From: Desulfotignum sp.
GTDB lineage: Bacteria > Desulfobacterota > Desulfobacteria > Desulfobacterales > Desulfobacteraceae
NCBI GenBank assembly: GCA_011390615.1
Contig: JAABSB010000017.1
Span: 1 to 34,740, forward strand
Direction of reading: 5' to 3'
Length of the DNA: 34,740 nt
Shown: positions 1 to 34,740 of the stretch, piece by piece
How the letters are laid out: every line of letters begins with the position of its first letter
Numbering within the stretch: the stretch's first letter is position 1
Translations under genes and position numbers: made by a program
The notes under the pieces: generated by a model
Database searches by the model: none
Told to the model about the DNA's origin: nothing
What the model saw: the letters and a program-made list of their open reading frames with translations, nothing else

Positions 1-1
1 C

Positions 2-145
2 ATCGCACACCGCCTGTCCACCATCCGGCACTGCGGCCATATCCTGCTGCTCAGGGACGGCCGGATCCGGGAACAGGGCAGCCACCAGGAACTGGTGAAG
101 GCCAAAGGGGAATATTTTCATCTGCTGGAGAAAGAAACCCTGTGA
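2..145 (+). CDS. ABC exporter ATP-binding subunit, C-terminal end only
   Basis: The window opens inside this gene; only the last 47 residues are visible. They start with IAHRLSTIR, the H-loop (switch histidine) of an ABC transporter nucleotide-binding domain, followed by the usual end of an exporter-type ATPase ([17 protein letters not shown]). This ending is typical of MsbA/LmrA-like half transporters, in which a six-helix membrane domain precedes the ATPase domain, but the membrane part lies outside the window, so the substrate cannot be stated. The stop is 12 bases from the stop of the convergent histidine kinase gene, with no obvious terminator between them. Family assignment is firm, function beyond ATP-driven transport is not. 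Confidence 0.85.
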
Positions 146-157
146 AAAGGTGACGCT

Positions 158-1333
158 TCAGGACGGGCCGGCGGTTTGAAGGGTAATGGTAAAACAGGTG
201 CCCTGGCCTTCGGTTGAATCCACATACATTTTTCCGCCGTGTTCCTCTATGATGCCGTAGACCACGGACAGCCCCAGACCCACGCCTTTGCCTTTCTTCT
301 TGGTGGTAAAAAACGGCTCAAATATTTTGGAAATATATGCATTGGGTATGCCGGCACCGGTATCCATGATCTGCATTTTCACGGCATTCTTGTCCGGAAT
401 ACTGCATGTTTTCAGGGTCAGCCTTTTTCTGGGAGCCTGGGCCATACTTTCCACGGCATTGGAGATCAGGTTCATTACCACCTGCTGGATCTGGTCTTCT
501 GATCCCCTGATCAGGGGCAGGTTTCTTTCCAGATCTTCGATGATCCGGATCTTGTTGAGGCGCAGCAGGTTGGCGTTGAGCATCAACGTCTGTTCAATGA
601 GTTCGTTGACGTCAAACCGGGTGACCTCTATTTTGGACTGCCGGGCAAAGGCCAGCAAATTGCCAATGATGCGGGTCACCCGGCGGGTTTCGGTTTCCAT
701 GAGATCCAGGTATTGCTGAAAAACACCCAGTTCCGATTCCGTGATACTGTCTTCTTTTAATATCCGCTTGCTGAGCAGCACCAGGTTGAGTATGCCTGCC
801 ACAGGGTTGTTGATCTCATGGACCACGGAAGAGGACAATTTGCCCAGAGATGCCATCTTGTCCTGGTGCAGAAGCTGTTCATGGGATTCTTTCAACTGCC
901 GGGTGCGCTCCTCCACCATTTTCTGCAAATGCTCTCTGGTCTTTTTTTCATCGGACTTGCGTTTGGTGATGTCCCGGCTGATTTCAATAAATTTTAAGAT
1001 TTTACCTTTTTTTTCCCAGATAGGAAAAATGGTCAATTCCGTGTACCAGGTTTTGCCTTTCTGGTCCACCCGGGAAAGCTCCACCTGGCAGTGGCGCCTT
1101 TTTCTGATCACCTGATCCAGGGGGCATTTTTCATGGCAGTTGGAACTTTTTTGGGTGATGCGCTGAAACACCTCATAGCATTTTTTACCGATCACATCTT
1201 TCCGGTGATACTGCATGTGCTTTAAAAACGCTTCATTGACCTCCAGGATTTCCTGATCCGGAGAAATAATGAGAATAAAATCCCTGATTCCGTTGAGGAT
1301 GGTCTCAAATTCATTCTGGGGAACACCGGCCAT
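158..1333 (-). CDS. PAS-domain sensor histidine kinase (NtrB-like, cytoplasmic)
   Basis: A 391-residue sensor kinase without a membrane segment or signal peptide, so it should sense a cytoplasmic signal. Residues 8-125 form a PAS domain containing C66-x3-C70 (NCHEKCPLD); a redox or metal role for these cysteines is only a guess. A coiled stretch (126-160) leads to the H-box VVHEINNP with phosphoacceptor H172, then the N-box NLISNAVES (N292), the G1 box DTGAGI, the F-box FEPFFTT and the G2 box GVGLGLS. This layout is that of NtrB/AtoS-type kinases that phosphorylate sigma-54 activators. The only such activator here is encoded 2.9 kb away on the same strand, so pairing is inferred. The start codon follows GCAAGGGG and lies 21 bases after the stop of the broken cysteine-rich gene. 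Confidence 0.93.
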   Translation of the reverse strand: MAGVPQNEFETILNGIRDFILIISPDQEILEVNEAFLKHMQYHRKDVIGKKCYEVFQRITQKSSNCHEKCPLDQVIRKRRHCQVELSRVDQKGKTWYTELTIFPIWEKKGKILKFIEISRDITKRKSDEKKTREHLQKMVEERTRQLKESHEQLLHQDKMASLGKLSSSVVHEINNPVAGILNLVLLSKRILKEDSITESELGVFQQYLDLMETETRRVTRIIGNLLAFARQSKIEVTRFDVNELIEQTLMLNANLLRLNKIRIIEDLERNLPLIRGSEDQIQQVVMNLISNAVESMAQAPRKRLTLKTCSIPDKNAVKMQIMDTGAGIPNAYISKIFEPFFTTKKKGKGVGLGLSVVYGIIEEHGGKMYVDSTEGQGTCFTITLQTAGPS

Positions 1334-1354
1334 GGAAAACCCCTTGCAAATATT

Positions 1355-1647
1355 TCAACAAATGGGAAATATACCTTTTTTACCACAGGCCCTGCAAAAA
1401 ACACAAGCGCGAGTTCTGCAACGCTTAAGGGCAGCACATGTAGTAACATCATGTTCAGCTGCTTGATACCCACAGGGGTGGTCTTCAGGAAACAGTTGCA
1501 CAAACCCGGATGTATTCCAGGACAAATTGCTGCAAATTCCCACAACGGTGTCGTAAAATTCGACAATACACCAAACATCCTGATGTCAAGTGGATGACCC
1601 ACTTTTTTATCCAGTTCCGGACAAACCACTGTTGAAAAATCCGCCAT
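1355..1647 (-). pseudogene. Small cysteine-rich protein gene with a single-base frameshift
   Basis: The ATG at 1645-1647 is preceded by GGGGAGGCGGGGA, one of the strongest ribosome binding sites in the window. The first 31 codons (MADFSTVVCPELDKK...) run to a T-run at 1555-1558. Reading on in that frame gives low-quality protein, but a shift of -1 at the T-run (equivalent to one missing T) opens a frame that ends exactly before the kinase gene. The repaired product would be 97 residues with nine cysteines (9, 39, 59, 71, 77, 82, 85, 88, 97), including C-x2-C-x2-C near the end, which suggests metal or Fe-S binding. I do not recognise the family. The frameshift may be a real mutation, a homopolymer sequencing error, or less likely programmed slippage on TTTT. 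Confidence 0.5.
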
Positions 1648-1700
1648 TCCCCGCCTCCCCGAATTTTTGCCGGGATCTGAAAATGATATTGGAAAACCTG

Positions 1701-1722
1701 CCTGAAATCACGGGTGTTCAGG
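1701..1722. promoter_or_regulatory. Possible activator-binding dyad upstream of the sigma-54 promoter
   Basis: CCTGAA and TTCAGG form a perfect 6-bp inverted repeat separated by 10 bases. Its centre is about 37 bases upstream of the -24 element of the sigma-54 promoter at 1746-1762, and a further TTCAGG half-site lies at 1738-1743. Dyads of this size are typical of upstream sites for NtrC-type activators, and such an activator is encoded at 4236-5579. The distance is shorter than usual for looping activators, so confidence is moderate to low. Confidence 0.35.
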
Positions 1723-1745
1723 TTTTTATGTCCCCGGTTCAGGCC

Positions 1746-1762
1746 CTGGTATTGTTTTTGCT
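1746..1762 (+). promoter_or_regulatory. Sigma-54 (-24/-12) promoter for the H-like gene pair
   Basis: CTGGTATTGTTTTTGCT has the GG and GC dinucleotides separated by exactly 10 bases and matches the sigma-54 consensus YTGGCAYRNNNNTTGCW at most positions, including the complete CTGG and TTGCT blocks. The predicted transcription start near 1773 gives a leader of about 50 bases before the ATG at 1822. The presence of an NtrC-family activator and an NtrB-like kinase on either side supports a working sigma-54 promoter. Confidence 0.6.
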
Positions 1763-1821
1763 CTTATATCCGGTAACGGTTCGCAAAGAAAAAAGATTCA
1801 CCAACACAAAGGAGGCAAACC

Positions 1822-2742
1822 ATGACGACCACAACAACAATCTCTGTTTTGAAAAAAAATGTTTCAAAAACCAGCCCTGTCTGGGAAATCGGCAAACAAA
1901 ATACCCCGCGTCCCTGCATCTGGATGCAGGCCGGGGTGACGGCCCAAAAAAACTGTACCCATTATTATGACTGCACCGGGTGTAAATACGATGCTGCCAT
2001 GGAAAAGGCTGCAGCCGCCGGCAAACACCCCACCTGGCAGGAGGCCATGCGGCGGCAGCCGGGCAGCCGCCGCATCTGCCGCCATGCCATGACCGGCCGG
2101 AGTGACATGCGCACCTGCCCCATGAATTACAACTGCGACCGGTGCGAATTTGACCAGGTGTTTGAGGACACTTTGATTCCTGCCCGGGGCCATAAACCTG
2201 TCAGAATTACCCGGGTCAAGGGGTTTGACCTGGCCGGCGGGTATTATTTCCATTCAGGCCATACCTGGGCTGCCATTGACAGTGGCGGTGTCATCCGGGT
2301 GGGAATGGATGATTTTTCCTTCAAGGTGCTGGGGGGGCCTGACGGCTTCGACCTGCCTTTGGTGGGCCAGGAGCTGAACCAGGCCAGGGCCAGCTGGGGT
2401 ATTCGCCGCAAAGATAACCAGGCAGATGTCCGCTCCCCGGTGAACGGGGTGATCACCCGGGTCAATGAAACCGTAAGATCCCGGCCTGATCTCTCCCAGG
2501 ATCACCCTTACGGTGAAGGCTGGCTGTTCACGGTGCACAATGCAGATATCAAAGGCGCGGTAAAGCATCTGATGGATGATGAAACCAGCATCGCCTGGCT
2601 GGACGATGACGTCACCGCCCTTGAAAAGATGATTGAAGAGATCACAGGCCCCCTGGCCGCTGACGGCGGTGTGCTGCAAAGAGATGTCTTCGGCGGCCTG
2701 CCGGCCCTGGGATGGGACCGGCTGACCCGGACTTTTCTGTAA
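1822..2742 (+). CDS. Double cysteine-module protein with GcvH-like domain, copy 1
   Basis: A 306-residue soluble protein. The N-terminal half has two cysteine modules with identical spacing, C32-x12-C45-x5-C51-x2-C54 and C86-x12-C99-x5-C105-x2-C108, each followed by an aromatic residue and Asp (KYD, EFD). Four cysteines per module suggest a zinc or Fe-S site. Residues from about 136 to 245 resemble glycine cleavage H protein (GYYFHSGHTW, then SPVNGVITRVNE), a lipoyl-carrier fold. At the place where GcvH has its lipoylated lysine (ESVKA... eight residues before the Pro of SPV) this protein has Asp199, with Lys197 nearby, so it may not carry lipoate. The start follows AAAGGAGG. It probably forms an operon with its paralogue 26 bases downstream, behind a sigma-54 promoter. 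The biochemical role is unknown. Confidence 0.85.
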   Translation: MTTTTTISVLKKNVSKTSPVWEIGKQNTPRPCIWMQAGVTAQKNCTHYYDCTGCKYDAAMEKAAAAGKHPTWQEAMRRQPGSRRICRHAMTGRSDMRTCPMNYNCDRCEFDQVFEDTLIPARGHKPVRITRVKGFDLAGGYYFHSGHTWAAIDSGGVIRVGMDDFSFKVLGGPDGFDLPLVGQELNQARASWGIRRKDNQADVRSPVNGVITRVNETVRSRPDLSQDHPYGEGWLFTVHNADIKGAVKHLMDDETSIAWLDDDVTALEKMIEEITGPLAADGGVLQRDVFGGLPALGWDRLTRTFL

Positions 2743-2768
2743 TTTTTTTACCTGCAAGGAGAAATCCC

Positions 2769-3692
2769 ATGGAACAGTTTCAAACCACAAAGCAAACAGA
2801 CCCCCAGTGCCTGTGGATGCAGGCGGGGGTGGTCCCAAAAAAATATTGCCCCATGGATTTTTCCTGTACCGGCTGCCGGTTTGACCGGGCCTTGAACCGG
2901 GTGTGCAGACTAAACCAGCACCTTCTGAACCAGGGAAAGATGCCTTCCGGGAAAAAAGGCTCTCTTATGTTCTGGCAGGACCGGCTCAAAAAAATGCCGC
3001 TGGCCAAACGCCCCTGCATCCACCACATGAAGGGAAAAATTTCCTTTAAGTCCTGCCCTAAAGCGTATCACTGCATTGACTGTGAATTTGACCAGTACTT
3101 TTATGACCAGTTCAAGGTGCATGCCATGATGCAGCCCATGGACTTTGAAACCGTCAGCGGGGTGGTTATGCCGGCAGGGTATTATCTGTCTGCCGGACAC
3201 ACCTGGGTGAAGATCGAAGACCAGGGGATTGTGCGCATGGGGATAGATGATTTTGCCTCCCGGCTTGTGGGAAAAATTGACCACATGGCAATCCCCCTGA
3301 TGGGTAAGGAAATCTCACAGGGACAGGCCGGGTTCACCCTGTTTCGCAACAGATATCCCATAACATTTACCTCTGCAGTTTCCGGCATCATCACCCAGGT
3401 CAACCCGGAGATAAAAAAGAATCCTGACCTGGTGACAAACGCCCCGTATACTGACGGGTGGATATGCCTGGTATACTGCCCGGATATCAAGCAGAATCTC
3501 AAAAACCTTTTGTTCATGGCAGACAGCCGGCGGTTCATGGCCGGCCAAGTTGAAAATCTGCATGCATTTTTGGAAGATGCCACGCAATTGAAAGCAGCTG
3601 ACGGCGGCTCTATGGTCAGAGATATTCTGGGCAATGTCCCGGAGGCACAAAGGGACCGGCTGATAAAAACCTTTATTTCTCCAGGGCCTTGA
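2769..3692 (+). CDS. Double cysteine-module protein with GcvH-like domain, copy 2
   Basis: A 307-residue paralogue of the preceding gene. The ORF track extends further upstream, but the ATG at 2769 follows CAAGGAG at good spacing and gives an N-terminus alignable with copy 1. The same two modules are present: C14-x12-C27-x5-C33-x2-C36 and C83-x12-C96-x5-C102-x2-C105. The H-like domain (about 137-245) contains GYYLSAGHTW and TSAVSGIITQVN; the lipoyl-lysine position is again not lysine (Arg195 by alignment to SAV). Extra cysteines C233 and C237 occur near WICLVYC. Copies 1 and 2 share the domain order and the C-terminal pattern AADGG..RD..G..P, so they arose by tandem duplication and then diverged considerably. 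The 3' end overlaps the convergent archaemetzincin gene by 20 bases. Confidence 0.85.
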   Translation: MEQFQTTKQTDPQCLWMQAGVVPKKYCPMDFSCTGCRFDRALNRVCRLNQHLLNQGKMPSGKKGSLMFWQDRLKKMPLAKRPCIHHMKGKISFKSCPKAYHCIDCEFDQYFYDQFKVHAMMQPMDFETVSGVVMPAGYYLSAGHTWVKIEDQGIVRMGIDDFASRLVGKIDHMAIPLMGKEISQGQAGFTLFRNRYPITFTSAVSGIITQVNPEIKKNPDLVTNAPYTDGWICLVYCPDIKQNLKNLLFMADSRRFMAGQVENLHAFLEDATQLKAADGGSMVRDILGNVPEAQRDRLIKTFISPGP

Positions 3693-4221
3693 TGCTGTCG
3701 GACAAATAAATGCTGCAGTACCGGCAGAACCGGTTCAGCTTTTGGTCCACATCTGCAATTTTGCGGCAGTAATGCATGATGCACAACGGGTCTTCACAAT
3801 GGCGTAGATCAAAGGTATGGCCCAGCTCATGGATTGCTTCTTTGACAATCCGATCCATGAACCCGGCCGTACCCGCGGCATCCAGGCCGGTGTTCAGCCG
3901 AAAGATGGAAACAACGGCTGCCCTGCCTCCCAGCTGGGCCTCGCCATACACATGGGTTAAAATGGGAATGAACAGATCTTTTTTGGTGATGGCCACAACC
4001 TTGAGGCAGTGCTCAGTGGCATTTTTTTCCAGCTCTTCCAGCACCCGGGTGGACCAATACTGATTCCGGTCCACATCATAGGCAAAATCAATGTCCGGCA
4101 AAAGCGGGGTGATCCGGACATCGGTTTTAAAAACCTTCACAACTTTGTCTGCCACCGCCCCACTGATATCATCGCCAATATCGCCCACAGGGGATACCAG
4201 AATCAGACCGGGCGGTTTCAT
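3673..4221 (-). CDS. amzA: Archaemetzincin-family zinc metalloprotease
   Basis: A 182-residue protein with the archaemetzincin signature HExxHxxGx3Cx4CxM...CxxC. Here it reads HELGHTFDLRHCEDPLCIM, followed by FCRYC: zinc ligands H131, H135 and H141, catalytic E132, and cysteines C142, C147, C166 and C169 for the second, structural zinc. The usual Gly of the metzincin motif is replaced by Asp138. Length matches the single-domain prokaryotic family. No signal peptide is seen, so the protein is cytoplasmic. Archaemetzincins are common in archaea and patchy in bacteria; their substrates are not established. The gene lies 14 bases after the NtrC-type regulator on the same strand, so the two are probably co-transcribed, and it runs tail to tail into the H-like pair. 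Confidence 0.9.
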   Translation of the reverse strand: MKPPGLILVSPVGDIGDDISGAVADKVVKVFKTDVRITPLLPDIDFAYDVDRNQYWSTRVLEELEKNATEHCLKVVAITKKDLFIPILTHVYGEAQLGGRAAVVSIFRLNTGLDAAGTAGFMDRIVKEAIHELGHTFDLRHCEDPLCIMHYCRKIADVDQKLNRFCRYCSIYLSDSIKALEK

Positions 4222-4235
4222 TGGTAAAAAGCCTT

Positions 4236-5579
4236 TTAATCCGGCTTCAGATCATACCGCTTGATCTTGTTGTAGAGAGTGGAACGGTCTATGCCCAGAA
4301 TCCCGGCAGCCTTTGATATATGCCAGCTGGTCCGGGTCAGGATGGTGTGGATATGCTCTTTTTCCACATCATGCAGCGACACACCGGCAGGGTGGGCAGG
4401 ATGGTCTGGGGTTCCGCATATGGGCAGATCCTGAGGGGTGATGGTGGTGGTTTTGCACACCACCACGGCCCGTTCAATGGCATTGGACAGTTCCCTGACA
4501 TTGCCGGGCCAGTGATAGAGCATGAGCTCATCCATGGCATCTCTGCTGAACCGTTCCACGCCCCGGTTCACCTCCCGGGTGAATTTTTCCAAAAAATGCC
4601 CGGCCAGCAGCGGGATATCCTCCTTGCGCTCCCGCAGGGGCGGCATGGTCAAAGAGATAACATTGAGCCGGTAAAACAGATCTTCTCTGAAACTGCGGTG
4701 GACAATGGCTTTTTGCAAATCTGAATTTGTTGCGGCAATGACCCTGAAATCCACGGTAATGGGCTGGGTGCCCCCCACCCTGTAAAACACCTTGTCCTCG
4801 AGCACCTGGAGCAGATCGATCTGCATGCGCATGGAAATCTCACCGATCTCATCCAGAAACAGGGTCCCGCCTCCGGCCATCTCCAGGCGGCCTTTTTTCG
4901 TTTCTTTTGCATCAGTAAACGCCCCTTTCTGGTGGCCGAACAGCTCACTTTCCATGATATGCTTAGGGATGGCACCGCAGTTGACTGCCACAAAAGGTCC
5001 TTCAGACAACTGGCTGGAGGAATGAATGGCTTTGGCTGCCAGGCCCTTGCCTGATCCGGTTTCTCCTGTGATGAGCACGGTGCTTTGTGTTTCTGCGATA
5101 TCCTGAATAAGCCTGAAAATTTTTTGCATGGCAGGGGATTGGCCGATCATGCTTTCAAACCGTGTCTGTTCTGCAAACGCATCCTTTAAAAACGCATGTT
5201 CTTTCACCTTTTTGCGATGTTCCAGCAGCTTCTGGATCATCACACCGAGTTCATCCGGATCAAAAGGTTTGAGCAGGTAATCATGGGCATGGGATTTCAT
5301 GGCCTTTACCGCAGAAGGGATAGAGCCGTAGGCAGTGATCATGATCACATCGATATCTGGATAATGCTCCTTAACATGGGACAGCACCTCCATGCCGCTG
5401 ATGCCGTCCAGCTGGATATCCAGCAGCATGATATCAAATCCCTGTTTTTTGAGCAGTGCAAGGGCATCTTCGCCGCTGGGCACGGTGTCCACGAGAAATC
5501 CGTCCCGTTTGAGCCAGCCGGCAAGGGATTCCCGGATCACCAGTTCATCATCCACCACCAGGATTCTGGCCTGTGACAT
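4236..5579 (-). CDS. NtrC-family sigma-54 response regulator
   Basis: A 447-residue regulator with three domains. The receiver (1-120) has the acidic pair D10/D11, phosphoacceptor D54, T82 and K104. The AAA+ sigma-54 interaction domain (about 145-370) has Walker A GETGSGKG, the sigma-54-contact loop as GAFTDA (GAFTGA variant), Walker B GGTLFLDEIGE and the arginine-containing FREDLFYRLNV segment. The Fis-type helix-turn-helix is at 411-441 (ISKAAGILGIDRSTLYNKIK). Phosphorylated protein should drive RNA polymerase-sigma54 open complex formation. The start follows AAAGGAGA. A likely kinase partner is the PAS kinase at 158-1333 and a likely target the sigma-54 promoter at 1746-1762; both links are inferred from position. 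Confidence 0.95.
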   Translation of the reverse strand: MSQARILVVDDELVIRESLAGWLKRDGFLVDTVPSGEDALALLKKQGFDIMLLDIQLDGISGMEVLSHVKEHYPDIDVIMITAYGSIPSAVKAMKSHAHDYLLKPFDPDELGVMIQKLLEHRKKVKEHAFLKDAFAEQTRFESMIGQSPAMQKIFRLIQDIAETQSTVLITGETGSGKGLAAKAIHSSSQLSEGPFVAVNCGAIPKHIMESELFGHQKGAFTDAKETKKGRLEMAGGGTLFLDEIGEISMRMQIDLLQVLEDKVFYRVGGTQPITVDFRVIAATNSDLQKAIVHRSFREDLFYRLNVISLTMPPLRERKEDIPLLAGHFLEKFTREVNRGVERFSRDAMDELMLYHWPGNVRELSNAIERAVVVCKTTTITPQDLPICGTPDHPAHPAGVSLHDVEKEHIHTILTRTSWHISKAAGILGIDRSTLYNKIKRYDLKPD

Positions 5580-5643
5580 GTCTGTCTCCTTTCCGCCCGG
5601 CCGGCCCGGTTCCGGCTGCTGCAGCCTGCCCGGTTCGGGCCTG

Positions 5644-6267
5644 TCAACGGATTTCTACGAGCATCTCTTTTGGATGGCGACGTCGGGGAGGCTGGTCTGT
5701 GGCCCTATACCCTAAGGCCACCAGCACCGCCACCTCAAATTCTTTGGTATCTATACCCAGAACAGCCTCTACCCGGTCTTTTTCAAATCCTTCCATGGGG
5801 CAGGAATCAATCCCCAGAGACGCTGCCGTGGTCATGATATTGGCCAGGGCAATGTAGCACTGTTTGCAGCACCAGGCATACAGGTTCATCCGGGGAAAAA
5901 CCTCGGTTTCCATATACCACTTATATTTTTCAATATAGGCTTTGGTTGCATCTTCCGGCAGTCCCCGTTTGGCAAAACTTGTGTCTACATAAGGGTTGCC
6001 AGGGGTGACCAGATCAGGTCTGGCAAGGATCACGACTAGATGGCTGCTTTCGGTCACCTGGGGCTGGTCCCAGCAGGCCGGCCGCAATTTTTTCCGGATA
6101 TCCACAGACTGGAGTACTAAAAATTTCCAGGCCTCCATACCGAATGAAAATGGAGACAGTCTTGCTGCCTCTAAAATCGTATCCAGGTCTTTGGGGATAA
6201 TTTTTTTATCCGGATCAAATTTTTTACAGGCATGCCGGAAATGCAGGGCATCGATAATGGCATTCAT
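5644..6267 (-). CDS. Nitroreductase-family flavoprotein (NAD(P)H-dependent)
   Basis: A 207-residue protein of the NfsB/nitroreductase family. The N-terminal FRHACKKFDPDKKI corresponds to the Arg-containing FMN phosphate-binding region, SPFSFGMEAWKFLVL to the SsxNxQpWrf block, and the C-terminal EFEVAVLVALGYRATD to the conserved end of the family. These enzymes are FMN-containing dimers reducing nitroaromatics, quinones or flavins with NAD(P)H; the natural substrate is not visible here. A short cysteine-rich segment, CCKQC, lies mid-protein where most family members lack it. The start is preceded by AAAAGGA. It is separated from the NtrC-type gene by 64 bases and has its own upstream promoter candidate, so it is probably independent. 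Confidence 0.9.
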   Translation of the reverse strand: MNAIIDALHFRHACKKFDPDKKIIPKDLDTILEAARLSPFSFGMEAWKFLVLQSVDIRKKLRPACWDQPQVTESSHLVVILARPDLVTPGNPYVDTSFAKRGLPEDATKAYIEKYKWYMETEVFPRMNLYAWCCKQCYIALANIMTTAASLGIDSCPMEGFEKDRVEAVLGIDTKEFEVAVLVALGYRATDQPPRRRHPKEMLVEIR

Positions 6268-6319
6268 GACAGGATTTCCTTTTGGATCAGATTAATATGC
6301 ACGGGTTCCTCAGTCACAC

Positions 6320-6348
6320 ATTATACCCAGTATAAAAAATTTACCGCA
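6320..6348 (-). promoter_or_regulatory. Candidate sigma-70-type promoter for the nitroreductase gene
   Basis: On the minus strand an exact TATAAT at 6320-6325 lies about 53 bases upstream of the nitroreductase ATG. The region 17 bases further upstream (TGCGGT) is a poor -35 match, so the call rests mainly on the -10 box and the A/T-rich spacer. Confidence 0.35.
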
Positions 6349-6391
6349 TGAATAAAAGCAAAAATTCATCCCAAAAAATGACACAGCCCCA

Positions 6392-6540
6392 TCACACCTT
6401 AAATGTTCCGACAATATGATGCAGCTCAGATGCCATTTTTTTCAAGGCAGTGGCGCTGGTGGATACCTGGTTGCTGGAATCTCGGACAATTCCTTTTCCT
6501 GGATAAAGGCAGCCACGATCCAGTCGGTGTTTGCGGATTT
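6392..6540 (-). pseudogene. Decayed methyl-accepting chemotaxis protein remnant
   Basis: On the minus strand, 6392-6481 encodes DSSNQVSTSATALKKMASEL followed by HHIVGTFKV and a stop; this is the characteristic C-terminal end of a methyl-accepting chemotaxis protein. Directly upstream, in another frame (6481-6540), lies KSANTDWIVAAFIQEKELSE, which resembles the end of an extracellular Cache sensor domain of the same family. The membrane helix, HAMP and signalling hairpin that should separate these parts are missing, so a large internal deletion fused the two ends out of frame. No start codon or ribosome binding site is left. It occupies the space between the metallo-hydrolase and nitroreductase genes. 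Confidence 0.6.
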
Positions 6541-6556
6541 TTATTTTTTTTGTTTT

Positions 6557-7399
6557 CTATACAGATATGTCAGCGGTAATGCGAATAATTTCTCCCGGCC
6601 GGTCCGGTCCGGCCACGGTCAATACAGCCGAAGAACCGTTCAGGCATCTGCCCGCTTCAGCCAGGGCATGTTCAGGACGGTTGTTCTCTTCACTTAAATG
6701 TGCCAGGATCACATGTTTCAAATTCTGGTGGGCCAGCTGGGACAAAAGCATCCCTGCATCTGCATTTGACAGATGTCCGGTACGGGATTTGATGCGCTGT
6801 TTCAGGTGCCAGGGATAGGACCCGTTGATGAGCATATCCGGGTCATGGTTGGATTCAAGGTAGAGCACACTGCAGTCGCGCAGATGCTCTTTCACAAGGT
6901 TGGTGGCAATACCCAGATCCGTGGCAATACCGATTTTGCAGCCCTGCCAGGTAAGGGTGAGACCGGCCGGGTCTGAGGCATCATGGGAAGTTGAAAAAGG
7001 ATGCACCGTCAATAGTGATGCATCGCAAATCTTGTCATCCATGACGTTGTTACAATTTTTGACCGCAAAACTTTCACCACAGCCAAAGAACCTTATATCG
7101 GGAATTTTGCCGACAACCTTTGCACAGGCCTGATAAGTAGCCTTTGTCATGTAAACCGGGATATTGAACCGACGGCCCAATACCCCGGCTCCCTGAATAT
7201 GGTCTCTGTGTTCATGGGTGATGATGATGGCGGACAGGTGATCCGGGGTTTTCCCCACAGCAGCCATCCGCCGCTGGATTTCCTTTCCGGAAAGTCCGGC
7301 ATCCACAAGAATAGCCGTTTTTGGCGTAGAAACCAGCACGGCATTCCCCCTGCTGCCGGAAGCAAGGGGACAGATACAAAAAGAATTATTCTTTTTCAT
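6557..7399 (-). CDS. Metallo-beta-lactamase-fold hydrolase, YycJ/WalJ-like
   Basis: A 280-residue MBL-fold protein. Metal ligands are visible in THEHRDH (H62, H64, D66, H67), then [17 protein letters not shown] (Asp ligand), ESNHDPDML and HLSEENN near the end. This motif series fits the YycJ/WalJ group of predicted nucleases or phosphodiesterases, often annotated as MBL-fold metallo-hydrolase. The ATG lies inside the last codons of pnp (ATGAAAAAGAATAA), a 14-base overlap, so the two genes are translationally coupled and the protein probably acts in RNA or DNA metabolism. The assignment to YycJ rather than another MBL subgroup is from motif pattern only. Confidence 0.85.
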
Positions 7400-9476
7400 C
7401 CGCTTTTGCAGCTTTGTAACTCAGCTTGATTTTTCCGTCCCGGGTAATATCCAGCACTTTTACGGAAATCACATCACCCTCTTTCACCACATCGGTGACT
7501 TTTTTCACCCGGTAATCAGCCAGTTCAGAAATATGCACCAGGCCGTCAGTACCGGACTTGATGTTCACAAATGCGCCGAAATCGGTTATTTTCACCACCT
7601 TGCCTTCATAAATTGCCCCGATCTCCGGATCAAGAGCAATATCAGAGACCATGTCCAGTGCCCGTTGTGCATCTTCCTGGTTTTCTCCGGCAATTTTCAC
7701 AAGACCGGAGTCATCCACTTCAATGACCGTGTTAGTATCCGCCTGGAGTGCCCGGATGATCTTGCCGCCAGGACCGATGATATCCCTGATTTTGTCCGGA
7801 TTGATCATGATACTCAAAATTTTGGGGGCATGGGGTGAAATTTCATCACGTGATTTGCCGATCGTTTCCAGCATTTTTTCCAGGATATGCAGCCGGCCTT
7901 TCCTGGCCTGGACAAGGGCCTTTTCCATGATATCTTTGGACAATTCCTTGATTTTTATATCCATCTGCAGGGCGGTGATGCCCTCTTTGGGTCCGGCCAC
8001 CTTGAAATCCATGTCCCCGAAATGGTCCTCATCTCCCAGGATGTCCGAAAGAATGACGGTCTTGTCCCCATCTTTTATCAGACCCATGGCAATACCGGAA
8101 ACCGGGGCCTTGATGGGAACCCCGCCGTCCATCATCGCCAGACAGCCGGCACACACTGTGCCCATGGAGGAAGATCCGTTGGATTCCATGACCTCGCCCA
8201 CCAGGCGAATGGTGTATTCAAAATCTGCAGGATCAGGCAGTATCCGTTCAATAGCTCGGGTTGCCAGATTGCCGTGGCCGATATCCCTGCGGCTGGGGCC
8301 GCCGGCCCGTTTAACTTCTCCAACGGAATAGGGAGGAAAATTGTAATGGAGCATGAAGCTTCTGGTTTCATTGCCGGCCAAAGTTTCCACCCGCTGTTCA
8401 TCCGGGCCTGATCCCAGGGTCATCACGCCGAGCACCTGGGTTTCTCCCCTGGTAAACAGGGCACTGCCATGGGGACGGCGCAGCATACCCACCTCACAGG
8501 AAATATCCCGGATTTCATCAAATGCCCTGCCATCAATGCGGTGATTTTGGGTAAGCGTTATATCCCGGCTGACTTCCTTAACAGCCTTGCTGAAACCTTC
8601 CTTGATCTCCTTGATCTGATCTGGATAATCATTGCAAAAATGGGCCACCACCTCTTCTTTAAAACTGCTCAGGGCGACCTGGCGCTCAATTTTGGTCTTG
8701 ATCTGTACCTGCTCTTTGATACCTTCTCTTGCAAAGGATGCTATTTTTTCTGCCAGTTCAGGATCACGGGCCGGGGGGACAAATGCATGTTTTTCTTTTC
8801 CCACACTTTTTTTGAGTTCCATCTGCATGTCAATGATGGGCTGCATGGCAGCATGACCAAAAAAGATGGCATCCAGCATATCCTGTTCCGATATGATATT
8901 GGCGCCGCCTTCCACCATGACAACCCCGGTTCTGGAACCTGCCACGGTCAGCTCAATGTCACTTTCTTCCATCTGTTCCAGGCTGGGATTGGCAACAAAT
9001 TCCCCGTTTATGCGGCCGACCTTGATACCGGCGATGGGGCCGTCAAAGGGAATATCAGATATCTCCAGGGCTGCAGATGCCCCCACAATGGCCAGAATGC
9101 CAGGATCACACATTTTGTCGGTGGACAGTACCGTGGCCATGACCTGGGTTTCGTGATTGTAGTCATCTTTGAACAAAGGCCTGATGGGCCGGTCAATCAG
9201 CCTGGCCCGCAGTGTTTCATCTTCAGACGGCCGGCCGATCTCCCGCCGGAAATAGTTGCCCGGAATTCGTCCGGCTGCATAAATGCGCTCCTGGTATTCC
9301 ACGGTAAGGGGCAGAAAACTGATCTCTTCTTTGGGGGTTTTGGATGCCACCGCAGTGACCAGGACAACGGTTTCACCGAGCTGGACCACAACAGCGCCGG
9401 AGGCCTGTTTGGCGATTTTGCCGGTACTGATGGAAAATTCTCTTCCACCGATCTGGGCTGTTACAATTTTTTCCAT
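7386..9476 (-). CDS. pnp: Polynucleotide phosphorylase
   Basis: A 696-residue PNPase, close to the usual 700 residues. It carries two RNase PH-like domains (first about 10-140, second about 310-545, with the segment containing [16 protein letters not shown] that bears catalytic aspartates), a helical linker, a KH domain ([20 protein letters not shown]) and an S1 RNA-binding domain at the end ([17 protein letters not shown]). The enzyme degrades RNA 3' to 5' with phosphate and is a core part of bacterial RNA turnover. The start follows AAGGAGAAATT. It lies after rpsO, separated by a terminator and by a 17-bp perfect hairpin in its leader, the arrangement known from E. coli for RNase III-dependent pnp autoregulation. 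Confidence 0.98.
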
Positions 9477-9535
9477 AATTTCTCCTTAGAGTAAAAAGGC
9501 GGAGAATCCTTTCAGAATACACAAAATAATAAACC

Positions 9536-9578
9536 CGCATCTGTATCATCCAACACTAAACTGGATGATACAGATGCG
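9536..9578 (-). promoter_or_regulatory. 17-bp perfect hairpin in the pnp leader (possible RNase III site)
   Basis: CGCATCTGTATCATCCA and its exact complement TGGATGATACAGATGCG flank a 9-base loop. The stem is longer and less G+C-rich than a usual terminator and ends about 60 bases before the pnp start. In E. coli, RNase III cuts a comparable stem in the pnp leader and PNPase then destabilises its own mRNA. The T-rich stretch after it (TTTATTATTTT) leaves a second terminator as an alternative. Confidence 0.6.
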
Positions 9579-9623
9579 AACTTATTTAAAAGCATTCCCA
9601 AGAATCGCCGCCCGGTTGTTTGT

Positions 9624-9664
9624 AAAAAGCCGGTTTTTGACATAGATACGGTCAAAAACCGGCT
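9624..9664 (-). terminator. Rho-independent terminator after rpsO
   Basis: On the minus strand a 14-bp perfect stem (AGCCGGTTTTTGAC with GTCAAAAACCGGCT), 9-base loop, is followed by TTTTT. It begins 12 bases after the rpsO stop codon, so it ends or attenuates the transcript before pnp. Confidence 0.85.
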
Positions 9665-9675
9665 GTAATTCATTT

Positions 9676-9945
9676 TTATCTTCTGAGTCCCAGTCTTTCA
9701 ATCAAAGACCGGTATCTGTTGATATCTTTTTTCTTGACATAATCCAGAAGGCTTCTGCGCCGGCCCACCAGAATCAGCAGTCCCCTGCGTGAATGGTGGT
9801 CTTTTTTGTGAAGCTTCAGGTGTTCTGTCAGGTAGCTGATGCGATGGGTCAAGATAGCCACCTGAACTTCAGGCGAGCCGGTATCTGACTCATGAAGCTT
9901 GAATTGTTCGATCATCTCTTCTTTGTTTTCTGCTAATAAAACCAC
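9676..9945 (-). CDS. rpsO: Ribosomal protein S15
   Basis: An 89-residue S15, the normal length, recognised by [22 protein letters not shown] and [12 protein letters not shown]. It binds 16S rRNA in the platform of the 30S subunit and is a primary assembly protein. The start codon is GTG, placed 8 bases after AAAGGAG. It follows truB by 154 bases, has its own -10-like box, and is followed by a strong terminator, so it can be expressed apart from the nusA operon upstream. Confidence 0.98.
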
Positions 9946-9971
9946 TGTCTCAACTCCTTTGTCTGGAATAC

Positions 9972-9977
9972 ATTATA
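9972..9977 (-). promoter_or_regulatory. Possible -10 box for rpsO
   Basis: An exact TATAAT on the minus strand 27 bases before the rpsO GTG. No convincing -35 hexamer is present at 17 bases, so this is tentative. The rest of the truB-rpsO gap shows nothing else clear. Confidence 0.3.
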
Positions 9978-10099
9978 CGGCGTTTCATTTGACACGCAGA
10001 TGCTGCAACAGGCCATCCAATATTCCATTCAGACACCCTGTTTCTTTTTTGCCAAATCACCGTCACAAAAACGAAAAATTAACCACAACTAAATACCAG

Positions 10100-11011
10100 T
10101 TACCCGCTGAAAACGCAACAATAATTATAGTCTGCTCCGTTATTATCTGCCCGTACCACCGCAATTAGCCGGCCGTCCGATCCTGTTATCCGGATGAATC
10201 CGTCTGCCGCCACCCTGTCGGTACCGATTCCAATATCCTGGTGCTGCAGTTTACGTCCGTAGCGGATTTTTTCTTCAAGGGCAGTGTCTGCCTGTACCAG
10301 GGGCATGAAAGGCAGGCATTCCGCCATGGGAAGGATATGGGTTCTTGCTGTTTGTAAATCACAGGTGTGCAGTGTGTTCAGGTCAACAGCCTGGTCCAGG
10401 GTAAACTGGCTGACACCGGTTCTGCACAGACCGGACAAATGGGCGCCGCACCCGAGCAGCCTGCCCATGTCATGGGCCAGGCTCCTGATATAGGTGCCTC
10501 CGGAACATTGCACCGCTATTTCAAATTCAGGCAGATCCATGCGCGTCACGCTGATACTGTAGATCTCAATGGTGCGGGGGGGTTTTTTGATCATCTTCCC
10601 TTGCCGGGCAAGCTTGTAAAGCGGCTGGCCCTGGTGCTTGAGGGCGGAAAAACTGGGTGCCACCTGCTGCTGCACCCCGGCAAATTCCGCCGTCACCTGT
10701 CTGACCTGTTCCGGCTGGATGGATGATACCAGGTCCGGATCTGCCTGGGAAGTGACCCTGCCGGTCTTATCAAGGGTATCGGTTTCAATCCCTAAAGTAA
10801 CAACAGCCCTGTAGTGTTTTGCACTGCCCAGAAAGAACCGGGATATCCGGGTGGCCCGGCCCAGGGCCACCGGCAGAAGACCTGTGGCAAACGGGTCAAG
10901 GGTGCCTGTATGACCGGCTTTTTTCACCTGGAAAATTTTTTTGACCTGGTCCACCACCCGGGCGGATGACACCCCTTCCGGCTTATTGACCAGCAGCATA
11001 CCATTTGTCAT
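10100..11011 (-). CDS. truB: tRNA pseudouridine-55 synthase
   Basis: A 303-residue TruB. The catalytic motif GHTGTLDPFATGLLPVALG places the nucleophile at D39. SFSALKHQGQPLYKLARQG and GGTYIRSLAHDMG are further conserved blocks. It converts U55 of the T-loop of most tRNAs to pseudouridine. The ORF track runs upstream into rbfA; I chose the ATG at 11011 (MTNGMLLVNKPEG), which has AGGA 8 bases ahead and starts just before the conserved LLVNKP motif. A second ATG four codons later is possible. The gene is fourth in the rimP-nusA-infB-rbfA-truB order. Confidence 0.95.
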   Translation of the reverse strand: MTNGMLLVNKPEGVSSARVVDQVKKIFQVKKAGHTGTLDPFATGLLPVALGRATRISRFFLGSAKHYRAVVTLGIETDTLDKTGRVTSQADPDLVSSIQPEQVRQVTAEFAGVQQQVAPSFSALKHQGQPLYKLARQGKMIKKPPRTIEIYSISVTRMDLPEFEIAVQCSGGTYIRSLAHDMGRLLGCGAHLSGLCRTGVSQFTLDQAVDLNTLHTCDLQTARTHILPMAECLPFMPLVQADTALEEKIRYGRKLQHQDIGIGTDRVAADGFIRITGSDGRLIAVVRADNNGADYNYCCVFSG

Positions 11012-11048
11012 GAAAAAAGTCCTGGGAAAACAGATGTTGGTTGGGATG

Positions 11049-11420
11049 TTATTCTTCTTCCTGATCCCGTGGCAGATCTTTGACTGCGGATGCAATCAAG
11101 GCATCCATCTTAGCGGCTTTATCAAAGGAATCATCATGAAAGAACCGCAGTTCCGGCATGTATTTGAGTCCCAGCTGGGGGGCAATCTGTTTTTTAATAA
11201 ACCCCCTGGAGTGTTTAAATCCCGCCAGGGTCGCAGCAATTTTATCTGCATCACCGAATACAGTCACATAGACACTGGCCAGCCGCAGATCCGCGGTCAT
11301 TTTCACCTGGGATATGGTGGCCATTTCAATTCTGGGGTCACTGATTTTCTTGGTCAGCAGCTCGGTTATGGCCTGCTGAATCTTGATACTGATACGTTCA
11401 GCTCTGGTATATGGTCTCAT
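11049..11420 (-). CDS. rbfA: Ribosome-binding factor A
   Basis: A 123-residue RbfA with the KH-like fold signature RAERISIKIQQAITELL, ISDPRIEMATISQVKMTADL and AGFKHSRGFIKKQI. It binds the immature 30S subunit and helps mature the 5' end of 16S rRNA. The ATG overlaps the infB stop codon by one base (TAATG), which indicates translational coupling. The C-terminus is short and acidic (DQEEE). Confidence 0.97.
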   Translation of the reverse strand: MRPYTRAERISIKIQQAITELLTKKISDPRIEMATISQVKMTADLRLASVYVTVFGDADKIAATLAGFKHSRGFIKKQIAPQLGLKYMPELRFFHDDSFDKAAKMDALIASAVKDLPRDQEEE

Positions 11421-14359
11421 TATTTCTCTTGCTGGGGGGCATATTTTCTTTCTTCCACTTCATAGCATTCAATGATATCGCCCGTCTTGATATCATTATA
11501 TTTTGCCAGGCCGATACCGCACTCATATCCCTGTTCCACTTCTTTGACATCATCTTTGAATCGGCGCAGAGAGGACAGCTGGGTATCACACTTGATCACA
11601 CCTTCCCTGAGCAGCCGTATCTTCTTGCCCCGGATCACCTTTCCTTCGGTGATGTGGCAGCCTGCTATGGTGCCGATTTTGGGTACCACAAAGGTATCCC
11701 TCACCTCGGCACGGCCTATGATAATCTCATGGAAAGTGGATGGCATCATGCCGTCCAGAGCTGCCTTGATATCATTTATGACGTCATAGATGATATCATA
11801 AAAGCGCATGTCCACATTTTCATCCTTGGCCATTTTGCGAATCTGGGGTGTGGGTCTGACATTGAATCCGATGATGATGGCATCCGACACATTGGCCAGG
11901 GCCACATCTGATTCATTGATGGTCCCGGCACCGGAATGGATAATTTTGATATCCACCTCTTCTTTGGCCAGATCCTTGAGGGAATCATTCAACGCCTCAA
12001 TGGAGCCGTGGACATCTGCCTTGACAATGAGCTTTAATTCCTTGACCTCTGCTGTTCCCAGGTTTTCAAACATTTTTTCCAGGTTGGCACGGCTCTTTTT
12101 GGCCAGTTCCTTGGCCCGCTGCTTCTGCATCCTGTGACCGGCAATCTGCTTGGCATCCTTGTCTGACGTCACGGCAATAAATTCATCCCCGGCATCAGGC
12201 ACGCCGGTAAGACCCACGATCTCTGCAGGGGTGCTGGGCCCTGCTTCTTCAATGCGGTTGCCAAGGTCGTCTATCATGGCCCGGATACGGCCGGAATGCA
12301 GGCCGCAGACAATGGGGTCCCCATCCCGCAGGGTCCCCTGTTTCACCAAGACCGTTGCCACAGCACCACGGCCGGTATCCAGCCGGGATTCCACCACATA
12401 TCCGCTGGCATTTATATCCGGATTGGCTTTAAGTTCCAGAACCTCCGACTGCAGCAGGACCATTTCCAGCAGATCATCAATGCCTTCACCGGTTTTTGCA
12501 GATACCTTGACAAATATCACGTCTCCGCCCCAGTCTTCGGCCAGCAGGTCATGTTCCGCCAGTTCCCGCATGATCCGGTCCGGATCAGCCCCGACCTTAT
12601 CCATTTTGTTCACAGCCACCACCACCGGTACACCGGCTGCCTTTGAATGGTTGATGGCCTCGATGGTCTGGGGCATGACCCCGTCATCTGCCGCCACCAC
12701 CAGAATAACGATATCTGTCACCCTGGCACCCCTGGACCGCATGGCAGTAAATGCAGCATGTCCCGGGGTATCCAGAAAGGTAATCCTGCCGCCATTGGGA
12801 GTTTCCACATTATAGGCGCCGATGTGCTGGGTAATACCGCCAGCCTCCCCACTGGTTATCTTGGATTTTCTGATAACATCCAGAAGCGAGGTCTTGCCGT
12901 GGTCCACATGGCCCATGATGGTGACAACCGGCGGGCTCTTTATCATGCTGCCCTTGTCCAGATTTTCCGTTTCAATCTGCAGCAGGGTGTCTTCCTCAAA
13001 ACTGGCCTTCTCCACTTCAAAGTCAAATTCTCCTGCCACCAGTGCTGCAGTTTCAAAGTCAATTGTCTGGTTGACTGTCGCCATAACCCCCATGGTCATG
13101 AGCTTGGCAATCATCTCATTGGCCTTGATTCCCATACGCTTTGCCAATTCAGCCAGTTCAATGGCCTCATCAATCTTGATCCGCCGTTTGATGGCTTTGG
13201 GTGTTGTGATCTGGGTCTTCTGAAATCCCCCCTTTTTGCCCCGGGTATCTTTTTTGCCCCTTTTTTTCTTGCCGCGGCCCCGGTACAACGCCTCTCCTTC
13301 AACCACGGATTTTTTCTTGCGTTTTTTGCGTTTGCTGTCAAATGGATCTGCAATTCCTGCATCCTTGCGCCGGTCTTTTTTCCGGGCACCGGTATCCAGA
13401 TCCCCGGGCATGGGGGGCAGTCCCTGGTCAGGGCCGTCAACTGCAATTTTTGGTCGAACCGGCTGACCCGGTCTTGTGACCTTTTCCAGAGGTGTCTCTT
13501 TTTTATCCTCCAGCGGTTTTGTTTTCCTGATATTCTCCAGAACTGCAGGATCTGCTTTTTTGACAATCTTGGCAGGGGTGGTTTTGCGTTTTTTCTTTTT
13601 CTTTCTGGCTGCGGCTGTTTCCTCTTCCGTCTCTGCCTGTTCAGATGCCGTTTCCGGTTCCTTTTCAGGCTGGGCATCTGTCACAGATATCTGCTCTTGT
13701 TCTTTGGAAGCCGCTTCTTCTGTGGCTTTTTTCCCAATGGTTTCCATATCCGGTTCAGGGGCTGATGTTTTTTCAGAAGCTGGTGTTTTTTCCGGCTTTT
13801 GTACTGTGTCTGCTATTTTTTCTGTTTTCGGCTGTTGCGGTTCCGGAGCAGATACCTTTTTTTCAACCGGAGACTCTGGCTGTTCCAATATTGCAGGCTT
13901 TATGATTTTGGCAGGCGCAGTTTTCTTCTTTTTGTGGACAGGTGCTTCTTTTCCGGCAGTAGGTGTTTCTTTTTCAGGAGCTGTATCAGCTTTCCGGGCC
14001 TGGATTTCCTGGTCTGTCTCCGGCACGGCCTCTGGCATATCCTCCGGTGCCTGTACAGGAGTATCCTGCTCTGCCGCAGTCTCCATTTTCTGATCATCGA
14101 CCTGCTGTTTTTCAGTCTGCTCTTCTGGTTGACGGACAACCCTTTTTTTACGCCGGCGTATAACAGATGGCTTGACCTTGAGGTCATTTTTCTGTCTTGC
14201 CTTGCCGAACAGGTTATTTTTGATTTCCTTGACAGCACTGTCTTCCAAAGAACTCATATGGCTTTTAACGTCAATATCCAGATCCCTGATCTTGTTTAAA
14301 AGCGCCCTGTTGGTCATATTCAGATCTTTAGCTAATTCATATACTCTGACTTTCGCCAT
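11420..14359 (-). CDS. infB: Translation initiation factor IF-2
   Basis: A 979-residue IF-2, at the long end for the family because of a charged, low-complexity region (about 55-385) rich in Lys, Glu, Pro and Ala. An IF2-N domain lies at 1-50 and another at about 389-440. The GTPase has G1 GHVDHGKT (483-490), G3 DTPGHAAF (530-537) and G4 NKMD (584-587), followed by the beta-barrel and fMet-tRNA-binding domains. It places initiator tRNA on the 30S subunit. Within the low-complexity part a short motif occurs twice ([14 protein letters not shown] near 147, [17 protein letters not shown] near 260), which suggests internal duplication. The gene is 69 bases downstream of nusA. Confidence 0.98.
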
Positions 14360-14428
14360 ACCTTGCCCCCAAGTAATCCTCTTTTAATATTCTTTGTTCC
14401 AGCCTGCTGCCTGCCTTATGCATAGGAC

Positions 14429-15877
14429 TTATGATGTGGCGTCTTCATCATCCATGACATCTGCATCATCTTGTTCCGGTAACCCGTCACCGCTTTCATG
14501 TTTTTCAGCTTCCTGTACAGGCGCTTCCGGCAACACCTCTTCCGGTGCCGCTTCTTCCTGTAATGCCTCTTGAGCTGCCGCCTCATTCCGGGCAAGGGCT
14601 TCCTGTTCTGACGCTGCCCCGGATGCTGCCTCTTCCTCCTCTTCCATCAGACGTTGGCCGGCCTGTGCAATGGTACCTTGTGCCGCTTCTTCGGATATTC
14701 CCATAACAGATGCCAGTTCCTCTGCAGATGTTTCCGAAATATCAAGCAGCGAGGCATAGCCTGCCTTGAACAGAATTTCCGCCATGGGCAGCCCCACATT
14801 ATCCAGCCGCATCAGGCTGTCATATCCCTGCTTGACTTCCCGGCTGTAATCTTCTTCTGATGTCACTTCCAGATGCCATCCGGTAATCTCACATGCCAGA
14901 GACACATTCTGCCCCCCTTTGCCGATGGCAATGGAAAGGTACTCGTCATTGACAATCACTTCCATGGACTGGTTGTCTTCATCAATGATCACCCGGGATA
15001 TCTCAGCAGGCGACAGGGCATTACAGACAAACCGCGCCACATCCGGGCTCCACTGCACAATATCAATTTTTTCTCCCCGCAGTTCCTGGACAATGTTCTG
15101 CACCCGATTTCCCTTCATACCCACGCAGGCCCCCACCGGGTCCACATCAGAATCGGTTGAGGAAACGGCAATTTTAGCCCGCAGCCCGGGCACCCGGGCA
15201 GCCCCCTGCAGGATCACGATCCCTTCTGCCACCTCAGGTACTTCTGTTTTAAACAATTCCATTAAAAACTCAGGATGGGTTCGGGACAAAATGATCTGAG
15301 CACCTTTGGATTCTTCCAGCACATCCAGAACATAGGCCCTGATCCGGTCACCCCGCTTGTAATTTTCCTTGGGCATCTGTTCTCTGGGCCGGAGCACGGC
15401 TTCTGCCTGCCCCAGATTAACGATAATACTGCCCCGGTCAAAGCGCTGGACAATGCCGTTTATGATTTTGCCTTTTTTATGGATAAAATTTTCATACACA
15501 GCATTGCGTTCAGCTTCCCGCATTTTCTGGATAATCACCTGTTTTGCCGACTGGGCGGCAATGCGGCCGAACTCTTCTGTATCAATGCGGATCCCCAGGC
15601 TGTCTCCAATTTCACATTCCGGATCATACTCATATCCCTGCTCCAGGGTCAGTTCACTGTCAGGGAACTCCACCTCCGCCACCACCTCTTTAAAATGGAA
15701 CACTTCAACATCACCGCTCTTGCCGTCATAATGCACTTCAATATCCGCCCGGGGGCCGATTTTTTTTCTGGCTGCAGAAACAATAGCCTCTTTGAGTGTA
15801 TTTATCAGAATTTCCGAATCAATTCCTTTTTCACGGCTTACCTGGTCTATTACTCTTTTAATATCTGTGATAAACAT
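14429..15877 (-). CDS. nusA: Transcription termination/antitermination factor NusA
   Basis: A 482-residue NusA. Domains in order: RNA polymerase-binding N-terminal domain (1-125), S1 (about 133-200, GKIINGIVQRFDRGSIIVNL), KH1 (VGMKGNRVQNIVQELRGEKI), KH2 (AIGKGGQNVSLACEITGW), a helix-hairpin-helix-like segment with LLDISETSAEELASVMGIS (about 370-410), and an acidic Ala/Glu-rich tail of some 70 residues. It modulates pausing, termination and antitermination. It sits 18 bases after rimP, in the widespread rimP-nusA-infB order. Confidence 0.98.
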   Translation of the reverse strand: MFITDIKRVIDQVSREKGIDSEILINTLKEAIVSAARKKIGPRADIEVHYDGKSGDVEVFHFKEVVAEVEFPDSELTLEQGYEYDPECEIGDSLGIRIDTEEFGRIAAQSAKQVIIQKMREAERNAVYENFIHKKGKIINGIVQRFDRGSIIVNLGQAEAVLRPREQMPKENYKRGDRIRAYVLDVLEESKGAQIILSRTHPEFLMELFKTEVPEVAEGIVILQGAARVPGLRAKIAVSSTDSDVDPVGACVGMKGNRVQNIVQELRGEKIDIVQWSPDVARFVCNALSPAEISRVIIDEDNQSMEVIVNDEYLSIAIGKGGQNVSLACEITGWHLEVTSEEDYSREVKQGYDSLMRLDNVGLPMAEILFKAGYASLLDISETSAEELASVMGISEEAAQGTIAQAGQRLMEEEEEAASGAASEQEALARNEAAAQEALQEEAAPEEVLPEAPVQEAEKHESGDGLPEQDDADVMDDEDATS

Positions 15878-15895
15878 CTTTACGTGTTCTCCATT

Positions 15896-16366
15896 TTACT
15901 GACCTGCAAGGCTTGCCTTGATGATCTGCAGGTCCGGGATTTCTACCCGTTCTCCATCCACCGCAATCACAACAAAAGCATCATCAATTTGTTCAAGAAC
16001 GCCGGTAAACTTTTTTTTCCCCTGGATGGGTGCCCTGGTTTCAATTTTAATAGTACTGCCCTTAAACCGGTGAAAATCCTGTTTTTTTTTCAAAGGCCGA
16101 TGGGGTCCCGGAGATGAAACCTCCAGCCGGTAACTGCCTAAGCCGGGAATATGGATATCCAGCAGATCCCCCAACTGCCGGCTGATATCTGCGCAATCAC
16201 CCAGTGTGATACCGCCGGGTTTGTCTGCAAAGACCCGGACAATGGTCTCCCGGTTCCAGGCAGTAATTTCCACGTGAACCAGTTCAAAATTTTCCGCCCG
16301 GCACAGGGGTTCTGCCACTTGCGCAACCTGATCCGCAAAACCTGTTTTATGCTGTCTTTTGTCCAT
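15896..16366 (-). CDS. rimP: Ribosome maturation factor RimP
   Basis: A 156-residue RimP, normal length. The N-terminal alpha/beta domain has ENFELVHVEI and ITLGDCADISRQL; the motif YRLEVSSPGPHRPL is diagnostic; the C-terminal half is the SH3-like barrel. It is needed for 30S maturation. The start is preceded by AGAGGGT. It is the first gene after the terminator that closes the pheT-tRNA-Gly transcript, so a promoter should lie in the 40 bases before it, but I could not identify one confidently. Confidence 0.95.
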   Translation of the reverse strand: MDKRQHKTGFADQVAQVAEPLCRAENFELVHVEITAWNRETIVRVFADKPGGITLGDCADISRQLGDLLDIHIPGLGSYRLEVSSPGPHRPLKKKQDFHRFKGSTIKIETRAPIQGKKKFTGVLEQIDDAFVVIAVDGERVEIPDLQIIKASLAGQ

Positions 16367-16404
16367 ACCCTCTTTTTTTCAACCAAACACTTGGTGTAAA
16401 ATAC

Positions 16405-16425
16405 AAAAACGGGCAGACGCCCGTT
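16405..16425 (-). terminator. Rho-independent terminator between tRNA-Gly and rimP
   Basis: On the minus strand AACGGGC and GCCCGTT form a perfect 7-bp stem with a 4-base loop (GTCT), running into TTTTT (TTTTTG). It separates the infC-pheT-tRNA transcript from the rimP-nusA operon. Confidence 0.8.
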
Positions 16426-16536
16426 CCTTGTACAACTCCCAACCCAATCCGCGCTTTGTGCAATCAGCTCAGATGGTATCCATGTCTTTCCCGTAACTGG
16501 AACATGTCTGCCGTCCCACATCCACATAAAAAAAGA

Positions 16537-16612
16537 TGGAGCGGGCAACGAGACTCGAACTCGCGACATCAAGCTTGGGAAGCTTGCACTCTACCAGCTG
16601 AGTTATACCCGC
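16537..16612 (-). tRNA. tRNA-Gly (anticodon CCC)
   Basis: A 76-base tRNA with encoded CCA. The acceptor stem starts GCGGGTA and ends TGCCCGCTCCA (internal G-T pairs tolerated), the D-arm contains CTCAGCTGGTAGAG, the anticodon arm is CAAGC-TTCCCAA-GCTTG giving anticodon CCC, and the T-arm has GTTCGAGTC. It decodes GGG. A run of seven Ts begins two bases after CCA. It lies 52 bases downstream of pheT on the same strand and is probably part of that transcript. Confidence 0.95.
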
Positions 16613-16664
16613 ATCAACAGCACTGTATACCAATACCGGATTCATTTGTCAATACCTCTGATTT

Positions 16665-19103
16665 TTATTCCGGCAGATCCGCGTTAAAGCTTTCCACCAG
16701 GTGGCTGGATATGCCGGCGTGGAGCTTGCGGATATTTTTTTCCGTCAGGGTTTTGGCATCAGACCGGTAAATTATTCTAAAGGACAAAGATTTTTTTTCT
16801 TCAGCCAGGGGGCTGCCTTCAAACAGGTCAAACAGGAACACATCCTCCACAAGAGCCTGTTTTTCCGCAATGGCCTTCATTTGTCCCCAAACATCCCCCA
16901 CCAGAACCTGCCGGTCCACAATCAGGGTAATGTCCTGTGATATGGACGGGAACCTTGGCAGAGGACGGGCATTTATCTTCTCCGGCATCTGGTCCATGAG
17001 CGCTTTCATGTCCAGTTCAAACATATAAACAGCCTGTTTCAGTCCGAAATATTTTAACACCGGATCGGCAATCTTTCCCAAAACCCCCAGGGCGGTTTTG
17101 TCTTTGCTGACATGGGCGGCATGTCCGGGTACAAAATACGGACAGATATGAGATGCCGCCGGAGTAAATCGGGCATCTGCAATGCCAAGGGCTTCAAGCA
17201 GGTCTTCCACCGCCCCTTTCAGATCAAAAAAATCCAGAGACTGTTTTTTGGAATACCATGTCTGGTGGGTCCGGTTGCCGGTGACAAAACCTGCCACCAT
17301 CTCTTTTTCAACGGGCAAAGTGTCTTTGCCTGTACTGAAAAATATTTTTCCGATTTCAAACAGATGCATGGTGTCTGTCTGCTGGGCAGTATTTCTGCGC
17401 ATATTATCCAGCAGTCCCGGAAGCAGGGAGGTTCTTAATACCGACATCTGCTCGGACAACGGATTTAAGATTTTTACCACATCCCTGCGGGGATCTGATG
17501 CCGTCAAAAGCAAATTGTCGCAGAAATCTGTAGAAACAAAATTGTAATTAACGGCTTCATAAAATGACAGCCCATTGAGAATGCTGCGGATGGCGGAACG
17601 GGCTGAAACGACCGGATCCAGAGGACGGCCTTTTGCCGGCACTGCAGGATAGGTGGTCTGGATCCGGTTATATCCCCACAGACGTGCAACCTCTTCCGAC
17701 AGGTCTTCCGGCCGGGTCACATCCACCCGGAAGGAGGGAACACTGACTGCCATGGGTCCGTCACCGGAAGAATGGACACCAAATTCCACAGATGCCAGTA
17801 TGCTGCCAATCTCCTCTATTGAAAAATCAGTTCCCAGGCGGACATTCAAAGCCGCAGGGTCCAGGTGAATCCGGACAGGGGCTGCAGGAAGCGGATAGGC
17901 ATCAATGATATCACCGGCAATGGCGGCATCACAGATATCAGCAATCAGGGTCATTGCCCGCTTCATGGCATAGACAGTCCCTTCAGGGTCAACACCCCGC
18001 TCAAACCGGTGGGAAGCATCTGTTGCTATCCCGGTGCGCTTGGCAGTGCGCCTGATGGAAACAGGATTAAAACAGGCACTTTCGATCAACACCCGGGTGG
18101 TGGTGTGTGAAATTTCAGAATTTTCACCGCCCATGACCCCGGCCAGGGCAACCGGCCGGCTCCCGTCACAGATCATGAGCATTTCAGGTTCCAGTGTATG
18201 CACCTTGCTGTCCAGGGTGGTAAACGCTTGTGTATTTCCTGCTTTCTGCACCACGATCCTGCCCCGGGCCAGGTTGTCATAATCAAATGCATGCAGGGGC
18301 TGGCCGGTTTCCATCATCACAAAGTTGGTGACATCCACCACATTGTTAATGGGGGTCAGCCCCACGGATTCCAGCCGTTGCCGCAGCCAGAAAGGCGACG
18401 GCCCGATGGTCACATCAAAAAGCAGGCCAGCGGAATACCTGGAACAAAGGTCCGGATCTTTGATCTCCACACGGGCATGGTCATGGATGGATTCAGCGCT
18501 GATGCGCTGATCAGGGAAAGTGACATCCGGCTTGGCCACTTTTCCGGCAGGCCTGGTAAAGGCCCCCATCTCCCTGGCGACACCCAAGACACTCAAGCAG
18601 TCAGGCCGGTTGGGTGTCAAATCAATTTCAAACACCGTGTCAGCCAGATCCAAAGCCTTTTCCAGCGGCGTACCAGGCACATGATCCCCGGCAATATCCA
18701 AAATCCCTGAAGCATCGGTATCCAGGAGCAGTTCGGCAGCCGAACAGAGCATGCCTTCAGAAACCTCTCCCCTTAGTTTGCTTTTTTTGATCTTCAGCTC
18801 CCCGGGCAGCACAGCGCCGGGCAAAGCACAGGCTGACAGCATGCCCTGGCGCACATTGGGTGCACCGCAGACAATCTGGACCGGTTCACCTGCACCCGTA
18901 TCCACAGTGCAGCAGGTCAGTTTATCTGCTTTGGGATGTTTTTTTACATCCAGGACCTGTGCCACCACAACGCCGTTAAGATAGTCATACAGGTTTTCAA
19001 CGGCATCCACTTCAAGACCTGCCATGGTAAGCTTTGCGGCAATCTCATCCGGTGCAAGGTCCACCGGGATATATTCTTTGATCCAGCTCAGACTGACTTT
19101 CAT
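16665..19103 (-). CDS. pheT: Phenylalanyl-tRNA synthetase beta subunit
   Basis: An 812-residue beta subunit, normal for the long bacterial form. It has the N-terminal tRNA-binding EMAP-like domain (about 39-150, VAQVLDVKKHPKADKLTCC), the B3/B4 editing domain (HAFDYDNLARGRIVV), the B5 DNA-binding-like domain, the catalytic-like core and a C-terminal ferredoxin-fold anticodon-binding domain (RFPSISQDITLIVDRQV ... FRIIYRSDAKTLTEKNI). It pairs with PheS as an alpha2-beta2 enzyme charging tRNA-Phe. The ATG is one base after the pheS stop, which implies coupled translation. Confidence 0.98.
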   Translation of the reverse strand: MKVSLSWIKEYIPVDLAPDEIAAKLTMAGLEVDAVENLYDYLNGVVVAQVLDVKKHPKADKLTCCTVDTGAGEPVQIVCGAPNVRQGMLSACALPGAVLPGELKIKKSKLRGEVSEGMLCSAAELLLDTDASGILDIAGDHVPGTPLEKALDLADTVFEIDLTPNRPDCLSVLGVAREMGAFTRPAGKVAKPDVTFPDQRISAESIHDHARVEIKDPDLCSRYSAGLLFDVTIGPSPFWLRQRLESVGLTPINNVVDVTNFVMMETGQPLHAFDYDNLARGRIVVQKAGNTQAFTTLDSKVHTLEPEMLMICDGSRPVALAGVMGGENSEISHTTTRVLIESACFNPVSIRRTAKRTGIATDASHRFERGVDPEGTVYAMKRAMTLIADICDAAIAGDIIDAYPLPAAPVRIHLDPAALNVRLGTDFSIEEIGSILASVEFGVHSSGDGPMAVSVPSFRVDVTRPEDLSEEVARLWGYNRIQTTYPAVPAKGRPLDPVVSARSAIRSILNGLSFYEAVNYNFVSTDFCDNLLLTASDPRRDVVKILNPLSEQMSVLRTSLLPGLLDNMRRNTAQQTDTMHLFEIGKIFFSTGKDTLPVEKEMVAGFVTGNRTHQTWYSKKQSLDFFDLKGAVEDLLEALGIADARFTPAASHICPYFVPGHAAHVSKDKTALGVLGKIADPVLKYFGLKQAVYMFELDMKALMDQMPEKINARPLPRFPSISQDITLIVDRQVLVGDVWGQMKAIAEKQALVEDVFLFDLFEGSPLAEEKKSLSFRIIYRSDAKTLTEKNIRKLHAGISSHLVESFNADLPE

Positions 19104-19104
19104 A

Positions 19105-20112
19105 TTAAAACTGCCCTAAAAAACGCATATCATTTTCAAAATATTTTCTGATATCATCAATGCCGTATTTGAGCATGGCCATCCGCTCAATTCCCACACC
19201 AAAAGCAAAACCGGTATATCTGGTTGTGTCATATCCCACATTTTCAAACACAGCCGGGTGCACCATGCCGGATCCAAGCACCTCCAGCCATCCGGTTTTT
19301 GAACATACCCGGCATCCCTCTCCTCTGCACATCACACACTGAATATCCACCTCAGCGCTGGGCTCTGTGAATGGAAAGTAACTGGGCCTGAAACGCAATG
19401 CGGTCTGCTGGTCAAAAAACTGGTGCACAAAGGTGGTCAGAACACCCTTTAGGTCGCCAAAGGAAATGTTCTCATCCACCATTAGGCCTTCTATCTGATG
19501 GAACATGGGGGTATGGGTCAAATCGGAATCACAGCGGAACACCTTGCCGGCTGAAATGATCCGAACCGGCGGATCGGTTTTTTCCATGGTCCTGGGCTGG
19601 GAAGGAGAGGTATGGGTCCTTAAAACAATATTGTCAGACACATAAAAGGTGTCCTGCATGTCCCTTGCCGGATGGTACTTTGGTATGTTCAATGCTTCAA
19701 AATTGTAATAATCGGTTTCCACCTCCGGGCCTTCCACAATGTCAAATCCCAGGCGCATAAAAATGCCGCAAATTTCATCAAGCACCTGGGTGACAGGATG
19801 GGCAGACCCATGTCCGCGCCTGCGGCCCGGAAGGGTCACATCAATCCCTGCGGGCTGTTTTGCACTGTCGGCAGCCATGTTGGACCGTGACTGGGCAATG
19901 GCTTTTTCCAGCTTTATTTTAAGCAGGTTTGCATTCTTTCCGGCAGCAGGGCGCTGGTCTTCGGGCAGAGATGAGATACTTCGCAAAAAAGCGGTCAGCA
20001 GCCCTTTTCTCCCCAGATAACGAATGGACACCACCTCCAGGTCTTCGGAAGTTTTTGCCTGTTGGATTTCCTGCAGGGCCTGATTTTCAATATCATTGAT
20101 AGGATTTTGCAA
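19105..20112 (-). CDS. pheS: Phenylalanyl-tRNA synthetase alpha subunit
   Basis: A 335-residue catalytic subunit. The N-terminal coiled coil is followed by the class II core: motif 1 around HPVTQVLDEICGIFMRLGF, motif 2 in RIISAGKVFRCDSDLTHTPMFHQIEG, and motif 3 in GFAFGVGIERMAML. A cysteine group CVMCRGEGCRVC lies before motif 3, as in many PheS proteins. The gene is 20 bases downstream of rplT. Confidence 0.98.
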   Translation of the reverse strand: MQNPINDIENQALQEIQQAKTSEDLEVVSIRYLGRKGLLTAFLRSISSLPEDQRPAAGKNANLLKIKLEKAIAQSRSNMAADSAKQPAGIDVTLPGRRRGHGSAHPVTQVLDEICGIFMRLGFDIVEGPEVETDYYNFEALNIPKYHPARDMQDTFYVSDNIVLRTHTSPSQPRTMEKTDPPVRIISAGKVFRCDSDLTHTPMFHQIEGLMVDENISFGDLKGVLTTFVHQFFDQQTALRFRPSYFPFTEPSAEVDIQCVMCRGEGCRVCSKTGWLEVLGSGMVHPAVFENVGYDTTRYTGFAFGVGIERMAMLKYGIDDIRKYFENDMRFLGQF

Positions 20113-20132
20113 AATACCCCCAATGGTGTTGT

Positions 20133-20486
20133 CTAATTCAACCGGGCAGCTGCCTGGGAGGCCAGCTGTGAAAAACAGTTCGGATCTGAAATGGCAAGAT
20201 CTGCAAGGACCTTGCGGTCCAGTTCACAACCTGCCAGTTTCAGGCCGTGGATAAATTTGGAATAGCTCAGGTCATTCATTCTGGCACCGGCATTGATTCT
20301 GACAACCCACAGCCTTCTGAAATCACGCTTCCGGGCACGTCTGTCCCGGTAGGCATACATCAATGCCTTGTCCACTGAATCAGCAGCAGTCCGGAATAAC
20401 TTGCTTCTACCGCCACGAAACCCTTTTGCCAGTTTCAGCACTTTGTTTCTGCGCCGTCTTGCCTTGAATCCTCTTTTTACTCTCAT
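20133..20486 (-). CDS. rplT: Ribosomal protein L20
   Basis: A 117-residue L20 of normal length ([43 protein letters not shown]). It is an early 50S assembly protein and, in E. coli and Bacillus, represses its own operon by binding mRNA. The ATG follows AAGGAG by 8 bases. A 6-bp hairpin (TCTGTT/AACAGA) sits in the rpmI-rplT gap at 20523-20539; it is small and its role is unknown. Confidence 0.98.
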
Positions 20487-20554
20487 GGTGTTAACTCCTT
20501 AAAATATTTTCACGCGCCACATTCTGTTTGATGAACAGATGCTGGTTTTGTTTT

Positions 20555-20752
20555 TCAGCCGTTGGGCAGCATGCGCCTGACCTGTTTCATATCAGATTCT
20601 GCAACCATCTGATCCAGACGAAGCGACCGTTTTCTTTTTGTGGTTTTTTTGGTCAAAATGTGGCTGGCATGGGATTTCCTGAATTTGTATTTCCCTGATC
20701 CGGTTTTCTTAAACCGTTTTGCAGCGGCTCTGTTTGTTCTGATTTTAGGCAT
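20555..20752 (-). CDS. rpmI: Ribosomal protein L35
   Basis: A 65-residue L35 ([38 protein letters not shown]). Two ATG codons stand in a row; I chose the second because the family starts MPK and the spacing from AAGGAG is then 6 rather than 3 bases. It follows a terminator-like hairpin in the infC-rpmI gap. Confidence 0.97.
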
Positions 20753-20780
20753 CATACTCTCCTTGGTATTACAAGATTAC

Positions 20781-20827
20781 AAAAAAAAGAGAAGGTGGAA
20801 TATACCGCAACAGCGGTATACACCACC
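20781..20827 (-). terminator. Terminator-like hairpin (attenuator) between infC and rpmI
   Basis: On the minus strand GGTGG-TG-TATACCGC, loop TGTT, GCGGTATA-TT-CCACC forms a 13-bp stem with one 2x2 internal loop, followed by TTCTC and eight Ts. It lies inside the infC-rpmI-rplT operon. An internal terminator at this place would let infC be made without the ribosomal proteins, or allow L20-controlled readthrough; the control is inference from known L20 autoregulation in other bacteria. Confidence 0.75.
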
Positions 20828-20885
20828 ATAATTTACATTATGAATTCCATCTTGACTGCAGGCGTTGATCAGGAAAACATCTGCT

Positions 20886-21407
20886 TCATTTGGGCGCAAG
20901 CAGCATGGTAATGACCCGTCCTTCAAAACGGGGAAGCTGCTCCACAACGGCAAAATCCGCTGTTAGATCGACCACTTTTTCCAAAACCGCATTGGCCTGT
21001 TCCCGGAGCACTACCTCCCGCCCCCGGAACACAAGGGTAATTTTCACCTTGTCATTGTTGCTGATAAATTTTTCAATATGACGGGCTTTGGTTGCCAGAT
21101 CGTGGTCATCTGTTTTCGGCCTGACTTTTATTTCCTTGATCTGGGTGGTCTTTTGTTTTCTTTTGGCTTCCTGTTTCTTTTTGGTCTGCTCGTATTTGAA
21201 TTTCCCATGGTCCATTATTTTGCAGACAGGCGGTTTTGCGTCCGGAGACACCTCCACCAAATCCAGATTCTGGTCCCCAGCAATTCTCAATGCCTCCGAA
21301 ACAGGCATAATCCCTATCTGCTCACCATCAGCGCCGATCACGCGCACCTCACTGGCCCTGATTCCCTTGTTCACATTCGCCTGATCCTGTCTTCCTTGCT
21401 TAGATAT
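20886..21407 (-). CDS. infC: Translation initiation factor IF-3
   Basis: A 173-residue IF-3 with both domains: the N-terminal domain (IRASEVRVIGADGEQIGIMPVSEAL), a Lys-rich linker helix (YEQTKKKQEAKRKQK) and the C-terminal domain (IKEIKVRPKTDDHDLATKARH, VKITLVFRGRE). The ORF track starts at GTG 21413, but AGGAGG ends only one base before that GTG. The ATA at 21405-21407 is spaced 7 bases from AGGAGG, and infC genes commonly start at AUU, AUC or AUA, which IF-3 itself discriminates against. I therefore take ATA as the probable start (MSKQGRQDQ...). If GTG is used, the protein gains two residues. Confidence 0.93.
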   Translation of the reverse strand: MSKQGRQDQANVNKGIRASEVRVIGADGEQIGIMPVSEALRIAGDQNLDLVEVSPDAKPPVCKIMDHGKFKYEQTKKKQEAKRKQKTTQIKEIKVRPKTDDHDLATKARHIEKFISNNDKVKITLVFRGREVVLREQANAVLEKVVDLTADFAVVEQLPRFEGRVITMLLAPK

Positions 21408-21471
21408 TTTCACACCTCCTGCTTATGGTAAAATCCACAATAAATTTTCATCAAACAAGCATAACCTTGCT

Positions 21472-21500
21472 ATTATAATAGCTGGGCACCGGAAATGCAA
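21472..21500 (-). promoter_or_regulatory. Promoter of the infC-rpmI-rplT-pheST operon
   Basis: On the minus strand TTGCAT (-35, 21495-21500) and an exact TATAAT (-10, 21472-21477) are separated by 17 bases. The predicted leader before the infC start is about 60 bases. The -35 box matches only the TTG part of the consensus. Confidence 0.6.
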
Positions 21501-21512
21501 GCTTTATTTGTT

Positions 21513-22034
21513 TTATCCCGACATCTGGTGCTGTTCTCTGACATAGGCTTCCAGAAAACTGTTTTTCCAATATCTGTTTGCCTCTTTATTAAAAAAATCA
21601 TAGAAAAGATCAAGGCTTTTCTGGCGGCAGATGCCCCTTATCACCTGCACCCGGCTGTCCCGGTACAAAGGGGGCAAAGATCTCAGGTCACAACAGGTGC
21701 CGCCGCCCATGGGATCTTCAAAAGCATACACAATGGTGCCCAGACCTGCAAGAAGAATGGCACCAAAACACATGAGGCAGGGCTCCATGGTACAAAACAG
21801 TGTACAGTTCTGCGGCACCACCGCCTGCTGACAGATTTCAAGGTTTCTCAGGGCCCGTATTTCCGCATGGTCCACCTCGCTGACCATTGAACGGTCCGGG
21901 GAAGTGCCGAATCTGGCTCCCCGGGCAACCACCTGCCCATCCTGAACGATCACACATCCCACTGGAAATTCCCCCCGGGCAGCAACAGCCGCTGCCTGGT
22001 CCAGGGCCAGTCCCATAAATGCTTCATGGTTCAT
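21513..22034 (-). CDS. Nucleoside/tRNA adenosine deaminase-family protein (TadA-like)
   Basis: A 173-residue zinc-dependent deaminase of the cytidine/deoxycytidylate deaminase superfamily. The zinc site is DHAEIRAL (His ligand, catalytic Glu) plus MEPCLMC (two Cys ligands). Overall order resembles TadA, which converts A34 to inosine in tRNA-Arg. However, the Asn that TadA has before the HAE motif (GWNRPIGRHD in E. coli) is Arg here (GARFGTSPD), and the region after PCxxC contains MGGGTCCD, so a free-nucleoside or base deaminase is possible. I placed the start at MNHEAF because it matches the family N-terminus; an ATG nine codons upstream is the alternative. It occupies the position upstream of infC where thrS is often found. 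Confidence 0.8.
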   Translation of the reverse strand: MNHEAFMGLALDQAAAVAARGEFPVGCVIVQDGQVVARGARFGTSPDRSMVSEVDHAEIRALRNLEICQQAVVPQNCTLFCTMEPCLMCFGAILLAGLGTIVYAFEDPMGGGTCCDLRSLPPLYRDSRVQVIRGICRQKSLDLFYDFFNKEANRYWKNSFLEAYVREQHQMSG

Positions 22035-22190
22035 CCAGTTTGCATCCCTTTGCATCTGCATCTTTCTTTGGGTGCCTGTTTGATATTACACCCACTGTCT
22101 GGGTTTGCTTGCTTTTTTTGTCGAATACTGTATCTTATAGCATCTTTAATATAACTGCAATCCAGCAAGATACGCATCCTGGATGGATTT

Positions 22191-23288
22191 ATGAAAGCGT
22201 TAAAGCAAAAAACCGTGTGCCCTGAAACTGATGTAAGCATCAGGGCTGTCTTTCAGAACCGGGAACGTGCATTTTTATCCCATTACGGCACCCCAAGTCA
22301 ACAGGCAACCAGAAGACGTCCGGAAAAAACCATCTGCAATATCCGTACCCCATTTCAACTGGACAGGGACCGCATTGTTTACTCCAATTCCTTCCGGCGG
22401 CTCAAGTACAAGACCCAAGTGTTTCTCTCTCCTTTGGGAGACCATTACCGGACACGGCTGACACACACCCTTGAAGTATCTGAAATTGCAAGAAATATTG
22501 CCCGTGCCATGCGGCTCAATGAAGATCTGGCAGAAGCTGTGGCCCTGGGCCACGACCTGGGGCATACCCCATTTGGACATGCCGGGGAAACAGCGCTGAC
22601 TGAAGTTCATTCCCGCTATTTCTCCCATTCCTATCAAAGCCTGCGGGTGGTTGACTCCCTGGAAAACAAAGGGGCCGGCCTGAACCTGACCTGGGAGGTG
22701 CGGGATGGCATACTCAAACATTCCAAAGGATTTGGCAACATAATTCCATCTGTCCCCGGAGAAACAGCCATCACTGTTGAAGGACGGATTGTCCGGGTGG
22801 CAGACATCATGGCCTACCTGAACCACGACCTGGATGATGCCCTCAGGGGAAAGGTCATCACCATGGATGAAGTGCCTGATGTGTGCATCAAAAAACTGGG
22901 AAAAACCCATTCCATCCGGGCAAGCACCATGATTGAAAATCTGGTGGCCAACAGCGGCCCTAAAAACGGCAGGTTTGTCCTTGAGATGGGCCAGGACATT
23001 TTCGGTGCCATGATTATTTTAAGAAAATTTCTCTATGAAAAAGTATACCGGTCACCAGGTGTGCACAACGAATTTGTCAAGGCCAAAAATATCATTGCAG
23101 GATTGTATGGACATTTCACCAGCTACCCGGACCACCTGCAGCAGGAACTGGAAAAAATGGAAATGGCCCCCTGGGATTCAGGCAAAAATGCCATAGAACG
23201 TTCCGCATGCGATGTCATTGCCAGCATGACAGACAGGTATGCCCTGGAGATCTATTCCAGGCTCTTTCTCCCCAACCCCCTGGTATGA
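22191..23288 (+). CDS. dgt: dGTP triphosphohydrolase-like HD-domain protein
   Basis: A 365-residue dNTPase of the Dgt family. Conserved blocks: RIVYSNSFRRLKYKTQVFLS, then the HD metal site with RLTHTLEV (H92) and GHDLGHTPFGHAGE (H121, D122) and VADIMAYLNHDLDDA (metal Asp). The enzyme hydrolyses dNTPs to nucleoside and triphosphate. The length is that of the shorter deoxyguanosinetriphosphatase-like group rather than the 505-residue E. coli Dgt, so substrate preference is open. The start at ATG 22191 has only a weak ribosome site (GGATGG). The next gene starts 13 bases after its stop. Confidence 0.92.
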   Translation: MKALKQKTVCPETDVSIRAVFQNRERAFLSHYGTPSQQATRRRPEKTICNIRTPFQLDRDRIVYSNSFRRLKYKTQVFLSPLGDHYRTRLTHTLEVSEIARNIARAMRLNEDLAEAVALGHDLGHTPFGHAGETALTEVHSRYFSHSYQSLRVVDSLENKGAGLNLTWEVRDGILKHSKGFGNIIPSVPGETAITVEGRIVRVADIMAYLNHDLDDALRGKVITMDEVPDVCIKKLGKTHSIRASTMIENLVANSGPKNGRFVLEMGQDIFGAMIILRKFLYEKVYRSPGVHNEFVKAKNIIAGLYGHFTSYPDHLQQELEKMEMAPWDSGKNAIERSACDVIASMTDRYALEIYSRLFLPNPLV

Positions 23289-23301
23289 GAAGATTTTTTC
23301 C

Positions 23302-23892
23302 ATGATACCAGGTGATTTTTCCCCCCTTGTTGCTCTTTTCAGTCAAATGGATGCCGCCTATAACCGGATAGCAGCCCAATACGGATTCCAGTGCAATGGG
23401 TGCAAAGACAATTGCTGCCGCTCTGTTTTTTTTCACCACACTTTTGTGGAAAAAGCGTTTCTACTGTATGGATTTTCCCAAATGGACCTGAAACGGCAAA
23501 AAGAGATGCGGCAAAAGGGAGGTACATATATCAGCCGGACATTTCTTGGCAGCCCGACGCAGACAATACCGGCCCGAAAATCTTTGAAATTGATGTGCCC
23601 CCTCAACCAGGATGGCCGCTGCACCCTGTATTTTTTCCGCCCCATGATCTGCCGCCTGCACGGACTGCCCCACCAATTGACACGGCCGGCAGATAAAACT
23701 GTTGTCCGGGGGCCTGGCTGTACCGCAGGAAAATTTGATGACAAGCCCTATATCCCCTTTGACCGGACACCTTTTTATGTCCAGATGGCCGGCATTGAAC
23801 AATCGTTTCGAAAAAAAACTGGCCACACCAGGAAAATCCGGGAAACCATCGCCCACATGCTTTCCGACACATTTGCCGTATACCCTGAATGA
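23302..23892 (+). CDS. YkgJ-family cysteine-cluster protein
   Basis: A 196-residue protein with the YkgJ-type cluster C31-x2-C34-x3-C38-C39, then C99 (LMCPLN), C107 (GRCTLY), C117 (PMICRLHG) and C140. Such proteins are thought to bind a metal, probably zinc or an Fe-S cluster; their function is not established. The ORF track extends into dgt; I chose the ATG at 23302, which avoids that overlap and leaves the whole family domain. It probably forms an operon with dgt. The stop faces the stop of the SpoIIE-type gene 49 bases away, without a clear terminator. Confidence 0.8.
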   Translation: MIPGDFSPLVALFSQMDAAYNRIAAQYGFQCNGCKDNCCRSVFFHHTFVEKAFLLYGFSQMDLKRQKEMRQKGGTYISRTFLGSPTQTIPARKSLKLMCPLNQDGRCTLYFFRPMICRLHGLPHQLTRPADKTVVRGPGCTAGKFDDKPYIPFDRTPFYVQMAGIEQSFRKKTGHTRKIRETIAHMLSDTFAVYPE

Positions 23893-23941
23893 CGTCCAAA
23901 AAAAATGCCTTTGAAATCAAACTTTGTTCAATTTTCCTGAT

Positions 23942-25288
23942 TCAGGTCTTTTGCCGTTTTCCCCTTCTGAATACCACCATGGTGAGATCGTCACTCTGCC
24001 CTGCCCCTTGTGAAAATATGTCTACAGCCCGGGCAGTCTGGCGTACAAGGGTATCCGGCGCATCCAGATACCTGCGGACAATGCGTTTGAGGCGGTTGCA
24101 ACCGAACAGTTCAGATGCAGGATTTCTGGCTTCAATAATGCCATCTGTATAAAGGACCACCCCGTCACCCGGTTGCAGCCCAAAGGTTTCCATTTCCCAG
24201 GCAGCATCCGGCAGAATACCCAGGGGCGGGCCTTTTTTTTCGTCCTTCCCCAGCAGCCGAATCCCGGTTTTGGCCATATGCATTGGCATCATATGGCCGG
24301 CATTGACCCAAGATATGCCGCCTGTGTCCATTTCCAGGATCACATAGACCAAAGTCACAAACATGCCCTGCTGGGCCCTTTTACACAAAATGGCATTGAG
24401 CTCCTTAAAAAGATCAGCCGGATTGTCATGCAGGGCTGCAAAATACTGCAGATCACTGGTGAGTCTTGCCATGAAAAGGGCTGCTGCAATACCCTTGCCT
24501 GAAACATCGCCAATGGCCAGTCCTAGACGGTTTTGGGGAAGATTAAAAAAAAGGTAAAAATCGCCTCCCACTTCATGGGCAGGCCGATTCAGAGCGGCAA
24601 ATGCAAACCCTTCTGCCATGGGCACCTGTGTGGGCAGAAAACTTTCCTGCACCTGCCGGGCCAGCTGCATATCCCGTTCCATGGCACGGATACGAACCCT
24701 GTTCAGTTTTTCAAGTTTGATATAAAGCCGGGCCATTTCAATGGCCAAAGCCATCTGGCTGGCTGCTGTCTGGATAATCTCCACAGAGGCATCATCAAAA
24801 TGCGCAGGTTCAGGGTGCATGAGGGTGATGATTCCGAACAGGGTGTTGTGACGGATAATGGGAACAGCCAGCGCAGATCGGACCGTATAGGGTTCTGACG
24901 GTAGAGACAGCCACCTTGAATCTGTCCGGGTATCATGAATCAGTCCCACATTCAGATGAGTTTTGACCCATCCGGCAAGGCCCTGGTCAAGAACAGATCC
25001 GATTAACCTGGATTTCATCTCTGTATCCACCTCCCCCCTGGTCAACAGGCTGTCTGTGACCCGCCCCTGGTCATCGAGCAGAAACAGACTGCCCATATCC
25101 GTTCCCGACAACTGGGCGGTTACCCCAAGGGCACGCTGCATGGATGTCTTGAGCAGCTCCTGGTCAGGTGCCGATCCAGCCATCTCAATGAGCTGTTCAA
25201 ACAGCCGACCTTGGGCCCGGCCGGCCCGGTTTTTCATTGTCAGACGATGAACCTTCTGTTTCAAATATTTTATGGATTCCACCACCAA
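23942..25288 (-). CDS. GAF-domain PP2C-type phosphatase (SpoIIE/RsbU-like)
   Basis: A 448-residue protein with a short N-terminal coiled coil, a GAF domain (about 30-190, containing VRSALAVPIIRHNTLFGIIT), a linker helix (LNRVRIRAMERDMQLARQVQ) and a C-terminal SpoIIE domain (about 225-443). Manganese-binding acidic residues appear in EVGGDFY, GDVSGKGIAAALF, YTDGIIEA and QSDDLTMVV. RsbU-like phosphatases dephosphorylate anti-anti-sigma proteins in partner-switching pathways, with the GAF domain sensing a small molecule. No anti-sigma partner gene is in the window, so the pathway is unknown. The gene appears to be on its own transcript. Confidence 0.93.
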   Translation of the reverse strand: MVVESIKYLKQKVHRLTMKNRAGRAQGRLFEQLIEMAGSAPDQELLKTSMQRALGVTAQLSGTDMGSLFLLDDQGRVTDSLLTRGEVDTEMKSRLIGSVLDQGLAGWVKTHLNVGLIHDTRTDSRWLSLPSEPYTVRSALAVPIIRHNTLFGIITLMHPEPAHFDDASVEIIQTAASQMALAIEMARLYIKLEKLNRVRIRAMERDMQLARQVQESFLPTQVPMAEGFAFAALNRPAHEVGGDFYLFFNLPQNRLGLAIGDVSGKGIAAALFMARLTSDLQYFAALHDNPADLFKELNAILCKRAQQGMFVTLVYVILEMDTGGISWVNAGHMMPMHMAKTGIRLLGKDEKKGPPLGILPDAAWEMETFGLQPGDGVVLYTDGIIEARNPASELFGCNRLKRIVRRYLDAPDTLVRQTARAVDIFSQGAGQSDDLTMVVFRRGKRQKT

Positions 25289-25380
25289 AATTGTATCCTT
25301 GCATTCTGGTTGTATGAAACGGATTGCACCACTATCATTTCCAGATCATGCATATCTTAGTGTCCTGCGCCTTGATACCA

Positions 25381-26199
25381 TCATAAAATACCGTCCGGCA
25401 TGGGCGGCACTTTTTCCCCGGCCAGCACAAACCCGCCGTCCAGACGCAGGACACTGCCGGTCATGTACGGGGCATCCTTGATCATGAACAGACAGGCTTT
25501 GACCACATCTGCAATGGTACCGGTACGGCCGGTCAGGGTATGGTCCACAAGTGCCTGTTTTTCAGCAGAAGAAAGGACCTGGTTCCACCCTCTGGTGCCT
25601 TGGGCATGGCGGGTTTCAAACACCCCCAGCATCAGCTCGTTGACCCGGACATTGGGAGCGCCCATGCGGGCCCATGTTTCCGTCAGGGTCTGCACCCCTC
25701 TGTTGGCGGCTGCATACGCATCATTGAACACCAGTGCGGCCGGACCACTCCGCCCGGTAATGGCGGCCACGGAAGACACATTGATCACCACCGCATCATC
25801 AGATGCCTGAAGCAAAGGGAAAACCGCATCAAACACCCAGCGTTTGGCCCTGAGTGTGGTTTCCATTTCCAGGTCCCATTGTTCTTGCACATACCTGCCG
25901 TGCACCACAGGCCATCCCCCCCGCTCGATGTTGTTGATCAGAATATCCAGGCGGCCGTAACGGTCCCGGATAAACTGCGCCACCTGTTCCACCTGGTCAA
26001 TTTGCCTCAGATCTGCTGTAATAATGTGGTGTTCTGCCGCAGCAGCTGAAAAATCAGCCGCCATGCTTTCAAAGGCATCTTCCCAGTCATGGCGGGTCAG
26101 TATAAGTCTGGCGCCTTTTTTGGCCAGTGCAATACCGATGCCTTTACCAATACCCTTTACAGCCCCCAGCACCAGGGCGACCCTGTTTTCCAGTTCCAT
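25381..26199 (-). CDS. SDR-family oxidoreductase-like protein lacking the catalytic Lys
   Basis: A 272-residue short-chain dehydrogenase/reductase. The Rossmann glycine motif is GAVKGIGKGIG (12-22, with Leu in place of the usual Thr), NN at 89-90 stands in for NNAG (INNIERGG), and the Ser of the active site is in INVSSVAA. The catalytic YxxxK reads YAAAN (Y162, N166), so the lysine is replaced by Asn. The C-terminal end MTGSVLRLDGGFVLAG is standard for the family. It is either a divergent enzyme or an inactive nucleotide-binding protein. It lies 24 bases after the second YkgJ-like gene on the same strand, a likely operon. Confidence 0.88.
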   Translation of the reverse strand: MELENRVALVLGAVKGIGKGIGIALAKKGARLILTRHDWEDAFESMAADFSAAAAEHHIITADLRQIDQVEQVAQFIRDRYGRLDILINNIERGGWPVVHGRYVQEQWDLEMETTLRAKRWVFDAVFPLLQASDDAVVINVSSVAAITGRSGPAALVFNDAYAAANRGVQTLTETWARMGAPNVRVNELMLGVFETRHAQGTRGWNQVLSSAEKQALVDHTLTGRTGTIADVVKACLFMIKDAPYMTGSVLRLDGGFVLAGEKVPPMPDGIL

Positions 26200-26223
26200 G
26201 GAATCAGCCCTCCGGATTTTGTT

Positions 26224-26964
26224 TTAAGACCATGTCATTTCAATACCAAATATCTGATATTTTACCCACTGGATGCCCAGTTCAAAAAGGGCCTCGTCTC
26301 TGTCCCGGATTTTCTCCACTACCAGCCCCGGCAGGACATTGGGTGCGAGCAGGTCCTGTTCAAAAATCTGGGTTTTGAATGTATCCAGATCATACAAAGC
26401 CTTATAGAAAAGGTCTGCGTGACCTCCCGCCAGTTTTCCGGGCATCATGCGATTTTTTAGACTGATCAATGCTATGAGTTGGTCATTGTAATGGTTGTGC
26501 AGGTCCACAGCCTGACTGTCCAGCCATTGCCGGACAGTCAGGCCCGTGTTTTTGCCAAATCCCATGCAATGTTCCTCTTCTATGAGGGCAAAATATTCCC
26601 TGATTTTTCCGCTCTCCCGGGAGCGGGAAATGGCGCGGGCCAAAGGATACATGCGGCAGGAACCAGGGCGGTCATGATACACGGAACAACCAGTTTCGGT
26701 GACAAAGGGGCAGGCATGGCCGAAGGCTGGATCTGGTTTGAAAGACACCACAGGCAGGCCGGAATCCGGTCCGAAATGGCGGGAGGTGTACCGGCGCAAA
26801 AATGTCCCGGAGTCAATACCCAGGCTGTTTTTCATCCGTAAAATATCATAGGGGGTCAGGGCCTGATTCAGATCCCGGCAGCACGCAGTGAAACATGCAT
26901 TGGCGGAACCGCAAAAAAACGGCATGGGATCGTTTTCAAAAACCGGTTTCATCTCTTCTGGCAT
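26224..26964 (-). CDS. YkgJ-family cysteine-cluster protein, second type
   Basis: A 246-residue member of the YkgJ/UPF0153 group: C18-x5-C24-x3-C28-C29 followed by the diagnostic CPFVTETGCSVYHDRPGSCRMYPLA (quoted in part: RPGSCRMYPLA; C85, C93, C103). The family is believed to bind a metal and its role is unknown; it is frequent in sulfate reducers. The C-terminal 120 residues are helical without recognised motifs. The gene diverges from aprB across a 410-bp intergenic region and probably starts an operon with the SDR-like gene. Confidence 0.88.
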   Translation of the reverse strand: MPEEMKPVFENDPMPFFCGSANACFTACCRDLNQALTPYDILRMKNSLGIDSGTFLRRYTSRHFGPDSGLPVVSFKPDPAFGHACPFVTETGCSVYHDRPGSCRMYPLARAISRSRESGKIREYFALIEEEHCMGFGKNTGLTVRQWLDSQAVDLHNHYNDQLIALISLKNRMMPGKLAGGHADLFYKALYDLDTFKTQIFEQDLLAPNVLPGLVVEKIRDRDEALFELGIQWVKYQIFGIEMTWS

Positions 26965-27048
26965 CTGGATTTTTCCTGTAATAAAAGGTGTCAGTTCATC
27001 TGTTCATAACGCCTGGTCACGGTATCAGGATTTAAGAAATTTTTCCAG

Positions 27049-27093
27049 CGCCTTTTTACCTGGATGTTTCACTATATATAGTGTCAAAAGGCG
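27049..27093. promoter_or_regulatory. Nested palindromes in the region upstream of aprB
   Basis: A perfect 14-base palindrome CACTATATATAGTG (27070-27083) is framed by an 8-bp inverted repeat CGCCTTTT ... AAAAGGCG (27049-27056 and 27086-27093). A further AATATATATT lies just downstream. The symmetry suggests a regulator-binding site controlling the divergent ykgJ-like and aprBA promoters, but I do not recognise the motif as that of Rex, HcpR, CRP or Fur. Confidence 0.4.
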
Positions 27094-27173
27094 GATAAAC
27101 TTAATATATATTGTAATGCCGGCCTGAAAGCTAAGCATTTGAAAAATCAGATGAATCTTTTTTTTGAAAAATC

Positions 27174-27203
27174 TTGACAAAAACCACATGTCAGTGCTAT
27201 TGC
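27174..27203 (+). promoter_or_regulatory. Probable aprBA promoter
   Basis: An exact TTGACA (-35) at 27174-27179 is followed after 18 bases by TATTGC as a weak -10 box. The predicted start near 27210 would give a leader of about 165 bases that contains three hairpins. Confidence 0.5.
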
Positions 27204-27244
27204 CTTAGCATTTATGTGAAGACTGCGACTGATTGCACCTGCAT

Positions 27245-27300
27245 GCCAGTGCAGACACTGGCCTAAGAAATGACAGACCGGATGGCTGAAGCATGGTCTG
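27245..27300 (+). ncRNA. Two stem-loops in the aprB leader (candidate structured RNA)
   Basis: Stem-loop 1: GCCAGTG-CAGA-CACTGGC, a perfect 7-bp stem (27245-27262). Stem-loop 2: CAGACC-GG-ATG, loop GCTGAAG, CAT-GGTCTG, a 6-bp stem plus 3 bp above a GG bulge (27274-27300). Together with the terminator hairpin just downstream they make an ordered three-hairpin leader between the promoter and aprB. The segment TGCACCTGCATGCCAGTGCA also allows an alternative pairing that would disrupt stem-loop 1. I do not recognise a known riboswitch class. Confidence 0.45.
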
Positions 27301-27321
27301 AATTTGTTATAAAATATTGTT

Positions 27322-27345
27322 GCACAACGGTATTGTGCTTTTTTT
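27322..27345 (+). terminator. Terminator-like hairpin just upstream of aprB
   Basis: GCACAA-CGGTA-TTGTGC is a perfect 6-bp stem followed directly by seven Ts. It is on the coding strand of aprB and ends 29 bases before its ATG. No upstream gene on this strand could need it, so it is either a leader attenuator of aprBA or the end of a short RNA. Confidence 0.6.
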
Positions 27346-27374
27346 GATTAACTTAATTTATGGAGGTATTTTAA

Positions 27375-27812
27375 ATGCCGACTTTTGTAATCACAGAAAA
27401 ATGTGACGGCTGTAAAGGCGGGGATAAAACAGCATGTATGTACATCTGCCCGAATGATCTGATGGTTCTGGATCCCAATGAAATGAAAGCGTATAACCAG
27501 GAACCGGATCAGTGCTGGGAATGTTATTCCTGTGTGAAAATCTGTCCGTCCCAGGCCATTGAAGTCAGAGGCTACAATGACTTTGTCCCCATGGGCGCAT
27601 CTGTCGTTCCCATGCTGGGTACCGAAGATGTCATGTGGACCTGCAAGTTCAGAAATGGTGTTGTTAAACGGTTCAAGTTCCCCATCAGGACTACCCCTGA
27701 AGGCGAAGCCAATTCCTATGATGATCTCAAGGGCAAAGATTTGAATTCCGGCCTGCTTTCCACCCAGGAAGCAGACGGGTATGAATTTCCTACACCCCAG
27801 GAACTGGCATAA
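27375..27812 (+). CDS. aprB: Adenylylsulfate reductase beta subunit (Fe-S)
   Basis: A 145-residue AprB. Two [4Fe-4S] clusters are bound by C10, C13, C21, C25 and C47, C50, C53, C57 (CDGCKGGDKTACMYICP and CWECYSCVKICP); the insertion between C13 and C21 and the Trp after C47 are typical of the family. The C-terminal half wraps around AprA. The subunit passes electrons to the FAD of AprA for reduction of adenosine 5'-phosphosulfate to sulfite and AMP in the cytoplasm. The start follows TGGAGG. Codon choice is noticeably restricted, as expected for a highly expressed gene. Confidence 0.98.
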   Translation: MPTFVITEKCDGCKGGDKTACMYICPNDLMVLDPNEMKAYNQEPDQCWECYSCVKICPSQAIEVRGYNDFVPMGASVVPMLGTEDVMWTCKFRNGVVKRFKFPIRTTPEGEANSYDDLKGKDLNSGLLSTQEADGYEFPTPQELA

Positions 27813-27864
27813 TTTTAACCGTTACCAAAACAAAAATTCTGACACTTAATTTTGGAGGTATATA

Positions 27865-29826
27865 ATGGCATTACCGAACAAACCTGTTGGAGAGCTTAAA
27901 GCAGTTAGAGACCCAGAGGTTGATAAAAGAGACGTTGATATTCTGATCATCGGCGGCGGTATGGCTGCCTGTGGAACTGCGTTTGAAATCAAAAAATGGG
28001 CGGATGAAGGCACCAAGATTCTGCTGTGTGACAAAGCTGCCCTTGAGAGATCAGGTGCTGTTGCCCAGGGTCTGTCCGCCATCAACACCTATGTTGGTGA
28101 AAACAAAATCGAAGACTATGTCCGCATGGTCAGAAACGACCTGATGGGTATTGTCCGCGAAGACCTGATCTATGATCTGGGCCGTCACGTGGATGACTCG
28201 GTTCACCTGTTCGAAGAATGGGGTCTGCCTGTCTGGAAGAAAACTGATGACGGCAAGAACATGGACGGTAAGAAAGGGTTGAAACTCGGAACCCTTAAAG
28301 CCGGTGCCACCCCGGTTCGTACCGGTAAATGGCAGATCATGATCAATGGTGAATCCTACAAGAGAATTGTTGCTGAAGCCGGCAAAAAAGCCCTTGGCGA
28401 AGACAACATCATTGAAAGATGCTTTATTGTTGAACTGCTCAATGACAAGGAAGATCCCAACCGCGTTGCCGGTGCTGTGGGTTTTTCTGTGCGGGAAAAC
28501 AAAGTCTACATCATTAATGCAAAAACCATTATGGTTGCCTGTGGCGGCGCGGTGAACGTTTACCAGCCCCGCTCTGTTGGAGAGGGAAAAGGCCGTGCAT
28601 GGTACCCTGTATGGAATGCCGGCTCTACCTATACAATGGCCCTGCGGGCTGGTGCTGAGCTGTCCATGATGGAAAACCGTTTCACCCCGGCCCGTTTTAA
28701 AGATGGTTACGGCCCTGTTGGTGCCTGGTTCCTGCTGTTCAAGGCCCAGACCGTGAACGGACTTGGTGAAAACTATGCTGCCTCTGATGAGGCCAAGGCT
28801 GAGCTGGAAAAATATGCGCCTTACGGCACAGCAGCTGTAACCCCCACCTGTCTGAGAAACCATCTCATGATGAAAGAATACAAAGAAGGCCGCGGGCCCA
28901 TCATCATGAAAACATCTGATGCCCTGGCAAAACTGGGTGAGACCATGAGCAAAAAAGAGCTCAAGCACCTGGAATCAGAAGCATGGGAAGATTTCCTTGA
29001 CATGTCTGTTGGTCAGGCTGGTCTGTGGTGTGCAACCAACACCGAACCTGAGAAAAAAGACTCAGAAGTCATGCCCACCGAACCGTACCTGCTGGGATCC
29101 CATTCCGGCTGCTGCGGCATCTGGTGCTCCGGTCCGGATGAAGACTGGGTCCCGGCTGACTACAAATGGGGCTACAACAGAATGACCACTGTTCGCGGTC
29201 TGTTCACTGCCGGCGACGGTGTCGGCTGTTCCGGACACAAGTTCTCTTCCGGTTCCCATGCTGAAGGCCGTATTGTTGCCAAATCCATGGTGCAGTACCT
29301 GAAAGCCGAAGGCGACAAGGTCACCGGTTTCAAAGAAACCGATCAGGAACTGGTTGACTATGTTTACAAACCGGTGAGAAACTACCTTGACCATTGTGAA
29401 TTCACAACTGCCCAGGATATCAACCCCAACTACTGCAAACCTGCCGGCATGGCACTGCGCCTCATGAAAATGACAAATGAGTACGGCGGTGGTACCGGTA
29501 CCTACTACATGACCTCAGGCAAGAATCTTGAAGTACTCATGGACCTGTTTGAAATGTTCCGTGAAGACCTTGAGAAAATTGCCGCAGGCGACCTGCATGA
29601 ACTGATGAGAGCATGGGAGATCAACCACCGTCTCTACACGGTTCAGGCCCATACACGTCATATCCAGTTCCGTGAAGAATCCCGGTATCCTGGTTTCTAC
29701 TACAGAGGTGACTTCATGGGCCAGAATGATGATGAATGGTTCTGCTTTACAAATTCATCATACAACAAAGAAACCAATGAGTGGACCCTCAAGAAAGTTC
29801 CCTACGTTAAGATTATTGCAGACTAG
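27865..29826 (+). CDS. aprA: Adenylylsulfate reductase alpha subunit (FAD)
   Basis: A 653-residue AprA of normal length. The FAD-binding motif ILIIGGGMAACGTAFE (26-41) and the fumarate reductase/succinate dehydrogenase-type fold are evident; GDGVGCSGHKFSSGSHAEGR is the conserved FAD-contacting segment near the active site. It catalyses the two-electron reduction of adenosine 5'-phosphosulfate, the central cytoplasmic step of dissimilatory sulfate reduction. The start follows TTTTGGAGG. It is 52 bases after aprB and is closed by a strong terminator, so aprBA can form its own transcript separate from qmoABC. Confidence 0.99.
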   Translation: MALPNKPVGELKAVRDPEVDKRDVDILIIGGGMAACGTAFEIKKWADEGTKILLCDKAALERSGAVAQGLSAINTYVGENKIEDYVRMVRNDLMGIVREDLIYDLGRHVDDSVHLFEEWGLPVWKKTDDGKNMDGKKGLKLGTLKAGATPVRTGKWQIMINGESYKRIVAEAGKKALGEDNIIERCFIVELLNDKEDPNRVAGAVGFSVRENKVYIINAKTIMVACGGAVNVYQPRSVGEGKGRAWYPVWNAGSTYTMALRAGAELSMMENRFTPARFKDGYGPVGAWFLLFKAQTVNGLGENYAASDEAKAELEKYAPYGTAAVTPTCLRNHLMMKEYKEGRGPIIMKTSDALAKLGETMSKKELKHLESEAWEDFLDMSVGQAGLWCATNTEPEKKDSEVMPTEPYLLGSHSGCCGIWCSGPDEDWVPADYKWGYNRMTTVRGLFTAGDGVGCSGHKFSSGSHAEGRIVAKSMVQYLKAEGDKVTGFKETDQELVDYVYKPVRNYLDHCEFTTAQDINPNYCKPAGMALRLMKMTNEYGGGTGTYYMTSGKNLEVLMDLFEMFREDLEKIAAGDLHELMRAWEINHRLYTVQAHTRHIQFREESRYPGFYYRGDFMGQNDDEWFCFTNSSYNKETNEWTLKKVPYVKIIAD

Positions 29827-29866
29827 TGTACATATGATCTGACACGTACGTGACTTTGAACATTAA

Positions 29867-29904
29867 CCTCCAGGTGCCGGCAGTTCGGTGCCTGGGGGTT
29901 TTTT
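29867..29904 (+). terminator. Rho-independent terminator after aprA
   Basis: CCTCCAGGTGCCG and CGGTGCCTGGGGG pair over 13 positions (three G-T pairs) around a 6-base loop, followed by six Ts. It ends the aprBA transcript 41 bases after the aprA stop. Confidence 0.92.
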
Positions 29905-29950
29905 CAAATTCCAGGTCCTGTTTTTTTACAAAAACTGTTCCTGTCTCCTT

Positions 29951-30005
29951 TTTTGACCGCCTGCAAAACGAAAAAACAGCCCAGCCGCTTTGCCGGTGGT
30001 CAAAA
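29951..30005 (+). promoter_or_regulatory. Long imperfect inverted repeat upstream of qmoA
   Basis: TTTTGACCGCC and GGTGGTCAAAA can form an 11-bp stem (one G-T pair), continued after a T/C mismatch by GCAAA/TTTGC, with a loop of about 21 bases. It is not followed by a T-run and so is not a terminator. It lies about 100 bases before the qmoA start and may be an operator pair or a leader structure. No confident qmo promoter could be placed. Confidence 0.4.
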
Positions 30006-30107
30006 CAGGAGAGAGGATGACAAATTCCGAATCCTGACGGGATGTTACAACCTGGTATTAACCAAATAAAAACAATTGAATACAACTCAAATGCACGGAG
30101 GGACAGC

Positions 30108-31382
30108 ATGACAACAGATAATTCAGCCCCGGTCAGTGGAAGCATTATGGTGGTTGGTGGGGGAATCAGCGGCCTGACAACCGCCCTGGAAGCTGCCGAA
30201 GTGGGGTATGAGGTCTTCCTGATTGAAAAGGAAGCATCCCTTGGTGGAAGAGTGTCCCAGCTGAAACACTACTTCCCTAAACTCTGCCCGCCCACATGCG
30301 GACTTGAAATCAACTACAGGCGCATAAAAGACAATAAAAATATCAAGGTGCTCACCATGTCAGAAGTCCAGAGCGTGGCAGGCACCCCCGGAGACTATAC
30401 TGTCACCGTAAAAACAGCTCCCAGGTATGTCAATGAAAACTGCACTGCCTGCGGCGAATGTGCCAAGGTATGTGAAACAGAAATCTCCAATGAATTCAAC
30501 TTTGGCATGGACCGGAGAAAAGCCGCCTACCTGCCCCACAACATGGCCTTCCCCATGCGGTATATCATGGATCCGTCCATGGGTACCGATGACAGAGACA
30601 AGGTGAAAGAAGCCTGTAAGTATGACGCCATTGACTTTGACATGGAAGAAAAAACCATTGATCTCAAAGTGGGCGCTGTTGTATGGAATACCGGCTGGCA
30701 GCCCTATGACGCTACCCGGATAGACAACCTGGGATTCGGCCGGTACCAGAACATCATCACCAACATGATGCTCGAAAGAATGGCCTCCCTGAACGGCCCG
30801 ACCCAGGGAAAGATTGTAAGACCTTCTGACGACAAGGCCCCTGCGACCATAGCATTTGCCCAGTGTGCCGGCTCCAGGGACGAAAACCATCTCCCCTACT
30901 GCTCTTACATCTGCTGCATGGCATCTTTGAAACATGCCACTTACCTGCGGGAACAATACCCGGATGCAAAAATTTACATCTATTATATTGACCTGAGAAC
31001 TCCGGGGCTGAAATATGAAAAATTCTATGCAAAGCTCAAGGAAGATGAAAATATCTTTTTCATTAAAGGGAAAGTGGCTGAGGTCAGTGAAGAGGACAGC
31101 ACCGGCAATATCAAACTGGTGGCGGAAGATACCATCACCGGTGATAAAATCAGACAGACTGTGGACCTGCTGGTACTGGCTACCGGCATGCAGCCCACTG
31201 CGGCCATTGACAAACCAGCCGCAGACCTGAACTTTGATACGGATGGGTTTATTATCAATGACTTTTCAAAAGGCGGTATGTTTGCGGCAGGATGCGCCAA
31301 CAAGCCGGCCGATGTTGTCACTTCTAACCAGAATGCCACCGGCATGGCACTCAAAGCCATTCAGACCCTTGTAAGGAGGTAA
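30108..31382 (+). CDS. qmoA: Quinone-interacting membrane-bound oxidoreductase subunit QmoA
   Basis: A 424-residue HdrA-like flavoprotein. FAD binding is at MVVGGGISGLTTALEAAEVG (GGGISG 17-22); the HdrA-type segment LCPPTCGLEINYR and a four-cysteine cluster motif C112-x2-C115-x2-C118-x3-C122 follow; YCSYICCMASLKHA is conserved in HdrA/QmoA. Qmo takes electrons from menaquinol to AprBA. The ORF track begins 22 codons earlier; I chose the ATG at 30108 because it follows GGAGGG and starts just before the FAD domain. Confidence 0.97.
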   Translation: MTTDNSAPVSGSIMVVGGGISGLTTALEAAEVGYEVFLIEKEASLGGRVSQLKHYFPKLCPPTCGLEINYRRIKDNKNIKVLTMSEVQSVAGTPGDYTVTVKTAPRYVNENCTACGECAKVCETEISNEFNFGMDRRKAAYLPHNMAFPMRYIMDPSMGTDDRDKVKEACKYDAIDFDMEEKTIDLKVGAVVWNTGWQPYDATRIDNLGFGRYQNIITNMMLERMASLNGPTQGKIVRPSDDKAPATIAFAQCAGSRDENHLPYCSYICCMASLKHATYLREQYPDAKIYIYYIDLRTPGLKYEKFYAKLKEDENIFFIKGKVAEVSEEDSTGNIKLVAEDTITGDKIRQTVDLLVLATGMQPTAAIDKPAADLNFDTDGFIINDFSKGGMFAAGCANKPADVVTSNQNATGMALKAIQTLVRR

Positions 31383-31390
31383 TATAAACC

Positions 31391-33727
31391 ATGGATAAGA
31401 AATACGGCGTATATATCTGCACAGGCTGCGGAATCGGAGATACCCTTGACATGGAAGATCTGGTGGATATTCCTGAAGAAGAGGGCGTAAACTGTACCAC
31501 CCATCCTTTCCTGTGCTCCAAAGAAGGGGTGGCTCTCATCCAGAAGGATGTGGACGAGGACAAGGTCAATGCCATGGTGATCGGCGCATGTTCCCGCCGG
31601 GTCAACTTTGATGTTTTCCGTTTTGACAACTGCCTTGTTGAACGGGTGAATCTACGGGAAGGCGTGGTATGGCCGCATTCCCGGGAGACCTATCCCGCTT
31701 TAACCCAGGAAGAAAAAGATGATGAGGAACATTTTGACCGGATCCAGATGAAAGCGGAAGACTATATCAAAATGGGCATGATCCGCCTGGAAAAAGTCAA
31801 GCTGCCCGCACCCTATAAACCGGAATCATTTTCCAAAAAAATTTTGGTGCTGGGTGGTGGTGTTACCGGCATGGCAGCGGCTTTGGATGCTGCCAAGACA
31901 GGTTATGATGTAACCATTGTCGAAAAAACCGATGCCCTGGGCGGATATGCAGCAAAACTGCGCAGCCAGATGCCGGTATCTGCACCCTTTGAAACCCTGC
32001 AGTCTCCGGTGGTGGATAAAATGATCCAGGAAATTGAAGGATATCCCAGTATTGATGTTAGAACCGGTTGTGAGGTGGCACGGATTGCTGGTCAACCCGG
32101 CGAGTTCACCGTAACATTTAAAAAACCCGGAGAAAGAATCCCCTTTGATGTACCATTTCCCCTGCCCGAAGAGATGATGGTGGATGAAAACGGCAAAGAG
32201 CTGGACCCGGAAGCGGCCCATGCCAAGTTTCTGGAATACAATGAGGGCCGGCTGGATATCCTCAAGCTGGATCCGGACGGAGAACTTTACGGTGCTGTTA
32301 TCCTGGCGGCTGGATGGCGGCCGGCAGACCTGTCAAAACTGGGGATTGACCACTTGGGACTTGACCTGCCAGACGTGGTGAGCAACCATGAGTTTGAACA
32401 GATTGCCGCCAATGGAAAAATTGTGCGCCCCTCTGATGGAAAGCCTGCCAAAAACGTGGTTTTTATCCAGTCCCCGGGCAAAGATGGTGATGATGCCGAC
32501 TTTGACTACTGCGGTTCCGTCACCTCCCAGGTGGCGTTGAAACAGGCCCGGTATGTCACTGAAGACTATGATGACGGAAAAGCCTATGTGATTTACCAGC
32601 ACATGAGAACCCCCGGGCTGCAGGAATATTTTTACAAGAGCATGCAGCAGGAAGACGGGGTGTTTATGACAAAAGGCGCTGTCACCAGCGTGGAAACCCA
32701 GGGAGAGGGCCTGGCGGTGACTGCCGTCAATACCCTCTTGGGAGAAAATCTGGCTCTCAAGGCGGATATGGTGGTGGTAGCCGGCGGCATGGTGCCTGTC
32801 ACCAAAGATGACCCGGTGGTCAATCTGGCCTATCGCCAGGGTCCGGGATTCCGTGATAATGATATTTTCGGCCAGTATGCCGACTCCAACTACATCTGTT
32901 TTCCCTATGAAACCCAGAGAACTGGAATCTACGCTGCGGGTGCCATCCGGCGGGCCATGACCATTGAAGAATCCATTGAAGATGCGGCAGGAGCGGCCCT
33001 CAAAGCCATCCAGTGTGTTGAAAGTGCCAACCGGGGCATGTCAGTCCATCCCAGATCCGGAGACATGACCTTTCCGGAATTTTTCTTCCAAAGATGTACC
33101 CAGTGTAAACGGTGCACCGTTGAATGCCCGTTTGGCGCCCTGGATGATGATGCAAAGGGCACCCCAAAGGCGAATCCCACCCGCTGCAGACGGTGCGGTA
33201 CCTGTATGGGGGCTTGCCCGGAACGTATCATCTCATTTGCCGACTATACCATCGACTCCATCGGTTCCCAGGTAAAGGCGGTTGGTGTACCATCGGAAGA
33301 CGATTTTGATGAGCCGCCCCTGCGGTTTCTGGCGCTGATCTGTGAAAACGATGCATTCCCGGCCCTGGACATGGTAGGGCTGAACCGCATCGACTATTCT
33401 CCTGACGTACGGTTTATACCGGTGCGGTGCCTGGGTTCGGTAAACACCATCTGGATCAAGGATGCTCTGGCCCAGGGTATGGACGGTGTTATCCTCATCG
33501 GCTGCAAACATGGAGATGACTACCAGTGCCATTTTGTCAAAGGATCTGAACTGGCTGAGATCCGGGTGAAAAAAATCGGGGATGCCTTGGCCAGCCTGGC
33601 TTTGGAAGAAGAGCGCGTCGCCTTTGTGGAAGTGGCCATTGATGAATATGACAAACTGCCCAAAATCATCAATGATTTTGTTGAAGAGGTTGATGCGCTG
33701 GGTCCCAACCCGTTCAAGGGATTCTAA
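31391..33727 (+). CDS. qmoB: Quinone-interacting membrane-bound oxidoreductase subunit QmoB
   Basis: A 778-residue HdrA-like protein fused to an MvhD-type domain. N-terminal C10/C13 (YICTGCGIG) and other cysteines, FAD motif VLGGGVTGMAAALDAAK (GGGVTG 155-160), two ferredoxin-type [4Fe-4S] motifs (C569, C572, C575, C579 and C599, C602, C605, C609), and the C-terminal MvhD-like domain (about 640-778, FIPVRCLGSVNTIWIKDAL, IGCKHGDDYQC). It forms the soluble part of Qmo with QmoA; the MvhD-like end is a candidate docking site for an electron partner. The start follows AAGGAGG, 8 bases after the qmoA stop. Confidence 0.98.
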   Translation: MDKKYGVYICTGCGIGDTLDMEDLVDIPEEEGVNCTTHPFLCSKEGVALIQKDVDEDKVNAMVIGACSRRVNFDVFRFDNCLVERVNLREGVVWPHSRETYPALTQEEKDDEEHFDRIQMKAEDYIKMGMIRLEKVKLPAPYKPESFSKKILVLGGGVTGMAAALDAAKTGYDVTIVEKTDALGGYAAKLRSQMPVSAPFETLQSPVVDKMIQEIEGYPSIDVRTGCEVARIAGQPGEFTVTFKKPGERIPFDVPFPLPEEMMVDENGKELDPEAAHAKFLEYNEGRLDILKLDPDGELYGAVILAAGWRPADLSKLGIDHLGLDLPDVVSNHEFEQIAANGKIVRPSDGKPAKNVVFIQSPGKDGDDADFDYCGSVTSQVALKQARYVTEDYDDGKAYVIYQHMRTPGLQEYFYKSMQQEDGVFMTKGAVTSVETQGEGLAVTAVNTLLGENLALKADMVVVAGGMVPVTKDDPVVNLAYRQGPGFRDNDIFGQYADSNYICFPYETQRTGIYAAGAIRRAMTIEESIEDAAGAALKAIQCVESANRGMSVHPRSGDMTFPEFFFQRCTQCKRCTVECPFGALDDDAKGTPKANPTRCRRCGTCMGACPERIISFADYTIDSIGSQVKAVGVPSEDDFDEPPLRFLALICENDAFPALDMVGLNRIDYSPDVRFIPVRCLGSVNTIWIKDALAQGMDGVILIGCKHGDDYQCHFVKGSELAEIRVKKIGDALASLALEEERVAFVEVAIDEYDKLPKIINDFVEEVDALGPNPFKGF

Positions 33728-33763
33728 TGTCAGCATACAAAATTTATACGGAGGTATCATAAT

Positions 33764-34740
33764 ATGACTGAAACATATCTTGCCCAACCAGACCTGGGTT
33801 TCATAGCCCAGATGCGCGGTCTTGGCGGAGACACCCTGAAAAAATGTTACCAGTGCGCCACCTGTTCCGTGGCCTGCCCCATTGCACCGGAAAACAGCCC
33901 TTTTCCCAGAAAGGAGATGATTGCCGCTTCCTGGGGGCTGAAAGACCGGCTTCTTGGCAGCGCTGACATCTGGCTGTGCCACAACTGCGGAGACTGCACC
34001 GATATGTGTCCCAGGGGCGCTGCTCCCGGAGATGTCATGGCAGCTGTCCGGGCCGCAGCCATCACGGAATATGCCCAGCCCAAGGCCCTTGCCAAAGCTG
34101 TGAATGACCCCAAAAAACTGCCCTGGCTGCTGGGAATTCCAGCCATCTGGTTTGCCATTTTCGCCTACATCACCATGGCCCATGAAGATGTGATGACCAA
34201 ACTGTTCAATGTGTTCGGCATTGCCTGGTCCCATGCCCATGAAGGGGCGGAACATGTCATTGCCCAAGCGGATTTCTTTTCCACCTGGTTTGTGGATCTG
34301 ACCTTTGTGCCCCTGGCCGGGGCTGTGGTCGTGATCTTTTTTCTCAGCCTGAGTCGGTTTGTGGGTGACATTCATGAAAATGCGGTGAAAGAAGGAAAAA
34401 CCGACAAGAAAAGCATTGACGTAAAGGCCTTTCTCCAGGCCCTGGGCCGGGTGATCCCCCTGATTCTCAAACACAATAAATTCAATGAATGCGGAACAAA
34501 TCAGGAGCGGGCCACCCCACATATGATGGTGTTGTTTTCATTTATCGGCCTGGCCATCGTCACCGGTATTTTCTTTATCGTACTCTATGTATTTCAGACA
34601 CCAGGCCCCTATTCCCAGCTCAACCCGGTCAAATGGCTTGCCAATATTGCCGGGGTGGCCCTTGTTATCGGCTCCGGGATCATGATCAAAAGCCGTCTGG
34701 ATAACAAAGACCAGGTTACCACCTACAAAGACTGGTATAT
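33764..34740 (+). CDS. qmoC: Quinone-interacting membrane-bound oxidoreductase subunit QmoC (cut by window end)
   Basis: At least 325 residues; the frame is open at the window end, which is why the ORF track lacks it. The N-terminus is HdrC-like with two [4Fe-4S] motifs (C28, C31, C34, C38 in CYQCATCSVACP and C72, C75, C78, C82 in CHNCGDCTDMCP). Membrane helices follow at about 120-142 (LPWLLGIPAIWFAIFAYITM), 185-207, 247-271 (MMVLFSFIGLAIVTGIFFIV) and 288-305, as in HdrE/NarI-like quinone-oxidising subunits. It anchors Qmo and passes quinol electrons to QmoAB. The start follows ACGGAGG, 36 bases after qmoB. Confidence 0.96.
   Translation, partial: MTETYLAQPDLGFIAQMRGLGGDTLKKCYQCATCSVACPIAPENSPFPRKEMIAASWGLKDRLLGSADIWLCHNCGDCTDMCPRGAAPGDVMAAVRAAAITEYAQPKALAKAVNDPKKLPWLLGIPAIWFAIFAYITMAHEDVMTKLFNVFGIAWSHAHEGAEHVIAQADFFSTWFVDLTFVPLAGAVVVIFFLSLSRFVGDIHENAVKEGKTDKKSIDVKAFLQALGRVIPLILKHNKFNECGTNQERATPHMMVLFSFIGLAIVTGIFFIVLYVFQTPGPYSQLNPVKWLANIAGVALVIGSGIMIKSRLDNKDQVTTYKDWY

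Follow-up and report, generated by a model that had tools for sequence, protein, structure and literature searches.

Is APS reductase, the key enzyme of sulfate respiration, controlled at the level of RNA in Desulfotignum, and if so, by which part of its transcript? Discussions of how dissimilatory sulfate reduction is controlled usually concern transcription factors, e.g. HcpR. In the window (the whole stretch of 34,740 nucleotides that we analysed) a first-pass annotation pointed to a structured leader in front of aprBA and read it as a riboswitch or attenuator ending in a terminator. We examined this leader in the window and in relatives, and weighed what its conserved parts may do.

The aprBA locus and its leader in the window

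The promoter, the elements of the leader and the flanking genes are listed in Table 1. Two HdrA-like genes come after aprA and were read as qmoA and qmoB. The first-pass annotation had placed correctly the TTGACA promoter, the three hairpins, and GCACAA/TTGTGC with seven T ending 29 bases before the aprB ATG. Its remark that no upstream gene on this strand accounts for the terminator agrees with the neighbouring gene being encoded on the opposite strand; a similar CxxCxxCC-domain gene adjoins the leader in L181 and L182 too.

Table 1. Features of the aprBA locus (window coordinates).
Feature	Position	Strand	Remarks
Divergent gene upstream of aprBA	26224-26964	-	CxxCxxCC (zinc- or iron-chelating) domain protein
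Promoter	27174-27203	+	TTGACA (27174-27179), 18-nt spacer, extended -10 TGC-TATTGC (27195-27203)
Leader	between promoter and aprB	+	order P1, P2, P3, T7, A/U-rich spacer, Shine-Dalgarno
P1 hairpin	27223-27254	+	CTGCG.../...TGCAG; CTGC/GCAG arms common to Desulfotignum leaders
P2 hairpin	27270-27310	+	inner helix CAGACC/GGTCTG, 27274-27279 with 27295-27300
P2 outer helix	27270-27273 with 27307-27310		ATGA/TTAT; separated from inner helix by a bulge
P3 hairpin	27322-27338	+	GCACAA-CGGTA-TTGTGC; found in 58 of 58 A/B-group leaders
T7 tract	27339-27345	+	with P3 a weak terminator-like site, Desulfotignum-specific; 29 bases left to ATG
Conserved A/U-rich spacer	27346-27361	+	GATTAACTTA...; little or no variation in TTAAC and its flanks
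Shine-Dalgarno of aprB	27362-27366	+	GGAGG; 8 nt 5′ of ATG, with few exceptions among the leaders
aprB, APS reductase beta subunit	27375-27812	+	TIGR02060, 203 bits (cut-off 136)
aprA, APS reductase alpha subunit	27865-29826	+	TIGR02061, 951 bits (cut-off 642)

The -10 of the aprBA promoter is a weak hexamer, which a consensus scan missed. TTGACA followed after 14-20 nt by TG[CTA]TA was present in all 52 leaders that we folded, 183-229 nt 5′ of aprB and upstream of every hairpin, and the transcription start is estimated to lie near 27210. Because of this arrangement, the TATAAT-like linker that joins P2 to P3 in the sister group described below was rejected as the real promoter for the A/B groups. 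Further upstream of the promoter the window carries the palindrome CACTATATATAGTG and AATATATATTGTA (27070-27083 and 27103-27115), and many family members have a TATATATTGT-like box upstream of theirs, possibly an activator site.

By itself, the leader in the window is not above chance. Its fold has an energy of -40.9 kcal/mol, compared with -35.8 +/- 3.6 for shuffled sequences (z = -1.41; 16 of 200 shuffles were equally good), and five terminator-like sites were found around it where 3.2 were expected, with no local enrichment over shuffles. The strongest hairpin of the SL1 region in this fold, GCCAGTG/CACTGGC (27246-27263), is not one that the genus shares. Mean fold z values over the 52 leaders were -1.69 for P1 and P2 and -1.53 for the full leader, and as these leaders are related the values are not independent tests. 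No second copy of the leader was found within its own genome, and no Rfam covariance model reached its gathering score in the window leader or in eight relatives, the best sub-threshold score being 15.4 bits where 56 were needed. When leaders were inspected by eye for a leader peptide, the window showed a seven-codon ORF at 27243 and L007 and L008 had longer ones, but relatives did not keep them in frame. It is the comparison with relatives, not the window alone, that indicates a real leader, through one model match per genome at aprB, covariation in P2 and P3, and the promoter found in every folded leader.

Conservation of the leader in Desulfobacteraceae

We assembled the regions upstream of aprB, 83 from relatives and 80 from named genomes, and used a covariance model, R1, that covers P2, P3 and the surroundings of the ribosome site. 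A covariance-model search, a check that the first-pass annotation had suggested, revealed a leader conserved at aprB: R1 matched once apiece in 60 of the 86 Desulfobacteraceae genomes, with nearly all E values below 1e-6 (the weakest 1.5e-5). Every match ends at the aprB start codon, as judged against the places of aprB and, for the truncated contigs L181 and L182, by direct examination. In the R1 search of the 86 genomes no other target gene was found to carry the leader, and all 54 matches obtained from a sample of 390 genomes of the order fell within Desulfobacteraceae and none outside. Named hosts are Desulfotignum, Desulfospira, Desulfobacula and Desulfobacter.

The hairpins differ in how they are conserved. 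In the inner helix of P2, 95% of the cells were paired across 24 relatives, with double changes at four of the six pairs, and the loop varies in length while the arms covary. The covariation score of P2 and P3 together was 0.211, versus 0.150 for shuffled alignments; none of 500 shuffles reached it and all slid versions scored lower. This alignment is uninformative on P3, which is invariant in it. P1 changes in sequence and length from genus to genus. In Desulfobacula its arms are 88% complementary, versus at most 51% when slid, and no covariation beyond shuffles was detected there, which makes P1 the least certain part of the leader.

A sister group (Desulfamplus, Desulfocicer and Desulfobacterium-like genomes) has the same leader layout, with P2, a differently sequenced P3 and an extra hairpin, P4. 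The arms of its P3 (GCGACA/TGTCGC, ACGGCAT/ATGTCGT and others) are paired in 94% of the cells, with double changes at three of seven pairs and a spacer of 7-15 nt, and several pairs differ from those of the window by compensated changes; this comparison with the window rests on position, as the sequences cannot be confidently aligned. P3 arms were paired by hand across the groups, the MAFFT alignment having misplaced the 5′ arm. P4 (GTTGCTGAAA.../...TTTCAGCAC) lies between P3 and the Shine-Dalgarno sequence, covaries, and is found in the sister group only (L014-L016, L020-L027 and L067-L072). The first-pass annotation had staked its reading on compensatory changes in homologous leaders, and these were found in both P2 and P3. 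Together with the restriction to aprB, the compensatory changes in P2 and in the P3 and P4 of the sister group identify this as a structured cis-acting mRNA leader.

P3, its distance from the ribosome site and possible modes of action

The strongest conservation in the leader lies in P3 and in the spacer to the ribosome site. The stem and most of the loop of P3 are near-invariant across 58 leaders of several genera, whereas P1 is free to change. In all 58 A/B leaders P3 is located 20-24 nt 5′ of the Shine-Dalgarno sequence, with a loop of 4-7 nt. Its stem is weak (-5.1 kcal/mol), with six pairs of which three are G-C. A run of 4-7 T follows P3 in 12 of 12 Desulfotignum leaders, versus one of 46 others, a leader of the Desulfobacula clade; the remaining 45 carry A/G-ATTTGATTAAC or similar at this place, so that P3 is kept without a T-run in 45 of the 58 leaders. 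Across these leaders selection has preserved P3 and the spacing between it and the ribosome site, but not the U tract, and since both are kept without it, the conserved role would not be termination.

The reading that we favour, at a probability of about 50%, is of a structured 5′ UTR motif of Desulfobacteraceae, dedicated to aprBA and acting on mRNA stability and/or ribosome loading, with P3 as its core. We infer that it acts after initiation. Transcription would begin near 27210 and the first ~130 nt would fold into P1, P2 and P3, with P3 ending 20-24 nt before the Shine-Dalgarno sequence, so that an A/U-rich stretch is left as a landing strip for the ribosome. Thus folded, the leader may set ribosome loading, shield the mRNA in its 5′ part, or do both; the near-invariant P3 may be read by a protein or an RNase, probably aiding this action, and some weak, partial termination may come on top of this in Desulfotignum through its extra T-run. 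Against a stabilising role stands the sequence of P3 itself, as pure stabilisers rarely require one so fixed.

The openness of the landing strip is unsupported by folding, since the ribosome site is predicted to be mostly paired (mean unpaired probability 0.18) through a small GGUAU/AUGCC hairpin. This hairpin, GGUAU(UUUAA)AUGCC within 27362-27384, covers the Shine-Dalgarno sequence, the AUG and codon 2, and is predicted in most family leaders, because a Shine-Dalgarno sequence and AUG-CC (Met-Pro codons) form the pairing by default. Masking of the Shine-Dalgarno sequence was rejected as a conserved switch, both through this hairpin, which shows no covariation, and through pairing with the U tract, which is confined to the Desulfotignum lineage. 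Pairing of the P3 loop with the start codon was rejected too, as loop variants occur without matching start-codon changes.

In one alternative explanation, P3 would be the operator of an RNA-binding protein or of a specific processing enzyme regulating aprBA, with P1 and P2 as scaffolding. The near-identity of P3 over 58 leaders of several genera next to a changeable P1 speaks for such an operator, as does a recurrence of the GCACAA/TTGTGC stem in the rplL-rpoB gap of the Desulfobacter clade. That site is restricted to the one clade, however, no protein candidate is at hand, and the sister group swapped the whole P3 sequence while keeping the fold, and we therefore hold this explanation to be unlikely, if the best placed of the alternatives. 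The rplL-rpoB copy (GCACAA-N5-TTGTGC) occurs in about ten genomes (L169-L178), has no U tract, and overlaps an alternative hairpin, ATAGTTT/AAACTAT.

The T-run of all 12 Desulfotignum leaders would also fit a leaky terminator, by which P3 and T7 yield a stable small RNA of ~130 nt beside the aprBA mRNA. A small RNA ending at 27345, which the first-pass annotation had named as its alternative, would accordingly be a candidate in Desulfotignum only. Leakiness would be required, since aprBA is among the most needed operons, and the six-pair stem with three G-C pairs, as well as the restriction to one lineage, render this somewhat less likely than a protein operator.

The switch proposed by the first-pass annotation, in which a ligand or the state of a ribosome selects between P3 with T7 as terminator and an antiterminator, accounts for the terminator layout in all Desulfotignum, and the size and position of the leader are as expected for it. 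What stood of that proposal is the conserved structured leader; a conserved terminator switch did not. The hairpin that had been called a clean terminator is weak and its U tract is missing from nearly all relatives that keep P3. The alternative pairing TGCAC/GTGCA is lost in L004 and L007, and the competing hairpin TTGTTGCACAA is gone from five of the 12 Desulfotignum leaders and from all other genera; conservation of an antiterminator was judged on these two pairings only. Neither unpaired nor junction nucleotides were found to form a conserved aptamer core, P1 and the P2 loop diverging among genera, and the leader has neither a second gene nor an Rfam match. Riboswitch control of aprBA is thus unproven, and we consider it improbable, slightly more so than leaky termination.

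Least likely is that P3 and/or P2 are transcription-factor palindromes in the DNA: P3 is a near-perfect palindrome, and HcpR is predicted to control Desulfovibrio apsAB through TTGTGA-N6-TCACAA (PMC545781), but the conserved promoter is situated well upstream of both elements, the arms of P3 stand in the opposite order to those of the HcpR site, and the variable P3 spacer (4-7 bp, the sister group having 7-15 nt) and the covarying arms of P2 around loops of variable length fit RNA hairpins better than a dimeric operator.

Leaders of other families and comparison with known systems

The aprB leaders of other Desulfobacterales families lack P3. Instead, a ribosome-binding-like 11-mer, GAAGGGAGGTG, was found with at most one mismatch in 53 of 71 of them, mostly 85-105 nt before the start codon and usually 5-10 nt 3′ of a hairpin, and in just one case followed by a start codon. 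Extended by one base to a 12-mer, it was present roughly once in each of eight genomes, for the most part at aprB. The 11-mer is near-invariant in L104-L165 and L029-L085 (e.g. L118, L120 and L145). At one mismatch it was found in none of 71 leaders of the window's own family. mRNA-stabilising STAB-SD elements are ribosome-binding sequences without a gene, and by analogy GAAGGGAGGTG looks like a STAB-SD-type or ribosome-docking element. Two unrelated elements in the aprB leader suggest that the output of the operon is what is selected, and a dedicated element in other families points to control of the expression level rather than to one sensor. We tentatively put forward, as a possibility well short of even odds, that P3 and its fixed spacing are what a so far undescribed regulator, either a protein or a metabolite, recognises in the RNA, and that this regulator sets the level of APS reductase, and with it of sulfate respiration, in all Desulfobacteraceae, with GAAGGGAGGTG in a matching role in the other Desulfobacterales families.

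The aprBA leader motif appears to be new, with no Rfam match and no description of an aprB leader RNA found in open-access papers, an absence that is weak evidence. A leader conserved on the APS reductase operon across a family offers a concrete, testable RNA element for the sulfate reduction pathway, and reporter constructs allow P3 and its spacing to be altered directly.

Among known systems, HcpR, a CRP/FNR regulator predicted to control the Desulfovibrio genes apsAB and sat (PMC545781), shares with P3 a palindrome at APS reductase genes. Its site is a DNA operator over the -10 box with arms TTGTGA/TCACAA, whereas P3 has arms GCACAA/TTGTGC ~120 bp downstream of the -10, and is thus no TTGTGA-N6-TCACAA operator overlapping a promoter. 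The gcsH motif (WRC-77-1), a leader motif described from two Desulfobacteraceae genera (PMC11109978), is, compared by description, likewise rare, structured and confined to this family, but its target is gcsH, not aprB. Attenuators and riboswitch leaders resemble the Desulfotignum case in having a long structured leader with a hairpin and T-run just ahead of the ribosome site in a metabolic operon; the aprBA leader differs from them in its unconserved T-run, in lacking a conserved antiterminator or ligand core, and in having one target. mRNA-stabilising 5′ UTRs include the ompA-type 5′ hairpins and the STAB-SD of Bacillus cry3A. The latter resembles the aprB leaders of other Desulfobacterales families in its extra ribosome-binding-like motif upstream, unlike those of the window's family, where none of 71 leaders has a STAB-SD-like 11-mer at one mismatch. 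As a class, these stabilising UTRs share with the aprBA leader 5′ UTR hairpins before a housekeeping operon, and what sets the aprBA leader apart from them is a near-invariant internal hairpin held at a fixed distance from the Shine-Dalgarno sequence.
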